Assembly (NCBI GenBank): GCA_017938925.1
Contig: JAGBAO010000013.1
Location: 289,037 to 353,036 of the forward strand
Direction: 5' to 3'
Length of the DNA: 64,000 nucleotides
Source of the DNA: Bacteroidales bacterium
GTDB taxonomy: Bacteria; Bacteroidota; Bacteroidia; Bacteroidales; UBA932
Made by a program: the position numbers and the translations under genes. Of this stretch, positions 1 through 64,000 are shown piece after piece; positions within the stretch are counted from its first letter, which is position 1, and each line of letters begins with the position of its first letter. Below the pieces are notes generated by a model. It was not told the DNA's origin. It worked only from the letters and a program-made list of their open reading frames with translations, and did not search any database.

Positions 1-1
1 G

Positions 2-1207
2 AGCATCCTGCTTGGACAGAATGAACAGGGAAACTACTACAAGCCTGTATTCTATGAAAACGGTACAGTAGTAAAGGAAGACGGATATGTGACTGATGTC
101 ATAACCGACAAGGTCATTGAGTTCATCGACGATGTCCACGATGAGAAACCGTTCATGCTCATGCTCCATCATAAGGCCCCTCACCGTAACTGGATGCCGG
201 CTCCACGCCACCTCGGCATATTCAACGACACCGTATTTCCTGAGCCGGAGACCCTGTTTGACGATTATGAAGGTCGCGGGGAAGCTGCACGAAGCCAGGA
301 CATGAACATTGAGAATACACTGGACGACGAATGGGACCTCAAGCTGCTCACCCGCGAGGAAATACTCGCCGGAGACAATAGGCTGCATGACGTATATATA
401 AGGATGCCGGAGGAGGTTCAGCACAAGTGGGACAGCGTGTATGCCCCACGCATCGCAGAGTACCGCAGCGGAAAGCTTCAGGGAGATGAGCTGGTGAGAT
501 GGAAATACCAGCAGTACATGCGGGATTATCTTGCCACTGCAATGAGCGTGGACGAGAGCATCGGAAGGGTGATGGAATACCTTGAGGAAATCGGTGAGCT
601 TGACAACACCGTAATCGTCTATACTTCCGACCAGGGATTCTTCCTCGGAGAGCACGGCTGGTTTGACAAAAGATTCATGTATGAGGAATGCCTGAGGATG
701 CCGTTTGTCATCAGATATCCGAAAATGATAAAGGCAGGAAGCACATCCAAGGCGATCTGCATGAATGTGGACTTCGGGCCGACTTTTCTGGATCTGGCAG
801 GAATCGAAGTCCCTTCCGAGATGCAGGGACGGTCGTTCAGGAAGGTTCTGGAGAAAAAAGGCAGGATCCCTGCAGGATGGCGTGAAGCAGCATATTACCA
901 CTACTATGAATATCCTGCCGAACACTCCGTCAAACGCCACTACGGAATCCGCACATCCGACTGCAAGCTGATTCATTTCTACAACGACATCGACCAGTGG
1001 GAGATGTACGACATGAAGGCTGACCCTCAGGAGATGCGAAACGTCTATGATGACCCTGCCTATGCCGACAAGAGGGCTCAGATGCACAGGATCCTTGAAC
1101 AGGTGCAGCAGGAATACGAGGACACAGATCCGTGCGAAAAAGAACTGATTTTATTTAAAGGGGACAGAAGACTGTTTGACAGAGGTGAGTCTTCAACCAC
1201 AAAATGA
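2..1207 (+). CDS. sulfatase, C-terminal part (5' end outside window)
   Basis: The reading frame is open from base 2, so the gene begins before the window and about 400 residues of its middle and C-terminus are seen. It belongs to the arylsulfatase-type (S1) family, which hydrolyses sulfate esters on glycans. Visible marks are an HHKAPHRNW segment, the metal-site block TSDQGFFLGEHGWFDK, and a C-terminal subdomain ending in the usual YDMKADPQEMRNVY stretch. The catalytic Cys/Ser-x-P-x-R motif should lie in the missing N-terminus, so whether this is a Cys- or Ser-type enzyme cannot be told. It stops 7 bases before the next gene, so the two are probably co-transcribed. A second sulfatase, a heparinase II-like lyase and the sulfatase-maturating enzyme lie downstream, suggesting sulfated host glycans as substrate. 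Substrate is inferred only. Confidence 0.9.
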   Translation, partial: SILLGQNEQGNYYKPVFYENGTVVKEDGYVTDVITDKVIEFIDDVHDEKPFMLMLHHKAPHRNWMPAPRHLGIFNDTVFPEPETLFDDYEGRGEAARSQDMNIENTLDDEWDLKLLTREEILAGDNRLHDVYIRMPEEVQHKWDSVYAPRIAEYRSGKLQGDELVRWKYQQYMRDYLATAMSVDESIGRVMEYLEEIGELDNTVIVYTSDQGFFLGEHGWFDKRFMYEECLRMPFVIRYPKMIKAGSTSKAICMNVDFGPTFLDLAGIEVPSEMQGRSFRKVLEKKGRIPAGWREAAYYHYYEYPAEHSVKRHYGIRTSDCKLIHFYNDIDQWEMYDMKADPQEMRNVYDDPAYADKRAQMHRILEQVQQEYEDTDPCEKELILFKGDRRLFDRGESSTTK

Positions 1208-1214
1208 CAAGACT

Positions 1215-2840
1215 ATGGATAGAAGAGATTTCATAAAGACCACCGGATGGTCAATGCTTGGTCTGGCTGCATCAGGCAGCCTTCTGGGCTCGTGTACACC
1301 CGGCAGCAAGGAGGCAAGAAAGATAATGCCGACTCCTTCCGGAATGAAGATGTTCTGGGGAGACCTCCATAATCACTGCAACCTCACCTATGGACATGGA
1401 GACATGAGGGATGCATTTGAAGCGGCAAAAGGACAGCTGGACTTTGTCAGCGTCACACCACATGCCATGTGGCCGGACATTCCGGGGAAGAACGACCCTC
1501 GTCTGAGCTGGGTGATAGACTATCACACCGATGCTTTCAGAAGACTCCGCAAGGGAGGATACGAAAAGTATCAGGCAATGACCAAGGAATATAACAAGGA
1601 AGGTGAATTCCTGACATTCATCGGCTATGAGGCACACAGCATGAAGCATGGAGACCACGTGGCTCTCCACCATGATCTGGACGCACCTCTGACCGGCTGC
1701 AGCTCAATCGAGGACTGGAAGGAGAAGTTCAAGGGACAGAAGGTGTTCGTGACCCCTCACCACATGGGATATCAGACAGGATACCGCGGATATAACTGGG
1801 ATTTCTTCAGCGAAGGCGACCAGACTCCGTTCGTGGAGATGCTTTCACGTCACGGACTTGCAGAGGGAGACATGGGAGATATCAACTATCTCCATGACAT
1901 GGGACCTCGTCAGTGGGAAGGAACGATCCAGTACGGTCTGAGCCAGGGTCACAAATTCGGAATCATGGGCTCGACAGACCAGCATTCAGGATATCCCGGA
2001 AGCTATGGTGACGGACGAGTGGGTGTGCTTGCAGAAAGCCTCACACGCGACAACATCTGGGAGGGTCTGCGTACCCGCCACACCTGCTGTGCAACCGGAG
2101 ACAAGATAAACATAGACTTCCGTCTCAACGATGCGTTCATGGGTGACGTGACCAAGGGTGACAGAAGGCGCATATATCTGAATGTAACCGGAGAAAGCTG
2201 CATCGACTATGTGGACATCGTCAAGAACAACAGGCTTATAGCCCGTCTGAACGGTCCTCTGATTCCTCAGATGCCGGCAGGAGACACGGTCCGTTGCAAG
2301 ATCAAGATGGAATACGGCTGGAACAGGGAGGAGAAATATGTCCCTTGGAACGGAAAGATCTCCATCGACAAGGGAAGGATCCTGAGCGTGACTCCTTGCT
2401 TCCGCGGGGCAGCCTTCACATCTCCTCAGGAGGGTGAGACGGAATTCCACACCCACATCAACAGGATTGTCAGTGTCAGCGAAACCGCCGCAGAACTGGC
2501 TCTGCATACCACAAAGAACCCTAACACAGTGACTCCTGCAACCCAGGCCGTAATACTTGATGTCGAGATGCCGCTTGACGGAGTCATCACATCAGATTTC
2601 AACGGACAGGCATTCAGCCACACTCTGGCCGAACTTCTTGAGGGCTCTCGCTCGCACTTCATGCGCGGCTGGCTCAGCGAGGCGGTACTGTTCAACAGAG
2701 CTATGCCTGAAAGCTGCTGGCAGATCGAGCATTACATGGAAGACTGCGAACCGGAAAACGACACGGACTTCTACTACATCCGCGTCCGCCAGAAGGACCA
2801 GCAGTGGGCATGGAGCTCCCCTATCTGGGTGGAACGATAG
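1215..2840 (+). CDS. DUF3604 protein, Tat-exported lipoprotein
   Basis: A 541-residue protein of the DUF3604 family, which resembles PHP-type metal-dependent phosphoesterases; its reaction is not established. I chose the ATG at 1215 over the in-frame ATG at 1176 because the later start gives a clean twin-arginine signal (MDRRDFIKTTGW) followed by a hydrophobic stretch and the lipobox LLGSC, and avoids overlapping the sulfatase. The mature start has DLHNHCNLTYGHGD, a PHP-like metal-binding His motif, and later PHAMW, PHHMGY, HDMGPRQWE and STDQHSG, all candidate metal ligands. Tat export suggests it folds with its metal before export and is then lipid-anchored. DUF3604 genes are often seen beside sulfatases and glycoside hydrolases, as here. 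The family call is firm; the function is unknown. Confidence 0.85.
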   Translation: MDRRDFIKTTGWSMLGLAASGSLLGSCTPGSKEARKIMPTPSGMKMFWGDLHNHCNLTYGHGDMRDAFEAAKGQLDFVSVTPHAMWPDIPGKNDPRLSWVIDYHTDAFRRLRKGGYEKYQAMTKEYNKEGEFLTFIGYEAHSMKHGDHVALHHDLDAPLTGCSSIEDWKEKFKGQKVFVTPHHMGYQTGYRGYNWDFFSEGDQTPFVEMLSRHGLAEGDMGDINYLHDMGPRQWEGTIQYGLSQGHKFGIMGSTDQHSGYPGSYGDGRVGVLAESLTRDNIWEGLRTRHTCCATGDKINIDFRLNDAFMGDVTKGDRRRIYLNVTGESCIDYVDIVKNNRLIARLNGPLIPQMPAGDTVRCKIKMEYGWNREEKYVPWNGKISIDKGRILSVTPCFRGAAFTSPQEGETEFHTHINRIVSVSETAAELALHTTKNPNTVTPATQAVILDVEMPLDGVITSDFNGQAFSHTLAELLEGSRSHFMRGWLSEAVLFNRAMPESCWQIEHYMEDCEPENDTDFYYIRVRQKDQQWAWSSPIWVER

Positions 2841-2868
2841 TAAAATCATAATTGTAATTGATCCTATT

Positions 2869-2914
2869 CTCAATGTGTTCCTGCAATAATCATAACACCC
2901 AGGAGCACATTGAG
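2869..2914. repeat. long inverted repeat at left edge of cassette array
   Basis: A 15-base arm (2869-2883) pairs with 2900-2914 with one G-U-type mismatch, leaving a 16-base AT-rich loop. It sits 28 bases after the DUF3604 stop codon. No T-run follows, so it is not a classical intrinsic terminator. The AT-rich cassette array begins right after it. It could be a transcript-end structure or a scar of the array's insertion; the sequence does not decide. Confidence 0.6.
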
Positions 2915-3168
2915 AAGTTATTTATAGGGGCCGCTCTGCACCCAGAATAATAGAAGAAGATAGTGAAGAAGAATCGCCTTGGCCGGAAGAGGATGAAGAA
3001 ACTGAGGAGCTGCTCAGACAAGCTTTTCCCGGTAGGGATGAAGAATTCTACGAATACGGCAAATGGGGCGGAGGGGCAATGGATTCCAATGTTTTTAAGC
3101 AATTAGCATCAATGGAACAATTGGCGATTATAGTATATTTATCAGAATTGGGTTTATATATAAAATAA
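2914..3168 (+). pseudogene. 5'-truncated remnant of cassette lipoprotein
   Basis: An open frame from just after a TGA at 2911 to TAA at 3166 with no usable start codon and no signal peptide. It encodes an acidic stretch (EEDSEEESPWPEEDEETEE), then FPGRDEEFYEYGKWGGG, then a tail ending LSELGLYIK. The FPGRDEEFYEYGKWGGG block recurs almost unchanged in the three TAG-bearing lipoprotein genes at 5037, 5761 and 6475, so this is a decapitated copy of that family. Where those copies have TAG, this one has GAG, giving the likely ancestral codon (Glu). Its stop is 5 bases before the next cassette gene, the same spacing as in the intact units. An intact gene using a rare start cannot be excluded. Confidence 0.65.
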
Positions 3169-3173
3169 CTACG

Positions 3174-3626
3174 ATGAAGACTTTGTTTATAACTTTCATA
3201 TTGTGCATCTGTTTTGGATCATATGCACAACAAGTCAATACAGCTTACATTATTTTTCAAGATTCCGACAAAGCTGTCTATGGTATTGATCACTTATATT
3301 CAACTAATTACGACACTAACGAATATAGATGTGAAACTCATGCTTTTCTATCAACAGACGATAGGGTTGGCTTTTATCATACCTTCGTGTATGACAATCC
3401 AATAAATAAGCCCGACAATCCGATTCTAATTAAACCTGCCAGTTTTCTGGAGACTATTGAACACATCGATTGGAATGTCTATACTAAAGATTTTTCCCTG
3501 CAGGAATATCGCGAACTCGTTCAAATGCTTGATACATACGACAAGGTATACTTCATTGACCGAGCGGAAATAAAGAACGGTATGATGAAAATGTATCCTG
3601 TCAAGGAAATGAAGTCATTGTATTAG
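3174..3626 (+). CDS. secreted cassette protein A (unknown family)
   Basis: A 150-residue protein with a Sec signal peptide (hydrophobic core then SYAQ, cleavage about residue 18-19). I do not recognise the family. It is one of six tandem paralogs (3174, 3850, 4532, 5293, 6013, 6708) sharing a layout: a short beta-like start (YIIF, YVTF or YVVF), a variable middle, a block NP-I-x-KPxSFLETI-x-DW, then an almost invariant C-terminus YFIDRAEIK-x-GMMKMYPVKE. Predicted location is periplasm or surface. The gene lies 5 bases after a lipoprotein remnant and 15 bases before the next lipoprotein, so it is part of one long transcript. The gene is clearly AT-richer than the flanking sulfatase genes. The function is unknown; the strongly conserved end and diversified middle recall ligand-binding or immunity-type families, but that is inference. 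Confidence 0.85.
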   Translation: MKTLFITFILCICFGSYAQQVNTAYIIFQDSDKAVYGIDHLYSTNYDTNEYRCETHAFLSTDDRVGFYHTFVYDNPINKPDNPILIKPASFLETIEHIDWNVYTKDFSLQEYRELVQMLDTYDKVYFIDRAEIKNGMMKMYPVKEMKSLY

Positions 3627-3641
3627 TGATATACATATCGC

Positions 3642-3839
3642 ATGACCCGATATCTCAGCATATTTTTCTCCTTGCTACTCCTCACCAGCTGCCAGCTTGA
3701 GGAGATGTGGGACGATGTCAAAGATGAGTCTAAGGAAACATTCACCATCGAAGAGGCAAGGGAGTTCTTTGAAGAATTACCATTTGAAAGACAGAAATCG
3801 ATAGCAAATTTTTTAAGAGAATCAGGTTTATTTTTATAA
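3642..3839 (+). CDS. small cassette lipoprotein, intact copy
   Basis: A 65-residue lipoprotein with lipobox LLTSC (Cys17), followed by an acidic mature part QLEEMWDDVKDESKE and then FTIEEAREFFEEL. It is the only lipoprotein of the array without an internal stop or truncation. Its first 28 residues align with the three TAG-bearing copies (MEEFWDGVSN there, LEEMWDDVKD here). Its end (LPFERQKSIANFLRESGLFL) aligns in pattern with their tails, but it lacks the FPGRDEEFYEYGKWGGG block. It lies 15 bases after gene A and 10 bases before gene B, so is presumably co-translated with them. The function is unknown. Acidic stretches shaped like FTIEEAREFFEE occur near the N-terminus of other Bacteroidota lipoproteins, from memory only. 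Confidence 0.75.
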   Translation: MTRYLSIFFSLLLLTSCQLEEMWDDVKDESKETFTIEEAREFFEELPFERQKSIANFLRESGLFL

Positions 3840-3849
3840 AATTACATAT

Positions 3850-4296
3850 ATGAAGAAGATATTTCTTATTCTAACACTTAATTTGTTTAGCATTGCTCTG
3901 TTTGCACAATCAAACTCTCTATATGTAACTTTTATAGAGAGTACTGATACAGAAAACAGAATAAGGCATGACGCATGGGGAAGCTACGACACTCTATTTT
4001 TCAGGTATGAGCCGCATTCTTTCAGAGTAAAACAGAGCGGAGTAATTCGTAGCTTTTCATATGCTAATTTAAATAGTCAACCTGATGAACCGGTAATGAT
4101 ACAAACGATTTCCTTTTTAGATACTGTAGAATATCTGGATTGGAATAGTGAAATAATGAATTTTTCACGTGATGAGTTCTACGCATTTCTACACAGTCTC
4201 GAATCATACGACAAGGTATACTTCATTGACCGAGCTGAAATCAAAGACGGTATGATGAAAATGTATCCTGTCAAAGAAATGAAGTCATTGTATTAA
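3850..4296 (+). CDS. secreted cassette protein B (unknown family)
   Basis: A 148-residue paralog of cassette protein A, with signal peptide ending IALFAQ (cleavage near residue 20). The middle reads FSYANLNSQPDEPVM then ISFLDTVEYLDW, and the C-terminus is the conserved YFIDRAEIKDGMMKMYPVKE. It groups with A and E: these three use the shorter central loop with an F-x-x-x-E-Y/F-Y region and lack the RCP-x-HFF cysteine motif. Its last 70 or so bases are nearly identical to those of gene A although the middles differ, a sign of exchange between copies. Downstream comes a 235-base stretch in which the expected lipoprotein gene has decayed. The function is unknown. Confidence 0.85.
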   Translation: MKKIFLILTLNLFSIALFAQSNSLYVTFIESTDTENRIRHDAWGSYDTLFFRYEPHSFRVKQSGVIRSFSYANLNSQPDEPVMIQTISFLDTVEYLDWNSEIMNFSRDEFYAFLHSLESYDKVYFIDRAEIKDGMMKMYPVKEMKSLY

Positions 4297-4531
4297 ATGA
4301 GCATATAATGAAACTACTCTGAAAGAATCTCATATTTTATTTCCCACGATTGCAGGCTTGGTACAAGCCTTATAACCGGTTTCATGGGAAATCCCTGCCA
4401 ATTGGGAGGATTTCAGTCAGTTGCTCTGATGTCTGCATTATTTTTACTGCAAGACACACATGGGAAAACACTTTCTTATAGGGCAGTACTAATATCTGCA
4501 TCCTTAATAAATACATAATTAGAAATGGATT
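4297..4531 (+). other. decayed spacer where a cassette lipoprotein is expected
   Basis: No intact gene is seen in these 235 bases. The last 30 bases (about 4503-4533) match the end of the lipoprotein copy at 6475 (tail reading YIIRNGL then TGA overlapping the next ATG), so the 3' tip of a lipoprotein gene survives. The rest has stops in that frame. A short perfect inverted repeat AGGCTTG-GTA-CAAGCCT lies at 4354-4370. An open frame without a good start runs through about 4310-4519 in another frame and looks like noise. The segment therefore holds a deleted or replaced lipoprotein gene. Confidence 0.5.
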
Positions 4532-5017
4532 ATGAATAATTTTATAAAACGAATAGCATTATTATCTATATCTTTATTTTTCGCTAGCTGTCTTTATGGG
4601 CAGAATAACATCTGTTATGTAGTTTTCACACATGTTGAAGATTTCAAAAGCAAGGTAAGCAGTATTGGACATTTGCCACCGGAATCAGCAACAGCCTACG
4701 ACCCCATGAAGGAAAGATGTCCTGCACACTTTTTTACACCGTGCCATAGAGACAACAAATTCTATAGAATATATGAGTATGAAAATCCAATAAATAAACC
4801 CAATAATCCGATTATCAATAAGCCTGTCAGTTTTTTAGAGACTATCGATTTCTTAGATTGGGATAAGGATACTGTCGACATGAGTTATCGAGAATTAGTG
4901 TCTCTAATAAATGACATCAATGCTCATGACACAATATATTTCATCGACAGAGCAGAGATAAAGGGCGGAATAATGAAACTATATCCTGTCAAAGAACTGA
5001 AATTAGCCTATTTTTAA
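4532..5017 (+). CDS. secreted cassette protein C, possible lipoprotein
   Basis: A 161-residue paralog of the array. The signal segment ends SLFFASCLYGQN; FASC can serve as a lipobox (Cys20) or the signal may be cleaved after LYG, so anchoring is undecided. The middle contains RCPAHFFTPC, a cysteine-bearing motif shared with D and F, then NPINKPNNPIINKPVSFLETIDFLDW, and the C-terminus IYFIDRAEIKGGIMKLYPVKE. Its first 150 or so bases are nearly identical to those of gene F, while the second half is more divergent. The ATG overlaps a TGA remnant (ATGA), the same junction as at gene F. The function is unknown. Confidence 0.85.
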   Translation: MNNFIKRIALLSISLFFASCLYGQNNICYVVFTHVEDFKSKVSSIGHLPPESATAYDPMKERCPAHFFTPCHRDNKFYRIYEYENPINKPNNPIINKPVSFLETIDFLDWDKDTVDMSYRELVSLINDINAHDTIYFIDRAEIKGGIMKLYPVKELKLAYF

Positions 5018-5036
5018 ATACAATTATTGACAACAC

Positions 5037-5279
5037 ATGAAACGATATGGTTCCATACTCTTTTCTCTGCTCCTCCTTGCCGGATGTCAAATGGAGGAGT
5101 TCTGGGATGGTGTTAGCAACTAGCTGCTGAGGGAAAGTTTCCCAGGAAGGGACGAGGAATTCTATGAATATGGGAAATGGGGTGGAGGAGCGTTTAACTC
5201 AAAGGCATTTGATAACTTAAATAAAGAAGATCATAACCGTATCTATTCCTATTTAAGAGAACTTAGAATATTATTCTAA
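5037..5279 (+). pseudogene. small cassette lipoprotein with in-frame TAG, copy 1
   Basis: From ATG 5037 the frame encodes a lipoprotein signal with lipobox LLAGC (Cys17), then QMEEFWDGVSN, then TAG at 5121-5123 (codon 29). The same frame continues without another stop for 51 codons through FPGRDEEFYEYGKWGGG and a tail ending YLRELRILF, to TAA at 5277. Two further copies (5761, 6475) carry the same TAG at the same codon. The remnant at 2914 has GAG there. Options are a 28-residue product (a mature lipopeptide of 12 residues), readthrough to 80 residues, or a nonsense allele spread by duplication. Many genes in this window end with TAG (for example 1176-2840, 14215-15918), so genome-wide recoding is unlikely. 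Confidence 0.7.
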
Positions 5280-5292
5280 AAACATAATACAA

Positions 5293-5745
5293 ATGAAAAC
5301 AATACTTACTATAATATTTTCATTAGCCTGCATAATAGGAGCAGCACAAGAAAAAATCATCTATGTCGTATTTACCGATTGCGACCAAGATAATCCAGGG
5401 ATTAGTAATTTGCCACCATCAAACGACTATAATTCCAATAAATTCAGATGTCCTATCCACTTTTTTAGGCCGAGGAATCCTAAAGTTAACTTTTATAGAA
5501 CATACTATTATTCGAATCCAGTTGATTGTCCAGATAATCCAATTATATATAAGCCAGTCCGTTTTTTAGAGACAGTAGACTATCTTGATTGGGACAAGGA
5601 GACTATAGAAATGAGTTACAAGCAATTAGTATCTATGATAAATGAAATCAACACTCATGACACAATATATTTTATCGATAGAGCCGAAATCAAAGACGGC
5701 ATGATGACACTATATCCTGTCAAGGAGGCAAAATCATTATTCTAA
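5293..5745 (+). CDS. secreted cassette protein D (unknown family)
   Basis: A 150-residue paralog with signal peptide ending IIGAAQ. The middle has RCPIHFFRPRNPKVNFYRTYYY, then NPVDCPDNPIIYKPVRFLETVDYLDW, and the C-terminus is IYFIDRAEIKDGMMTLYPVKEAKSLF. About 125 bases around 5560-5685 are nearly identical to gene F, and its last 60 bases are nearly identical to gene E, including the intergenic spacer and the start of the next lipoprotein. Start spacing from the preceding lipoprotein stop is 13 bases. The function is unknown. Confidence 0.85.
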   Translation: MKTILTIIFSLACIIGAAQEKIIYVVFTDCDQDNPGISNLPPSNDYNSNKFRCPIHFFRPRNPKVNFYRTYYYSNPVDCPDNPIIYKPVRFLETVDYLDWDKETIEMSYKQLVSMINEINTHDTIYFIDRAEIKDGMMTLYPVKEAKSLF

Positions 5746-5924
5746 AATTGATAATAGCGCATGAAGCTATATGGTTCCATACTCTTTTCTCTGCTCTTCA
5801 TTGCCAGCTGTCAAATGGAGGAGTTCTGGGATGGTGTTAGCAACTAGCTGCTGAGGGAAAGTTTCCCAGGAAGGGACGAGGAATTCTATGAATATGGGAA
5901 ATGGGGTGGTGGAGCATTTAACTC
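5686..5924 (+). repeat. 239-base direct repeat, first copy
   Basis: This segment runs from the last 60 bases of gene D through the spacer and into the following lipoprotein as far as the AACTC after the conserved tryptophan-glycine block. It recurs at 6400-6638 with only a handful of substitutions and no gaps, at a period of 714 bases. Such repeats allow unequal crossing-over and gain or loss of whole cassettes. Confidence 0.85.
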
Positions 5925-6006
5925 ATCTGCATTTGATGCTTTACCGATTGAAGTGCAAGATTCAATTCAACTTTACTTAATAAATTTAGGCTTACTCAGA
6001 CACTGA
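5761..6006 (+). pseudogene. small cassette lipoprotein with in-frame TAG, copy 2
   Basis: Starts at ATG 5761 with lipobox IASC, then QMEEFWDGVSN and TAG at 5845-5847 (codon 29), exactly as in the copies at 5037 and 6475. The frame stays open beyond the TAG through FPGRDEEFYEYGKWGGG and then a tail unlike the other copies (SSAFDALPIEVQDSIQLYLI and onward) to TGA at 6004. The tail keeps the pattern F-x-x-L, a polar stretch with I, and YL near the end. It sits 15 bases after gene D and 6 bases before gene E. Confidence 0.7.
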
Positions 6007-6012
6007 TAAATT

Positions 6013-6459
6013 ATGAAAAATATACTGATATTTCTATTTACAATGGTAAATATGGCATTATATGCACAGACAGATGTCGTATATGTTACATTCAATAACA
6101 ATACAACAGGGGCAGGAATTCGGCATTCCGCACCACAAGACTATGATATAGATATTTATAGATATCCACCGCACTTCTTTAGGCTGTCTGTGACAAAAGA
6201 AGGTATTTATAGAACATTCTTCTATGCCAACTTGAATAGTCAAACAGATAATCCTGTCACATGTAAGCCAGTTTCTTTTCTTGAAACGGTTGATTACATT
6301 GACTGGGATGAATACACGAAAGGATTCACTGCCAAAGAATATTACTCTTTTATCCAATATTTAGGTAAATGCAATATGGTCTATTTCATCGATAGAGCTG
6401 AAATCAAAGACGGTATGATGACACTATATCCTGTCAAGGAGGCAAAATCATTATTCTAA
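6013..6459 (+). CDS. secreted cassette protein E (unknown family)
   Basis: A 148-residue paralog, signal peptide ending MALYAQ. The middle reads FFYANLNSQTDNPVTCKPVSFLETVDYIDW and the C-terminus YFIDRAEIKDGMMTLYPVKEAKSLF. It is closest to B in its middle (YANLNSQ) but its 3' end is that of D, showing mixed ancestry. Start spacing from the previous lipoprotein frame is 6 bases. The function is unknown. Confidence 0.85.
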   Translation: MKNILIFLFTMVNMALYAQTDVVYVTFNNNTTGAGIRHSAPQDYDIDIYRYPPHFFRLSVTKEGIYRTFFYANLNSQTDNPVTCKPVSFLETVDYIDWDEYTKGFTAKEYYSFIQYLGKCNMVYFIDRAEIKDGMMTLYPVKEAKSLF

Positions 6460-6638
6460 AATTGATAATAGCGCATGAAGCTATATGGTTCCATACTCTT
6501 TTCTCTGCTCCTCCTTGCCAGTTGTCAAATGGAGGAGTTCTGGGATGGTGTTAGCAACTAGCTGCTGAGGGAAAGTTTCCCAGGAAGGGACGAGGAATTC
6601 TATGAATATGGGAAATGGAGTGGTGGAGCATATAACTC
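6400..6638 (+). repeat. 239-base direct repeat, second copy
   Basis: Second copy of the repeat at 5686-5924. It covers the end of gene E, the 15-base spacer and most of the conserved part of the third TAG-bearing lipoprotein. The identity stops where the variable lipoprotein tail begins. Confidence 0.85.
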
Positions 6639-6711
6639 AGAAAGATTTAAATCCCTTTCAATACAAGAACAGAAGCAAATATTGTCTTACATAACTAGAA
6701 ATGGATTATGA
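6475..6711 (+). pseudogene. small cassette lipoprotein with in-frame TAG, copy 3
   Basis: Starts at ATG 6475, lipobox LLASC, then QMEEFWDGVSN and TAG at 6559-6561 (codon 29). The frame then continues through FPGRDEEFYEYGKWSGG to a tail SERFKSLSIQEQKQILSYIT and TGA at 6709-6711. That TGA overlaps the ATG of gene F (ATGA, 6708-6711), the arrangement used for translational coupling. The overlap would be pointless if translation always ended at the TAG 150 bases upstream, which weakly favours some readthrough or recent loss. Confidence 0.7.
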
Positions 6712-7190
6712 ATAATATTATAAAACGAATAGCATTATTAGCTATATCTTTATTTTTCGTTAGCTGTCTTTATGGGCAGAATAAGATCTGTTATGTAGTT
6801 TTCACACATGTTGAAGATTTCAAAAGCAAGGTAAGCAGTATTGGACATTTGTCGCCAGAATCAGCAACAGACTATGACCCTGTGAAGGAAAGATGCCCCT
6901 ACCACTTTTTTACGCCATGCAATCGAGTTGTTAAATTCTATCGAACATACGTGTATGAAAATCCAATTAATAGTCCAGACAATCCAATTGTATATAAGCC
7001 AGTCTCGTTTTTAGATACAATAGACTATCTTGATTGGGACAAGGAGACTATAGAAATGAGTTACAAGCAATTAGTATCTCTGATAAATGAAATCAACACT
7101 CATGACACAATATATTTCATCGATAGAACTGAAATAAAAGACGGTATGATAAAAATGTATCCTGTCAAGGAAATGAAATCATTGTATTAG
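6708..7190 (+). CDS. secreted cassette protein F, mosaic paralog
   Basis: A 160-residue paralog. Its first half is almost identical to gene C (signal with SLFFVSCLYGQN, a possible lipobox, then ICYVVFTHVEDF and RCPYHFFTPC). Its third quarter (about 7000-7120) is almost identical to gene D, and its 3' end including the TAG stop and the following GTGATA matches gene A. It is therefore a mosaic built from at least three array members. The C-terminus is IYFIDRTEIKDGMIKMYPVKE. It is the last unit of the array; a promoter-like element for the next sulfatase begins 18 bases after its stop. The function is unknown. Confidence 0.85.
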   Translation: MNNIIKRIALLAISLFFVSCLYGQNKICYVVFTHVEDFKSKVSSIGHLSPESATDYDPVKERCPYHFFTPCNRVVKFYRTYVYENPINSPDNPIVYKPVSFLDTIDYLDWDKETIEMSYKQLVSLINEINTHDTIYFIDRTEIKDGMIKMYPVKEMKSLY

Positions 7191-7208
7191 TGATAACATA
7201 TAAATTAC

Positions 7209-7216
7209 TACCTTTG
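7209..7216 (+). promoter_or_regulatory. Bacteroidota -7 element for sulfatase gene
   Basis: TACCTTTG matches the TAnnTTTG consensus exactly and lies 25 bases before the sulfatase ATG. The -33 region is weak (ATTG at 7181-7184, spacing too long). It suggests the sulfatase is transcribed independently of the array. Confidence 0.55.
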
Positions 7217-7241
7217 TTTAAAACTGATTGCATCGTTTCTT

Positions 7242-8621
7242 ATGAACAAGAAAATCATGATTGGAGCGGCGGTCCTGCCGGCTGCTTTGGTCGGTCCGAC
7301 GGGGCTGTTGGCAAAGAACGGCACAAAGGCTCCAGAGAGGCCGAACATAATCTATATAATGACAGACCAGCAGTGGGCTGGAGCTATGAGTTGTGCAGGA
7401 AATGAAGATCTGCATACGCCGAATATGGACCTTCTTGCACAAAGGGGCGTGAGGTTCACCAATGCATATTGCGCCATGCCATTGAGCGGTCCCTCGCGTG
7501 CGGCAATGTTCACGGGATATATGCCGAGCCAGAGCGGAATGATTGAGAACGAGATGCCTCTTGTTGATTCGCTCAGGAACAACACGCTCGGGACATTGGT
7601 CAGGGATGCAGGATATGACTGTGCATATGCCGGGAAATGGCATGTGAACACGCTCAGCATTCCGGAAGACGAATTCGGATTCGACAACATTAAGGACAAC
7701 GGCGATATAGGACTCGCAGAATCATGTGTGGAATATCTTAAGAACCGCAACAGAAAGCAGCCGTTCTTCCTCGTCGCTTCGTTCATCAATCCTCACAATA
7801 TCTGCGAATACGCACGAGGACAGAAGACACCTCATGCGAAGGTTCCGAAGACCGCCCTTGAGGACTGTCCTAACCTCCCGGAAAACTTTGCAGTCTCTCC
7901 TTATGACGCATCTGTCCTGAGGTTCGAGCAACAGCAGAACTACCGCCTCTACCCTACCACGACATACAACCCTGACGACTGGAGACAGTATCGCAATGCC
8001 TACTACAGGCTGACAGAGGCGGTGGACGCTGAAATAGGAAAGATTCTGGCGGAGGTGGAAAGGCAAGGATTATGGAAGAACACTGTCATCATCTTCACAT
8101 CCGATCACGGAGACGGCAACGGAGCCCATCAGTGGAACCAGAAGACCGCACTGTATGAAGAAGTGGCAGGAGTCCCGATGATAGTATGCCTGCCGGGCGG
8201 CAGGAATGCGGGAACCGTGTCCGAAGCCCTCGTCAACAATGGCATAGACCTGCTTCCAAGCATATGCGAGTGGACAGGCGCAGAAGTTCCCCACGGACGT
8301 CCTGGAGAAAGTTACAAGGCTGTGGCAGAGGATGGATCCCGGGGACAGGATTACATTGTGACTGAAACCAACTTCAACCAGACAGCCGGAACGCTGGGAT
8401 GGATGGTGAGGACTTCACGTTACAAATATGTACTGTATGACAGAGGACAATACCGTGAGCAGCTCTTCGACATGGAGACAGACAGGGGCGAGATGAGAAA
8501 CCTCGCAGTCGAGTCAAAGTATCAGGAGGAAGTGCTCAGACATCGTGCCATCCTGGAGAACTGGCTCAAGAGCACTCCGGGGCCTGACCGCCAGAGACAT
8601 CTGAGATTCATTCCTGAATAA
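7242..8621 (+). CDS. Ser-type sulfatase
   Basis: A 459-residue sulfatase of the S1 family with an N-terminal export signal (hydrophobic residues 5-23). The catalytic motif is LSGPSR, so Ser82 would be converted to formylglycine; the matching anaerobic maturase is encoded at 11161. Metal-site and sulfate-site residues are visible: TDQQ (41-44), the YAGKWH block, FINPHN, TSDHGDGNGAH and NQK. The C-terminal part ends with a normal sulfatase subdomain (LFDMETDRGEMRNLA). With the HepII-like lyase on the opposite strand it suggests desulfation of glycosaminoglycan-like or other sulfated glycans. The exact sulfate position cannot be read from sequence. The gene ends 2 bases before a bidirectional terminator. 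Confidence 0.92.
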   Translation: MNKKIMIGAAVLPAALVGPTGLLAKNGTKAPERPNIIYIMTDQQWAGAMSCAGNEDLHTPNMDLLAQRGVRFTNAYCAMPLSGPSRAAMFTGYMPSQSGMIENEMPLVDSLRNNTLGTLVRDAGYDCAYAGKWHVNTLSIPEDEFGFDNIKDNGDIGLAESCVEYLKNRNRKQPFFLVASFINPHNICEYARGQKTPHAKVPKTALEDCPNLPENFAVSPYDASVLRFEQQQNYRLYPTTTYNPDDWRQYRNAYYRLTEAVDAEIGKILAEVERQGLWKNTVIIFTSDHGDGNGAHQWNQKTALYEEVAGVPMIVCLPGGRNAGTVSEALVNNGIDLLPSICEWTGAEVPHGRPGESYKAVAEDGSRGQDYIVTETNFNQTAGTLGWMVRTSRYKYVLYDRGQYREQLFDMETDRGEMRNLAVESKYQEEVLRHRAILENWLKSTPGPDRQRHLRFIPE

Positions 8622-8623
8622 CA

Positions 8624-8656
8624 AAATACCGTTCCGGGGTTGCCGGAACGGTATTT
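8624..8656. terminator. bidirectional intrinsic terminator
   Basis: A perfect 14-base stem (AAATACCGTTCCGG at 8624-8637 with its complement at 8643-8656) with a 5-base loop lies between two convergent genes. A-run and T-run flanks are built into the stem ends, so it can end transcripts from both sides. Confidence 0.85.
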
Positions 8657-8658
8657 CG

Positions 8659-11010
8659 TTATCTCTCAACAGTATATCTTCCGGGAGAACCGGTAAAATA
8701 AATTGTGCCGGTATCAGGATTTACCGTAACATTACGCTTGAAAGCCTTTCCATCCTTGATGATATTCCATGAGCCCTCTGCAAGGTCTGTCAAAAGAATC
8801 TTCACCTGCTTGCCTGCCGCCTTCGGAATCTCGAAAGAGAAGGAATCGGAAAGCTGACGGCTGTCACGGCTGAACATGACCACTCTGTCGGAGACGGCTG
8901 CGCCTACGACCTTGTCTGCATCTATTCTCCTGACTGGCAACATCTTCCCCACGGAATTGTCAGCGACCTGGATCACATTGAAGAAACAATCCTCCTTCGA
9001 TTCCTTTCCCGGAGTCACCTCGACTCTCCACGCTCCCCTTTCATTGCATGGATCAGGTCTGGTGGTAGCTGCATTCGGATAGTTATTTCCGAACACCCAG
9101 AACTCCTTGCCGGGGCCTCCCACCTTGTCTATACCGGCAGATTCCGGCAGCAGAACGCTGCAATGAAGCTTTCCGCTGTCACCGTCCTTTGTCCTTGCCA
9201 CCGTAAACCCGTCCTTTTCGGTCTGAGGCTCCTCTATGCTGTGCAGAAGCCAGTATTTCCTGAATGAAGGATCGGCAGACACGACATGGTCATACACCAT
9301 AAGCACAGCCGGCACATCTGTCACCACACCTTCCGGATTCCTGTCCGCATTCCCCTCCGGTTCAAGATTGAGGAACACAAACGAACGACGTACGTCATCC
9401 ACCTTTCCGGTGTATGCCTTGGTGATGTCACCTTTCAGATATGAATATTCCGGAGTGTGCTGATCCGGACCATATTCGTGAGCCAGCGTCCTGCCTACCG
9501 TATAACTCTCACTCAGAAGGTCCTTGAAGCTGCGGCATGTGTCCCATCTGTCCCCCGGCATCCTCTGTCCGCCGTCATTGGCCGCAAACTCCGTCTTGTC
9601 TCCACCTCCATAGTTCCAGCACGCGAATTTTTCGGACGGATCATATATGAGAAGGGAGTTATGTGCAATGGTCCTCTTGAAATAGTTCTTGTTATGAGGG
9701 CTGTTATAGCCTCCAGCAGAGCCCTGATACGAACCGGAATCAATGGCAAGAGGTCCTCTGTAATATATCTGGAAGGCTCCTCCGTCCATATGCTGATGGT
9801 TGCCGTAGAACTGCTCGTTCACCTTCATCTCTGCAACGACGCTGTTAGCTCCCCAGCCTGTCCTGGCTATCATCCATCCGAACGGAGTGCCGCTGTAGCG
9901 TGTAAGCGGAAGATCGTCCGGAGCCTTGCCCTTGAGGTCAAAATCCCTCCACAACAGCTCCAGCATGAGCATATGTGTCTCCACATTCGGTTTTCTGTCA
10001 TACTCATAGGCCAGATAAGGATCGTCATAATAGCTGGCTGCAAGCATGGCTGGCATCGAATAGTTCTGGGGCTTGTCCCTGCGGGCAGGATTGACATCAC
10101 CTGCCGGCATCATCTGTCCGTCCGGACGCCTGCGATAGATCAGATCATACATGACATACTGCTGCGACGGGTCATATATGGCACCTGCACCCATCTTGTC
10201 CAGTATCCACAGGGAGTTGAGGTCATTGGTAAATCTTACCGTTATATATCCGCTGCCCTGATGATAATTCATGCCTTTATAAGTATAATTCCTGACAGGG
10301 ATATAGTCTTCATAAAGCATCTGGATGACATGGTTATACATGTCCGGATATTCGTCGTATATGGCAATGCCGCAAGAAAGCATATCCCTGAGAATCATCC
10401 ATTCCGATGAATGTCCGGCGATCGGTTCCGTCCTTTTCGGAGGGTAATGGCATTCCATTGTTCCGGCAATACGCACGAACTCCTTCACATATTCCTCACG
10501 CTCCTGAGCTGTCATCTTGTCATAGCACCAGTCATATACCATTCCTCCCACCATCATCATGGCACCGCTCGCACGCGAGAGGTCGTTCTTTCTTCCGAAA
10601 TTCGTCTTCTTGAGCGTGTCCAGCATGGAGGTGATGGCCGCACGTGCCTGCGACTCGTCTCCATTGACCAGATATTCCAACGCCTGCAACTGCACCTGAG
10701 AGGTCACTCCGCGCATTTTTGCATAATATCTGAAACCGCGGTCCTTTTCCTTGGCTTCCTCCTCAGCAGTTCTCGGCACTGAGGCTTTGCGGAGCTTCCT
10801 CAATATCTTCTTTCCTTCCGCATGCTCCATTTTCTCCTTGAGGGCAGGTATCTCCCAGGAGCGGACAAACAGCCTCGGGTGTTCGGTTGGAGGAAGCGGG
10901 ACAGTGACTCCGTTCATTTCCTTCCACACGACCTCGTTCTGCTTCCTTTCCTGTGCAAATGTGACTGCCGAAATAAGGACAGCCGCTGCAAGCAATATAA
11001 ATCTTTTCAT
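8659..11010 (-). CDS. heparinase II-like polysaccharide lyase (PL21 type)
   Basis: A 783-residue secreted protein with signal peptide ending TFAQ. It matches heparinase II/III family lyases, which cleave heparin or heparan sulfate chains by beta-elimination. The length fits Pedobacter HepII (772 residues), and the four catalytic positions of that enzyme (His202, Tyr257, His406, Tyr436) have plausible equivalents at nearly the same numbers: His200 in AGHSSEW, Tyr255 in YHQGSGY, His405/407 in GNHQHMDGG and Tyr435 in GGYNSPHN. The N-terminal half is an alpha-toroid, the rest beta-sandwich, by family analogy. Being next to a sulfatase and anSME supports a role in degrading sulfated uronic-acid glycans. 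Substrate preference cannot be read from sequence; related enzymes act on other uronates. Confidence 0.88.
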   Translation of the reverse strand: MKRFILLAAAVLISAVTFAQERKQNEVVWKEMNGVTVPLPPTEHPRLFVRSWEIPALKEKMEHAEGKKILRKLRKASVPRTAEEEAKEKDRGFRYYAKMRGVTSQVQLQALEYLVNGDESQARAAITSMLDTLKKTNFGRKNDLSRASGAMMMVGGMVYDWCYDKMTAQEREEYVKEFVRIAGTMECHYPPKRTEPIAGHSSEWMILRDMLSCGIAIYDEYPDMYNHVIQMLYEDYIPVRNYTYKGMNYHQGSGYITVRFTNDLNSLWILDKMGAGAIYDPSQQYVMYDLIYRRRPDGQMMPAGDVNPARRDKPQNYSMPAMLAASYYDDPYLAYEYDRKPNVETHMLMLELLWRDFDLKGKAPDDLPLTRYSGTPFGWMIARTGWGANSVVAEMKVNEQFYGNHQHMDGGAFQIYYRGPLAIDSGSYQGSAGGYNSPHNKNYFKRTIAHNSLLIYDPSEKFACWNYGGGDKTEFAANDGGQRMPGDRWDTCRSFKDLLSESYTVGRTLAHEYGPDQHTPEYSYLKGDITKAYTGKVDDVRRSFVFLNLEPEGNADRNPEGVVTDVPAVLMVYDHVVSADPSFRKYWLLHSIEEPQTEKDGFTVARTKDGDSGKLHCSVLLPESAGIDKVGGPGKEFWVFGNNYPNAATTRPDPCNERGAWRVEVTPGKESKEDCFFNVIQVADNSVGKMLPVRRIDADKVVGAAVSDRVVMFSRDSRQLSDSFSFEIPKAAGKQVKILLTDLAEGSWNIIKDGKAFKRNVTVNPDTGTIYFTGSPGRYTVER

Positions 11011-11105
11011 ATCGGTTATATATAATGCACGAAGATAGATATAAACCTCAGCCGTTCCCGCACATCTTGTTTCAAATTATATCAAATTTGTCCATACATT
11101 TTGAT

Positions 11106-11136
11106 TTTGTCGTTAACCATAAAAACACTACCTTTA
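11106..11136 (+). promoter_or_regulatory. Bacteroidota promoter for anSME
   Basis: TTTG at 11106-11109, a 19-base spacer, then TACCTTTA at 11129-11136 (one mismatch to TAnnTTTG). The expected start of transcription is about 20 bases before the anSME ATG. Confidence 0.65.
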
Positions 11137-11160
11137 TTCTGTTTTTGACACCATCAACCC

Positions 11161-12366
11161 ATGTCCCTGAGAGATCACAAAGACACTATGACTCTGTCAG
11201 ACGCCGAACGGCTGGCAGGGCCCCTGTCCTTCAATCTGATGATAAAGCCGGCCGGTTCGCTGTGCAATCTCGGCTGCAGCTACTGCTACTATCTCGACAA
11301 GGCTGAAATATATTCCGGCAGGGAGCCTGTCATGAGCATCGATATGCTTGAGACGGTCATCCGGAAATATATTGAGACCTGCGAGACTTCCGAAGTCACC
11401 TTCAACTGGCACGGAGGGGAACCGCTTGTGCTCGGCAAGGACTTCTTCAGGAAGGTGCTGGAATTCGAACGCAGATATGCTGACGGCAAGATCATCCACA
11501 ACACCATGCAGACCAACGGAATCCTTCTGGACAGTGAGTGGGCGGCCATCTTGAGGGCTGGAAATTTCCTGACCGGCATATCTGTCGACGGCCCGGCAGA
11601 AATCCATGACAGATTCAGAAGGGACAGACGCGGTGGTCCCACACTGGATAAGGTTCTTCGCGGAATAGCCGTCTTGCAGGAGGCCGGAGCAGAATTCAAC
11701 ACCATGACCACCATAAACAAGGCCTCCGAAGGGAAAGGGGCCCTGGTGTATGAGTTCCTCAAGTCCATCGGAAGCCGTTACATGCAGTTCATGCCTGTGC
11801 TTGAACATGTCAAGGACGGCAGGATAGTCCCTCCAGGAACGCCTGGTTCGGAAACAGCACCGTGGTCCGTGTCCGCCACCGGTTTCGGACAGTTCATGTG
11901 CGACATGTTCGACCAGTGGATCCGGCATGATGTAGGAAAGTATTTCGTCGGTCACTTCGATGCAGCTCTGGCCGGATGGTGCGGAGTGCAGCCGGGAACG
12001 TGCGCATATGCCGAAACCTGCGGAGGGAATGCAGTCATCGAGCATAACGGGGACGTATATATGTGCGACCATTTCGTATATCCGGAGTTCAAGCTTGGAA
12101 ACATCCGGGAAAAATCCCTGAAGGAGATGCTCACCTCAGCAGAGATGATCCGTTTCGGCATCTCAAAGAGGAACTCCCTTCCGGTGAAGTGCCTCAGTTG
12201 CCAATGGGTGCGTCTGTGCAACGGAGAGTGCCCCAAGCACAGATTTTCCGTCACCGAAGACGGGCAGGAAGGGCTCAACGCCCTGTGCCGCGGCTATGAA
12301 ATGTTCTACAGCCACACTGCTACCCATATGAAAAGAATGCGGGACTACCTCCTTCAGGAAAGGTAG
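11161..12366 (+). CDS. anaerobic sulfatase-maturating enzyme (radical SAM)
   Basis: A 401-residue cytoplasmic radical SAM enzyme that oxidises the active-site Cys or Ser of sulfatases to formylglycine before export. The radical SAM cluster motif is CNLGCSYC (Cys35, Cys39, Cys42). The C-terminal SPASM-type region carries the further cysteines expected for two auxiliary Fe-S clusters: GWCGVQPGTCAYAETC, GDVYMCD, CLSCQWVRLC and GECPKH. The Asp in YMCDHF matches the position of the catalytic acid in characterised anSMEs. Its job here is explained by the Ser-type sulfatase at 7242 and the partial sulfatase at the left edge. It has its own promoter upstream and is followed by a 5'-nucleotidase-like gene 100 bases later. 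Confidence 0.93.
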   Translation: MSLRDHKDTMTLSDAERLAGPLSFNLMIKPAGSLCNLGCSYCYYLDKAEIYSGREPVMSIDMLETVIRKYIETCETSEVTFNWHGGEPLVLGKDFFRKVLEFERRYADGKIIHNTMQTNGILLDSEWAAILRAGNFLTGISVDGPAEIHDRFRRDRRGGPTLDKVLRGIAVLQEAGAEFNTMTTINKASEGKGALVYEFLKSIGSRYMQFMPVLEHVKDGRIVPPGTPGSETAPWSVSATGFGQFMCDMFDQWIRHDVGKYFVGHFDAALAGWCGVQPGTCAYAETCGGNAVIEHNGDVYMCDHFVYPEFKLGNIREKSLKEMLTSAEMIRFGISKRNSLPVKCLSCQWVRLCNGECPKHRFSVTEDGQEGLNALCRGYEMFYSHTATHMKRMRDYLLQER

Positions 12367-12465
12367 ACCTGCTCGATCTGCCGGTTCAGAACAGGAGGTT
12401 TTGCATCAAATCCTATGGAAGACCGGAAGAATTTTGTAAGTTTGTGGGATATAATTGCGCGCCCT

Positions 12466-14190
12466 ATGAAAATCATAAGACAACTGTTCATTATTATTTT
12501 TGCCGCCGTCATCGGGCTTATGACGGCTTCGTGTGACCTTGCTGATGTTGAGCAGGGACTCATCAATTCCACAATAAGTTCCACCGTAACAGAAAACGGC
12601 AAGGATGAGGACAAGGAAAGCGGAGAGGAGGATGGAAAGGAGGATGAAAATCCGGACGATGGCCAGGAGGGGAACGAAGACGGCAGCCAGGAGCCGACAC
12701 CGGAGGATCCTGACGATGGCACAAGTGAGGTTCCGGAAGTGAAGAACAGCGAGTTCGTGATCCTTTTCACAAATGACTTCCATAGCCAGATCGAGCCGAC
12801 GGATGACGGGAAGGGAGGCGTGCTCCGGTTGAAGGCGCTTGTGGACAGCGTCAGAACGGCAGAACCTTATGTGCTGCTTGCTGACGCCGGTGACCTTGTC
12901 CAGGGATCTGATTACTTCAGTCTTCTGAACGGAGTGGTCGAAATGAAGATGCTTGACATGCTGGGATACGATATCCGCACCATCGGAAACCACGAGTTCG
13001 ACAAGAAGATGACCGGACTGGGAGAAATGTTTGCCCTTAGCAAAGTGCCGGTCGTTGCCTCGAATTACGATTTCAGCAATACAGATCTGGCACACTACGT
13101 TGTTCCTTCGAAGATTCTTGATGCAGGAAACTTAAAGATAGGGTTCATCGGTCTGAATGTACGGCTTCTCAACCTTGTGGATCCCAAGGCATGCGAGGGA
13201 GTCATATGGCAGGATGCCGTGAACGTGGCAGACACCTATGCACAGCAGCTGCGCAATCAAGGAGCAGACATGGTCATAGCCATATCTCATCTTGGTTATG
13301 GAGCAGGCAGTGATGCCTACTATTACGATAGAGGCATTGCAATGAGCAGCAGACATATAGACATGATCATAGGAGGGCATTCACACACCACGCTCAGAAA
13401 GGCAGACTATATAAGCAGTGCAGACGGGGACCTTGTTCCAGTCGTCCAGACCGGAAGCAGAGGTCTGAATCTTGGATATTGCAGAATCAGGCTGGATGAA
13501 AACGGGAAACCTGCCTTTGAATACAGGCTTATACCGGTCAATTCCCGTCTTGACGACAGAGTGGATCCTGCATTCTCAGACATAATCGACGCGTATGCTT
13601 CTGAGGTCAAGGCCAAGACCGGCGTCAAGCTCGGATATAGCAGATACGACATTACCAGTTACCGCAACAGCAACGCACAGAGCCGTCTGGGCAATCTCAC
13701 AGCAGACGGACTCATCTGGATTGCCAAGGAATTCTACGATGTGGATGCCGACATCAGCATATACAACTCCGGAGGCATCAGGGCGGATATAGCTCAGGGA
13801 GATGTAACCTTGGGAGATGTCTATGCTGTCTATCCGTTCGACAACGTTGTGTCAATCCTTGAAGTCAAGGGCAGCGACCTTTGGGAGCTGTTTGGCTCGG
13901 TAGCCAATGGCAGTCTGCCTTTCGGAGGAAACGTAAAGCTGAGAATCAGTGGAGGACAGATAATATCAGCACTCATAGACGGCAAGCAGATTGTTGACGA
14001 TCAAACATATACAGTGGTCACGATCGACTATCTGGCTAATCTCGGAAGATATGGACTGGGAAATGCGACAAGCAGAAAGGATGGTCCGGAATTCGTCAGA
14101 GACCTTTTCGGAAAATATTTCAAACATATTGCAGATAACAATAACGGATACATTGACGGTCCTCTGGACGACAGAATCATTGTGGAATAA
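12466..14190 (+). CDS. 5'-nucleotidase / UshA-like metallophosphoesterase lipoprotein
   Basis: A 575-residue lipoprotein. I chose ATG 12466, not the in-frame ATG 12415, because it gives a signal peptide with lipobox LMTASC. After the lipidated Cys comes an acidic, low-complexity linker of roughly 60 residues rich in E, D and G. The catalytic domain has the full dinuclear metal set: TNDFHSQ, ADAGDL, GNHEFD, ISHLG and GGHSH. The C-terminal 5'-nucleotidase domain has YNSGGIRADI and YPFDNVV. It probably removes phosphate from extracellular or periplasmic nucleotides or related esters. It lies 24 bases before ftcD and may share its transcript, although no functional link to histidine use is known to me. 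Confidence 0.9.
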   Translation: MKIIRQLFIIIFAAVIGLMTASCDLADVEQGLINSTISSTVTENGKDEDKESGEEDGKEDENPDDGQEGNEDGSQEPTPEDPDDGTSEVPEVKNSEFVILFTNDFHSQIEPTDDGKGGVLRLKALVDSVRTAEPYVLLADAGDLVQGSDYFSLLNGVVEMKMLDMLGYDIRTIGNHEFDKKMTGLGEMFALSKVPVVASNYDFSNTDLAHYVVPSKILDAGNLKIGFIGLNVRLLNLVDPKACEGVIWQDAVNVADTYAQQLRNQGADMVIAISHLGYGAGSDAYYYDRGIAMSSRHIDMIIGGHSHTTLRKADYISSADGDLVPVVQTGSRGLNLGYCRIRLDENGKPAFEYRLIPVNSRLDDRVDPAFSDIIDAYASEVKAKTGVKLGYSRYDITSYRNSNAQSRLGNLTADGLIWIAKEFYDVDADISIYNSGGIRADIAQGDVTLGDVYAVYPFDNVVSILEVKGSDLWELFGSVANGSLPFGGNVKLRISGGQIISALIDGKQIVDDQTYTVVTIDYLANLGRYGLGNATSRKDGPEFVRDLFGKYFKHIADNNNGYIDGPLDDRIIVE

Positions 14191-14214
14191 GCATTAAAAT
14201 ACAACATAACCAAA

Positions 14215-15918
14215 ATGGAAAGAATAATCGAGTGCGTGCCTAATTTCAGTGAGGGCCGCAACAGGGAAATCATCGATGCAATCGTGGCATCCATAGAAAA
14301 ATCCGGTGGAGTGAAAGTGCTGGACGTGGATCCGGGCGAGGCGACAAACCGCACTGTGGTGACTTTCGTCGGAAGTCCTGAGGCTGTGGTGGAAGCGGCA
14401 TTCCAGGGAGTGAAGAAGGCGGGGGAACTCATCGACATGCGTCAGCATCACGGGGCCCATCCGCGTTCGGGAGCGACTGATGTGCTTCCGCTCATCCCGA
14501 TTTCGGGTGTGACTCTTCAGGAGTGTGCCGTGATGGCACGTTCGCTTGCACAGAGGATATATGACGAGTTGGAGATTCCATGCTACTGCTACGAGTCAGC
14601 CGCACAGAAGCCGGAGCGCAAGAACCTGGCGGTGTGCCGTGCAGGAGAGTATGAGGCGCTTCCCGAGAAGATGGGAGACCCTGAACGTCAGCCTGACTTC
14701 GGTCCGGGGCACTACACCGAGCGTGCTGCCCAGGCTGGAGCCACCAATGTGGGAGCACGCGATTTTCTGATTGCAGTCAATTATAATCTGAATACGACAT
14801 CGACACGCCGCGCCAACGCCATCGCATTCGACGTTCGTGAGAAGGGACGTCCCAAGAGAGAGGGCAACCCTATAACCGGAAAGATCGTCAAGGACTCTGA
14901 AGGCAAGACCGTGATGATCCCGGGCACCCTCAAAGGATGCAAGGCAATCGGCTGGTTCATAGACGAATATGGCATTGCTCAGGTGTCAATGAACATAACC
15001 GACATCAACACTACCCCGCTCCATGTGGCCTTTGACGAAGTATGTCGTGCTGCACAGGCACGCGGACTTCGTGTGACCGGAACAGAAATCGTGGGACTTG
15101 TCCCTAAGCGCACGCTGATCGAGGCCGGACGCTATTTCCTTGAGAAGCAGCAGCGTTCGACAGGAATATCGGAAGAGGAGATCATGAAGATTGCAGTGAA
15201 GTCCATGGGACTTGACGACCTCAAGCCGTTCGATCCACGTGAAAAAGTGGTGGAGTTCCTCATCGAGGACCCAGCGGAGACTGCTGCCCGTGAAAGACTT
15301 GTGCGCATGACCTGCAAGGGATTCGCAAACGAGACAGCATCAGAGTCCCCTGCCCCTGGCGGCGGATCGATCTCTGCATATATGGGAGCTCTCGGAGCGG
15401 CACTCGGCACCATGGTGGCAAACCTTTCATCCCACAAGGCAGGCTGGGACGAGCGCTGGAAGGAGTTCTCGGACTGGGCTGACAAGGGTCAGGACGTGAT
15501 GCGCAGGCTCCTCGCTCTGGTTGACGAGGACACAGCGGCATTCGACAGGATCATGGCAGCAATCGGAATGCCTAAGGGTTCGGACGAGGAGAAGGCGGCA
15601 CGAGCTGCAGCACTGGAGGCTGCAACCTTATATGCGACAGAAGTGCCTTTGAAGACCATGAAGACGGCTCTCGAAGTCTTCCCTATCGTGAAGGCCATGG
15701 CTGCAGAGGGCAATCCGGCATCTGTATCAGACGCCGGAGTCGGTGCACTTGCCGCACGTTCGGCTGTTCTCGGAGCCCAGCTGAATGTCCGCATCAATGC
15801 CGCAGGCCTCGCAGACCGTGCCGCAGCAGAGAGTCTCTGTGCAGAGGCCGCTGAAATCGCCGCTCAGGCCATCGCTCAGGAGGCTGAGGTCCTGGAAATC
15901 GTCAACACTAAAATGTAG
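14215..15918 (+). CDS. ftcD: fused glutamate formiminotransferase / formimidoyl-THF cyclodeaminase
   Basis: A 567-residue bifunctional enzyme for the last step of histidine degradation. The N-terminal formiminotransferase (about 1-330) moves the formimino group from formiminoglutamate to tetrahydrofolate; it contains CVPNFSEGR and the catalytic His82 in HHGAHPRSGATD. The C-terminal cyclodeaminase (about 365-567) has the glycine-rich ESPAPGGGSISAY and releases ammonia to give 5,10-methenyl-THF. The length agrees with the fused animal and Bacteroidota form. It is cytoplasmic. hutU follows after 5 bases, so the two are co-transcribed. Confidence 0.95.
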   Translation: MERIIECVPNFSEGRNREIIDAIVASIEKSGGVKVLDVDPGEATNRTVVTFVGSPEAVVEAAFQGVKKAGELIDMRQHHGAHPRSGATDVLPLIPISGVTLQECAVMARSLAQRIYDELEIPCYCYESAAQKPERKNLAVCRAGEYEALPEKMGDPERQPDFGPGHYTERAAQAGATNVGARDFLIAVNYNLNTTSTRRANAIAFDVREKGRPKREGNPITGKIVKDSEGKTVMIPGTLKGCKAIGWFIDEYGIAQVSMNITDINTTPLHVAFDEVCRAAQARGLRVTGTEIVGLVPKRTLIEAGRYFLEKQQRSTGISEEEIMKIAVKSMGLDDLKPFDPREKVVEFLIEDPAETAARERLVRMTCKGFANETASESPAPGGGSISAYMGALGAALGTMVANLSSHKAGWDERWKEFSDWADKGQDVMRRLLALVDEDTAAFDRIMAAIGMPKGSDEEKAARAAALEAATLYATEVPLKTMKTALEVFPIVKAMAAEGNPASVSDAGVGALAARSAVLGAQLNVRINAAGLADRAAAESLCAEAAEIAAQAIAQEAEVLEIVNTKM

Positions 15919-15923
15919 GAATC

Positions 15924-17942
15924 ATGAATTTCAGAGAAGATATATTGGCAGGAATTCCTGCAACGCTTCCACAGCCGAAGCCCTATGACACTACAGTGAG
16001 CCATGCACCGAAGCGCAAGGACATCCTAAGCGCTGAGGAGAAGGTGCTTGCGATAAAGAACGCCCTCAGGTACTTCCCTGCCGAGCACCATGAAGTGCTG
16101 GCCGAGGAGTTTGCTCAGGAACTCAAGGAGTACGGACGCATATATATGTACCGTTTCCGTCCTGACTATCAGATGTATGCGCGTCCGATAGACGAGTACC
16201 CGGCGAAGTCAAGGCAGGCTGCCGCAATCATGGCCATGATCCAGAACAATCTGGACTATCGCGTGGCCCAGCATCCTCACGAACTCATCACCTATGGAGG
16301 AAACGGAGCGGTGTTCCAGAACTGGGCACAGTACCGTCTTGTGATGCAGTATCTTGCAACCATGACAGACGAGCAGACCCTGGTCATGTACTCAGGCCAT
16401 CCTCTCGGACTGTTCCCGAGCCACAAGGATGCTCCGCGCGTGATCGTGACCAACGGAATGGTGATTCCGAACTATTCGAAGCCTGACCACTGGGAGAAGT
16501 TCAACGCTCTGGGAGTGTCGCAGTACGGTCAGATGACAGCTGGTTCATATATGTACATCGGCCCTCAGGGAATCGTGCACGGAACCACTATCACTGTGAT
16601 GAACGCAGCCCGCAAACAGCTCAAGGCACGCGGCCTGGCAGGAACAGAAGAGAACATGAAGGGCATGCTATTCGTGACCGCAGGTCTGGGAGGAATGTCA
16701 GGTGCCCAGCCTAAGGCCGGAGTGATTTCCGGAGTGGTGAGCGTATGCGCCGAGGTGAATCCTCATGCGGCCCACAAGAGACACAGCCAGGGCTGGGTGG
16801 ATGAGATCCACACTGACCTTGACGAGCTCATCCCGAGAATCAGAAAGGCCGTCGATGACAAGGAAGTGGTGTCCATCGCATATCAGGGCAACGTGGTGGA
16901 TCTGTGGGAAAGGCTGGCAGACGAGGATATCCGCGTGGACCTCGGTTCGGACCAGACTTCGCTTCACAACCCTTGGGCAGGAGGATACTACCCTGTCGGA
17001 TACTCATATGAAGAGTCCAACCGCATGATGGCAGAGGAACCGGAAAGGTTCAAGGAATGCGTGCAGGAGTCCCTCCGCAGACACGCAGCTGCTGTCAACC
17101 GTTTGGCAGACAAGGGAATGTACTTCTTTGACTATGGCAATGCCTTCCTTCTCGAAGCATCTCGTGCAGGTGCTGACGTCCTTAAGGAAGACGGCAGGTT
17201 CCGTTATCCATCGTATGTGCAGGACATCATGGGACCACTCTTCTTCGACTACGGTTTCGGACCGTTCAGATGGGTCTGCATGTCAGAGAATCCGGAAGAC
17301 CTTGCCAAGTCCGATGCAATCGCAGCCCGAGTGCTCCGCGAAATCATGGCTGAGGCACCGGAAGAGATCCAGGGACAGATGATGGACAATATACGCTGGA
17401 TCGAAGAGGCTGGCCGAAACAATCTTGTGGTGGGTTCGCAGGCACGTATCCTCTATGCCGACTGCGAAGGCCGCACAAAGATAGCCCTTGCATTCAACCA
17501 GGCCATCCGCAGCGGCGAGATCACTGCACCTATAGTCCTCGGACGTGACCACCACGACGTCTCAGGTACAGACTCACCGTTCCGTGAGACCTCGAACATA
17601 TATGACGGCTCGCAGTTCTGTGCAGACATGGCCGTTCACAACGTGATCGGAGACGGGTTCCGCGGCGCGACCTGGGTGTCCATCCACAACGGCGGCGGAG
17701 TCGGCTGGGGCGAGGTGATGAACGGAGGATTCGGAATGGTCATCGACGGTAGCGAGGACTCCGACCGTCACATCCGCGAGATGCTCCTGTGGGACGTGAA
17801 CAATGGAATCGCACGCCGCAGCTGGGCCCGCAACGAGGGAGCCGTCCACGCGATCAAGCGCGAGATGGAGCGCACACCTGGTCTGAAGGTGACCCTGCCT
17901 AATATCGCTGATGAGGATATGATCCGGAAGGCACTTGCATGA
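15924..17942 (+). CDS. hutU: urocanate hydratase (long Bacteroidota form)
   Basis: A 672-residue urocanase, which uses NAD+ as electrophile to turn urocanate into imidazolonepropionate. The conserved YGGNGAVFQNWAQY and GLGGMSGAQPKAG blocks (NAD-binding core), VDLGSDQTSLHNP, and the late SIHNGGGVGWGE segment are all present. It is about 110 residues longer than the common bacterial HutU (about 555), the extra length being spread along the protein; this long form is usual in Bacteroidota. It follows ftcD by 5 bases. A possible hairpin terminator follows the stop. Confidence 0.95.
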   Translation: MNFREDILAGIPATLPQPKPYDTTVSHAPKRKDILSAEEKVLAIKNALRYFPAEHHEVLAEEFAQELKEYGRIYMYRFRPDYQMYARPIDEYPAKSRQAAAIMAMIQNNLDYRVAQHPHELITYGGNGAVFQNWAQYRLVMQYLATMTDEQTLVMYSGHPLGLFPSHKDAPRVIVTNGMVIPNYSKPDHWEKFNALGVSQYGQMTAGSYMYIGPQGIVHGTTITVMNAARKQLKARGLAGTEENMKGMLFVTAGLGGMSGAQPKAGVISGVVSVCAEVNPHAAHKRHSQGWVDEIHTDLDELIPRIRKAVDDKEVVSIAYQGNVVDLWERLADEDIRVDLGSDQTSLHNPWAGGYYPVGYSYEESNRMMAEEPERFKECVQESLRRHAAAVNRLADKGMYFFDYGNAFLLEASRAGADVLKEDGRFRYPSYVQDIMGPLFFDYGFGPFRWVCMSENPEDLAKSDAIAARVLREIMAEAPEEIQGQMMDNIRWIEEAGRNNLVVGSQARILYADCEGRTKIALAFNQAIRSGEITAPIVLGRDHHDVSGTDSPFRETSNIYDGSQFCADMAVHNVIGDGFRGATWVSIHNGGGVGWGEVMNGGFGMVIDGSEDSDRHIREMLLWDVNNGIARRSWARNEGAVHAIKREMERTPGLKVTLPNIADEDMIRKALA

Positions 17943-17983
17943 GCCTCTGTCCGTGAAATGGCTCCATTCTCCGGATACGGCCT

Positions 17984-18023
17984 GTGATTTTCCTATCTTA
18001 TCCGGGATATCAGGCAAAATCAC
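17984..18023. terminator. possible terminator between hutU and wzi-like gene
   Basis: An 8-base perfect stem (GTGATTTT at 17984-17991 with AAAATCAC at 18016-18023) encloses a 24-base loop with partial inner pairing. It lies between convergent stop codons. The stem is short and AT-rich, so support is modest. Confidence 0.35.
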
Positions 18024-18053
18024 GGATGAGACAGGATTTTCTTTGGTTCGACT

Positions 18054-19541
18054 TCAGAAACGACGCGAATCGTTGTATCTGATCCTGAGAGTAAGACCGA
18101 AACTGTTCTGATAGAGTTTACCGATGTCTCCGTATGCACCGACTGCGAGAGTCATCGGTAAATTCGTTATTTCCTTTCCGAACTCGAGTTCGAGAGCAAG
18201 AGACAACTGCCAAGGTCTGCTGTAGAAGAATGAATCTTCCTTGATGTGATAGTTTCCCCAGTTGGAGCTATAGGTAGCCTTGAATATATATGGAAGATCT
18301 TCAATCATATTTCCTTTGATTCCAATGTGAGCTGCTCGTAGCCTTGTGCTCATCATAGATGTGACAATCCCGTCCTTCTCTGAGAAATATGGCAGAATAA
18401 GTGGAAGACCGATAACCCGACCATGATTTGTCCATCCTGAACAATACTCCCCATTGGCGAAATAATTATCCAGTCCTCCCACGACCACTCTTCCGTAGAA
18501 AGGATTATCCGGATTCTGCTGGGCTTTCTCCTCCTCTGTGGCAGGGCGGTCATGAACATCACCTGCCTGCCATGTCGTATTGATGAATTCCAGAGTGACA
18601 TCCGTTACGAATGCATCCCTTCTGTTGAAGGACCAGTCCACTCCATAGACTCCATCTGGGACATTCTGAAGTTTCTTGACACCACCGGCATCCTCAAAAG
18701 GCATCTGGTATCTGAATGACATGTCGAATTTTTCCGCTCTCCAGTCAACTTCCACATAGGCACGCCCAAGATGGTTTCCAAGAGCATTGATCTGGTCCGA
18801 CTTTGTCGCATCATCTCCTCCCTGGAGGGAAAGGATCACCTTGTAGAAATCATTGAAGGAAGATGGCTGAGGACCGTAGCGTGGCGAGTCTCCTCCCCAC
18901 TGAGCCCAATGCTCCAGGCCGAATATGAAATCCACCTTTCGTCCCATAGCCACCTTGAAAGCCAACTCCTTATTGTGGAGCATGGTTCCTTTCACATATC
19001 TGTTGTCAAGGGTCTGATAGTGCGAGAAGTTTCCCTTGAATCCGAACCAGTGTCCTTTCTCAAAATATATCCAGTCCGTCCATGCATTGATGCCAGGCAT
19101 GTTTCTGGCATTTCCGGAATACACGAAATTACCTCCCGTAACCGACAGTTCATTATAATCCTTGAGGTGCGGTTTCATTCCCACATCCAGATGAAGCATC
19201 CTCCATCCTCCACTTACATACAGCCGGTCGACGATTCCACCCACATGTGTCTCCTGAAGCGGATTCCTTGATGTGAGATTTCCGACCAGATTCGTACCAG
19301 CCTGAAAATAGAGTCCGTTATCCGCCTCATATTCCACGTCGGCGCCACCTATCACAAGAGCAGAAGACGAATACGGCACTATACCGTCACGGCCTGTCCT
19401 TGCCCAGAACGGGAGATAATCTCCGGTCCCGCCCAGAAAATCCGTTTCCGCATTCCACTGCACACTCCATCCCTGAGCAGCCGCAACTATGGAAGACAAA
19501 GCAAATACAACGAATAATATATATCTTTTAAGCATTTTCAT
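18054..19541 (-). CDS. Wzi-like outer-membrane beta-barrel (capsule assembly family)
   Basis: A 495-residue protein with signal peptide ending VAAAQG. I chose the ATG at 19541 over the upstream one at 19595, because the latter precedes a perfect -7 element (19559-19566) and lacks a leading signal peptide. The sequence shows the features of the Caps_assemb_Wzi family: an opening LPFWARTGRDGIVP, then MPGINAWTDWIYFEKGHWFGFKG, then DNRYVKGTMLHNKELAFKVAMG and LEHWAQWGG, with alternating aromatic beta-strands throughout and an aromatic-containing last strand. Family members help attach or organise surface polysaccharide in the outer membrane. It sits on the opposite strand between the two halves of the hut cluster, with no evident link to histidine. 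Confidence 0.8.
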   Translation of the reverse strand: MKMLKRYILFVVFALSSIVAAAQGWSVQWNAETDFLGGTGDYLPFWARTGRDGIVPYSSSALVIGGADVEYEADNGLYFQAGTNLVGNLTSRNPLQETHVGGIVDRLYVSGGWRMLHLDVGMKPHLKDYNELSVTGGNFVYSGNARNMPGINAWTDWIYFEKGHWFGFKGNFSHYQTLDNRYVKGTMLHNKELAFKVAMGRKVDFIFGLEHWAQWGGDSPRYGPQPSSFNDFYKVILSLQGGDDATKSDQINALGNHLGRAYVEVDWRAEKFDMSFRYQMPFEDAGGVKKLQNVPDGVYGVDWSFNRRDAFVTDVTLEFINTTWQAGDVHDRPATEEEKAQQNPDNPFYGRVVVGGLDNYFANGEYCSGWTNHGRVIGLPLILPYFSEKDGIVTSMMSTRLRAAHIGIKGNMIEDLPYIFKATYSSNWGNYHIKEDSFFYSRPWQLSLALELEFGKEITNLPMTLAVGAYGDIGKLYQNSFGLTLRIRYNDSRRF

Positions 19542-19558
19542 AATAACATTTGACCGGA

Positions 19559-19566
19559 CAAAGATA
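19559..19566 (-). promoter_or_regulatory. -7 element for wzi-like gene
   Basis: On the minus strand this reads TATCTTTG, an exact TAnnTTTG match, 17 bases before the chosen ATG. No good -33 TTTG is seen at the right distance. Confidence 0.5.
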
Positions 19567-19608
19567 ATTATAATTGAGAAAACCATCGTACCCAATCCAT
19601 ATATTTCA

Positions 19609-19616
19609 TATATTTG
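19609..19616 (+). promoter_or_regulatory. -7 element for hutH-hutI
   Basis: TATATTTG, an exact TAnnTTTG match, ends 24 bases before the hutH ATG. The -33 region is poor, so expression may need an activator. It diverges from the wzi-like promoter about 45 bases away. Confidence 0.5.
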
Positions 19617-19640
19617 TATGATTTACCAATAATTCTCTAT

Positions 19641-21113
19641 ATGAACCACATAATTTCTCACAAGGAACTGTCAATCGACAAGGTAAAGGAGATCATTTCT
19701 TCAGGGACAAAGCTTGAACTTGGAAAGGAAGCTGAGGCAGCCATAGTAAAATGCCGCAAGTTCCTGGACACCAAGATGGAAGACATCGGAAGGCCTGTAT
19801 ATGGAGTGACGACCGGCTTCGGTTCGCTCTGCAACATCACCATCCCGGCGGAAGACCTCTCCCAGCTCCAGCACAACCTCGTCATGTCACATGCATGCGG
19901 AACAGGCGAGAAGGTGCGTCCTGAAATCGTGAAGCTCATGCTTCTTCTGAAGGTCCAGTCACTTTCATACGGCTATTCCGGAGTTCAGCTGATCACAGTC
20001 CAGCGTCTGATCGACATGTTCAACAACGACATCCTGCCGGTGGTGTACCAGCAGGGCTCGCTCGGTGCTTCAGGAGACCTTGCCCCTCTTGCACATATGT
20101 GTCTGCCGCTGATAGGCCTTGGAGAAGTATATTACAAAGGTGAGGTGCGTCAGTCAGCGGAGCTCTGGAAGGAACTCGGATGGGAGGCGATCAGGCTCCA
20201 GTCCAAGGAAGGCCTCGCCCTGCTGAACGGAACCCAGTTCATGAGTGCACATGCCGTGTGGTCGCTGATCCAGGCTGAAAGGCTTTCTGACTGGGCTGAC
20301 AGGATCGGTGCTCTTTCTCTGGAAGCATTCGACGGCAGGATCGAGCCGTTCTACCCTCAGGTTCATGAAGTCCGCCCGCACAAGGGACAGATCGAGACAG
20401 CCGCTCGTTTCAGAGAACTTCTCAAAGGCAGCGAGCTCATCAAAAGGCCTAAGGCCCATGTCCAGGACCCATATTCCTTCCGCTGCATACCTCAGGTCCA
20501 CGGAGCATCGAAGGACACCATCAGATATGTCAAGTCTGTGATCGAGACAGAAATAAACAGTGCGACCGACAATCCGACCGTATTCCCTGATGAAGACCTC
20601 ATAATCTCAGCAGGAAACTTCCACGGACAGCCGATCGCAATTCCAATGGATATGCTCACCATCGCTCTCTCAGAACTTTCGAATATCTCGGAGCGACGCA
20701 TATACAAACTTATCTCCGGCCAGCGCGGCCTTCCGAACTTCCTGGTTGCCAAGCCTGGTCTGAACAGCGGATTCATGATCCCTCAATATACGGCAGCCTC
20801 AATCGTAAGCCAGAGCAAGGGTCTCTGCATGCCTGCATCTGCCGACTCCATCCCTTCATCCCAGGGTCAGGAGGATCATGTGAGCATGGGAGCGAATGCC
20901 GCCACCAAGCTGGTGCGCGTGGTGGAGAACACAGAGCGTGTCCTTGCCATCGAACTCTTCAACGCGGCTCAGGCATTCGAGTTCCGCCGCCCTCTCAAAT
21001 CCTCATGGGAAATCGAGAAGATGTTTGCAAAATACCGCAAGGTCGTGCCGTTCATCCAGGATGACACCTACATGCACCCTCTCATCGAGAAATCCATTGA
21101 GTTCATCAGGTAA
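19641..21113 (+). CDS. hutH: histidine ammonia-lyase
   Basis: A 490-residue enzyme catalysing the first step of histidine degradation, loss of ammonia to give urocanate. The MIO cofactor-forming triad Ala143-Ser144-Gly145 lies in GSLGASGDLAPLAHM. Also present are YGVTTGFGSL, the SATDNPTVF segment (as NSATDNPTVF) and QEDHVSMGANAA. I chose ATG 19641 because the in-frame ATG at 19614 overlaps the promoter element and adds residues absent from the family. The stop overlaps the hutI start by one base (TAATG), so the two are translationally coupled. Confidence 0.96.
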   Translation: MNHIISHKELSIDKVKEIISSGTKLELGKEAEAAIVKCRKFLDTKMEDIGRPVYGVTTGFGSLCNITIPAEDLSQLQHNLVMSHACGTGEKVRPEIVKLMLLLKVQSLSYGYSGVQLITVQRLIDMFNNDILPVVYQQGSLGASGDLAPLAHMCLPLIGLGEVYYKGEVRQSAELWKELGWEAIRLQSKEGLALLNGTQFMSAHAVWSLIQAERLSDWADRIGALSLEAFDGRIEPFYPQVHEVRPHKGQIETAARFRELLKGSELIKRPKAHVQDPYSFRCIPQVHGASKDTIRYVKSVIETEINSATDNPTVFPDEDLIISAGNFHGQPIAIPMDMLTIALSELSNISERRIYKLISGQRGLPNFLVAKPGLNSGFMIPQYTAASIVSQSKGLCMPASADSIPSSQGQEDHVSMGANAATKLVRVVENTERVLAIELFNAAQAFEFRRPLKSSWEIEKMFAKYRKVVPFIQDDTYMHPLIEKSIEFIR

Positions 21114-22357
21114 TGAAGACGCTAATATATAATATAGGCATGCTGGCGGGAATTCTGCCGACTGATGTGAGGAAACTGGAAGGAGAGCAGATGAGTCATG
21201 TGGAATGTCTGCATGATGCTTATCTGGTTATCGAGGATGGGGTTATTGTTGGTTTCGGATCAGGTGGCACCGATGTTTCCGGTGCAGCAGATTCAGAGAC
21301 AGAATATATCGATGCAAAGGGCGGAGTGGTGATGCCGGCGTTCTGCGACAGCCACACTCACATCGTGTATGCCGGCTGCCGTGACGGAGAGTTCAGGGAT
21401 AAGATTGCCGGACTCTCTTACGAGGAGATCGCGGCCCGTGGCGGCGGAATCCTCAACTCGGCTGACCTCCTTCATGAAACTTCCGAGGACGACCTCTACG
21501 AGCAGTCCATGGTGCGTGTCCGGGAGATCATGGCAATGGGAACAGGAGCTGTGGAGATAAAGAGCGGATATGGTCTGACCGTCGAGGATGAGCTCAAGAT
21601 GCTCCGCGTGATCAGACGCATAAAGGAGACCGCACCTCTGACCGTGAAGGCGAATTTTCTCGGAGCCCATGCAGTGGGACGTGCATACAAGGGACGTCAG
21701 AGCGAATATGTGGACCTGATCTGCAACGAAATGCTCCCAAGAGTGGCAGCTGAGGGACTTGCAGACTTCGTGGACGTGTTCTGCGATGAGGGCTTCTTCA
21801 CTGTCCAGGAGACGGACAGGATTCTGAGCAAGGCTGCCGAATACGGCTTAACTCCGAAGATCCATGCCAACGAGCTGGAAGTTTCCGGTGGTGTGCAGGT
21901 CGGGGTGAAGCACGGCGCATTGTCTGTCGACCATCTGGAAAAGACCACTGATGCCGAGATCGAGGCACTAAGAGGCAGCCGCACGATGCCTACCATGCTT
22001 CCTGGCTGTTCCTTCTTCCTCGGAATCCCGTACGGAAACGCCAAAGGATACATTGAAGCCGGACTCCCTGTGGCCCTGGCCTCAGACTACAACCCCGGTT
22101 CCAGCCCAAGCGGAAACATGAGATTCGTCATGGCTCTGGGCTGCATAAGGATGCGACTTACTCCTGAACAGTCATTCAACGCCTGCACCATCAACTCGGC
22201 ATATGCGATGGGAGTGAGCGACACCCTCGGCTCGATAACAGTCGGCAAGAAGGCAAACCTGATCATCACCAAGCAGGTTCCGTCCCTCGCCTTCATCCCG
22301 TACAGCCATCAGACCCCTGTCATCGAGCGCGTCATCCTTAACGGAGAAACCATCTGA
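21113..22357 (+). CDS. hutI: imidazolonepropionase
   Basis: A 414-residue amidohydrolase for the third step, hydrolysis of 4-imidazolone-5-propionate to formiminoglutamate. Metal and substrate residues are visible in CDSHTHIVYAG, the Lys-containing GAVEIKSGYGL, KIHANELE, SVDHLEK and ASDYNPGSSP. The length is typical (about 400-415). It overlaps hutH by one base and is followed by a strong terminator, so hutH-hutI is a two-gene unit; the product is handed to FtcD encoded 5 kb upstream. Confidence 0.95.
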   Translation: MKTLIYNIGMLAGILPTDVRKLEGEQMSHVECLHDAYLVIEDGVIVGFGSGGTDVSGAADSETEYIDAKGGVVMPAFCDSHTHIVYAGCRDGEFRDKIAGLSYEEIAARGGGILNSADLLHETSEDDLYEQSMVRVREIMAMGTGAVEIKSGYGLTVEDELKMLRVIRRIKETAPLTVKANFLGAHAVGRAYKGRQSEYVDLICNEMLPRVAAEGLADFVDVFCDEGFFTVQETDRILSKAAEYGLTPKIHANELEVSGGVQVGVKHGALSVDHLEKTTDAEIEALRGSRTMPTMLPGCSFFLGIPYGNAKGYIEAGLPVALASDYNPGSSPSGNMRFVMALGCIRMRLTPEQSFNACTINSAYAMGVSDTLGSITVGKKANLIITKQVPSLAFIPYSHQTPVIERVILNGETI

Positions 22358-22381
22358 AGCACCTCGCGCATTTTAATAATG

Positions 22382-22425
22382 AAACAGCTCGCGACACCCA
22401 TGATTTGGGGTGTCGCGAGCTGTTT
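22382..22425. terminator. strong intrinsic terminator after hutI
   Basis: An 18-base perfect stem (22382-22399 with 22408-22425), GC-rich at its centre, with an 8-base loop, is followed by TTTTCTGTTGTTTTTG. It ends the hutHI transcript and probably also serves the convergent gene at 22455. Confidence 0.9.
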
Positions 22426-22454
22426 TCTGTTGTTTTTGCTCTCGAAGGTAACGC

Positions 22455-24698
22455 TTACTGCACCACGACTGTGTCAGCCGCAGCCTCAACGCATTCCTCA
22501 ACCACGACTTCCTCAACGACCTCAGTCTTGTTGTAGCGTGGGAGCGGTGACCTGAGTCCCGCCCATGCGAAGAGATTCAGCACCCAGAGGACAGCAAGGA
22601 CCACGACGACAGAAGCCAGTGATATGCACCACTTCTTCCAAGGTGCAAGTCCCTTGCGTGCATACGGATCCTTGAGCTTGAGTTTAGGATATTTCGCAAT
22701 GTCAGTGAGAGTCTCGCCGAACATGATGCTGATCTTGGATGAAGCATTTATCGCCCAGCCGTTTGCATTAAGAAGCGGAGCGATGTTGCGCCTGCGGAGC
22801 TTGAGCCATGCCATGACCATAGCCGGGCCTGAGATAACGAGCATGACACCGACGAAAGCGAGGATTACCTGCCACCACTTGAGGGCGAAGATTCCCTTTG
22901 CCAGGCTGGCCAGAGCTGTACCTATCATGCCGACTGCCATACCTAAGGCAGCAAAGATACCGGCAAACTTTCCTATATCGAACGGAGCAGCCTCAGCCGG
23001 CTTCACCGGAGCTGCGCCAGGAGCCGGAGCTGCAGCAGGAGCCGCATTTATCTTTTCCGTAGCCTCCTTCATCATCTTGGCATCCTTGTCAGCCGCATTC
23101 TTGTTGATGAGATTCTCCACAGCAGTAGCCATTCTGCGATATGGTGACCAGAACGCCTGTGCTATGCTGATAGGGTTGTCAACGATCTTTGTGATCACCG
23201 CATCCCACTCAAGTCCCTTGTTATCATAATAGACTGCATTCTTTCCGACCATAAGGTCACCCACATCACCCACAGTGATAGCCGCCACTACAGTGATCTT
23301 TCCGGCTACCGACCTGGTGGTGCAGTCGCAGTACACAAGGTACATTCCGCTGGAAGGTGCCATGGTGTTGTGCTTGCCCATGTCGGTAACGTTCATACAG
23401 AAATGGCAGGCTCTCTGGTCGATCATCAGCACTCCCGACTGGAAGATGGCCTGAGTCTCCTTGCTCTTGTCATAGAAGTCATGGAAGGTCACGAAGTTTC
23501 TGACAAGCCTGTAGAAATCACGGAAGACATGGAGGAACTTGTTGACCATCTCGATATTGCCGGCTTCCTCTGAGAGGGCAGCGTCCTGCTCGACGAGAGC
23601 AAGAAGAGCAGCCTTCCTGTCTGCAGCAAGGAATCCCTTCACAGCCTCAAGTCCGAGAGCTTCGACACAGGCACCTGCTTTGGCCGCCTTCCATGCCGAA
23701 TAGGCAGCGAACTTCGCTCCTATGGCATTCCAATCCTCTTCAGTGAGCACCTTTGCAGCGGGATCCATTGCGATCTTCACCAGTGCCTCAAACTGAGCGG
23801 TCCATGCTGGGTTCACAGGAGAGCCGAGGTCTATCTCAGCCTTTCCATCCACGCGAGCAATCGGATAGGCGGCGATTTCCGCAGTCTTTCCTGTCAGGTT
23901 CTCCGCACTGATGGACTGGATGAGGGCTGTCTGGACATCAAGAGAGCCTGTGCTGTCAGGAGAGAAGGCAGCGAGCTTCGAACGCACGAAGAAGTCCTTC
24001 ACCTTTGCATCCAGGGCATTGTAAAGTTCTATGGCCTTGTCTGTCTGGTCTGCGTATGGAGCCTCCACAGCCGCCTCCTGCCAAGCTGCATATTCTGCCA
24101 GAGCCTTATAGAAGTCCTCGATCTGGGCAGCATTGACGCCCTGCACTCCGCTGCGGTCAAGAGTTCCTCCCGTCGCGGCAACAGCAGCGGCAATGGCAGC
24201 CTTGTCCTGCTCCTCGTCAGCAGAGCCCTCTATGATGACTCCGTCGCCGTTGAAACGGGTCTTGGCGAATATCGCAGCACTGTCTGCCGTGTCAGCAAGA
24301 GAGATGACAGTTCCCTCCTTGCCGAGATTCACCAGCACCTGCTTTGCTGCGGCATAAAGCTTTGCGCCGCAGGCATCCTCCTGATTCAGCTGTTCGATAT
24401 CTATGCAATCCTTGCCCTCCACAAGAAGATCTGCATTCTTCAACGCACCGGTAACCCATTTTGAGGTGCAGATGACATCCTGCACACGGAGTTTGCCGTC
24501 TGCGTCACAATCCATATACGCAAGACTCTTCTCGTCGATTTCAAGTCCCTTTACCGGACAAGAAAGCACGGTCCACATCTTTGGATCAAGTTCTGCCAGA
24601 TGCTTCAGGTCCTCTCCTGAAGTTATCTTCACACGTGTGGTTCCTCCGATGCTCTCGAAGTTCCACTCATAGCCTTTCGACTTGTTCAATAATGCCAT
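22455..24698 (-). CDS. large membrane protein of unknown function
   Basis: A 747-residue protein I do not recognise. The first 550 residues form a soluble, alanine-rich, mostly helical region without a signal peptide. It has an EF-hand- or dockerin-like loop DCDADGKLRVQD at 63-74 and a CHFC motif near residue 430, followed by a compact block ending VYCDCTTRSVAGK. A proline/alanine linker (about 549-575) leads to three predicted membrane helices (about 578-603, 607-633 and 691-715) and a short acidic, valine-rich tail. The topology suggests a cytoplasmic large domain anchored in the inner membrane. It follows the CYTH gene by 21 bases, so it is probably the last gene of an rnr-CYTH transcript. 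The cysteines and the acidic loop could bind metal, but this is speculation. Confidence 0.8.
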   Translation of the reverse strand: MALLNKSKGYEWNFESIGGTTRVKITSGEDLKHLAELDPKMWTVLSCPVKGLEIDEKSLAYMDCDADGKLRVQDVICTSKWVTGALKNADLLVEGKDCIDIEQLNQEDACGAKLYAAAKQVLVNLGKEGTVISLADTADSAAIFAKTRFNGDGVIIEGSADEEQDKAAIAAAVAATGGTLDRSGVQGVNAAQIEDFYKALAEYAAWQEAAVEAPYADQTDKAIELYNALDAKVKDFFVRSKLAAFSPDSTGSLDVQTALIQSISAENLTGKTAEIAAYPIARVDGKAEIDLGSPVNPAWTAQFEALVKIAMDPAAKVLTEEDWNAIGAKFAAYSAWKAAKAGACVEALGLEAVKGFLAADRKAALLALVEQDAALSEEAGNIEMVNKFLHVFRDFYRLVRNFVTFHDFYDKSKETQAIFQSGVLMIDQRACHFCMNVTDMGKHNTMAPSSGMYLVYCDCTTRSVAGKITVVAAITVGDVGDLMVGKNAVYYDNKGLEWDAVITKIVDNPISIAQAFWSPYRRMATAVENLINKNAADKDAKMMKEATEKINAAPAAAPAPGAAPVKPAEAAPFDIGKFAGIFAALGMAVGMIGTALASLAKGIFALKWWQVILAFVGVMLVISGPAMVMAWLKLRRRNIAPLLNANGWAINASSKISIMFGETLTDIAKYPKLKLKDPYARKGLAPWKKWCISLASVVVVLAVLWVLNLFAWAGLRSPLPRYNKTEVVEEVVVEECVEAAADTVVVQ

Positions 24699-24719
24699 AT
24701 CATTATAGTTTAGTTGTTG

Positions 24720-25187
24720 TTACCACTTTGTGAACGGGTGCTTCAGCAGCATGGAATTGCGGTAGCGTACATCCGAGGTCACCTCCTCTCCCAGCCACTG
24801 CGGCCTTGAGAAGTCCTCATCTTCGGACTCAAGTTCCACTTCCGCCAGCACTAGTCCCTCGTTCATTCCATGAAAGACATCCACCTCAAAGACATGTCCT
24901 TCATAAGGGACAAGATGCCGGACCTTGTCTATCACTCCCCCTCCGCACAGTTTCAGAAGCATAAGAGCCTCATCCACAGGTATCTCCTTTTCCCATTCAA
25001 AACGGCTCATGCCGGACTCTCCCGGCCTGCCCTTGACGGTCATATATCCTTTCTCCCCATAGATCCTCACCCTTACGCTTGCCACAGGCGATGCCGCAAG
25101 GTATCCCTGGACTATACGCGAAGACGAGGAGACATCACCAAGGAAGTCTCCCCTGACAAGGAATTTTCTTTCTATTTCAAGTGCCAT
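24720..25187 (-). CDS. CYTH-domain protein (triphosphate tunnel metalloenzyme)
   Basis: A 155-residue single-domain CYTH protein. The signature ExExK is seen as EIERKF at the N-terminus, and further tunnel residues include VRVRIYG, GYMTVKGR, RFEWEKEI, FEVDVF and LAEVELE. Family members hydrolyse inorganic triphosphate or bind nucleoside triphosphates; the bacterial short form is usually a triphosphatase. I chose the ATG at 25187 rather than the GTG at 25190; it shares one base with the rnr stop (TGATG), indicating coupled translation. It is cytoplasmic. Confidence 0.88.
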   Translation of the reverse strand: MALEIERKFLVRGDFLGDVSSSSRIVQGYLAASPVASVRVRIYGEKGYMTVKGRPGESGMSRFEWEKEIPVDEALMLLKLCGGGVIDKVRHLVPYEGHVFEVDVFHGMNEGLVLAEVELESEDEDFSRPQWLGEEVTSDVRYRNSMLLKHPFTKW

Positions 25188-27550
25188 CACTTAGCCGCCT
25201 TACGTTTTCCGGACCTGCGTTTCGACTCCTGGATGGCCTTACGCACCTTCTCCTTGCGGGCAGCCTTGTTGATGCCGACAGTCACGTTGTCAAAAGAGCC
25301 GTCCTCTCCCTTGATGAAGGAGGTTCCGCGACCGCTTTCATATTCTATGCGGTCATATATCCTTTCTTCAACTCCGGTCTCGATCAGTTCATAATCGAGA
25401 AGCTTCTGTTCCAGATTGGTCTTCTTCACACGGATCCTTACAGGGTCGCCAAGGTTATATACGACTCCCGACCGCTTCCCGACAAGCCTGTAATGGTCTG
25501 CATCGAACTCGAAGAAGTCGCTCTTGATGTCCCTCAGAGGCACCATTCCCTCGATCTTCGTAGGCTCGATCTCCACATACATTCCCCATTCGGTCAGACC
25601 TGAGACGTTTCCCCCGAAGACATATCCGACCTTGTCCTGCATGAACTCCACGAGTTTGTACTTTATGCTCGAACGCTCCGCCTCAGCCGCCACGACTTCC
25701 CTCTCTGAAGCATATTTGCAGAGCTTGTCGTATGTTTCCTTGCGTGCAGATTCCCCTCCTTCGAGGTATGAGGCCAGGAGCCTGTGGACCAGCATGTCGG
25801 GGTATCGTCTGATAGGCGAAGTGAAATGAGTGTAATATTTGAATGCCAGGCCATAATGTCCCAGATTCTCGGTGTCGTAGCGGGCCTTGGCCATTGTCCT
25901 CAGAGAGAGGAGTTCGATCGCATTGTATTCAGGAGTGTCCTTAGCCGCTGCAAAAAGGCTGTTGAGTTCCCTGGAAATCTCCCTGCCGTTTGTGGTCGGT
26001 CCCATCTTGTAGCCGAAGTTGCCTATGAAGTTGCGCAGGTTGTCAACCTTCTCCTGGTTTGGCTCGTCATGGACACGATAGACAAAGGTCTTCGCCGGCC
26101 TTCTGCCACCCTTTGCCTGAGTCTCGCCGACTCCCTTGCAGCCTGTGGCCACAAACTCCGCGACCGTCCTGTTGGCAAGGAGCATGAACTCCTCGATCAG
26201 CCAGTTAGCCTCTTTGGATATCTTCTGATACACATCCACCGGGCGTCCCTTCTCATCCACAACGACCTTCATCTCAGGTCTTTCGAAACTGATGGCTCCG
26301 CTGGCAAACCTCTTCTTCCTGAGTCTTGAAGCAAGTCCGTGAAGGACAAGGACAGCATTCTTCACTTCTTCCGGAACCCCTTCGTGTTCACCGGCAGGGC
26401 CTGCCTCGATCACCCTCTGGGCACCGTCGTAGTCGAATCTGTAATCGGAGTTTATGACGGTCTTGCCGAACCACTGGCCTGCGATGCGTCCGAGCGGAGT
26501 CATTTCAAAGACAGCGGAGAATGTGAGCTTCTCCTCATTCGGGCGAAGAGAACAGAGCTTGTTGGAAAGCTTCTCGGGAAGCATCGGCACCGTTCTGTCG
26601 ACGAGATATACCGACGTGCCGCGGCTGCGTGCCTCTTCATCCACCACCGAGCCCGGACGGACATAATGGGTCACGTCCGCGATATGGACACCCACCTCAT
26701 AGTTTCCGTTCTCAAGGACACGGAAAGAAAGAGCGTCATCAAAGTCCTTTGCATCGGTCGGGTCTATAGTGAATGTGAGTATATTCCTGAAATCCCTGCG
26801 CTGAGCTATATCCTCGGCGGTTATCTGATCCGGGATGCTGTCGGCCGCATTCGCCACCTCCGGTTCGAAACGATACGGAAGAGCGAACTCCGCAAGGATG
26901 GCATGCATCTCGGTGTCATTCTCGCCCGGCTCTCCGAGCACATCCACGATGTGTCCGTGCGGGGTCGCCTCATGTCTTTCCCATCCGTCCACCACCGCGG
27001 CCACCTTCATTCCGGAACGGGCCTGAAGTTCCTGACGTCCCTGACCGTCCCCGGTCATTTCATACACATTGTGGATTGCATAGACTTCCTCTGAAAGAGG
27101 CTTCAGATATCCGGTCTCATCCTTCGGCTCCGCAGCCGACTGTCCCTTGACGTTGTGCCTGCGGTACCGCTTTGCGTCCGACACGGTGAACGGTATGGAT
27201 ATATCATATGGCATGAAACGGCTCTGCATGAGCACCCACGCCTGGTCTCCCACTACATGGAGGATGCCGATGAACGGTCTCGGCGAGCGTTCCAGAATCT
27301 CTACCACCTCGCCTTCCCTGCGCTGACGGTCAGTCTTTTCGCGGGTCACGCTGACACGCACCATATCCCCGTTAAGGGCACCTCTTGTCTTGGAGGCCTT
27401 GACGAACACATCGTCCTCGTCGCCTTCCACTATTATGAACGCAAAGCCTTCACGGGTCATCTGCACCTTACCCACGACCTGCGGGAACACCTTCTTTTCC
27501 TTTCTTCCTTTTCCGCGGCCCCTGCCGCGTGAGTTCTTTCTTCTCGACAT
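25187..27550 (-). CDS. rnr: ribonuclease R
   Basis: A 787-residue 3'-5' exoribonuclease of the RNB (RNase II) family. Domains in order are a basic N-terminal tail (RRKNSRGRGRGKGRKEKK), cold-shock-type OB folds, the RNB catalytic core with FTIDPTDAKDFDDALS (metal-binding Asp residues), an S1 domain near GLTEWGMYVEIEPTKIEG, and a basic tail (RKAIQESKRRSGKRKAAK). It degrades structured RNA and helps in rRNA and tmRNA quality control. I chose the ATG at 27550: the upstream ATG at 27574 overlaps a -7 element and adds residues not of the family. Confidence 0.93.
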   Translation of the reverse strand: MSRRKNSRGRGRGKGRKEKKVFPQVVGKVQMTREGFAFIIVEGDEDDVFVKASKTRGALNGDMVRVSVTREKTDRQRREGEVVEILERSPRPFIGILHVVGDQAWVLMQSRFMPYDISIPFTVSDAKRYRRHNVKGQSAAEPKDETGYLKPLSEEVYAIHNVYEMTGDGQGRQELQARSGMKVAAVVDGWERHEATPHGHIVDVLGEPGENDTEMHAILAEFALPYRFEPEVANAADSIPDQITAEDIAQRRDFRNILTFTIDPTDAKDFDDALSFRVLENGNYEVGVHIADVTHYVRPGSVVDEEARSRGTSVYLVDRTVPMLPEKLSNKLCSLRPNEEKLTFSAVFEMTPLGRIAGQWFGKTVINSDYRFDYDGAQRVIEAGPAGEHEGVPEEVKNAVLVLHGLASRLRKKRFASGAISFERPEMKVVVDEKGRPVDVYQKISKEANWLIEEFMLLANRTVAEFVATGCKGVGETQAKGGRRPAKTFVYRVHDEPNQEKVDNLRNFIGNFGYKMGPTTNGREISRELNSLFAAAKDTPEYNAIELLSLRTMAKARYDTENLGHYGLAFKYYTHFTSPIRRYPDMLVHRLLASYLEGGESARKETYDKLCKYASEREVVAAEAERSSIKYKLVEFMQDKVGYVFGGNVSGLTEWGMYVEIEPTKIEGMVPLRDIKSDFFEFDADHYRLVGKRSGVVYNLGDPVRIRVKKTNLEQKLLDYELIETGVEERIYDRIEYESGRGTSFIKGEDGSFDNVTVGINKAARKEKVRKAIQESKRRSGKRKAAK

Positions 27551-27571
27551 ATTCAACATTTTTTCATCACA

Positions 27572-27579
27572 CAAAAATA
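27572..27579 (-). promoter_or_regulatory. -7 element for rnr operon
   Basis: Reads TATTTTTG on the minus strand, an exact TAnnTTTG match, 22 bases before the chosen rnr ATG. A TTTG lies upstream at a shorter than usual distance (14 bases). Confidence 0.5.
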
Positions 27580-27589
27580 AGAAATTTTA

Positions 27590-27621
27590 TTTCCAAAAAA
27601 CATACAATTACAGTAACTTTG
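27590..27621 (+). promoter_or_regulatory. promoter for RND efflux operon
   Basis: TTTC at 27590-27593 (one mismatch to TTTG), 20-base spacer, then TAACTTTG at 27614-27621 (exact). The predicted leader is about 34 bases. It diverges from the rnr promoter. Confidence 0.65.
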
Positions 27622-27659
27622 CGTGGTTTTAGACACGAATAATAAATTAACCGGATATA

Positions 27660-28811
27660 ATGAGAAAAATCGCACTTTTCATCTTCATCTCGACAGCCCT
27701 GATCGTCACATCATGCAGGGAGAACGAGACCAGCAGGCCTAAGTCTGACACGTACTATCCGACTCTGGAGATCACCAGAAGCGACAGAGTCCTCACCACA
27801 GGATACTCGGCTGCCATAAGCGGAGTGCAGACCGTGGAAATCCGCCCCCAGGTGAGCGGAATGATCACAGACATCCTCATCGAGGAAGGCGAGAGCGTAA
27901 GGAAGGGCCAGGTGCTGTTCGTAATCGACCAGACTCCCTACAAGGCCGCATATGAGATTGCCGTGGCAAGCGTGAAGAGTGCCGAGGCCGCCCTTTCGAC
28001 AGCCAAGCTCATCTATGAGAGCAACAAGGACCTCTATGAGCAGGATGTCGTTTCTGAGTTCGACCTCATGACTGCACAGAACGACCTGATCGACGCGGAA
28101 GCGAGACTGGCCCTGTGCAAGGCCGAGGAGGTGAACGCCAGCAACAACCTGTCATACACTGAGGTACGTTCTCCTGTGAACGGCGTGGCTTCGATGATTC
28201 CATACCGCGTGGGAGCCCTGGTGAGCAGCAGCATAACCCAGCCGCTGGTGACCGTTTCGGACGACAGCCGCGTGTATGCATATTTCTCTATGGCTGAGAA
28301 CCAGATGCTTGACATGGTGCAGCAGTACGGTTCGCTCAACACCGCCATCAGGCAGATGCCGGAAGTGGAGCTGGTCATGAGCAACGGCCAGGTCTATGAG
28401 CACAAGGGCAAGATCAACGCCATTTCGGGAACCATCAGCGAAAGCACAGGAGCCGTCAGCCTCAGAGCCGTGTTCAACAACCGCAACCATCTCCTTCGCA
28501 ACGGAGGCAGCGGAACCATCATCATCCCTTCAGAGCTCAACGACTGCATTGTGATTCCCCAGTCAGCCACTTACGAGCTCCAGGACAGGATATTCGTATA
28601 TCGCGTGATCGACGGCAAGGCTTCATCGACAGAGATCCTCGTGTCACCGCAGAACAACGGTGTGGAATATATCGTTGAGAAGGGTCTCGAGGTGGGTGAC
28701 ATCATCGTCGCCGAGGGTGCAGGACTTATAAAGGAAGGTGCCGTCATCAAGAGCAGGAATGAAGAAGAGCATAAGGCAGACACCTTGAAGACAGAGGAGG
28801 GCGCGCTGTAA
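27660..28811 (+). CDS. RND efflux periplasmic adaptor (membrane fusion lipoprotein)
   Basis: A 383-residue adaptor of the HlyD/AcrA family that links an inner-membrane RND pump to an outer-membrane channel. The signal peptide ends in the lipobox VTSC (Cys19). The lipoyl-type block is IRPQVSGMITDILIEEGESV-like (split here by the reporting limit), followed by a helical hairpin (about 85-165) and beta-barrel segments. It overlaps the pump gene by one base (TAATG), so the two are coupled. Substrates are unknown; multidrug export is the usual role. Confidence 0.93.
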   Translation: MRKIALFIFISTALIVTSCRENETSRPKSDTYYPTLEITRSDRVLTTGYSAAISGVQTVEIRPQVSGMITDILIEEGESVRKGQVLFVIDQTPYKAAYEIAVASVKSAEAALSTAKLIYESNKDLYEQDVVSEFDLMTAQNDLIDAEARLALCKAEEVNASNNLSYTEVRSPVNGVASMIPYRVGALVSSSITQPLVTVSDDSRVYAYFSMAENQMLDMVQQYGSLNTAIRQMPEVELVMSNGQVYEHKGKINAISGTISESTGAVSLRAVFNNRNHLLRNGGSGTIIIPSELNDCIVIPQSATYELQDRIFVYRVIDGKASSTEILVSPQNNGVEYIVEKGLEVGDIIVAEGAGLIKEGAVIKSRNEEEHKADTLKTEEGAL

Positions 28812-31800
28812 TGAATGTAAAGACCTTTATCGACAGACCTATATTGGCAGGTGTGATTTCCGTCCTCATACTGATCGTCGGATTCATCAGCCTTGCCATC
28901 CTTCCTATCGAGCAGTTCCCGGAGATCGCCCCTCCTACAGTCAGCGTGTCGGCTTCCTATGCCGGAGCCAATGCCGAGACCGTGCAGAAGAGTGTGATCG
29001 TCCCGCTTGAGGAGGCCATCAACGGAGTGGAGAACATGATGTATATGGTGTCTTCCGCAACCAACCAGGGAGGAGCCAGCATCCAGATATATTTCCGTCA
29101 GGGGACAGACGGAGACATGGCGATGGTCAACGTGCAGAACAGGATCGCTTCCGCACAGAGCCAGCTTCCGGCCGAGGTGACAAAGAGCGGTGTGAACGTG
29201 AAGAAGCGTCAGACCAGCCGTATCAAGACACTTGCGGTTTACAGTCCGGACAACTCATTCGACAGAAAGTTCATCGCCAACTACTTGAAGATCAACATCG
29301 AGCCACGTCTTGCGCGAATCGCCGGAGTGGGAGAAGTCGATGTCAGCGGATCGGACTACTCGCTCCGTATCTGGCTTGATCCGGGAAAGATGGCCAAGTA
29401 CAGCCTCATGCCTTCGGACATATCCAAGGTGCTCAGCGAGCAGAATGTCGAAGCACCTACCGGAACCCTCGGTATGGAATCCGAGAACACCTTCCGATAT
29501 GTGCTCAAGTACAGGGGACGCTACGAGGACGTGACCGACTACGAGAACATGGTCATCAAGGCGAACAATGACGGAACCGTGCTCAGGCTCAAGGACATAG
29601 CCACTGTCGAGCTCGGAGTAAGGAGCTATGAATACATCGGCCGCGTGAACGGATGTCCGGGAACGACCATGAACATATCCCAGACTTCGGGATCGAATGC
29701 GAACGAGATCATCACCGAGATCGACAAGACCATCGAGGAGATCCGCAAGGAACTGCCCAAGGGACTGGCAATCGCCGACCTGATGAGTACCAAGGACTTC
29801 CTTGACGCCTCGATCAAGAACGTGATCAAGACCCTTTTTGAAGCGATCATCCTCGTGATTCTCGTGGTGTTCATATTCCTCCAGAGTCTCAGGTCCACGA
29901 TCATCCCGACAGTGTCGATCATCGTTTCGCTCGTGGGAACATTCGCCTTCCTGCTTGTGGCGGGATTCAGTCTCAACATGATCACCCTGTTTGCACTGGT
30001 GCTCGTGATCGGAACCGTGGTGGACGACTCCATCGTGGTGGTGGAGGCGGTCCAGGCCAAGTTCGATGTAGGATACAGGTCCTCATATAAGGCGACCGTG
30101 GACGCGATGGGAGGCATATCCACAGCCCTTGTAGCCACCACATTCGTCTTCATGGCGGTGTTCATTCCTGCCAGCTTCATGGGTGGAACGACAGGTACGT
30201 TCTACAAGCAGTTCGGACTTACGATGGCAGTCGCGGTGGGTATATCCCTTCTGAACTCCCTCACCCTGTCCCCTGCCCTCTGTGCCCTCATAATGAAGCC
30301 TCACGACATCGTGAAGCCGGGGCAGAAGGCAAGCTTCTCGACAAGATTCCACTATGCGTTCGATGCCGCCTTCGGAAGGCTCGTGAACAAATACAAGCAT
30401 ATAGTCCTCTTCATGTTCAAGAACAAATGGCTGACGGCATTGCTGATAGTCATTGCATGCGGTGGGCTCTACTACCTCATGACAACCACCAAGACCGGAC
30501 TTGTCCCTAAGGAGGACATGGGTTCCGTGAATGTGGATGTCCGCACCCCTCCGGGAACCAACCTTGAGGAGACCGAGAAGGTCATGCTGCAGGTGGACGA
30601 GGTGATAAATTCCATCCCTCAGGTCGAGGCATATGCCAGGACCACAGGTTACAGCCGTCTCGGCGGTTCAGGCTCCTGCAACGGTATGTACTCCATCCGT
30701 CTGAAGGACTGGAAGGAGCGTACCGGAGAAGGTGACGATCTGGATTCCATCGTGGAGGAGATCTACAGGCTCACAAGCCATATAACGGCAGCCGACATCA
30801 TGGTCTTCACACGAGGAATGATTCCAGGATACGGTTCGACCAACGGATTCGAGGTGTACATCCAGGACCGCAAGGGAGGAAAGCTTGAAGACCTGAGTTT
30901 CATCACCGAAAAGTTCATCCACGAGCTGAACAAGCGTCCTGAGGTGTCACGCGCAAAGACTTCCTTCGATGCTAAATATCCTCAGTACCTGGTGGAAGTG
31001 GATGCCGTGCAGTGCAAGAGGAACGGAATCTCTCAAAGCGACGTGCTGAGCGTCCTTGCCGGATATGTCGGCGGAAGCTATGCATCCAACATGAACAGGT
31101 TCACCAAGCTCTACCGCGTCATGCTGCAGGCTGCTCCGGAGCACCGTCTGGACACTGAATCCCTCCAGAACATGTTCGTGCGCAACGACAATGGCGAGAT
31201 GTCGCCTATCAACCAGTATCTCAGACTCACGAGAATATATGGTCCTCAGTCCATATCACGTTTCAACCTCTTCCCTTCCATCTCCATCAACGGAAACGCA
31301 GCTGACGGATATAGTTCCGGCCAGGCCATCCAGGCTGTGCGTGAGGTGGCGGAAGAAGTGATTCCTGCCGGATACGGATTCGAATTCGGCGGCATGTCAC
31401 GTGAGGAGGCACAGGGCGGAAGCACGACAGCCGTGATCTTCGTCTTCTGTGTAGTATTCATATATCTGATTCTCTGTGCGCTTTATGAAAGCATATTCAT
31501 TCCTGTAGTCATCGTGCTTTCGGTGCCGTTCGGACTTGCAGGAAGCTTCCTTTTCGCACGGTGGTTCGGCCTGGAGAACAACATCTACCTTCAGATCGGA
31601 CTCCTGATGCTCATCGGACTCCTGGCCAAGACAGCCATCCTGCTGACCGAGTATGCTTCACAGAAACGTGCAGAAGGCATGTCCATTACAATGGCCGCCA
31701 TGTCTGCCGCAAAGGCCCGACTCAGGCCTATCCTCATGACTTCACTCACCATGATCTTCGGTATGCTTCCGCTCATGTTCGCCAGCGGTGTGGGAGCCAA

Positions 31801-31939
31801 CGGAAACATCTCCATCGGAGTGGGAACCGTCGGAGGAATGCTTGTGGGAACACTGGCCCTGCTGGTTATCGTACCGGCCCTCTTCATTGTGTTCCAGTAC
31901 ATCGAGGAGAAGGTAATGCCTAAAAGAAACTTAGAGTAA
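28811..31939 (+). CDS. RND family efflux pump (HAE1 type)
   Basis: A 1042-residue inner-membrane proton-driven exporter of the AcrB/MexB type. It starts with MNVKTFIDRPILAGVISVLI, typical of the family, and has the twelve-helix layout with two large periplasmic loops. The proton-relay Asp pair is seen in GTVVDDSIVVVEA in the fourth helix region. The repeated second half has YLILCALYES and the LLAKTAILLTEYA block. The downstream channel gene starts one base after the stop. Confidence 0.95.
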   Translation: MNVKTFIDRPILAGVISVLILIVGFISLAILPIEQFPEIAPPTVSVSASYAGANAETVQKSVIVPLEEAINGVENMMYMVSSATNQGGASIQIYFRQGTDGDMAMVNVQNRIASAQSQLPAEVTKSGVNVKKRQTSRIKTLAVYSPDNSFDRKFIANYLKINIEPRLARIAGVGEVDVSGSDYSLRIWLDPGKMAKYSLMPSDISKVLSEQNVEAPTGTLGMESENTFRYVLKYRGRYEDVTDYENMVIKANNDGTVLRLKDIATVELGVRSYEYIGRVNGCPGTTMNISQTSGSNANEIITEIDKTIEEIRKELPKGLAIADLMSTKDFLDASIKNVIKTLFEAIILVILVVFIFLQSLRSTIIPTVSIIVSLVGTFAFLLVAGFSLNMITLFALVLVIGTVVDDSIVVVEAVQAKFDVGYRSSYKATVDAMGGISTALVATTFVFMAVFIPASFMGGTTGTFYKQFGLTMAVAVGISLLNSLTLSPALCALIMKPHDIVKPGQKASFSTRFHYAFDAAFGRLVNKYKHIVLFMFKNKWLTALLIVIACGGLYYLMTTTKTGLVPKEDMGSVNVDVRTPPGTNLEETEKVMLQVDEVINSIPQVEAYARTTGYSRLGGSGSCNGMYSIRLKDWKERTGEGDDLDSIVEEIYRLTSHITAADIMVFTRGMIPGYGSTNGFEVYIQDRKGGKLEDLSFITEKFIHELNKRPEVSRAKTSFDAKYPQYLVEVDAVQCKRNGISQSDVLSVLAGYVGGSYASNMNRFTKLYRVMLQAAPEHRLDTESLQNMFVRNDNGEMSPINQYLRLTRIYGPQSISRFNLFPSISINGNAADGYSSGQAIQAVREVAEEVIPAGYGFEFGGMSREEAQGGSTTAVIFVFCVVFIYLILCALYESIFIPVVIVLSVPFGLAGSFLFARWFGLENNIYLQIGLLMLIGLLAKTAILLTEYASQKRAEGMSITMAAMSAAKARLRPILMTSLTMIFGMLPLMFASGVGANGNISIGVGTVGGMLVGTLALLVIVPALFIVFQYIEEKVMPKRNLE

Positions 31940-31940
31940 G

Positions 31941-33302
31941 ATGAAAGTATTGCAAAGAATATGTATGGCGCTCGCTGTGACGGTTCTGGCAGGGAGCTGC
32001 AGTTTCTATAAGAAATATGACAGACCGGATCTTCCGTTTGTGGACAGTCTGTACCGCAGGATGGAGGTCCTCCCTGACTCGATATCCACTGCCGCCGTGT
32101 CGTGGGACAAGTTCTTCACGGACACCATTCTTCAGGGCTGGATCAGGGACGGTCTGAAATACAACACCGACCTGAACATCGCAAGGCTTAAGGTCAAGGA
32201 GGCCGAGGCCGCCCTTCTTTCAGCGAAATGGGCACTTCTTCCGGGCGCATCATTCACTGCACAGGGAGGTCTTCCGGGCTCATTCTCGGCATCGGTAAGT
32301 GCGAGCTGGGAAACAGACATCTTCGGTGCAAACCGCAACGGGAAGCGCAGGGCACAGGCAGCTTTGGAACAGAGCAAAGCTTATGAGCAGGCTGTCCAGA
32401 CCCAGCTGGTCGCGACAATAGCGGAAAGCTACTATACACTTCTTGGACTGGACGAGCAGCTGACCATCAGCCGCCGCACTCTTCAGACATGGGAGGAGAA
32501 CATCCGCACTCTGGATGCACTGAAGAGGGCTGGAAAGACCAATGAGGCCGCTGTCCTTCAGGCTAAGGCCAACAAGCTCAGCGTGGAGGCCGACGTGCTC
32601 ACGCTGGAGAGAAAGATCATGGAGATGGAGAATTCCTTCTGTGCCTTGGTGAGCGTGGTTCCAATGCCTATCGAGCGCAGCACGCTTGCCGAACAGAATC
32701 TTCCAGAGGAGCTTTCTGCCGGCGTACCTGCCGAACTGCTGTGCAGACGGCCTGACGTGCGTCAGGCAGAGCTCGCACTCGCCCAGTGCCACTACAGCAA
32801 GAACATAGCAAGAGCCGCATTCTACCCGAACCTTTCTCTGAGCGGTGCGCTCGGATGGACTACGGGAGGTGGAAACATAGTTCTGAATCCGGGAGCCCTC
32901 ATCTCCAATCTTCTTGCATCTCTGACCCAGCCGGTCTTCGGACGCGGGGTGAACAAGGCCAGACAGCAGACTGCACAGGCACAGTATGACCAGGCAGCAT
33001 ACAGGTTCCGTCAGAGCCTTCTGGATGCGGGTGTGGAGGTGAACAACGCCCTGAACATGTGGCAGACCGCCCACAAGCGTATGGAGATCAACAAGAAGCA
33101 GATCCTGACTCTCCAGGCAGCTGTCTGGAACACACAGCTCCTGATGAAGCACGGAAACACCAACTACCTTGAGGTGCTCACCGCCCAGAAGAACCTCCTG
33201 CAGGCAGAGCTGAGCGAAACCACTGACCGTCTCGATGAGATCCGAGGTGCAATCTACCTCTACCACGCCCTCGGAGGAGGCTACGACCTTCAGCAGGAAT
33301 AA
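31941..33302 (+). CDS. outer-membrane efflux channel lipoprotein (TolC/NodT type)
   Basis: A 453-residue outer-membrane factor with lipobox LAGSC near residue 20. It shows the two-repeat helical pattern of the family: LNIARLKVKEAEAALLSAKW in the first half and RRPDVRQAELALAQCHYSK in the second, plus SASWETDIFG and SLTQPVFGRG at the strand-forming turns. It forms the exit duct of the pump encoded just upstream and closes the operon before a terminator. Confidence 0.94.
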   Translation: MKVLQRICMALAVTVLAGSCSFYKKYDRPDLPFVDSLYRRMEVLPDSISTAAVSWDKFFTDTILQGWIRDGLKYNTDLNIARLKVKEAEAALLSAKWALLPGASFTAQGGLPGSFSASVSASWETDIFGANRNGKRRAQAALEQSKAYEQAVQTQLVATIAESYYTLLGLDEQLTISRRTLQTWEENIRTLDALKRAGKTNEAAVLQAKANKLSVEADVLTLERKIMEMENSFCALVSVVPMPIERSTLAEQNLPEELSAGVPAELLCRRPDVRQAELALAQCHYSKNIARAAFYPNLSLSGALGWTTGGGNIVLNPGALISNLLASLTQPVFGRGVNKARQQTAQAQYDQAAYRFRQSLLDAGVEVNNALNMWQTAHKRMEINKKQILTLQAAVWNTQLLMKHGNTNYLEVLTAQKNLLQAELSETTDRLDEIRGAIYLYHALGGGYDLQQE

Positions 33303-33307
33303 AGAAA

Positions 33308-33342
33308 ATTCTCCCGGCCACCACCTGTGACCGGGAGAATTG
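33308..33342. terminator. bidirectional terminator after efflux operon
   Basis: An 11-base perfect stem (AATTCTCCCGG at 33308-33318 with 33332-33342) and 13-base loop is followed by GTTTTAA. It lies between convergent genes and can serve both. Confidence 0.85.
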
Positions 33343-33361
33343 TTTTAACCGGGCCATCGCA

Positions 33362-33973
33362 TCAGAAGGCGATTCCGAGCTTGAATCCGAGATTGTTCAA
33401 TCCATTGAGATCGTATGTCTTGTTCCTGTTGGTGGCATAGCTGTAGTATGCCGCGATCTGGAATCCGAAATCCGTCTTCTCGAACGGGAAGAATGTCAAG
33501 CCTATTTCCGGTGACACGTAGAATCCCCAGTTGTCCTGACGGCTCACGAAGGTGGACATGTAGATGCTCTGGGTCGAATACTCCGTTCCGATCTTGGCCT
33601 CAGCATAAGGCTGGAACATTCCGCGCAGGAATCTCACCCTCAACGTACCTCCGAACGGAACCTGGTAGATGGATCTTGTAAGGTCAGTAGTCAGTGCCGA
33701 CTTGTCTTCGAAGGTATAGGTTTCCTCCGGATGGTACTCGTCGTTGGTGTTGAAGCTTGCGAATCCGCCGATCGCCAGCATCGGAGTCACATAATAACCT
33801 CCCTCCATATAGGCACCATAGCCCTGTGCACTTTTAGCGAAGGTATTGCCCGGAGTTCCGTTGAACTGCCATCCCCCGTTGACATAATATCTCTTGCCCA
33901 TCTGGGCATTGGCTTCACCTGCAAAGAGGATCAGAGCGAGTGCTGACGCCAATATATATAATATACGTTTCAT
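33362..33973 (-). CDS. small outer-membrane beta-barrel protein
   Basis: A 203-residue protein with signal peptide ending ANAQM. Alternating hydrophobic strands with aromatic girdles and a last strand ending in Phe (NLGFKLGIAF) indicate an eight- to ten-stranded outer-membrane barrel of the porin-like OMP_b-brl type. No function can be assigned. It is the last of three minus-strand genes of small envelope proteins (DUF4251, DUF4136, this one), each spaced about 20-25 bases. Confidence 0.8.
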   Translation of the reverse strand: MKRILYILASALALILFAGEANAQMGKRYYVNGGWQFNGTPGNTFAKSAQGYGAYMEGGYYVTPMLAIGGFASFNTNDEYHPEETYTFEDKSALTTDLTRSIYQVPFGGTLRVRFLRGMFQPYAEAKIGTEYSTQSIYMSTFVSRQDNWGFYVSPEIGLTFFPFEKTDFGFQIAAYYSYATNRNKTYDLNGLNNLGFKLGIAF

Positions 33974-33992
33974 AATGCTTTCCTTTTATAAT

Positions 33993-34643
33993 TTATCTGT
34001 TTGAAGCTGTTCTGGAGAGATATGGAGACTGAGCGAAAGCCTGATTGATGGATTCCTTCATGCGGTCCACATCATTCTGTACGCTGTAGCCTGCCGGACC
34101 TCCGATGTAGCAGGACCATACGATCTTGAGCTTTGTGTCGCCGTCCCTTGCCGGAGTAAGGTCAACCATGTCCGTAATGAGGGCATTGGTCGTGTAGGTG
34201 TAGGTCACCGGATACGGGTAGTACCATCCTGTCCAGTTGCCCCAGTAGCCTGAAGGCCAGTATCCCGGATAGTCAAGCCACCAGTATGGGTCTCCGTTGT
34301 AGTACTGCACGTAGCGTTCTGTCTTGATCACATAGGTCAGCTGGATACCGAGATCCGCATCCGGATTTGACGGAGTGTAGATGTAGCCGAGCTTCTCCAT
34401 GTTGGTCCTGTAGGCCTGGATAAGCGCCAGAGCATTGTTGGACTGAGAATACTGAGGCTTGTCGCTCTGACCGATGACAAGCAGGCTGTCAGCTATGTCA
34501 AAAGTCTGGAATTCAGCAAAGTTCACATCCTTTGCAGGCTCTGTAAACACCAGATATTCTGAATCCTGGTCCTGTGGGTAAGGCTCCTTGTGGCAGGCGA
34601 CTGCCAGAAGTGCCAGTGCTGAGAAAAATAAAATCTTTTTCAT
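33993..34643 (-). CDS. DUF4136 lipoprotein
   Basis: A 216-residue lipoprotein with lipobox LAVAC (Cys17). It has the DUF4136 pattern: an FAEFQTFDIADSL strand near the start, NPDADLGIQLTYVIKTE in the middle and a WSCYIGGPAGY-plus-helix end (SINQAFAQSPYL). A central Trp/Tyr/Gly/Pro-rich stretch (about 115-150) is characteristic of the Bacteroidota members. The function of the family is unknown; members are envelope lipoproteins, often in small outer-membrane operons like this one. Confidence 0.85.
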   Translation of the reverse strand: MKKILFFSALALLAVACHKEPYPQDQDSEYLVFTEPAKDVNFAEFQTFDIADSLLVIGQSDKPQYSQSNNALALIQAYRTNMEKLGYIYTPSNPDADLGIQLTYVIKTERYVQYYNGDPYWWLDYPGYWPSGYWGNWTGWYYPYPVTYTYTTNALITDMVDLTPARDGDTKLKIVWSCYIGGPAGYSVQNDVDRMKESINQAFAQSPYLSRTASNR

Positions 34644-34668
34644 GTCCTGTATAATTTAAAGTTCGTTC

Positions 34669-35289
34669 CTATAATGAAGATCCCTCTATCACGTCTGAAT
34701 TCTCATAAGGAACAAGAGTTCCCTCAAGCCAGACCGTATTGGAATTGAAATTAGGATATATGGTGGCGGAAGCGTTGTTAGTTCCCGGAACCATGTATAT
34801 CTCCACCTGTGCATTTATGCCCACTCCCATGACATTGAACGAATAGGTCACACGACCCTTCTTGTCTGTCATGGTCTGCTGGCCGGTTATCATACCGTCC
34901 ACCGTGACTCCTCCGAGACCGTTAGGGCCGGAAGCGAAGTTGCTTGGGGAGATCTGCACCACAGCCCTCTTGCCCTTTACGGAAATGAAGTTGGTGTTGG
35001 AGTTGACGAATGTGGTCATTCCGTTCCTGAAGGTCACCTGGTCCGCTTCGAGGACGAAATCCTGATTACGCACGGCAGCAAAGGCCTGTACACCTGCAAG
35101 AGAATCGGCAAGTTCACGCAGTTCACGGTTCTGTTCGGACTTCGCCCTGAACTGGGCCATTTCCTGATGCCACTTGTCCATCCTCTCCTGCCGGGCAGCG
35201 GCACGTGAGTTGTCCTGTGCGTTGATATCGGGGGCAATCATCGAAAGCCCTGCGACGAAGACCGTTAAGGTCAGTAAGATTCGTTTCAT
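34669..35289 (-). CDS. DUF4251 exported protein
   Basis: A 206-residue protein with signal peptide ending DINAQ. It has a charged helical stretch (about 30-65), then the DUF4251 beta-rich core with FVLEADQVTFRNG, FISVKGKRAVVQI, GVTVDGMITG and IYMVPGTNNASATIYP. Family members are abundant exported proteins in Bacteroidales with no known reaction. It is the first gene of the three-gene minus-strand unit; a terminator for the upstream gene precedes it. Confidence 0.88.
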   Translation of the reverse strand: MKRILLTLTVFVAGLSMIAPDINAQDNSRAAARQERMDKWHQEMAQFRAKSEQNRELRELADSLAGVQAFAAVRNQDFVLEADQVTFRNGMTTFVNSNTNFISVKGKRAVVQISPSNFASGPNGLGGVTVDGMITGQQTMTDKKGRVTYSFNVMGVGINAQVEIYMVPGTNNASATIYPNFNSNTVWLEGTLVPYENSDVIEGSSL

Positions 35290-35353
35290 ACACTACTAAT
35301 TTTTAATCATTCAAAACAACACAAGGCAAAGTGCGAGCCAAAGGCATAAAGAA

Positions 35354-35406
35354 ATCCTGTTTTGTGCACTGACCGGAAATCTCCGGCAAATGTCACAAAA
35401 CAGGAT
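35354..35406 (-). terminator. intrinsic terminator after SGNH hydrolase
   Basis: A 13-base perfect stem (ATCCTGTTTTGTG at 35354-35366 with 35394-35406) encloses a second short hairpin (CCGGA/TCCGG). Read on the minus strand it is followed by TTTCTTTA, so it ends the transcript coming from the gene at 35435. Confidence 0.8.
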
Positions 35407-35434
35407 AAATAAAATATATTTCAGGACCAGATGC

Positions 35435-36286
35435 CTACATCGGCACTCCGGAAGCAGTCACGCAAGGTATCGTAAGCAGCTGATACATAAGGCAGAGGGC
35501 GAGGCGACGCTGGCCCTTGTCATTGGGATGAAGGCGGTCGGTATCTGACGCAAAGTAGCCGAGCTGCTCCTCAATCATAGGATACAGACCGCTGAGAGAG
35601 TAGAGATCAATGACAGGAAGTGACCATATCGATCCGGCTTCCTTTACAGAATTCACATACGCATCGAGATATTCACCGCATCCGTTCTGAAAATCTTCAG
35701 TCGGCTGGACATTGTTCTCTCCAAATGCAGCATGGCTGCGATGAATCGGAGTCAGGAGCACGATCTGCTTGTCCGGATACATCTTCTTGAGACCATCAAG
35801 AGCAGTATTGATCCTGCCTCTGAAGGTTCCCTTGTCATATATATGAACCCTTCGGGTGCGTGTCTCCATGCTGCCGTTCACATTCACCTGTGCCTGTTCC
35901 TCAGTATACCACTCCCCTATCGGAACACCTGCATTGAAATCATTGGTGCCCATGAATATCATTATCGCATCCACTTCATAGCCATGCTCGGCCTCCAGCT
36001 TGCCGGCCTGATTCAGGACATCGTTCCACTCACGGCCGCTCTTTGCATAGACATACGAACTCGTGCCGAGCCACTGCTCGAGAAATCCCCAGTATTTGGT
36101 CGTGCTGGCGGTGTTGCCTGCAGAAGTGATCGAGTCACCTATATACGCTATTCTGCCGCCAGACCAGGGATGCTCGACATAGACCGAGGAGGACTCGTCC
36201 TTCTCACAGTTGCAGACCTCGCTCGCGCAGGAGATCAAAAAAGTGACCGCCACCAGGGCGGCCACCTTGAAGATATTGGAAATCAT
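35435..36286 (-). CDS. SGNH/GDSL hydrolase lipoprotein
   Basis: A 283-residue lipoprotein; the chosen ATG at 36286 gives a signal with lipobox FLISC. The SGNH blocks are clear: GDSIT (nucleophile Ser), a Gly in block II, GTNDF (block III Asn) and DRLHPN (catalytic Asp and His). Such enzymes act on ester-linked groups of glycans or lipids, often as carbohydrate esterases. It starts 5 bases after the stop of the fimbrillin-like gene and closes the operon that begins with a 51-residue peptide. Deacetylation of a glycan is plausible given the adjacent glycoside hydrolases. Confidence 0.88.
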   Translation of the reverse strand: MISNIFKVAALVAVTFLISCASEVCNCEKDESSSVYVEHPWSGGRIAYIGDSITSAGNTASTTKYWGFLEQWLGTSSYVYAKSGREWNDVLNQAGKLEAEHGYEVDAIMIFMGTNDFNAGVPIGEWYTEEQAQVNVNGSMETRTRRVHIYDKGTFRGRINTALDGLKKMYPDKQIVLLTPIHRSHAAFGENNVQPTEDFQNGCGEYLDAYVNSVKEAGSIWSLPVIDLYSLSGLYPMIEEQLGYFASDTDRLHPNDKGQRRLALCLMYQLLTIPCVTASGVPM

Positions 36287-36291
36287 ATTGA

Positions 36292-37716
36292 TTATTTCTT
36301 TGTCCAGAGTGTCAGTTCTGCAAGTGCCCAAGAATACACTGTACTTCCAAACTGACGATACTCAACACCATCCGTCGCATCTTTTGGAGAAACTCCCGGT
36401 CCCGGATTCTTTCTTGTCCTATGACAGGATATCTGGAATCTGTCCAACACACCATCAGTAGAAGTAATGATATCCGATGTATAGGTTTTAAGAGATTCCC
36501 ATGGCAACGCATCATTTTCCACTGTCAATTCTTTTATCAGAGTAGTCGTTCCACCTATAGGATCTGCGATCGATACTGTCCATGGAATCAGATTATAGCC
36601 AGAAGTCGGATAACCATAATAAATCGAGTTCTTATCACTTGTATAATATTCAGCTGTCGTATACTCAAAAATAAGTGCAGATGGTTTATAAGCAGCATTA
36701 AAATCCCAACGGATAGGAGATCCGTATTTATCTCCACTGGTATATGTGCCTTGATTAACCATCAGGAAAGCACCAGACTGTGCCTTGCCATCTGTCAGCA
36801 GATTCCATTGTCCATTTGATCCCCCTGCTGGCACATACATCTTCATACTGAATACATTAGAATCATGGAGATCCACCTGAGTAAACTCCTCCCAAGTAAA
36901 GTTAGCAGCAGCAAGGTCACCGAAGTTCACAGGGGTGTTCCTCTTGAGTTCGAAGGCCTTTGTGCCAGTCCACACCTTCATTGTGGAGTCATACACCTTT
37001 CTGATGGAGTACTCGGATGCATTGAGGTTCTGAGGGGCAACAGCGATGTAGTAAGTGCCGGGAGCAATGTAGTCGCTTCCGCTTGCAGGAACAAGATATA
37101 CAAGCGTGCTTCCGTCATAGACAGTGGTCTCAGGGTCACCATCAGTGACTTTCACATTGATCTTACCTGTGAGAAGCTTTGATCCGGAAGCGCTTTTCAC
37201 CACCACCTTCTTCACATTGGCCTCGGAAACAGTCACCTTGATATAGCTGCATACATTCTTGAATCTGAGAGGCTCACCACTGGCGCAGTCAGCCTTTGCA
37301 ACAGCTATATATGCCCCGTTCATGAAGCCATTGTCAGCAGAAGCTGTCTGAGTGGTAGGGATGCTGGTCGTGAAGGTGGTTGTGGGGGCATCAAATCTGA
37401 CTGCATCCGAATAAGGATACACAGCATAATACATTTGCAAATACGCAGCTTCACCCGTAAAATCTGCAGATGCTCCATTTAACTTGTCTTCCGAAGTAGT
37501 GAATTTCTTTATTACAGAGCCACCGTCATAAATTCCCAGAACGTCAGTTGCGTCCCATACAACACTCTTTCCATCCAGATGAGCCTTTGTATCAGCGTCA
37601 ACTCCAGCAGAAATTGTCATCGGCTTGAGTGCTCCTTCTTCCACAGAATTCAAATTTTCCTTAACACAGCCGACAAGCGCAGCGGCTGCAAATGCAAAAA
37701 ATATAATCTTCTTCAT
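36292..37716 (-). CDS. fimbrillin-like surface lipoprotein
   Basis: A 474-residue lipoprotein with lipobox LVGC. The first 260 or so residues match the fimbrillin-like pattern of Bacteroidales: MTISAGVDADTKAHLDGKSV, WDATDVLGIYDG, YAVYPYSDAVRF, LRFKNVCSYIKVTV and a YYIAVAPQNLNASEYS strand. The last 200 residues are a separate beta-rich region with WNLLTDGKAQSGAFLM and IRWDFNAAYKPSALIFEY, resembling a discoidin-like carbohydrate-binding fold. Location is the cell surface or outer membrane. It may bind the glycan or a host surface rather than polymerise. ATG 37716 is chosen; the in-frame TTG at 37722 is rejected. Confidence 0.75.
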   Translation of the reverse strand: MKKIIFFAFAAAALVGCVKENLNSVEEGALKPMTISAGVDADTKAHLDGKSVVWDATDVLGIYDGGSVIKKFTTSEDKLNGASADFTGEAAYLQMYYAVYPYSDAVRFDAPTTTFTTSIPTTQTASADNGFMNGAYIAVAKADCASGEPLRFKNVCSYIKVTVSEANVKKVVVKSASGSKLLTGKINVKVTDGDPETTVYDGSTLVYLVPASGSDYIAPGTYYIAVAPQNLNASEYSIRKVYDSTMKVWTGTKAFELKRNTPVNFGDLAAANFTWEEFTQVDLHDSNVFSMKMYVPAGGSNGQWNLLTDGKAQSGAFLMVNQGTYTSGDKYGSPIRWDFNAAYKPSALIFEYTTAEYYTSDKNSIYYGYPTSGYNLIPWTVSIADPIGGTTTLIKELTVENDALPWESLKTYTSDIITSTDGVLDRFQISCHRTRKNPGPGVSPKDATDGVEYRQFGSTVYSWALAELTLWTKK

Positions 37717-37728
37717 ATTCAAATCAGT

Positions 37729-37884
37729 TTAGTTGTTCCAATAATCGACATCATCTGAAAGCATTTCAGTCTGTCCGCTCGCACAGAGAATGCCGTCTGT
37801 GCAGATGTCCATCAGAGTGGTCATCGGGGATTCATAGACAATCTTGTCTAGTCCGGTTGTGTTGAGTTTTGTGTTCATTATCAT
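37729..37884 (-). CDS. 51-residue peptide of the Bacteroidales DICTDGILCASG type
   Basis: A short open frame (ATG 37884, alternative ATG 37878) ending 12 bases before the fimbrillin-like gene, so within the same transcript. It reads as a polar N-terminus, then IVYESPMTTLMDICTDGIL, then CASGQTEMLSDDVDYWNN. There is no signal peptide or membrane segment. Small proteins with a central I/L-E/D-rich segment, a V/I-L-C-A/S-S-G turn and an acidic, Trp-containing end are, from memory, common in Bacteroidales upstream of fimbrillin-like or other surface genes, and are usually not annotated. The leader-like layout resembles that of peptide-modification precursors, but no modification enzyme is seen nearby. 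Confidence 0.6.
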   Translation of the reverse strand: MIMNTKLNTTGLDKIVYESPMTTLMDICTDGILCASGQTEMLSDDVDYWNN

Positions 37885-37914
37885 AAGGTTTTAAGTTGTT
37901 TATTCCGAGTGTCC

Positions 37915-37933
37915 TGATGAATACACTTCATCA
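37915..37933 (-). terminator. weak hairpin at end of GH36 gene
   Basis: A 7-base perfect stem with 5-base loop overlaps the GH36 stop codon. No T-run follows on the minus strand. It could slow or partly end the long glycan-locus transcript before the 51-residue peptide. Confidence 0.3.
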
Positions 37934-40147
37934 TTGTGAATCACTACATTGGATCTTAGAGAATTTAAGAATACAGCTGGAGAAAGGCTTGTTGATACGG
38001 AGCTGAAGGCCAACCTTCATGAGATAGTCACCAGTGCATGTCATGGTACCTGCCGGAAAAGCAGGAACACTTCCTTCATTTATCTCCTCAACCTTGTACA
38101 CCGATTCAGGTTCAAGTCCCTTGAGCCTTGTGCTGAAATAAGTCGTACGGCCGTTATATTTCATGCAGTAGGCGAACATAACTGCCTCTGACTTATCTTT
38201 TGCCACGTGCATGTGTGACGACCATCCTGTTCCAGAATATGGAGATTCAAGACGATAAAGGTCTCCCAGTTGAACCAGAGGCCGCACAAAATCCTTGTAA
38301 ACTGTAATCGCCTTGCACGCAAAGTCATATTCCTCTCCCACAAGCGAACTCGGCTGAAGTTCCAGACCAAGACGGCCACCCATGGCAACATCGAAGCGGA
38401 ACTTCAAAGGAATCAGCATACCCGTCTGATGATTCGGACTTGTGGAGACATGGGAGCCGGTGGCTATTGCAGGGAACAGGAGGTTGGTAGAATGCTGTAT
38501 ATATATCCTGTCAAGGGCATTGGTGTTGTCGGAAGCCCAGAATTCGTCATGATATTTCAAGGCCCCATAATCCAGACGCCCGCCTCCTGAAGAGCAAAGC
38601 TGGATCATGATGTCTGGATGTTTCGCCCGGATCCTTTCATAGACATCATAGAGTCCACGCACATATTCATACCAGAAATGAGACTGACGGTCTGCCGGAA
38701 GGTAGGTCGATCCAACATTATCCACATGCCGGTTGGCATCCCATTTCACATAGGATATATTATCCGACTGGCCGAGGACCTCATCAAAGGTCTTCACTAT
38801 GAAATCCTGAACTTCTGGATTCGTCAGGTCAAGAAGCCATTGGTTTCTCATCGTCAGCACTTCCCTTTCTCCACTTCTGACTATCCACTCCGGGTGTTTA
38901 TGGGCAAGGTCGCTGTCCGGATTCACCATTTCCGGCTCTATCCATATTCCGAACTTCATTCCTTTCGAAACGGCGTGATCCGCAAGATGGTCTATGCCGT
39001 GAGGGAGCTTCTTCCGGTTCACCTGCCAGTCACCGAGGCCGGCATTGTCCCCGTTACGCGGATGCCTGTTTCCGAACCAGCCGTCATCAAGGACGAACAT
39101 CTCCACTCCTGCGGAGGCGGCCTTGTCGATCATGTCGGTGATGGTCTTCTCGTCAAAAGTGAAGTATGCACCTTCCCAGCTGTTAAGAAGCACGGGGTGA
39201 AGCATATCACCATGGGTCATTCCGTAGCGACGGGCCCAGTCGTGCATGTTACGCGACAACTGCCCCGCACCGGAAGGACTATATGAAAGTATCATCTGAG
39301 GAGTTTCAAGGCACTTTCCAGGTTCAAGGATCAGTTCCGAAGCAAAAGGATTTATGCCTGAGGTAACCCCAAGATGGCCGGTCTCGTCCAGTTCGAAGAC
39401 AAGACGGTAGTTTCCCGACCACGCGAGTGCACCGGCATAGACTTCTCCGCTGTCTTCTGCCAAAGGGCCATCCAAAGACAGGATGAATGAAGGATTCTCA
39501 CTCTGGGTTGCACGAACTCCTTTCTTCGACTCAATGACCTTCTGGCCATGCGTGAGTCTTTCCTCTTCAAGCTGCATCTCGTAAGCCCAGGTTCCGTTGA
39601 AATGGGTGAGCCAATAGGAATCTGCATGGAAAGGGATGAACGAGGAGGCCACGGACTCCACCACAACAGGTGACGGTTCCGAGTGAGACAAGGTCACACT
39701 CTGTGCTACGACATTTTCCTTCTGATATGCCAGATAGCGGACAGATACTGTCACCGGATATATTCTGTCCTTAAGTGAGATAACCGTTTCTTTCCTGTTT
39801 TCGTCAAGAACATTCACAGTGTGCCCTGCATATACGAGGTCTGTAGTCAGGACACCGTCGGAATGGGTCAGGCGAAGAGCAGGAGTCAGGTAGTGACGTC
39901 CGCCGTAGGAGGGATAGATGCGCGGCGTAATATCGTCCTGAGTGTCAGGCTGGTTCTTGCCTGGCTGGAACGGGAAGGCATCTCCCTGGACTTTTTCTCC
40001 CCAATAGACAAAGTGGACAGGGCCGTCATTGAATGCGGCCATGACCATCTCATGATCAGAGGTGGAGATACGGATCATTTCCTGCGCCTGACACAGGAGG
40101 GATAGAAAGAGGGCTGCAATAAATGCAATTGGTCTGATCTGTTTCAT
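37931..40147 (-). CDS. alpha-galactosidase, GH36
   Basis: A 738-residue secreted enzyme with signal peptide ending LLCQAQ. It has the three-part GH36 layout: an N-terminal beta-supersandwich, a catalytic (beta/alpha)8 barrel starting near LLNSWEGAYFTF, and a C-terminal beta domain. The catalytic nucleophile Asp is in YVKWDANRH and the acid/base Asp in EFWASDNTNA. Also present are FVLDDGWFGNR and CSSGGGRLDYG. It removes terminal alpha-galactose from oligosaccharides. Its ATG overlaps the stop of the preceding GH39-like gene by four bases (ATGA), showing coupled translation in the glycan locus. Confidence 0.93.
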   Translation of the reverse strand: MKQIRPIAFIAALFLSLLCQAQEMIRISTSDHEMVMAAFNDGPVHFVYWGEKVQGDAFPFQPGKNQPDTQDDITPRIYPSYGGRHYLTPALRLTHSDGVLTTDLVYAGHTVNVLDENRKETVISLKDRIYPVTVSVRYLAYQKENVVAQSVTLSHSEPSPVVVESVASSFIPFHADSYWLTHFNGTWAYEMQLEEERLTHGQKVIESKKGVRATQSENPSFILSLDGPLAEDSGEVYAGALAWSGNYRLVFELDETGHLGVTSGINPFASELILEPGKCLETPQMILSYSPSGAGQLSRNMHDWARRYGMTHGDMLHPVLLNSWEGAYFTFDEKTITDMIDKAASAGVEMFVLDDGWFGNRHPRNGDNAGLGDWQVNRKKLPHGIDHLADHAVSKGMKFGIWIEPEMVNPDSDLAHKHPEWIVRSGEREVLTMRNQWLLDLTNPEVQDFIVKTFDEVLGQSDNISYVKWDANRHVDNVGSTYLPADRQSHFWYEYVRGLYDVYERIRAKHPDIMIQLCSSGGGRLDYGALKYHDEFWASDNTNALDRIYIQHSTNLLFPAIATGSHVSTSPNHQTGMLIPLKFRFDVAMGGRLGLELQPSSLVGEEYDFACKAITVYKDFVRPLVQLGDLYRLESPYSGTGWSSHMHVAKDKSEAVMFAYCMKYNGRTTYFSTRLKGLEPESVYKVEEINEGSVPAFPAGTMTCTGDYLMKVGLQLRINKPFSSCILKFSKIQCSDSQ

Positions 40148-41499
40148 TTTCGCAAGCGGATAAGAATAACTGCCGAGTCTTCGATCACGTCAACATCGAA
40201 CGGACGACTGAAATCGCGCAGAGTCACTATCCTGGTGAGCTTACGGGTATTGTCAAGGATATGGACATCTGCATGGTCGAACTCTCCGAGAGAGCTCAAG
40301 TCAAAGGTAAGAGAACGTGGGCCGGTCTTATAGCATGAGGCAAGAACGCACACATTCCCGTCTTCATCCGTTCCTGCCAGCGCAAACGTATCTTCCGGAA
40401 GTCCGGAAGACTCTATCTTCAGACGTGTGTTGTGCACATAAAGTTCTCCGACAGCACACATCGCATAGAACGAATTGTTTATCTTTCCACGGTTCATGAC
40501 GCCAAAACCATTCGGATTGGGATGATTGTGAGTGGTGTAATAAAAGGCCTTGTCCACATGCGAATCCTGAAAGCCAAGCATCATGGACACGACCAGAGCC
40601 GCCCCGTCTCCGTCAAGGACACGCATGTCCGTTGTCGTCCAGTCCTTTATGGGATGCCATTCGTTGAGATGGATTTCCGTATCCTTGTAGCCATGCTGAT
40701 CAAGAAAAATCCTTATGCTGTCGGCCGTATGGATGATAGGACCTGTGGTCCACTCCTGCGGGTAATAATGATATGAGAAGAAATCTATCGGAGCTCCTGC
40801 CTTTTCGCATGCGAGGATGAACGGCTCGTATATGTGTTTTTCTCCATGAGCAAGGGATGGGCCACCTATCTTCAGATGAGGAAAACGCTTTTTGAGTGTC
40901 TTTGCCACCTGAATATAGAAAGGCGTGAAATCCTCCATAGTACCGGTATAGGTCTCATGATTGTCCGGTTCGTTCCATATCTCCCAATACTCGATATCGT
41001 GCCTGTAGCCGTCCCATTTGCCTTCCGTATAGTGGCGGATGATGTTTGAGGCCACATCTGCCCATTTCTTCACGTCCTTTACAGGATGGATGTGATAATG
41101 TTTCTGCTTGATGTTCTCGATGGACACTCCAAGACGATAGTAGGCCTTGACGCCAGGGTAAGAGACAAGCTGGTTGATATAGTCATCAGTAGGTTCGAAG
41201 CAGTAGTTCTCACGCTTTGAGGCATCAGCATGATCATTGGCGAAGATCAGATGCATATCGACTATCTTCAGCGCACTGTTGGTGAACGGGACATCATGAA
41301 GACGGACATACGGGAGTTTCATATGGCCGAACCAGTTGTTCCGGAAGTCTTCATCCGCATTCTTCAGGCTCGGGCCTATATTGCCGCAGTTCAGAGCCTT
41401 GATCGGTTCCTGAGGTTCAGGAAGGACCTTTACGGTCATCGGCTGCGCAGCCAGCATGCCGGTCAGAAGAAGCGAAACAATGGATAGCTGTAGTTTCAT
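40144..41499 (-). CDS. clan GH-A glycoside hydrolase, GH39-like
   Basis: A 451-residue secreted enzyme with signal peptide ending GMLAAQ. It is a (beta/alpha)8 hydrolase with the acid/base Glu in EIWNEPDNHET and the likely nucleophile Glu in IHLNEWHP. The layout is closest to GH39 (beta-xylosidase, alpha-iduronidase and relatives), though a sister family is possible; the C-terminal beta-sandwich is short. No substrate can be inferred with confidence. Spacing to the GH3 gene upstream is 11 bases. Confidence 0.7.
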   Translation of the reverse strand: MKLQLSIVSLLLTGMLAAQPMTVKVLPEPQEPIKALNCGNIGPSLKNADEDFRNNWFGHMKLPYVRLHDVPFTNSALKIVDMHLIFANDHADASKRENYCFEPTDDYINQLVSYPGVKAYYRLGVSIENIKQKHYHIHPVKDVKKWADVASNIIRHYTEGKWDGYRHDIEYWEIWNEPDNHETYTGTMEDFTPFYIQVAKTLKKRFPHLKIGGPSLAHGEKHIYEPFILACEKAGAPIDFFSYHYYPQEWTTGPIIHTADSIRIFLDQHGYKDTEIHLNEWHPIKDWTTTDMRVLDGDGAALVVSMMLGFQDSHVDKAFYYTTHNHPNPNGFGVMNRGKINNSFYAMCAVGELYVHNTRLKIESSGLPEDTFALAGTDEDGNVCVLASCYKTGPRSLTFDLSSLGEFDHADVHILDNTRKLTRIVTLRDFSRPFDVDVIEDSAVILIRLRK

Positions 41500-41510
41500 A
41501 ATAGTAAAGA

Positions 41511-43667
41511 TTATATCAGTTCAAAATTAACACCTGTGCCGGAAGCGCTGTCAGGGGCAATCCAGAGGGTGTAGGTACCCGGCTCCGCGATGAAACCCTG
41601 ACCTATGTTCCAATACTTCAAGTCTTCCGATGTCAGGGTGAACTCCACCTTGCGGCTTTCCCCTGCCGGAATCAGAATCTTTCTGAATCCCTTGAGTTCC
41701 CTCACCGGACGGGTCATGCTTCCCACATCGTCGCGTACATAAAGCTGGACGGTCTCATATGCGTCTGCATTTCCTGTGTTTCGCACCTCGCAGGAAGCCT
41801 TAAGAACGTCTCCGGATGTGATTTCTGATGATGAAAGAGTCACCGGTCCATATTCAAAGGTCGTGTAGGAAAGTCCGTAGCCGAAGGTATAAAGCGGGCC
41901 GTCGCCTGCATCAAGATAGTAGCTGGTGTGTCCGAGGGTGCTCTGTCTGGCTCCGATAGGAATGTCGTCAAGCATGACTATATTGTGGGCAGGACGTCCC
42001 GTGTTCCTGCGATTGTAATATACCGGAATCTGACCGGCCATCCGAGGCAGACACACCGGAAGTCGTCCTGACGGGACAGCCTTGCCGAATATCAGATCAG
42101 AGAGGGCTGGACCGGCCATCGTACCTCCATGGAAGGCATATATGACGGCATCTGCCATTTCGATTTCCTCTGCGACTGCAAGAGGACGTCCGGCCATGAC
42201 TACAAGCACTATCGGTTTTCCCGTTTTCTTGAGAGCCTTCATCATCTCTTTCTGTGCGCCCGGGAGGGTGATATCCGCACGGCAGCGGGCTTCTCCTGAC
42301 AGAATTCTTTCCTCACCGGCAAAGAACAGCACCACATCTGCAGATTCCGCTGCACGCACAGCTTTTGCGATTCCTTTCTCCGAACGGCCACGGCTGAATG
42401 TGAGTCCCGGTTCGAACACCACGGAAGCCTTGCCCGCGCATTCTGCCCTTACTGCCTCTACTGCTGAAACAGGCGCATCCTCATCCGCCCTTCCGCACCA
42501 TGTGCCAAGCTGCTCCACAGGTGCATCCGCAAGCGGTCCCACAACAGCGATCCTGCCCTTGCACTGAAGAGGAAGCATTCCGTCATTCTTGAGAAGGACT
42601 GCACTTTCCACAGCAGCTTCCCTTGAGGCCTCAAGTGAAGACGGAAGACAGAACTTCTCTCCCCCGACCTCCGTGTACGGGTTCTCGAAAAGTCCCAGTT
42701 TCCATTTCATGCACAGGATGTTCCTCACGCTGCGGTCCAGATCCCTTTCGGAAATCTTTCCTTCCTCAAGGAGTTCCTTGAGGTGTGTCGCATAGGCACG
42801 GCTTTCCATATCTATGTCCACACCACCTTCCACAGCCCTGCCGGCAGCATCCTTCAGATCGGTGCAGTAGCCGTGAGGCACCATCTGGGCAATGGAGCCC
42901 CAGTCACTCACCATCACTCCGTCATATCCCCACTCGTCTCGAAGGATATCCACTGCGACCGGACGGTTGCCTGACATCGGACGTCCGTTGATATCGTTGA
43001 AGGCACACATGAAGGAAGCCACCCCCTCATCAGCCAGAGCCTTGAAAGGAGCGAGATAGACATCGCGCAGCTGGTCTTCCGTAACATGAGTGGTGTTATA
43101 GTCCTTGCCGCCTTCCGCCGCTCCATAGCCGACAAAATGCTTTGCACAGGCTGCCACATTGAGATATTCCGAGGTCGTGTCCTTCTGGAATCCACGGACC
43201 GTGGCCACACCCATGACAGCATTCATATATGGGTCTTCACCGAAAGACTCAGCTATACGGCCCCAGCGGGGATCGCGCGATACATCCACCATCGGAGCGA
43301 ATGTCCATCTCATACCTGCCGAGCGGGCCTCCATCGCAGCTATTTCCGATCCCTTTTCCACTATGGCCGGATTGAATGTGGCTGCCAGTCCGAGAGGAAT
43401 CGGAAAGACTGTCTTATAGCCATGAATGACGTCATGGGCATATATCAGAGGAATACCCAGACGGCTTTCTTCCACGGCGATACGCTGCACTTCATTAAGA
43501 AGGGCAGGCTCTCCGGGAGCGAGCATAGTGCCTATCTCTCCTTTTCTCACAGCTTCCCTGAGCCAATCCGCCTCCATTCCTGCACGACCCGGAGCAAGCT
43601 GATGCATCTGACCGATCTTCTCCTCAACTGTCATTCGTGACAGAAGGTCATCGACGAAAACATCCAT
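41511..43667 (-). CDS. GH3 beta-glycosidase lacking its signal peptide
   Basis: A 718-residue GH3 enzyme, complete in its catalytic parts: TIM barrel with LLSRMTVEEKIGQMHQ, FAPMVDVSRDPRWGR, KHFVGYGAAEGGKDY and the nucleophile Asp in VMVSDWGS; the alpha/beta sandwich; and a C-terminal fibronectin-III-like domain. Family members cleave beta-linked glucose, xylose or related sugars. As written, translation would begin at ATG 43667 without an export signal, which is odd for this locus. Directly upstream and in frame lies a full signal peptide separated from it by one TGA (see 43668-43742). The product may be cytoplasmic or the gene may be inactive for export. Confidence 0.9.
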   Translation of the reverse strand: MDVFVDDLLSRMTVEEKIGQMHQLAPGRAGMEADWLREAVRKGEIGTMLAPGEPALLNEVQRIAVEESRLGIPLIYAHDVIHGYKTVFPIPLGLAATFNPAIVEKGSEIAAMEARSAGMRWTFAPMVDVSRDPRWGRIAESFGEDPYMNAVMGVATVRGFQKDTTSEYLNVAACAKHFVGYGAAEGGKDYNTTHVTEDQLRDVYLAPFKALADEGVASFMCAFNDINGRPMSGNRPVAVDILRDEWGYDGVMVSDWGSIAQMVPHGYCTDLKDAAGRAVEGGVDIDMESRAYATHLKELLEEGKISERDLDRSVRNILCMKWKLGLFENPYTEVGGEKFCLPSSLEASREAAVESAVLLKNDGMLPLQCKGRIAVVGPLADAPVEQLGTWCGRADEDAPVSAVEAVRAECAGKASVVFEPGLTFSRGRSEKGIAKAVRAAESADVVLFFAGEERILSGEARCRADITLPGAQKEMMKALKKTGKPIVLVVMAGRPLAVAEEIEMADAVIYAFHGGTMAGPALSDLIFGKAVPSGRLPVCLPRMAGQIPVYYNRRNTGRPAHNIVMLDDIPIGARQSTLGHTSYYLDAGDGPLYTFGYGLSYTTFEYGPVTLSSSEITSGDVLKASCEVRNTGNADAYETVQLYVRDDVGSMTRPVRELKGFRKILIPAGESRKVEFTLTSEDLKYWNIGQGFIAEPGTYTLWIAPDSASGTGVNFELI

Positions 43668-43742
43668 CTCAGATCTCTCAGATCAACAGATGAGAGAAAA
43701 GAGTATGATGACAGAAAAGAAAATTGATTTCAAATATCTCAT
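43668..43742 (-). pseudogene. orphaned in-frame signal peptide of the GH3 gene, interrupted by TGA
   Basis: From ATG 43742 on the minus strand the frame reads MRYLKSIFFSVIILFSLIC, then TGA (43685-43683, codon 20), then SERSE and the GH3 start codon, all in one frame. ATG 43742 is 7 bases after the stop of the GH110 gene, the normal operon spacing, whereas ATG 43667 leaves about 80 bases. So the ancestral start was very likely here and the GH3 enzyme was exported, perhaps as a lipoprotein. A single substitution or a sequencing error could restore it. Confidence 0.75.
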
Positions 43743-43748
43743 GATTCT

Positions 43749-45572
43749 TTAGTTTATTTTAACTTCAAAGCCTCTGGAGAGGACATCAGAGCGTTTCATA
43801 TGCTCAGTCCATATCGTTCTGGTGCGATATTCTTCGTCAAGAGCATTGTCGCGGATAATGACGTTGCGACATCCGTCAAGGACAAAGGAGTCACGGAACC
43901 ATGTATATGGCTTATAATCATACGTCCGGACGATCTTATTGCCGGTAAAGCGCAGCCCGTCCACCGACCTTGCCCTTACAAGAGGCACGTCGAAGACGCG
44001 GAATTCATTGTCCTCAATGCGGATGTTCCTGTGATACGCCGGAGCACCGGAACTTTGAGGTCTGTGCGACGGAGTGATGGTTATGACTGCGTCTCCCCAT
44101 TCCCAGCGGTCTCCGGTCTTGCAACCTGATGTAAGGCAGTTGTCGAAGATGTTGTTCCTTATAAGCACATCAGTGTTTGCACCTGATTCAAACCAGTAGT
44201 CCATATCGCCCTCGATCAGGATTGCCGTGCCTGCCGTATTGAAATAGCAGTTCTCGATGACAACCGGCTTTGGAGTCGTGAAAAGGATTCCCCTGGCACG
44301 ATGCCTCTTGAGAATGCGGCAGTTCTGCATCACAAGCCCTGCACTCCAGGTCTTGTTCTCCGTGAACCATGTGTTGTCTACTTCCGGAGGAAGAGGCTCC
44401 GTGAATGTCATGCGGCATGCTGAGACACGTCCTCTTTCATCATACTCGAAGGCGATATCATCAACGATTCTTTCGTACTCTCTCTGTGCAGTCGCATGAC
44501 TGATAAGCCAAAGGGTGTCTCCCGGAGTCGTATATCTGCCATCCTTCATGGTTTCCACTGTCTTTGGGTCGAGAACCTTGACGATCCGGGCATTACGTCC
44601 ATGGACATTGATAAAGTCGTCTCCCTGGCCGGTATGGCAGCAGTTCCTGACCGTAATCACACCTTTGCAGTTGATGAAGTGGGAGGCATCTGCGACTATA
44701 CTGAACACCCTTCCCTTCGCCTCGTTGGCGGTCATATTGAAGTTGTCCATGGTGATGTTCTCGCAACGCTCACCCAGCAGGCCGTGACTCTGGACATGAT
44801 AGACGGTGATATCCTTGAGAAACAGGTCCTTGCTGTTCTGGAATCTGAATCCCACCACCGCATATCTCTTGTGGTAGAACGGCACTATCAGTCCTGGCTC
44901 CACATCAGTGCGGACCTTGCCATGGAAACGTACGACACCTCCAGGCAGCTGCTCGACGTCCTCATCAGTTATATGTCCGAGAGGATGATCCCAGGTATTG
45001 TACACGATTTCCTTTGTATCAGGACGATAGAGATTGCTATACACCGTGTCTATTCCGAATTCCCATCCTTCCCCGATAAAACGGATCTTCCTGTCCCTGA
45101 TGACATAGGGGTATTTTTCCCGGTCTATCTTCACATCCAGATAAGAGCCTTCAGCCTTGACGATTTCTGCCTGAGACATCAGAGGCCTGTCCCAGTCCAC
45201 TGAAAAATTTCTGAAGGTGACATTGCTGGAGCTGTCCACCTTGGCCACCTGCATCATTCCATGAAAGACGAATTCCGAACCGTCGCCGTCAATGGTGAGG
45301 TTGCTATGTTTGAAGATATCGATGCCCGTGGGGCGTGACGTCCCTGAGAATTCAGGATAGAAGTCATAACGTCCTTTTGGAAACCTGATTACCACATTAT
45401 CCCGGCCTCTGGCTGCTTCCAGGGCCATTCTTACAGACGGGCAGACATCATTACGGCTGCCCGGTTCCGCTCCATAGTCTGTCACGCAGATCACATCCTG
45501 TGCAGAGGCATCAAAGGCAGCGGACCATAACAGAGCCGCTGCCACAAGTGCATGTATGATTTTTCTTGTCAT
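43749..45572 (-). CDS. GH110-type alpha-galactosidase (right-handed beta-helix)
   Basis: A 607-residue secreted protein; ATG 45572 gives a signal peptide ending DASAQD. It is a right-handed parallel beta-helix and shows the GH110 signature order: VTDYGAEPGSRND, LTIDGDGSEFVFHG, VTFRNFSVDWDRP, HVQSHGLLGERCENITMDNF, VADASHFINCKGVI and GDDFINVHG. GH110 enzymes are inverting exo-alpha-1,3-galactosidases acting on blood-group B or linear B structures. Here it sits with GH97 and GH36 genes, agreeing with an alpha-galactosylated substrate. It starts 5 bases after the stop of the GH97-esterase gene. Confidence 0.82.
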   Translation of the reverse strand: MTRKIIHALVAAALLWSAAFDASAQDVICVTDYGAEPGSRNDVCPSVRMALEAARGRDNVVIRFPKGRYDFYPEFSGTSRPTGIDIFKHSNLTIDGDGSEFVFHGMMQVAKVDSSSNVTFRNFSVDWDRPLMSQAEIVKAEGSYLDVKIDREKYPYVIRDRKIRFIGEGWEFGIDTVYSNLYRPDTKEIVYNTWDHPLGHITDEDVEQLPGGVVRFHGKVRTDVEPGLIVPFYHKRYAVVGFRFQNSKDLFLKDITVYHVQSHGLLGERCENITMDNFNMTANEAKGRVFSIVADASHFINCKGVITVRNCCHTGQGDDFINVHGRNARIVKVLDPKTVETMKDGRYTTPGDTLWLISHATAQREYERIVDDIAFEYDERGRVSACRMTFTEPLPPEVDNTWFTENKTWSAGLVMQNCRILKRHRARGILFTTPKPVVIENCYFNTAGTAILIEGDMDYWFESGANTDVLIRNNIFDNCLTSGCKTGDRWEWGDAVITITPSHRPQSSGAPAYHRNIRIEDNEFRVFDVPLVRARSVDGLRFTGNKIVRTYDYKPYTWFRDSFVLDGCRNVIIRDNALDEEYRTRTIWTEHMKRSDVLSRGFEVKIN

Positions 45573-45577
45573 ATATT

Positions 45578-48379
45578 CTATAATGACTTGAGCCATGATG
45601 CCAGGGCTGACTCCACATCGGATTTGTATGGGAAGTTGGCATACCCTGCCCATCCGTGTCCGTTTTCCGGCCAGGATGTGGATTCATATGCCTTCAAATC
45701 CACGGGTACTCCAGCCGAAACCAGAGCGTCGTAATATGCTTTTCCGTTTGTCGCATAAGGCACAAGCTTATCGTTCTGAGTGTAAGTCAGGAAGCATTGC
45801 GGAGTGGAAGAGGTGACCTGCTTCTCGTTGGAATAGAGGTTTATCATATCCTGCGACGGACTGCTTCCGAGAAAGTTCTGCATGGTGACAGCATGGGTTC
45901 CCGAAGGATTCATAGTGATCACAGGATAGAAAAGAATCTGGAAAGACGGCCTGGCATTGCCGGCAGAATGTGTGGCAATGGTTGAAGCGATGTGACCACC
46001 GGCCGAAAAGCCCATGATTCCCACCTTCTCCGGATCTATTCCATACTCATCTGCATGGGCTCTGATATACCTCATGGCATTCTCGACATCTGAAATCGTC
46101 GTCTGCGGATTACCCTTCGGCAAGGCATATTTCAGGACGAAATTAGCGATGCCCAGATTGTTCAGATATTCATTCCACACAGTTCCTTCGTAGGTCATCG
46201 AATGTGAATTATATCCGCCACCGGGACATGTCAGGACTGCCATGCCGTTAGCCTTGGAGGCGTCCGGAAGCGACATCTGCAGGTTTGTCGGCTCATAGAT
46301 TTCAGGTTCTTCAGGTACAGACGGTCCGGTCGGAGTACCCGCGACATACTTTTCTCTGCTGATGATGGCAGTGAAGCCTCCCCCGGCTGCCATACGCACC
46401 TTTATGGATGAGGTCGAATTGACTTCCGAAGATTCTGAAACAAAATGCTGAGGGTATTCATCCGAATCATCCGCATCCTTGATCAGATCCATATACCATG
46501 TGCTTCCGTCAAGGAAATACAGGGGCACAGTCACCTCCATCGGTGCGTTTCCATTGATTCCTGCCACATACCAGTCGGAACCATGACGTCTGGCAATTAT
46601 CACGCGATTGCCCAGAGAAGCATCCAGCACAACCGTCTCATCCCAGACCGTAGGATAGCGTCCCATGAATGCAAGGCACTCCTTGTTTTCAGCAGATTCG
46701 TTATATCTGGTCGGACTGTCGCACAGGCAGGCAAGAGGAGAATATGTCGTGATGAACAAAGCCATATTATGTGCCCTTGTTCCTTCACTGTCAGGTACAC
46801 CTTTCTGAGCCATTCCCAGTTTCTTGTTATCCATGGATCCCGGTGTCAGGTCCACAGGACCACTGAGCTGGCGGATGAACGGGAACGTCAGGTTGTTTTC
46901 CACCATAGCATAGTAGTTCTTCGGATATATCATCGAATATTCCATTCCCCTGACACCCTCGAAGGTGATGGCATTCGGATATGTGCGGTTGAAGCCTGAC
47001 GGCTTGGTGCAGCCGTGGAAATCTATCAGAAGATTATATTTGGCCGCCATTGCGGTTGCATCCTCCATGAGTTTCATCATCTTCTGATTGTCATGCTCCC
47101 AGTAGTCGACCTTGAAGCCCTTTATGCCCAGGGCAGAAAAATCCCTGCAGACCCTTTCCATATCGTAGGCACAGAACTGGTTGGCTCCCACCCATAGGAT
47201 CAGTCCCACATTTCTGGAAGCGGCATAAGCCGCAAGTTCACCCAGGCGCACAGAAGAGCGTGCAGCCAGATCGGTTATGCTGCCATGGTTCCAGCCTCCG
47301 TCGATCAGGTAGTACTCGATACCGTTGTCTGCAGCCATATCCACAAAGACCTTGTAGTCATCATAGGTCATGGCATTTCCGTTGCCTTTCCCGTTCCATC
47401 CATTCCAGTAATCCCAGACCGCCAGACCAGGCTTCACCCATGAGGCGTCACCTATCTTTGAAGGAGTCGCCAGCCTGTATACCATGTCGTTGGTCAGCAG
47501 CTCGGCATCAGTATCTCCCACACAGAGGATCCTCCAAGGGAAGGTTCTCTCTCCCTTGTGCTTGGATGTGTAGGCACTGTATGTCATGTTGTAATGGGTC
47601 GGGTGGCCAGGTCTTGGAACCATGCTGTCGGGATACTTGGCGAATTCTCCCACCAGCTGGGTTTCCTTGCCCTCACGACGGGTCAGGAACATACCCGGAT
47701 AGTCCAACACGTCCGATTCAGCTATCACCACCTTTCTGCCGCCACAGTCCACAAGCAAAGGAGACTGATACAGCACCCCGGCCTCCAATGTGGAGATCGT
47801 GTTCGGGAAGTACTGACCCTCGAAGCTTGACTGCCATGGGTCAAGAGCCTCATTGGTGAGAGGTGCAGCCGCTGCTATCACCGAATAGTCCTGGGCAAAA
47901 TTGAATTCCGCACGCTCGCTCACGAAGGAATATTCCTCATCCTTGTTGATTATGAACCTGTATGCCAGTCCCTCATCGTAGGCTCTGAACTCGACATCGA
48001 AGTCAGGTCCGAAATCAAGGAGAAGCCTGTTGTAGCAATCTGAGACCTGACTCTTAGAGTAATTTACGGCCTTGATGACCTCGTCGACCGATGAGGTCGT
48101 GGCCTCAGACAGCACCGGGTTGTTTCCATAAAGAAGGCCTCGTCCTATACCAAGTCCTATCGGAGAATCTTCCAGAACCTTGGTTCCACCTATAGTGAGA
48201 TCATAAGTTATCCTGTCGGAAATCGTGATTTTGGAGACGACATTGGCATCAGGAGACTTTATGGTATATTCACCCTGAATCTCCACCTGCTTTCCGTCAT
48301 CCTCCATTACCGGATCCTTGCAGGACAGTACCGCCACTGATGCGGCCAAGGCCAATGATATTGCTGTTCTTATATTCAT
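45578..48379 (-). CDS. GH97 glycosidase fused to an alpha/beta-hydrolase esterase
   Basis: A 933-residue lipoprotein (lipobox VLSC; ATG 48379 chosen). Residues about 24-680 are a complete GH97: N-terminal beta-sandwich, barrel with AVWDYWNGWNGKG, YLIDGGWNHG and KGFKVDYWEHDNQ, and DFHGCTKPSGFNRTYPN. The Asp in KVDYW fits the retaining, alpha-galactosidase-type subgroup rather than the inverting SusB type. A Pro/Thr/Glu-rich linker (about 681-697) joins a second, complete esterase domain with the CPGGGY oxyanion segment, nucleophile Ser792 in GFSAGGH, Asp870 in QNDKLVP and His908 in ENGHGW. The esterase resembles acetyl-glycan esterases. One surface protein would thus deacetylate and de-galactosylate the same glycan. 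The neighbouring GH97 lacks the esterase. Confidence 0.9.
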   Translation of the reverse strand: MNIRTAISLALAASVAVLSCKDPVMEDDGKQVEIQGEYTIKSPDANVVSKITISDRITYDLTIGGTKVLEDSPIGLGIGRGLLYGNNPVLSEATTSSVDEVIKAVNYSKSQVSDCYNRLLLDFGPDFDVEFRAYDEGLAYRFIINKDEEYSFVSERAEFNFAQDYSVIAAAAPLTNEALDPWQSSFEGQYFPNTISTLEAGVLYQSPLLVDCGGRKVVIAESDVLDYPGMFLTRREGKETQLVGEFAKYPDSMVPRPGHPTHYNMTYSAYTSKHKGERTFPWRILCVGDTDAELLTNDMVYRLATPSKIGDASWVKPGLAVWDYWNGWNGKGNGNAMTYDDYKVFVDMAADNGIEYYLIDGGWNHGSITDLAARSSVRLGELAAYAASRNVGLILWVGANQFCAYDMERVCRDFSALGIKGFKVDYWEHDNQKMMKLMEDATAMAAKYNLLIDFHGCTKPSGFNRTYPNAITFEGVRGMEYSMIYPKNYYAMVENNLTFPFIRQLSGPVDLTPGSMDNKKLGMAQKGVPDSEGTRAHNMALFITTYSPLACLCDSPTRYNESAENKECLAFMGRYPTVWDETVVLDASLGNRVIIARRHGSDWYVAGINGNAPMEVTVPLYFLDGSTWYMDLIKDADDSDEYPQHFVSESSEVNSTSSIKVRMAAGGGFTAIISREKYVAGTPTGPSVPEEPEIYEPTNLQMSLPDASKANGMAVLTCPGGGYNSHSMTYEGTVWNEYLNNLGIANFVLKYALPKGNPQTTISDVENAMRYIRAHADEYGIDPEKVGIMGFSAGGHIASTIATHSAGNARPSFQILFYPVITMNPSGTHAVTMQNFLGSSPSQDMINLYSNEKQVTSSTPQCFLTYTQNDKLVPYATNGKAYYDALVSAGVPVDLKAYESTSWPENGHGWAGYANFPYKSDVESALASWLKSL

Positions 48380-48407
48380 ATTATAGTATTTTAATGACAT
48401 CTGTAGA

Positions 48408-50402
48408 TCAATTCTGCGTGATACGAGCCACGAAGCCTCCGGCTGGAGCCATGCTTACATTCAGGACATCCTTTCTTGAAACCTTCCTCATTTCACGTAC
48501 ATAATGCTCCGGACTTACATCCGCATCCTCCGCATCCCTGAAGATTTCCATATTCAGATCCTTTCCACTGAGGAAATCCAGTTTCACCTCTGCCGAATAT
48601 GGCTCTCGCCCGCAGATTCCGCTCACCCACCATTCCTGTCCGGACCTTCTCGCTATTATGATATGGGAATCGATCCCGGCATCCAGAACACGGGTCTCGT
48701 CCCATACGGTAGGCATATCACCTATCAGTTCCAGACTTGCACGATTCTCCTCAGATGCCGCATACCTTGTCGGGCTGTCGCAGGCACAATGGAAGGGGCT
48801 GTAGGTTACATGAAACAGAGCTAACTGCTGGCATCTTGTACCTATGCTGGCCTCTTCCTTCACTACGGGCGCATCCAGAGGTCTGTTGACCATCGCTCCT
48901 GGAGTGAGGTCAGCCGGACCGGCCAGAGACCTGATGAACGGGAACTGGAGGTTATATGTAACCATATCATAGTTTCCGTAACCGATTATCTTGTATTCCA
49001 TTCCGCGCACACCCTCAAACGTCAGCACATTCGGATAAGTCCTGTTGAAGCCTGAAGGCTTGGAGCATCCGTGGAAATCCACCACCAGTCCGTATTTCGC
49101 CGCCATGGCTGCACTGGCCTCCATCCTTTCGACCATCCTCTGGTTGTCATGGTCCCAGAAGTCTATCTTGAAACCGGCCACTCCCATTTCGGAGTATTCC
49201 TTGCACAGGGCCTCCATATCATGAGCAGAGAACAGCGAGGCACCGCACCAGAGCACGATTCCGACTCCCTTGTCTGCGGCATACTTCACAAGTTCGGGAA
49301 GACGTACAGGCTCGCGCCATTCCATCTTGTCCGTCCTGTAGGTTCCCCAGCCTCCGTCAAGCATATAATACGGCACCCCGCACTCAGCAGCCACATCTAT
49401 GAACTTCTGATAGTCTTCGAATTTCATCGTCCAGCCACCCTTGCCGACACCGTTCCAGTTGTTCCAATAGTCCCAAACGGCGGTTCCGGGACGGATCCAG
49501 GACACATCCTCAACCCGCGAAGGTGCTGCAAGCCTGTAAACCATATCATTGTTCAGAAGATCCGCATCATTCTTTCCCACACATATAATCCTCCATGGAA
49601 GGCTGCGGGGTCCGTCGATTCGTGCAATATCCTCAGCATATTCCATTATATAATGAGTCTGATGTCCCTTGCGCGGATACATCTTTTCCGGATAGTTGGA
49701 GAACGATGCCTTCAGGGAATGTTCCTTCTCCCCTCTGCCAAGGAACATTCCGGGATATCCGAGGGCATCGGATTCCGCGATGACCATCCTCACATTCTCC
49801 CCTTTCACAAGAACCGGAGAATAATAAAGCTTGTCAGATGGGAACTCCGAGAGATCCAGAGAGGTGTACATTGCCTCAAAGGTGCACTGCCACGGATCAG
49901 TCTTATGGGAGAACCTGGCGTTTGCAGCAAGGGAAGGCATATCTTCCGCGAAATTGAACTGAGCTGTCTCTTCAAGGATTCTGAACGGCTCGTCTCTTTT
50001 GGTCACGAACCTCCAGGCGACACCTTCATCATAGACACGGAATTCCACATCATAGTCGCTTCCGAAGTCAAGAAGCAGGGACGAATATCTGTCAGACACC
50101 TGGCTCTTTGTATAGAACTGAGCCTGAATCACCGACCTGACAGACTTGCGTGATGCCTTCACCAGCTCGTGAGTGCCATCCCAGCTGCTTCCATCTCCAA
50201 GGGTCAGGGCGATCCGGGAGTCATCGATCAGGGATTTCCCGTCATACGAAAGGCTGTAGTACAGGCCATCTTCCACCGACACGGTACATTCCAGGTTCCT
50301 GTCAGGAGACTTCACAAGAAAGTCCTTGGCCGAGACGCTGACCGGAAATACCGCAAAGAGGATTACCGCAGCTGAAGATATTATATGGACAATGTTCTTC
50401 AT
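48408..50402 (-). CDS. GH97 glycosidase, alpha-galactosidase type
   Basis: A 664-residue secreted enzyme with signal peptide ending SVSAKD. It is a paralog of the GH97 half of the next gene, with the same landmarks: FHGCSKPSGFNRTYPN, YMLDGGWG, and FKIDFWDHDNQ with the candidate nucleophile Asp of retaining GH97 enzymes. The length is typical for single-domain GH97. Its ATG overlaps the stop of the DUF1735 gene by one base (TGATG). The pair probably arose by tandem duplication, after or before which one copy gained the esterase. Confidence 0.92.
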   Translation of the reverse strand: MKNIVHIISSAAVILFAVFPVSVSAKDFLVKSPDRNLECTVSVEDGLYYSLSYDGKSLIDDSRIALTLGDGSSWDGTHELVKASRKSVRSVIQAQFYTKSQVSDRYSSLLLDFGSDYDVEFRVYDEGVAWRFVTKRDEPFRILEETAQFNFAEDMPSLAANARFSHKTDPWQCTFEAMYTSLDLSEFPSDKLYYSPVLVKGENVRMVIAESDALGYPGMFLGRGEKEHSLKASFSNYPEKMYPRKGHQTHYIMEYAEDIARIDGPRSLPWRIICVGKNDADLLNNDMVYRLAAPSRVEDVSWIRPGTAVWDYWNNWNGVGKGGWTMKFEDYQKFIDVAAECGVPYYMLDGGWGTYRTDKMEWREPVRLPELVKYAADKGVGIVLWCGASLFSAHDMEALCKEYSEMGVAGFKIDFWDHDNQRMVERMEASAAMAAKYGLVVDFHGCSKPSGFNRTYPNVLTFEGVRGMEYKIIGYGNYDMVTYNLQFPFIRSLAGPADLTPGAMVNRPLDAPVVKEEASIGTRCQQLALFHVTYSPFHCACDSPTRYAASEENRASLELIGDMPTVWDETRVLDAGIDSHIIIARRSGQEWWVSGICGREPYSAEVKLDFLSGKDLNMEIFRDAEDADVSPEHYVREMRKVSRKDVLNVSMAPAGGFVARITQN

Positions 50403-51997
50403 CAGATTCCGTATAAGCCAAATTCACTGATCGAGAAATACGCCATATTGTAGGTCGCGCGGCTTGCTGAAGGATTGTTGAACCAGAGGTCCTGGTTTGC
50501 CTGGAAACATCCCGGAGTGGCCACCCTGACCTTTCCATCCTTTACATCATATTTTGCCTTGTCCACCCTGAAACGCAGCTTTGTGAAAGACTTGTCCGCC
50601 ACATAAACCTCCGACACAAAATCCTTGTCGAGTTCCAGCGGCAGCCCGTCAACATCATCAAGCAGTCTGGCCACTGTGGTCCACTCGGTATATTCCCCTC
50701 CGTTCACATCTATGAATATTCCTCTCGGACAGGAATTGTCCAATTCATACTGATTCTTCGTAGTTGAATAAGAGATATAGAACTTACGCATTTCCTTGCC
50801 CAGATCCACATCAAACCAATAACCAGGAGGAGTTGTCACCGAAGGATCGTCGGTAGGCCATGTCCTGGCAGAAGGTTCTCCCACATATTGTCTCCAGGAA
50901 GACCAGAAAGTCGTGCGTTTTCCGTCAAGAAGGTTTGCGAAATCATTGTTCTTCTGACCGCAGTTATCGGTGGAAGTCAGATTGCCGTCATGTCCTTTAT
51001 AAGTATCAGGTCTTACTGCCTGTCCATGGGTGCTTGAGAACATGTCAGCAGTCAGGAGAATCTGATCAAGCGCGAGCTCCACAAGGACGGTCTGACCGTT
51101 ACCGAGCACTATATCGGAATCAGAGCATTCCGACAGTTCAAGAGGAAGGAAATAAGAATATGCCTTGTCCACCGCAGATTTCACGATTCCCACCTCCACA
51201 TTATCTGTCACGACCGATTCGCCCTCGACATAGGTCAGAAGTTTCTCGGGCATGAGAAGAGCTTCTTTAGGGATGAGAGCATAATCTACTGCGGAAGTAT
51301 CGTTATATTGAGCAAGAAGTTCCTCAGCATCAGCACTATAGACGACCTTGCAGGTCAAATCCATCGGAATCACATCCACATTCTCAAGCTTTGCCGCCAC
51401 ATCGAAATATGCTATATCGTCTGATACAAGAAGACTCTGGCTCTGAGCCGTAAACGAAAGTACGAGCTCGGAGAGAGATGAAATCCTGTAGAAGATGACA
51501 TTCTTGCCGGGATTGACAACGGTGGTTTCATCCAGCGCCACGACCTCAAGAGGTAGCGCATATACCAGAGAGTCCGGTTTGTCTGCAAAAACATCCACCA
51601 TTGCCTTCGGATGGAAGGTGACGCGCCCTGTCTTCCAGGTCTCCCCTGATGCAAACGGGAACGAGGTCTCGCTGATGGTGTATGTCGATTCAGGAAGAAG
51701 CTTATAGGCGGTAGCCTCCGGAATGCTGTAGAGCGAATCAAGTCTCTCCTGAGTCATCACGTCAAGCCGGCAGTCAGCAGCAAGAGCAGGATCCGAGCCA
51801 GCCTTGCATATAGTGAAATCCTTGACACATATGGCATTGGTAAACACATCAAACTCATCCTTTCCGCTTTCCTTGAAATAGACCACCTTATGATATTCCT
51901 CAGGGAAAAGGCCTTCATAGTTTACTTCAGGCTTCTCGTTACAGGACATCGCTGTCAAAACTGCGAGCCCAAGAATCATATATATTGTTCTTTTCAT
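50402..51997 (-). CDS. DUF1735 surface glycan-binding lipoprotein
   Basis: A 531-residue lipoprotein with lipobox TAMSC. The N-terminal part has DUF1735 character: VNYEGLFPEEYHKVVYF, YKLLPESTYTIS, VYALPLEVV and a repeated second unit with KEALLMPEKLLTYVEGES. The C-terminal 200 residues (THGQAV, NLLDGKRTTFWSSWR and SISEFGLYG) are a discoidin-like (F5/8 type C) fold that binds sugars in related proteins. Directly following SusD, it is the likely surface glycan-binding protein of the locus. Confidence 0.87.
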   Translation of the reverse strand: MKRTIYMILGLAVLTAMSCNEKPEVNYEGLFPEEYHKVVYFKESGKDEFDVFTNAICVKDFTICKAGSDPALAADCRLDVMTQERLDSLYSIPEATAYKLLPESTYTISETSFPFASGETWKTGRVTFHPKAMVDVFADKPDSLVYALPLEVVALDETTVVNPGKNVIFYRISSLSELVLSFTAQSQSLLVSDDIAYFDVAAKLENVDVIPMDLTCKVVYSADAEELLAQYNDTSAVDYALIPKEALLMPEKLLTYVEGESVVTDNVEVGIVKSAVDKAYSYFLPLELSECSDSDIVLGNGQTVLVELALDQILLTADMFSSTHGQAVRPDTYKGHDGNLTSTDNCGQKNNDFANLLDGKRTTFWSSWRQYVGEPSARTWPTDDPSVTTPPGYWFDVDLGKEMRKFYISYSTTKNQYELDNSCPRGIFIDVNGGEYTEWTTVARLLDDVDGLPLELDKDFVSEVYVADKSFTKLRFRVDKAKYDVKDGKVRVATPGCFQANQDLWFNNPSASRATYNMAYFSISEFGLYGI

Positions 51998-52018
51998 CTT
52001 TCAACGTAAATTTATTGA

Positions 52019-53947
52019 TTAATACCCCGGTGCCTGAACCATCTGAGGGTTGGAATAGAGTTCATCTATATATACCGGATACAGATACATCCTGTCGTCC
52101 CACTGGAAAGGCTGGCTGATCTTTGTCCTGACATTGAACTCCTCGAAAGTCGGATCATATTTTTCTTCAACGTTCAGTCCTTCACGAGCACCTGCCTTGA
52201 GCTGCTGCGGTGCTGTCTTCCAACGACGGAGGTCCCATCTGCGCTGGCCTTCTCCCCAGAGTTCGATGAATCTTTCGTTCCTCACCCAGTCGATCAGCTC
52301 CAGTCCGGATTTCTCCACCATCTCCTTTGTCAGATCCGGCACTCCTGCCCTGTTGCGGATTACGTTAAGGTCAGCAAGGGCCTCATCCACATGACCGAGT
52401 TCTGCATGACACTCTGCACGGTTGAGATAAAGTTCCGCAAGACGGATGTACGGCACGAGATAGTTCACATTGCTTCCGCTTGCTCCGTTGTTCGAAGTGT
52501 ATTTCAGCTCAGGCTCCACCCATTTCTTGCCAAGGAATCCAGTCACGGAGTAGTTTCTGTTGGCATTCGGGCTGTATCCCTGAGCGGAAGAACTCTTCAT
52601 ATTGAGAGTGAGTGGCTGGCCATTAACGAGCATTGACAGATAGTCTCCCCCATCGAATCCCAGCCATGCATAGAAACGTGGCTCACGTCCGACACAGAGT
52701 TTCGTGATGTCCGGGCGGCCTGCCACCTCGGCAGACTGAAGCCACTCGTCCTTGTCGTACCACTCTGCATCATAGCCCGGTATAGTTCCCTTGTCTGTAT
52801 AGAAGTGCTCCATGGTGTAGAGAGTCGGAGCACAGAGGGAATATCCTCCTACCCAGGCTCCGTTCTGCTGTATGACGGATCTCGGAATATATGACAGCGC
52901 AGCACCCTGGATGTTGTTGTTCCAGCGGAAGCCGAGGATATATTCCTCATTTCCCTCAGAAGGAAGGGAATTGCACAGGAAGCTCATCAGCTGGACATGT
53001 TTCTGAAAATCCTTATCATTCTCTTTTCCTGGAATGTACAGATCCTTGAGCGTGCTGGCTCTTGTAGGGATGTCATCGATGGTCATGAGTCTGATCTTTC
53101 CGGTAGTAGTGGCAAAATTGATAGCCGAATCTGCTGCCGCAAGCGCTGTTTCCCACTTGGTGACGTCTTTTGTCTTGCTGACCAGTTCAAGTCCGTAGCC
53201 CGGAGTCTCGAAGTTCACGTTCTTCCAGTCCTTATAAGGGAAACCACCGTTCCAGAGATCGGACGCGGCAAGAAGGAGCACACGCGATTTGAGTGCATGA
53301 CACATCGTGGATGTGGCACGGCTCCACTCATCAGCGATTCTGGTGGCAGGAAGTTCTGCAGCAGCCTCGTCAAGATACCTGCAGATAAAGTCTACCACAT
53401 AATCAAAATGGCTTCTTCCCGGAATTTCCTCCTTAGGGGTATCTGTAGGAATGAACCAGTCGATGACAGGACAAGGTCCGTACTGTTCAAGCACTCTGAA
53501 ATGCATATAGGCAACTATGAACTTGCACTCGGCAAGATACTCTGCCTTCATCTCAGGAGTCACTCCGAGAGGCTCTGAATCAGTGAGTTGCTGACGGAAG
53601 AGGTTCACATATCCGATGGCCCTATAGGTTCCCTTCCATGTTTCGTCATTTCCCGTCCAGACAGTGGATGAATTGAGCTGGTTGTAGGCGATGACCTGTC
53701 CGAAACTGTTCAGGATCTGAGGTTCCACACGCTCGTCAGTATCGCAGAGATAGTCTATTCTCGGGAGATACGGAATCTCACCATAACATGCATATAGAAA
53801 ACGGAGCACTGCATCCGCATCCCTCATGCTGTCGTCAAGGTCTGCCTGTTCCGGGGGAACCACATCAAGATAGTTGCAGCTCTGCACAAAGGCCAGCGGC
53901 AGTAGTCCCAGTGAAATAATAAGTCTGTATAATCTGTTTTTCATCAT
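52019..53947 (-). CDS. SusD/RagB-type starch-binding outer-membrane lipoprotein
   Basis: A 642-residue SusD-like lipoprotein with lipobox VQSC and NYLDVVPPEQADLDD straight after, which is the family hallmark. The tetratricopeptide-like scaffold is visible, as is the C-terminal RAECHAELGHVDEALADLN, IRNRAGVP, ELWGEGQRRWDLRRW and a closing PVYIDELYSNPQMVQAPGY. It caps the SusC channel and binds the incoming glycan. It lies 9 bases after susC. Confidence 0.95.
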   Translation of the reverse strand: MMKNRLYRLIISLGLLPLAFVQSCNYLDVVPPEQADLDDSMRDADAVLRFLYACYGEIPYLPRIDYLCDTDERVEPQILNSFGQVIAYNQLNSSTVWTGNDETWKGTYRAIGYVNLFRQQLTDSEPLGVTPEMKAEYLAECKFIVAYMHFRVLEQYGPCPVIDWFIPTDTPKEEIPGRSHFDYVVDFICRYLDEAAAELPATRIADEWSRATSTMCHALKSRVLLLAASDLWNGGFPYKDWKNVNFETPGYGLELVSKTKDVTKWETALAAADSAINFATTTGKIRLMTIDDIPTRASTLKDLYIPGKENDKDFQKHVQLMSFLCNSLPSEGNEEYILGFRWNNNIQGAALSYIPRSVIQQNGAWVGGYSLCAPTLYTMEHFYTDKGTIPGYDAEWYDKDEWLQSAEVAGRPDITKLCVGREPRFYAWLGFDGGDYLSMLVNGQPLTLNMKSSSAQGYSPNANRNYSVTGFLGKKWVEPELKYTSNNGASGSNVNYLVPYIRLAELYLNRAECHAELGHVDEALADLNVIRNRAGVPDLTKEMVEKSGLELIDWVRNERFIELWGEGQRRWDLRRWKTAPQQLKAGAREGLNVEEKYDPTFEEFNVRTKISQPFQWDDRMYLYPVYIDELYSNPQMVQAPGY

Positions 53948-53956
53948 CTGTTTCTT

Positions 53957-56900
53957 TTAGAAGTTCAACTGCACGCCGATATTGAATGTACGCGACAACG
54001 GATAGGAATTATAGTTAAGTTCCGGATCCCAGAGCTTGAACGGACTCCAGACCGCAATATTGTCTCCATTAAGGAAGACCCTGCAATGAGGGAAACGGTA
54101 TCCGAGTTCAAGGGTCTTGAACCTGAGGTAGCTTCCGTTTCTCATCCAGTAGGAGCTCTCGACAATATTGTTTGCCACCTGACTGTTGGTCACACCCAGA
54201 CGAGGATATCTCGCAGCCGGGTTCGGATTTGCTTCCGACCAGTAATCTTCAGCTATAAAGGACATAAGGTTTCGTTCTCCATATGAAGCATCCGAGAAGA
54301 AAGGCGAGATTCCGCTGATCATGATGGTACGCTGTGCAGCTCCATTGAAGAAGACTCCCACATCCAGCTTCTTCCAGGTGATGTTGAGGCCGAATCCATA
54401 CTGGATCCTCGGCACCTTGCCATAATCGGAAATTATGACCATATCATCCTCAGTGATCATTCCGTCTCCGCTTACATCCCTGTATTTGATATCTCCCGGC
54501 ATGACTTCACTGCCAAGGTTCTGCTCCGGAGAATTCTTTATCTCCTCATATGAAGAGAACAGTCCTTCAGCAATATATCCCATGGTATGGCTGAGCGGCT
54601 GACCGGTCAGAGACTTCCATACATACGGGTAGTCCGGTTCGTCGATATTCACATATTTGTTTCGGTTGTAGGTGAAGTTACCACGCAGATCGATGATGAA
54701 GTCCTTGAAGAGTTCCTTCTTCCAGTTGAGGGAGAGTTCCACTCCCCAGTTGTCCACTTCACCGATATTGCTCCATGGCACTGCCGAACCATATCCCATG
54801 ATGTCCGGCCACGAAGCACGCTTCATCAGGATGTCATATCTGTGGTCATAGAAATAGTCGAATGTTATGTCGAGCTGTTCGAAGAATGTCAGGTCCACTC
54901 CGATATCAAGCTTGCGGACCTTCTCCCATGTGGCACCGGCCACGGCATAGGCGCTGACCTTAGGTCCCTGAAGGAAGGATCCATATGAGCCGTATCCGGT
55001 CTGGAATCCTGTTCCGTTCTTCAGTCCCACCGTGTCAAGATACAGGAAATGGGCTGCGCCATTGTCCAGACCTGTCTCATCACTTCCCACAAGTCCGTAT
55101 GATCCTCTTATCTTGAAATAATCCACTGCACCCTTGAGTGAATTCCAGAACGGTTCCTCGCTGACCACCCATCCGAGGGACATGGCCGGGAAGAACTCGA
55201 AACGGTCTCCTCTGGCAAGACGCTCAGTTCCGTTATATCCGAAGTTAAGTTCGGCCAGATAACGATGGCGGTAATCATATGTGAAACGTCCCGAGAAACC
55301 CTGGTTCCTGTTAGGATATATGCTTGAGCGATATTCCCTCTGCATATACATGAGCATTCCCGTCACATAATGCTTTCCTCCGAAGACCCTGTTATAGTCT
55401 ATGCGGGCATCTATATATAAGGTACTGTTGTTCTGCTTTGTGATCTGCGAATCGCTCACATACTCTGTTCCTGAAGTGCCGACCCTCTCAAACACGAGGT
55501 TATCATCCGTGGATGCGTCAAGCACGCGATAGTAATACGGTTCGAGCGTCTGGGTATAATATGATGAAGCATAGGACTTGAAGTTCACCAGCGCAGTCAC
55601 TGAAAGACCTTCCGTGATGAAATCCAGGAGCTGATTGATCTTCAAGGTGGTATTAAGAGTGCTGCTGTTCTGTTCCTTGAACGACTTGCACATCTCCGCA
55701 TAAGGGTTGATGAGTCTGGTCGAACCCTCAGTGAGCCATTCCGATCCGTATCTTACATGTGTGTCACCCTCCTGAGCCGGATAGAACGCAGGGAAATTTA
55801 TCGGATTGGCAAGATAGGTATATCTGAACAGTTCCGAGGTGCTTGTTCCGGGGCCCTTGAAGCGTCCGATCTGGGCATTCATCTTCAGGTCCACCTTTGT
55901 CGTATTGGTCAGCTTGTATGAAATGTTGTTCTGGAAGACATACAGCCAACGGTTGATGTTGTTGTCAAAAGAATGGGTCTGAGGCACCTTGAGAAGACCT
56001 GTGTCATGGTTGGCCTGCAGGCCGAGATAGTAGGTCACACGGGATCCTCCACCCTGGACATTCACATTGGCTCTCTGGTTCATGGTCATCTTCTTGAACA
56101 TGAGGTCCTGCCAGTCCACATCCGGTGCGAGATATGGGGAGGTACCCGCACGGGTGAGGTCGATCAGATAGGAATCGAACTTAGGAGTCGCATCCGGAGT
56201 TCTGGTCAGCTGAGCCTCGTTATATATCTCCATCCAGGTCGCACCATCGACATAGTCCACCATATTCATCGGCTGAAGGAAGGAGTTTTCCAGGGTCACA
56301 TTGACTTTCGCCTTTGAGTTCATCGTACCATCCTTTGTTGTGACTATCATCACACCATTGGCTCCACGCGCACCATAGATTGCTGTTGCCGAGGCATCTT
56401 TCAGGATGGAAAAGCTTTCGATGGATTCGGAAGGGATATTATCAAGGTCACTTGTAGAAATCTCCACTCCGTCAAGAATGATGAGCGGGGTGGCACGACC
56501 TCCGAATGTGCTGATGCCTCGGATGTAGAATTCAGAACTGCTTCCCGGTTCACCGGAGGTGGTCATGGAGATCACACCGGCGAGTTTTCCAGCGAAACTG
56601 CTTGACAGAGAAGAAGTCGGAGCCCTCAGTTGATCGCCCTTGATTGCTGTCACCGAACCGGTTACCGATACCTTCTTCTGAGTTCCAGCTCCGATCACTA
56701 TCACCTCACTGAGCATCTCAGTGTCCGGAGTCAAGGCTACATCCACCATACCCTGATCAGTGATATACAAGATCTGGTCCTTATATCCGAGGTAGCTCAC
56801 GACAAGCTCGCAGCTCTTGCCGGAGAAAGAAATCGTAAATGCTCCGTCCACGTCCGTGACAGTTCCGTCATTGGTTCCTTTGACAAATACGCCTGCTCCA

Positions 56901-57298
56901 ATCACCGGCTGTCCATCGTTACTGTCGGTCACAAATCCGGTCACTACGCGTTTTCGGCCTTTCTGACTCTGTGCAACCGGTTCTCTTGAAGAATCCGTCT
57001 TGAGCATGACCTCATTTCCTTTGATCTGCCAACTCACTCCGGTTCCCTCAAACAAAGCATTCAGTACCGTCTCAATATCTCCGTTCACATCCATATCCTT
57101 CGCCTTCAAGGCAGAGATGTCGGATGCATTGTAAAGAAAGGTCCAGTCAGTTCCTTTCTCAATCTGCCTGATCGCCTCGACAGCGGTCAAATTCCTTCCC
57201 TTGACACTTATCTGAGCAAGCAGATCGGATGTGTTCAAGGCAAAGAGCAGAATCATGCAGCCCTTCATGACTGCACTCAATAAACCTGTCATTTTCAT
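53957..57298 (-). CDS. SusC/RagA-type TonB-dependent transporter with STN domain
   Basis: A 1113-residue outer-membrane transporter. After the signal peptide (ending LLAQI) comes an STN signalling domain (about 30-95), then a carboxypeptidase-regulatory-like domain (about 115-205), the plug with GARGANGVMIVTTKDG, and the 22-stranded barrel ending in Phe (FNIGVQLNF). The STN domain is the part that contacts a FecR-type anti-sigma factor, which is encoded just upstream together with the sigma factor, so uptake of the substrate should induce the locus. Confidence 0.95.
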   Translation of the reverse strand: MKMTGLLSAVMKGCMILLFALNTSDLLAQISVKGRNLTAVEAIRQIEKGTDWTFLYNASDISALKAKDMDVNGDIETVLNALFEGTGVSWQIKGNEVMLKTDSSREPVAQSQKGRKRVVTGFVTDSNDGQPVIGAGVFVKGTNDGTVTDVDGAFTISFSGKSCELVVSYLGYKDQILYITDQGMVDVALTPDTEMLSEVIVIGAGTQKKVSVTGSVTAIKGDQLRAPTSSLSSSFAGKLAGVISMTTSGEPGSSSEFYIRGISTFGGRATPLIILDGVEISTSDLDNIPSESIESFSILKDASATAIYGARGANGVMIVTTKDGTMNSKAKVNVTLENSFLQPMNMVDYVDGATWMEIYNEAQLTRTPDATPKFDSYLIDLTRAGTSPYLAPDVDWQDLMFKKMTMNQRANVNVQGGGSRVTYYLGLQANHDTGLLKVPQTHSFDNNINRWLYVFQNNISYKLTNTTKVDLKMNAQIGRFKGPGTSTSELFRYTYLANPINFPAFYPAQEGDTHVRYGSEWLTEGSTRLINPYAEMCKSFKEQNSSTLNTTLKINQLLDFITEGLSVTALVNFKSYASSYYTQTLEPYYYRVLDASTDDNLVFERVGTSGTEYVSDSQITKQNNSTLYIDARIDYNRVFGGKHYVTGMLMYMQREYRSSIYPNRNQGFSGRFTYDYRHRYLAELNFGYNGTERLARGDRFEFFPAMSLGWVVSEEPFWNSLKGAVDYFKIRGSYGLVGSDETGLDNGAAHFLYLDTVGLKNGTGFQTGYGSYGSFLQGPKVSAYAVAGATWEKVRKLDIGVDLTFFEQLDITFDYFYDHRYDILMKRASWPDIMGYGSAVPWSNIGEVDNWGVELSLNWKKELFKDFIIDLRGNFTYNRNKYVNIDEPDYPYVWKSLTGQPLSHTMGYIAEGLFSSYEEIKNSPEQNLGSEVMPGDIKYRDVSGDGMITEDDMVIISDYGKVPRIQYGFGLNITWKKLDVGVFFNGAAQRTIMISGISPFFSDASYGERNLMSFIAEDYWSEANPNPAARYPRLGVTNSQVANNIVESSYWMRNGSYLRFKTLELGYRFPHCRVFLNGDNIAVWSPFKLWDPELNYNSYPLSRTFNIGVQLNF

Positions 57299-57331
57299 CT
57301 TGTATGGTTATCAGTTGTTAATAATTCCTTC

Positions 57332-58222
57332 TTAGTCAATCAGGCGATACAGTTCACCTTCAGCCACATATCTTATATCGAAGACATAGCATATCTTGTC
57401 CAGGACAGTCTTGAGGGATTCATCATATCCGATGATTCCCGTAAGGGTCTTTCCGCTCCTGAGGACATCAGAGCTGTCGAATGTCACGTTATACCTCCAC
57501 GTAAGAAATTCCGTCAGCTGGTCCAGACTGACTGCATCCATCTTGTAACTTCCCTCACACCAGCAGATGTTCCGCGAAGTCTCGCTGACAAGGATCGAAT
57601 CATCGGATGTATTATAGACTATCTTCTGCGAAGGCTTCAGAGTCACCACATTTTCCGTCCTGGTGGACACGAAGTCCACTTTACCGTTATAGAGAGTGAC
57701 GGCTATATTCTCAGGCGTATCCTGCTTCACACTGAAACAGGTTCCTTTGACCTCGACATAAGAATCCTTCAGATTGACCTTGAAATTACGGCCATCCCGT
57801 TTTGTAACCTCAAAGGTCGAGTTACCTTCCAGCCACACCTGCCTGTCGTCCAGGAAATTTTCATTGAAGCGCATCCGGCTTCCTTTCTCCATCCAGACCT
57901 TTGTTCCATCCGGCAATGTCTGGACATTGCCGTTCGAAGCGATCCAGACATATTCCTTATCTGTGAGGACAGACTCATTGTGCTGCCAGAGGGCATATCC
58001 CGCCAGAGCGACCAGCACCAAAGATGCTGCGACAGCAACAGCTGTACTCCAACGGACCACGACACTCCTGCGTCTGTTTTCCCGGATGCTTAGAGAGACA
58101 TTACGCCATATCCTCTCCCGTGCAGGCACATCCTCCTTGCCGGGATTCATAGAAAAAGCATCCCACTGCTGTTTCAGATAGGATATGAAATCTCCTTTTC
58201 CCGATTTCTGATTTGTATTCAT
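57332..58222 (-). CDS. FecR-type anti-sigma factor
   Basis: A 296-residue inner-membrane protein. The cytoplasmic N-terminal part (about 1-57) binds the sigma factor; one membrane helix lies at about 60-82; the periplasmic part holds the FecR domain (LPDGTKVWMEKGSRMRF, VWLEGNSTFEV, VKGTCFSVK) and the C-terminal secretin-like module (LTEFLTWRYNVTF, LKTVLDKICYVF). It carries the signal from the SusC STN domain to the sigma factor. Unusually, the cognate sigma gene is not adjacent: an esterase gene and a hairpin lie between them. It is 33 bases upstream of susC. Confidence 0.93.
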   Translation of the reverse strand: MNTNQKSGKGDFISYLKQQWDAFSMNPGKEDVPARERIWRNVSLSIRENRRRSVVVRWSTAVAVAASLVLVALAGYALWQHNESVLTDKEYVWIASNGNVQTLPDGTKVWMEKGSRMRFNENFLDDRQVWLEGNSTFEVTKRDGRNFKVNLKDSYVEVKGTCFSVKQDTPENIAVTLYNGKVDFVSTRTENVVTLKPSQKIVYNTSDDSILVSETSRNICWCEGSYKMDAVSLDQLTEFLTWRYNVTFDSSDVLRSGKTLTGIIGYDESLKTVLDKICYVFDIRYVAEGELYRLID

Positions 58223-58328
58223 ATTTATAAATATTTATTTTTTCCTTCTGTTCCTACTGACAGAAACATTCCATCAGCACAGGATATCGTCATAAATACC
58301 CTTCTGAGCGGCTATACACTACACGCAA

Positions 58329-60311
58329 TCAGTTCCGTCCAAAGGTCAGACCAGGCCATTCATCGGTCCTGAACGGAGAGGCAGGGAGTCCTGCTGAATT
58401 ATACAGATTTCCGAGTGGGTTCGCAGCCCAGGCATAACGTACAGCCAGAGGTCTTGCCACATCCTGTGACCTTACCACCACCGTGTTACCCTCTATGACG
58501 GCATCAGCCCAATGGAATTTTCTGTCTGCCCCTGCAAGGGCAAAACCTTCCAGTCTGTCAGAACCTTGCACTGCAAGCCCCTTTCCGACATTGGAAAAGA
58601 ACAGGCGTATGCTGTCTCCGTGAATCTCATATCTTTCCAGCTTAGGGCCCTCTGCATCGACTTTGTGTCCGTATTCGTTTGCCAGAGCATGCAAGGCAAG
58701 TCTCCGGCCGACCTCCTGCTTGTTCTTCGGATGAATATCCTTTGCCTCACCTATGTCGATCAGCACAGCCAGCCCTGCTCCCCTGACAGTCTCGGCCGTC
58801 ATCATCTGAGCCTCACGAAGTTCAGCCCAATCCGATTCTCCAGGCACCGTCTGTCTGTCCTTGAAATTGGCAAGCTGAACAATATGGAACGGAAAATCGT
58901 ATCCCCACGCCTGTCTCCAGCCGCCTATCATAAGAGGAAGAAGTTCACGGTACTGATATGCCCGGTCAACATTGGCACAGCCCTGATACCATATAGCGCC
59001 TTTGACAGCAAAAGGGACCAGAGGATTTATCATCGCATTATACAGCAGAGTCGGTCTGTTGGGATTGCTTGACGTATCGGTCGGCCTCTCCGGCAGCTGC
59101 GAATAATCCCTTGAACTGCACCAAGCCCATTCTCCCTCAAGAGATATCTTCCTTCCGTCCGGTCCTTCGAGAAAGGTCCTGTCCCTTTTTCCATATATGC
59201 CTCCTTCTCCTCCGGTGTCAAGACATCTCACGGTGACAACCGCCTTTCCTGCATGGACATTCTCTGCCGGCACCTTATATGTCCTCCGCACATTCCAACC
59301 ATAGCCTTTTCCGATCAGGGTTCCGTTGAAATAAGTATAGTCCCAGTCATCGACAGCGCATAGACTGAGTGTCAGCTCCTTTCCTTCCCACTCAGCAGGT
59401 ATGTCCACTTCCTTTCTCATCCAGAACAGTCCGTTATATCCCGGGACATGGCTCTCTATCTGACAAGGGACCGCCATCCCGGCCCACTGCGAATCATCAT
59501 ATCCGCAAGATGCCCATACCGGATTCCCTTCACTGAACCCTCTGTCCAGCAGCCGTACAGCCTCGTCCCATTCCTTCACCTGCCTTTTATACAGTTCTGC
59601 TCTGTCCTTCTTAGATATCGGATATGTGCTTATGACCTTTGCATCCTCTTCCAGTCTTGACACACCCTCAAGGGCATCAGCACTCATCCACGCCTCTATC
59701 ACGGTTCCGCCCCAAGATGAGTTTATGACTCCTACAGGCACCCTTTCATTCAGGTGTATTTCACGTGCAAAGAAATATGCTGTTGCGGAAAACTTTTCCA
59801 ATGACTCCGAAGAGCACACCTGCCATCCTCCGCCGTCTGCTTCAAAATCATCCAAGGGCTTGGGACTCGTCACTCTCCTGACCTGCATCAGACGTATCTG
59901 CGGATATCGGTCAGCCTCCTTCAGTTCATTTTCATAGTCCTTCACCTTTCCCCAACCCTTGACCGGCATTTCCATATTCGACTGACCTGAGCAGAGCCAG
60001 ACTTCTCCGACAAGAATATTTGAAATCGTAACAGGCTCACCATCAGATACAATCATCTCGTATGGCCCTCCTGCCTTTGGCGTACGGACCTTCAGCATCC
60101 ATTTGCCGTCCGAATCTGCCTGGGTCTGATAAGTATGTCTGTTCCATACGACAGAGACAACACTTCCTGGAGAAGCAGTTCCCCAAACAGGCACTTCAGT
60201 TCTCTGCTGGAGAACCATATTGTCGGTAAAAAGCGGATTCATCCTAATTTCAGCAAAGCTGATCAGACATGCGTTCAGGACAGCGAGTGATGCAAGAAAG
60301 AGTTTTCTCAT
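58329..60311 (-). CDS. sialate O-acetylesterase-like carbohydrate esterase
   Basis: A 660-residue secreted SGNH-type esterase with signal peptide ending ISFAE. Catalytic blocks are LCSGQSNMEMP (nucleophile Ser), VINSSWGGTVIEAW, and DIHPKNKQ near the end (Asp and His). An inserted beta-sandwich (about 270-350, WMRKEVDIPAEWEGKELTLS) is usual for the sialate O-acetylesterase group. It removes O-acetyl groups from sialic acid or other sugars. It sits between the ECF sigma gene and fecR, and begins 6 bases after a hairpin that looks like a terminator for the sigma gene. Confidence 0.88.
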   Translation of the reverse strand: MRKLFLASLAVLNACLISFAEIRMNPLFTDNMVLQQRTEVPVWGTASPGSVVSVVWNRHTYQTQADSDGKWMLKVRTPKAGGPYEMIVSDGEPVTISNILVGEVWLCSGQSNMEMPVKGWGKVKDYENELKEADRYPQIRLMQVRRVTSPKPLDDFEADGGGWQVCSSESLEKFSATAYFFAREIHLNERVPVGVINSSWGGTVIEAWMSADALEGVSRLEEDAKVISTYPISKKDRAELYKRQVKEWDEAVRLLDRGFSEGNPVWASCGYDDSQWAGMAVPCQIESHVPGYNGLFWMRKEVDIPAEWEGKELTLSLCAVDDWDYTYFNGTLIGKGYGWNVRRTYKVPAENVHAGKAVVTVRCLDTGGEGGIYGKRDRTFLEGPDGRKISLEGEWAWCSSRDYSQLPERPTDTSSNPNRPTLLYNAMINPLVPFAVKGAIWYQGCANVDRAYQYRELLPLMIGGWRQAWGYDFPFHIVQLANFKDRQTVPGESDWAELREAQMMTAETVRGAGLAVLIDIGEAKDIHPKNKQEVGRRLALHALANEYGHKVDAEGPKLERYEIHGDSIRLFFSNVGKGLAVQGSDRLEGFALAGADRKFHWADAVIEGNTVVVRSQDVARPLAVRYAWAANPLGNLYNSAGLPASPFRTDEWPGLTFGRN

Positions 60312-60317
60312 AACAAA

Positions 60318-60347
60318 AGCGGTTTATGGTAAATACCACAAACCGCT
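60318..60347 (-). terminator. hairpin between sigma gene and esterase start
   Basis: AGCGGTTT (60318-60325) pairs with 60340-60347 and an inner TGGTA/TACCA stem continues it with one mismatch. Read on the minus strand the stem is followed by TTTTGTT and, 6 bases on, the esterase ATG. It looks like a terminator for the sigma gene, but it is placed where it would also cover the esterase ribosome-binding region, so it may act as an attenuator. Confidence 0.7.
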
Positions 60348-60369
60348 CGATTTCACTACATGCATTACC

Positions 60370-60921
60370 TTACTTTATGGTAAGGAAAATTATCAGCAAA
60401 GGGAGATTAGCCTTTATGAATTTCAAGGCCAGATATATATGCCTTTCCACTCCTTTCTCGGAAATGTCCATCTTCCGGGCTATTTCCTTTGTGGAGAACC
60501 CACCCTTGCGGCTGAGAATGAACGCCTCCTTCTGACGGGCCGGGAGCAGAGATATCAGTTTATCAATATATTTCTGGAGATCGGATGCATCAAGATGCTC
60601 TTCCATATCATAGGAGCTGCCCCCCCCAATGGCCTCCATCGCATCCTTGTATGCCTTTTCATTGAAGGAGCGGCGGGAACGGTTGAAGATCATATTTCTG
60701 GTGACTATGAACAGGAATCCGTCAAGATCCCGGGATTCATCCACCATTGCCCTTTTCTCCCACAGACGCACGAATACCTGCTGGACAATCTCTTCCTGTT
60801 CATTGACATCGGAGATATACAGCCGGGTGAACTGAAAGACTTTGTTCCAATACTGAAGATAAATCTTTTCGAAGGCTTTTTCGTCCCCGTTCTTGAATTT
60901 TATGAGGTCATCGTGCATCAT
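60370..60921 (-). CDS. ECF-type RNA polymerase sigma factor
   Basis: A 183-residue sigma-70 family factor. Region 2 is at about 5-75 (KNGDEKAFEKIYLQYWNKV, VNEQEEIVQQVFVRLWE) and region 4 at about 120-170 (LPARQKEAFILSRKGGFSTK, KMDISEKGVERHIYLALK). I reject the much longer frame that extends to 61194, because it crosses two promoter elements and the added part is antisense to the RSH gene. It should direct transcription of the glycan locus when released by FecR. The predicted transcript starts only a few bases before the ATG. Confidence 0.92.
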   Translation of the reverse strand: MMHDDLIKFKNGDEKAFEKIYLQYWNKVFQFTRLYISDVNEQEEIVQQVFVRLWEKRAMVDESRDLDGFLFIVTRNMIFNRSRRSFNEKAYKDAMEAIGGGSSYDMEEHLDASDLQKYIDKLISLLPARQKEAFILSRKGGFSTKEIARKMDISEKGVERHIYLALKFIKANLPLLIIFLTIK

Positions 60922-60927
60922 ACGGGG

Positions 60928-60960
60928 CAAATATACGAAAACACTTTTGAAATTATCAAA
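60928..60960 (-). promoter_or_regulatory. promoter of the ECF sigma gene
   Basis: On the minus strand: TTTG (60960-60957), 21-base spacer, TATATTTG (60935-60928, exact). The -7 element ends only 6 bases before the ATG at 60921, so the mRNA would be nearly leaderless. It overlaps the opposing RSH promoter. Confidence 0.65.
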
Positions 60961-60978
60961 TGAGATTTTGTAACTTTG
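60946..60978 (+). promoter_or_regulatory. promoter of the RSH gene
   Basis: TTTG (60946-60949), 21-base spacer, TAACTTTG (60971-60978, exact). Transcription would begin about 24 bases before ATG 61007. The element overlaps the sigma-gene promoter over about 15 bases. Confidence 0.65.
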
Positions 60979-61006
60979 TCTTTTGCGAACTGTAAAACGA
61001 AAAGAC

Positions 61007-63160
61007 ATGGAGCGGATTGAAGGACTTTTCCCCAGATTTGATGCGGACGGCATGGAGCTGATCCGCAGAGCGTATTCGATTGCCGAAAAGGCTCTTGAAG
61101 GAAACTCCAGGAGCAACGGCCATCCTTTCATCGAGCACCCTGTCGCAGTGGCACGCATAGCTGACGAGGAGATAGGTCTTCCTGCAGAGTGCATTGCGGC
61201 GGTATTTCTCCATGAGGCCTCCCGTTTTCACCCGGAGACCGACATCAGCGGTTTCGGGCAGGATGTATATACCATTGTGGACGGTCTGAACAAGATCTCG
61301 ACCATCAACCCACGCGACACCAGGCTGGAGGCAGAGAACTACAAGAGACTCATCGTTTCATATTCCCGCGATCCACGAGTGACGGTGCTCAAGATTGCCG
61401 ACAGGCTTGAGGTCATGCGTTCCCTGGACATGTTCCCTAAAGCCTCCCGTGAGAGGAAGGTCCTGGAAACCATGATGCTTTACATTCCCCTTGCCCATCA
61501 GCTCGGCCTATATAATATAAAGAGTGAACTGGAGGATATATATTTCCGTCATGCCGATCCTGAGCAGTACAGGGCTATCACCAACAAACTAAAGAGCACC
61601 GAGAGAGACAGACAGAAGCTTATGACACAGTTCATCGAGCCTCTCAAGCAGAAACTTTCTGACGAGGGTATCCGATATAAGCTGAAAGTCAGGACAAAGA
61701 CGGCTCTGTCCATATACAAGAAGATGCAGAAGCAGAAGGTGTCGTTCGAAGGTGTCTTCGATGTGTTCGCGATCAGGTTCATAATCGATTGCGAGGAGGA
61801 CCGCGCCGTGGAGCACGCCCTCTGCTGGAAGGTTTTCTCATACGTGACCGAGGAGTACGAATCCGACACCAAGCGTCTTCGCGACTGGATCTCCAATCCC
61901 AAGCCCAACGGGTATGAGTCCCTGCACATCACTGTAAAGAACCGCGAAGGCAGCTATCTGGAGGTGCAGATCAGGACCAAGAGGATGGATGACATGGCGG
62001 AGAGCGGACTGGCGTCACACTGGTCATATAAGGGGATCCGTCATGAGGCGACCCTGGACAAATGGCTTACTGCGGTGCGAAGGGCTCTGGAAAGTCCTCT
62101 CGGGTCGGACGGGGATCCTATGTCGGCATATTACGAAGACGAGATCAGGGATATCCCTACAAAGGACGTGTTCGTATTCACTCCGGCAGGAGAGCTGCGC
62201 AAGCTTCAGGCAGGTGCTACCGTGCTGGACTTTGCCTTTGACATACACACGAACCTCGGTCTCAAGTGCATGGGAGGAAAGGTCAACGGCAAGGCTGTCA
62301 GAATCAATGAGAAGCTCAAGACGGGAGATGTGGTGGAGATCATGGCTGGAAAGAACCAGAAGCCATCTTCCGACTGGCTCAACATAGTGGTCACGACCAA
62401 GGCACGCAACAAGATCCGCCAGAAGCTGAGCGAGGCGGAGTTCCAGAAAGCCGCCGACGGCAAGGAACTTCTGGGAAGACGTCTGAAGAACTGGAAGATG
62501 GAGCTGGAAGACGAGACCATGGCTGCCATGCTGAAGAAGCTGCAGTTCAAGACGGTCAATGCGTTTTATGCCGCCATCGGCAAGGAGGAGCTGGATGTAG
62601 CCGAGGTGAAGAACATGATTCTGGAAATCACTCAGGGCGTCCAGGAGCAGCAGGCCGAGCAGGAGAAGAAGCCGGTCAGGGCAGTAGTCCAGGAAAAAGG
62701 AAGCGACGACATACTTGTGATAGACGCCAAGAATGTGCGAGGCATTGACTATCGGATGGCAAAGTGCTGCAATCCGGTCTTCGGCGATGATGTGTTCGGA
62801 TTCGTGACAAGGACCGAAGGAATCAAGATCCACCGTATGTCATGCCCTAACGCCGCCAGGCTCATGGACATGTATCCTTACAGGATCCAGAAGGTCAGAT
62901 GGAGTTCGAACCCAAGCAGCGGGAACTTCCAGACCGGTCTGAGGGTGACTGCCGCGCTGGAGCCGTCGGTGGTCAACGAGATCATGGACATCGTGAATTC
63001 ATTCAGGGCATCCTTGAGGATGTTCAACGTGACCGAGAACGACCGCCAGGGAACATACGAGATCACGATGAAGATCGCCGTGCCGAGCAATCTTGAGCTG
63101 GACAAGGTGACCTCACAGATACGTAACCTTAAGAATGTCTTGAAGATAAGCAGAATATGA
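61007..63160 (+). CDS. RelA/SpoT family (p)ppGpp synthetase with degenerate hydrolase site
   Basis: A 717-residue RSH protein with the full layout: N-terminal HD region, synthetase domain, TGS (KDVFVFTPAGELRKLQAG) and C-terminal zinc-finger and ACT parts. The synthetase looks intact (TALSIYKKMQ, FDVFAIRFII, NPKPNGYESLH, and VQIRTKRMDDMAESGLASHW). The motif before NPKPNGY is RLRD, closer to the RxKD of bifunctional enzymes than the ExDD of RelA. The hydrolase site is altered: His44 is kept, but the HD pair is His69-Glu70, the following VVEDT is ASRFH, and ADRLHNMRT is ADRLEVMRS. It therefore probably makes but does not degrade (p)ppGpp. ATG 61007 is chosen over a TTG at 60983 that falls in the promoter. 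The next gene overlaps by four bases. Confidence 0.9.
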   Translation: MERIEGLFPRFDADGMELIRRAYSIAEKALEGNSRSNGHPFIEHPVAVARIADEEIGLPAECIAAVFLHEASRFHPETDISGFGQDVYTIVDGLNKISTINPRDTRLEAENYKRLIVSYSRDPRVTVLKIADRLEVMRSLDMFPKASRERKVLETMMLYIPLAHQLGLYNIKSELEDIYFRHADPEQYRAITNKLKSTERDRQKLMTQFIEPLKQKLSDEGIRYKLKVRTKTALSIYKKMQKQKVSFEGVFDVFAIRFIIDCEEDRAVEHALCWKVFSYVTEEYESDTKRLRDWISNPKPNGYESLHITVKNREGSYLEVQIRTKRMDDMAESGLASHWSYKGIRHEATLDKWLTAVRRALESPLGSDGDPMSAYYEDEIRDIPTKDVFVFTPAGELRKLQAGATVLDFAFDIHTNLGLKCMGGKVNGKAVRINEKLKTGDVVEIMAGKNQKPSSDWLNIVVTTKARNKIRQKLSEAEFQKAADGKELLGRRLKNWKMELEDETMAAMLKKLQFKTVNAFYAAIGKEELDVAEVKNMILEITQGVQEQQAEQEKKPVRAVVQEKGSDDILVIDAKNVRGIDYRMAKCCNPVFGDDVFGFVTRTEGIKIHRMSCPNAARLMDMYPYRIQKVRWSSNPSSGNFQTGLRVTAALEPSVVNEIMDIVNSFRASLRMFNVTENDRQGTYEITMKIAVPSNLELDKVTSQIRNLKNVLKISRI

Positions 63161-63672
63161 TTATGAATATAGAGGAAAGGGTGGCGAAAGCAAGGAGACT
63201 CTTCAAGGAAGAGGGATATAACTGCTGCCAGGCTGTGGTTCTGGCCTATAACGACCTGTTCGGGGTGGATGACAGCACGGCGGCCGCCATGGCATCCGGA
63301 TTCGGAGGCGGAATGGGACGTATGAGGGAGGTGTGCGGAAGCGTCAGCGGGATGGTCATGCTGGCCGGGCTCATCGCTCCTGCATGTGACCCGTCCGTCA
63401 AGGTGGACAGGACCCGGAACTATGCCCTTGTGCAGGAGGTGGCCGGCGAGTTCAAGGCTCTGAACGGCTCCATCGTGTGCAGGGAGCTGCTGGGACTGGT
63501 GCCTATGGGGTCTTCGGAGAATGCTCCTGCCGAATCACCGGAGCCGTCGGACAGGACTGCGGAATATTACAAGAAGAGGCCGTGCGAGGAACTGGTGGGG
63601 ATTTCTGCCAGGATCATTGGAGAAAAGATCCTTCGCTTCGCTCAGGATGACAGAGGTAGGTGCTCAAAATGA
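63157..63672 (+). CDS. C_GCAxxG_C_C family redox protein
   Basis: A 171-residue cytoplasmic protein of the C_GCAxxG_C_C family: EGYNCCQAVV, GFGGGMGRMREVCGSVSG, PACDPS and SIVCRELLG hold the spaced cysteines that may bind an Fe-S cluster or act in redox. The family is widespread in anaerobes with no assigned reaction. Start ATG 63157 overlaps the RSH stop (ATGA). The last 15 or so residues (LRFAQDDRGRCSK) are encoded by a repeat element and replace the normal C-terminus, so the protein may be a little longer than its relatives. Confidence 0.88.
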   Translation: MIMNIEERVAKARRLFKEEGYNCCQAVVLAYNDLFGVDDSTAAAMASGFGGGMGRMREVCGSVSGMVMLAGLIAPACDPSVKVDRTRNYALVQEVAGEFKALNGSIVCRELLGLVPMGSSENAPAESPEPSDRTAEYYKKRPCEELVGISARIIGEKILRFAQDDRGRCSK

Positions 63673-63678
63673 CGGAGG
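63626..63678. repeat. REP-like element with two direct repeats
   Basis: GCTCAGGATGACAGAGG (63640-63656) recurs as GCTCAAAATGACGGAGG (63662-63678), period 22. With the preceding CTTCGCTTC it has the look of the dispersed intergenic repeats of Bacteroidales that encode LRFAQDD when they run into a gene. It spans the end of the redox gene. Confidence 0.55.
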
Positions 63679-63705
63679 GAGTAGCTCTGGATTAGAAATA
63701 ATTAT

Positions 63706-63713
63706 TAAATTTG
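63706..63713 (+). promoter_or_regulatory. -7 element for pyrophosphatase
   Basis: TAAATTTG, exact TAnnTTTG match, 19 bases before the pyrophosphatase ATG. The -33 region is within or next to the repeat and is poor. Confidence 0.5.
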
Positions 63714-63732
63714 CACGTTCAAAACTATTCAG

Positions 63733-64000
63733 ATGGATTATCATAAAGCTCACAAAGCCCACCCATGGCATGGAATCAGCCTTGGCAAAAATGTGCCGGA
63801 TGAAGTAAGGGCCTTCATAGAAATCGTACCGACTGACACTGTAAAATACGAAGTGGACAAGGAGTCAGGTTACCTCTGCCTCGACCGTCCTCAGAAATTC
63901 TCGAATATTGTTCCGTCACTTTACGGATTTCTCCCTAAGACTTATTGCGGTCCGAAGATGGCTGAGCTGACCAACAAGGCTCTGGTGCGTCTTGACGTGG
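63733..64000 (+). CDS. ppa: inorganic pyrophosphatase, N-terminal part
   Basis: The first 89 residues of a family I soluble pyrophosphatase, running off the right edge. It reads HPWHGISLGKNVPDEV, then FIEIVPTDTVKYEVDKESGY and RPQKFSNIVPSLYGFLPKTY, the opening of the Bacteroidota form. The enzyme hydrolyses pyrophosphate in the cytoplasm. The catalytic Asp cluster would lie beyond the window. It has its own -7 element after the repeat. Confidence 0.92.
   Translation, partial: MDYHKAHKAHPWHGISLGKNVPDEVRAFIEIVPTDTVKYEVDKESGYLCLDRPQKFSNIVPSLYGFLPKTYCGPKMAELTNKALVRLDV

What the first reader, a model, noticed from the sequence alone, without database searches (positions are those of the whole stretch)
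5037..6711. The same in-frame TAG at codon 29 in three lipoprotein copies, with the frame open beyond it
At 5121, 5845 and 6559 a TAG interrupts three lipoprotein genes at the same codon. After it the frame stays open for about 50 codons through FPGRDEEFYEYGKWGGG into tails that differ in sequence but keep a shared pattern (F-x-x-L, then I and Y-L near the end). A decayed copy at 2914 has GAG at this point. If translation always stopped, the tails should collect stops. In the last copy the tail's TGA overlaps the next ATG. So either the TAG is read through, or a nonsense allele was spread recently by duplication, or a 12-residue lipopeptide is the product.
Basis: seen in the sequence. Interest (0 to 1): 0.85.

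Follow-up and report, generated by a model that had tools for sequence, protein, structure and literature searches.

The report
Toxin-gene stumps in an immunity-gene array
The three stop codons are real, but they sit in leftover stumps of toxin-like genes lying between intact genes that probably protect the cell from such toxins, so this looks like gene decay copied by recombination rather than a stop codon that the cell reads through.

Summary
In detail: TAG at 5121, 5845 and 6559, always codon 29, each followed by an open, patterned tail. A relative changes its meaning. In a congeneric genome (G325) the same tail ends an intact 505-aa secreted protein with an HEYMH zincin-like C-domain, followed 7 nt on by a gene 43% identical to one of the ~150-aa secreted proteins between the window's "lipoproteins". 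Paralogues keep the N-domain and swap the C-domain: the layout of polymorphic toxins with downstream immunity. The window holds six stump/partner pairs: all six partner genes are intact, no stump keeps the HExxH part. The TAG lies where leader and toxin end join, inside a block shared between units (97% over 258 nt), so recombination copied it. At the divergence seen, three open tails are expected without read-through (P about 0.4-0.7). No tRNA(CUA) among 34 tRNA matches; RF1 present. Verdict: a decayed toxin array kept as an orphan-immunity array. Toxin activity, immunity activity and termination at the TAG are inferred.

The parts
2914..3168 (+). stump r0: acidic, linker-like stretch plus C-terminal end of the toxin-like protein (LLRQAFPGRDEEFYEYGKWGGG...), no start or signal peptide left in frame; GAG (3007-3009) where r3-r5 have TAG
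   Evidence: 57% identity to residues 448-500 of P0002
3174..3626 (+). partner gene 1 (putative secreted immunity protein, 150 aa)
3642..3839 (+). stump r1: 65-codon lipoprotein ORF without in-frame stop; read as the start of the toxin-like protein joined to its very end by internal deletion
   Evidence: two short matches to P0002, residues 37-52 and 482-503; E 0.003 and 0.005 for that single comparison. Its first 44 residues also align with leader plus post-TAG stretch of r3-r5 (48-53% identity), so the exact deletion is not settled
3850..4296 (+). partner gene 2 (148 aa)
4512..4535 (+). stump r2: only the last ~7 codons of a tail remain, overlapping the next ATG
   Evidence: (D4)
4532..5017 (+). 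partner gene 3 (161 aa)
5037..5279 (+). stump r3: lipoprotein leader (28 codons), TAG 5121-5123, 51-codon tail
5293..5745 (+). partner gene 4 (150 aa)
   Evidence: 43% identical to the gene behind P0002 in G325
5668..5925 (+). homogenised block (3' end of partner 4, leader, TAG, up to GGGA), 97% identical to 6382-6639 with sharp edges
5761..6006 (+). stump r4: leader, TAG 5845-5847, 52-codon tail
6013..6459 (+). partner gene 5 (148 aa)
6382..6639 (+). second copy of the homogenised block
6475..6711 (+). stump r5: leader, TAG 6559-6561, 49-codon tail whose TGA overlaps the next ATG
6708..7190 (+). partner gene 6 (160 aa)
   Evidence: dN 0.124, dS 0.55 against partner 3

Best explanation
The region 2840-7200 is an array descended from a Bacteroidales polymorphic-toxin-like locus, probably acquired horizontally. 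The ancestral unit was a lipoprotein/secreted toxin-like gene (N-domain, acidic linker, zincin-like C-domain) followed closely by a small secreted immunity-type gene. In this genome the toxin genes have been lost by internal deletion. Six toxin stumps of different decay remain, each in front of an intact immunity-type gene. In three of them a leader of 28 codons is joined to the last ~50 codons of the toxin, and the TAG lies at that join. Recombination between conserved blocks (3' end of one immunity-type gene, through the next leader, to GGGA) homogenised the units and copied the TAG into three of them. Translation most likely stops at the TAG. The open tails are former toxin C-termini that have not had time to decay, and their patterned residues reflect selection in full-length ancestors. 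What selection keeps is the set of immunity-type genes. Shown: anatomy, homology, block sharing, constant N-domain with variable C-domain, gene order in relatives. Inferred: toxin activity, immunity activity, horizontal origin, termination at the TAG.
For: Tail = C-terminus of intact 505-aa P0002 in G325; the matches of r3, r4 and r5 start at residue 453, which faces the TAG. P0002 carries HEYMH and HHEYM; no HExxH occurs in any stump in any forward frame (the one hit in the array, at 6315, is out of frame inside a partner gene). The gene 7 nt behind P0002 is 43% identical to partner 4. Paralogues share the N-domain and differ in the C-domain: two more in G325, five N-domain matches in G656 of another family; the three intact ones in G656 are followed after 2, 5 and 6 nt by a small gene with a signal peptide by eye. 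P. intestinalis has a partner homologue beside a gene 38% identical to another small gene of the G656 array. 6 of 6 partner genes intact; dN/dS about 0.23 for the closest pair. By these searches the own genome has no N-domain match and only C-terminal stumps. Partner genes 33-35% GC against 51.5% for the rest of the window. The homogenised block has sharp edges around the TAG. Homology of r0 with r3-r5 begins inside the TAG/GAG codon. Open tails expected by age alone. No tRNA(CUA) in 34 tRNA matches, RF1 present, TAG ends 8 of 40 long ORFs in the window. RNA after the TAG of r4 folds no better than shuffles, z +0.54.
Against: No toxin or immunity activity was tested. Pfam has no family over cut-off for the six partners or P0002; NCBIfam none for P0002, the G325 partner and partner 4; PHROGs none for P0002 and partner 4. 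The partner model matches no solved fold at E <= 0.001. So 'toxin' rests on architecture and HExxH. r1 is an intact 65-codon ORF and the leaders keep a lipobox by eye (Pfam LPAM_1 below cut-off for r1), which pure decay does not require. Among the TAG copies, codons 1-23 after the TAG show two silent and one replacement change; per site dN is 0-0.019 and dS 0-0.14, which leans to constraint but is too little to tell. Block identity dates the last exchange, not the origin of the TAG, so the TAG could be older. The assembly is a draft (34 contigs, 91.92% complete), so a suppressor tRNA or a full-length toxin gene could be missing. Homologues are rare: the partner profile hit 2 of 300 genomes of the genus, one of them the own.
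Confidence: 0.82

Rival explanations
1. Programmed or tolerated read-through: the TAG is decoded at some rate and yields ~80-residue surface lipoproteins.
For: Three frames open for 49-52 codons; codons 1-23 after the TAG differ between r0 and r3 by 13 synonymous and 3 non-synonymous changes; among the TAG copies per-site dN (0-0.019) is below dS (0-0.14) in two of three comparisons; a published survey argues that in-frame stops with low dN/dS are widespread in bacteria (PMC7918605, abstract read).
Against: The r0/r3 constraint is explained by the full-length parent. Open tails are expected at this divergence. No tRNA(CUA) found, RF1 present, no structure signal after the TAG, TAG is an ordinary stop in the window. 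The TAG sits at a join between leader and tail.
Confidence: 0.05
2. The stop is functional: a 28-codon leader makes a 12-residue lipopeptide (CQMEEFWDGVSN), or acts as a leader ORF that sets translation of the next gene.
For: Leader with lipobox by eye kept in three copies; acidic residues after the cysteine; overlapping stop/start at 4532 and 6708 suggests that toxin end and partner start were once translationally coupled.
Against: Leader similarity is explained by the shared recombination block. Within it the leaders carry 2-4.5 replacement against 1-1.5 silent changes per pair (per-site dN/dS roughly 0.5-0.8, few changes), so no strong constraint is visible. r1 lacks the stop, and r0 and r2 lack the leader, so it is not a general feature of the array.
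Confidence: 0.08
3. The small lipoproteins are genuine genes in their own right (r1-like), and the TAG is a recent loss of three of them; the partners are not immunity proteins.
For: r1 is an intact ORF that aligns over its first 44 residues with leader and post-TAG stretch of r3-r5.
Against: Four stumps match the end of a 505-aa protein and r1 two separated parts of it (weak); partner relatives sit behind proteins of toxin layout in G325, and partner-like small genes do in G656. No convincing free-standing relative was found in 151 and 400 genomes of the genus; one weak match in G339 lies in a 79-codon frame and cannot be ruled out.
Confidence: 0.05

Closest known systems
Orphan immunity-gene arrays made by sequential displacement of effectors (Vibrio cholerae T6SS, Kirchberger et al. 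2017, PMC5361080; passages read)
   Same: Strings of divergent immunity-type genes whose effector genes are gone, an effector 3' end left behind, inferred horizontal origin.
   Different: Here toxin stumps keep a lipoprotein leader fused to the toxin end, and no intact toxin was found in the genome. Whether the genome has a T6SS was not examined.
Tandem immunity paralogues that recombine through conserved blocks (EsaG/TipC, Garrett et al. 2022, PMC9484751; abstract and section list read)
   Same: Homologous blocks drive exchange and copy-number change among immunity paralogues.
   Different: Firmicute T7SS systems; the abstract speaks of no toxin stumps.
Polymorphic toxin systems (Zhang et al. 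2012, PMC3482391; passages read)
   Same: Constant N-terminal part, exchangeable C-terminal domain, HExxH peptidase domains among the C-domains, immunity gene downstream.
   Different: The N-domain here matches no Pfam or NCBIfam model over cut-off; secretion route unknown.
SitA/SitI lipoprotein toxins of myxobacteria (PMC8546572 abstract; PMC5562445 passages)
   Same: Lipoprotein N-part with exchangeable C-terminal toxin and cognate immunity.
   Different: SitA C-domains are nucleases acting in the cytoplasm; here zincin-like and other domains with exported partners; genes for outer membrane exchange were not sought.
rAID orphan-immunity arrays of Bacteroidales (PMC12247911; passages read)
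   Same: Co-oriented short immunity-type genes in a Bacteroidales genome.
   Different: No tyrosine recombinase near the array.

Membership tests
Polymorphic toxin/immunity system (ancestral locus) | constant N-terminal region with exchangeable C-terminal domains | tested here: met
   G325: two paralogues 88% and 66% identical to P0002's N-part, C-parts differ; G656: five N-domain matches with differing C-ends
Polymorphic toxin/immunity system (ancestral locus) | small immunity gene directly downstream | tested here: met
   gene order in L033 (7 nt gap) and L098 (2-16 nt gaps for five pairs); adjacency only, function not shown
Polymorphic toxin/immunity system (ancestral locus) | C-domain is toxic and the partner neutralises it | not testable with these tools
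   needs expression experiments
Orphan immunity array with displaced effectors | several divergent immunity-type genes intact while their toxin genes are gone | tested here: met
   6 of 6 partner ORFs intact, 0 of 6 stumps with HExxH
Orphan immunity array with displaced effectors | remnant toxin ends beside immunity genes | tested here: met
Orphan immunity array with displaced effectors | acquired horizontally | tested here: inconclusive
   33-35% GC against 51.5% and rarity in the genus; no donor identified
rAID array | tyrosine recombinase next to the array | tested here: not met
   nearest Phage_integrase match on the contig ends at 59069; the array lies at about 291900-296200 of the same contig
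rAID array | conserved intergenic motifs | not tested
   motif not taken from the paper
Recoded or read-through gene | decoding tRNA for UAG | tested here: not met
   no CTA anticodon among 34 tRNA matches; genome 91.92% complete
Recoded or read-through gene | purifying selection on the tail after the stop arose | tested here: inconclusive
   two silent and one replacement change among the TAG copies in codons 1-23
SitA-type lipoprotein toxin | lipoprotein with C-terminal nuclease delivered by outer membrane exchange | tested here: inconclusive
   cysteine-containing signal sequences by eye; C-domains seen are HExxH-bearing, peptidase-like or hydrophobic by eye; TraAB not sought

The most novel reading that the evidence does not exclude
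The array is the relic of an undescribed family of lipoprotein-borne polymorphic toxins of Bacteroidales. Its N-domain matches no Pfam or NCBIfam model over cut-off, its C-domains are swapped, and the loci keep the same neighbours (a transglutaminase-like gene and a Wzy/TPR gene, 33-41% identical) beside toxin- or partner-type genes in three genomes of three families. The window would show how such a locus turns from a weapon into a shield, with toxin stumps recording the steps. Read-through of the TAG is the bolder sub-reading, at about 0.05.
Probability: 0.4. Interest if true: 0.6.

Novelty: new member of a known kind. Interest (0 to 1): 0.36.

Why it matters
It turns an apparent recoding case into an example of how open, patterned tails behind a stop can be left by toxin-gene loss and unit-to-unit recombination. 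It also points to a toxin/immunity-like family in Bacteroidales that the family libraries used here do not name, with an array that preserves toxin ends beside their likely immunity genes, which makes specificity testable pair by pair.

Tried and rejected
Searches that led nowhere: viral contigs for the partner (46 pattern stretches, no relative), the tail (21 stretches, no relative) and P0002 (nothing); phages for partner 4 and P0002 and plasmids for P0002: no match. Pfam, NCBIfam and PHROGs gave nothing over cut-off for the partners and P0002 as far as given. The PDB sequence search with P0002 gave only unconvincing matches, best E 0.021. The predicted fold of partner 4 (mean pLDDT 73.2) matched nothing in the PDB at E <= 0.001.

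Weak rows dropped: of 8 of 400 genomes, the own genome and G325 are strong; the other six have E 0.00076-0.047. Read again (six weak loci and one further weak place of the own genome), none of the frames found carries HExxH and the resemblance is confined to about 13-30 residues; G339 (79-codon frame) stays open. Of 6 of 393 genomes one is the own; of the five weak others only G542 was inspected. Of 4 of 334 one is the own; G519 looks genuine by eye (HEMYH, then FYE and a similar end), G658 and G695 look like chance (an aminotransferase-like and a DNA polymerase III-like protein by eye). G591 was not inspected.

Rejected: RNA structure stimulating read-through; general TAG recoding; rAID.

Full report
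What is there. The three TAGs are in place, at codon 29 of frames starting at 5037, 5761 and 6475, and the frames stay open for 51, 52 and 49 codons after them. The tails are not random: shuffles of their last 28, 29 and 26 codons are stop-free in 7%, 13% and 9% of cases, and F, L, I and Y are invariant in the four tails compared. The region is a repeat array of two alternating kinds of gene: six intact ORFs of 148-161 aa with signal peptides by eye (the "partners"), and in front of each a small remnant (r0-r5). The partner genes have 33-35% GC against 51.5% for the rest of the window.

What the remnants are. A profile of four tails searched in 400 genomes of the genus found one strong relative outside the own genome, in G325, E 1.2e-23, in an open frame of 515 codons. 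That gene encodes 505 aa (P0002): a signal sequence, an N-domain, a D/E/P/G-rich linker, and a C-domain with HEYMH and later HHEYM, ending in MLREAFPGESDEFYEYGKWGGGAFDSDAFDELPLSEQYKIIQYLQNNDLMSK. The next gene, 7 nt behind, encodes 150 aa and is 43% identical to the window's partner at 5293. In the own genome only the C-terminal pieces r0 and r3-r5 match P0002, and nothing matches the N-domain. r1 matches P0002 in two short separated pieces, near residue 45 and at the very end (weak: E 0.003 and 0.005 for that single comparison); it also aligns over 44 residues with leader and post-TAG stretch of r3-r5, so its exact deletion is not settled. r2 keeps only the last seven or so codons of a tail. 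No remnant holds HExxH in any forward frame. A more distant protein, in G519, has the same order of a zincin motif followed by FYE and a similar end.

The ancestral locus has the layout of a polymorphic toxin. In G325, contig 43 holds a 526-aa and a 228-aa paralogue with the same N-part (88% and 66% identity) and different C-parts. In G656, of another family in the order, five N-domain matches lie within 10 kb. Each is followed after 2-16 nt by a small gene with a signal peptide by eye; three look intact (2, 5 and 6 nt), two have lost or broken parts but keep theirs (12 and 16 nt). Four of the five carry HEIYH or HEMYH in the C-part; Pfam gives a sub-threshold match to Aspzincin_M35 for one of them (25.5 bits, cut-off 30). 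In Phocaeicola intestinalis a partner homologue (35% identity) lies next to a gene 38% identical to a small gene of the G656 array, with no N-domain or C-domain match in the 12 kb held: two orphan genes of this kind side by side. G325, G542 and G656, three families, also share flanking genes: a transglutaminase-like gene and a Wzy/TPR gene, 33-41% identical over their longest matches (Pfam names for G656). In G542 only a partner-like gene was found there.

Why the TAG does not need read-through. First, the matches of r3, r4 and r5 to P0002 all start at residue 453, which faces the TAG codon, and the homology of r0 with r3-r5 starts inside the TAG/GAG codon. The TAG therefore lies at the join of two segments of different origin. 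Second, the units share a block, 5668-5925 against 6382-6639, 97% identical with sharp edges, which runs from the 3' end of one partner through the next leader and the TAG to GGGA; r3 has nearly the same leader and the same TAG. The TAG was thus copied with the block and counts once. Third, the block is young. Pairwise differences run from 4 of 156 nt (r4/r5) to 8 of 156 (r3/r4) over leader plus post-TAG stretch; with 1-3% divergence per lineage, all three frames escape substitution stops with probability 0.72-0.38 (indels were not modelled, and exchange between units may hide a greater age of the TAG). Fourth, the strong constraint between r0 and r3 (13 synonymous and 3 non-synonymous changes in 23 codons) is what a segment of a full-length toxin gene would have built up. 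Among the TAG copies only three of those codons differ, two silently and one not; per site dN is 0-0.019 and dS 0-0.14, which leans to constraint but is too little to tell. Fifth, none of 34 tRNA matches reads UAG, RF1 is present, and 8 of 40 long, largely non-overlapping ORFs in the window end in TAG. The genome is 91.92% complete, so a missed tRNA cannot be excluded. The RNA after the TAG of r4 folds no better than shuffles.

How it most likely works. Toxin genes and immunity-type genes came as pairs. In this lineage the toxins were lost by deletions that kept either the leader and the end (r1, r3-r5), or an acidic stretch and the end (r0), or almost nothing (r2). The immunity-type genes stayed intact: 6 of 6, with dN 0.124 and dS 0.55 for the closest pair. 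The last ~20 nt of the r5 tail and of r2, and the starts of the partners behind them, are 95% identical over 80 nt, which suggests that toxin end and partner travel together. The expected benefit is protection against toxins of neighbours, as argued for Vibrio arrays (PMC5361080, passages read). Protection was not tested.

Compared with what is known. Displacement arrays in Vibrio (PMC5361080), recombining immunity paralogues in firmicutes (PMC9484751, abstract and section list), rAID arrays (PMC12247911, passages), polymorphic toxins (PMC3482391, passages) and SitA lipoprotein toxins (PMC8546572 abstract, PMC5562445 passages) cover the principle. The rAID recombinase is absent nearby. I saw no paper on this toxin family in the listings; those listings show 15 of 58, 12 of 15, 12 of 21 and 5 of 10 papers, so this is a statement about those rows only.

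Verdict. The finding is best filed as an orphan-immunity array with toxin stumps, a new member of a known kind, whose main new content is a lipoprotein toxin-like family unnamed in the libraries used.

Noticed in passing
L098 3703-14682 (G656 C62): Array of five lipoprotein-type genes with one N-domain and different C-domains (HE[IM]YH in four, the fifth looks by eye like a cysteine peptidase), each followed by a small gene with a signal peptide; two copies are themselves decayed.
   Followed up: partly
L033, L035, L098: Same neighbours beside the toxin/immunity-type genes in three genomes of three families: a transglutaminase-like gene and a Wzy_C/TPR gene.
   Followed up: partly
L015 5249-6396: Phocaeicola intestinalis carries two small secreted immunity-type genes in tandem without a toxin-like gene in the 12 kb held.
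   Followed up: partly
L046 176-2244: Paralogue with a hydrophobic C-terminus followed by a 203-aa membrane protein (by eye) whose end (VEELRSKGVEVKC..YKGRMIYL) recurs in other small genes of L046, L033 and, less exactly, L009.
   Followed up: no
window 4297-4511: About 215 nt between partner 2 and the r2 tail end that matched no other unit in the comparison of intergenic pieces; origin unknown.
   Followed up: no
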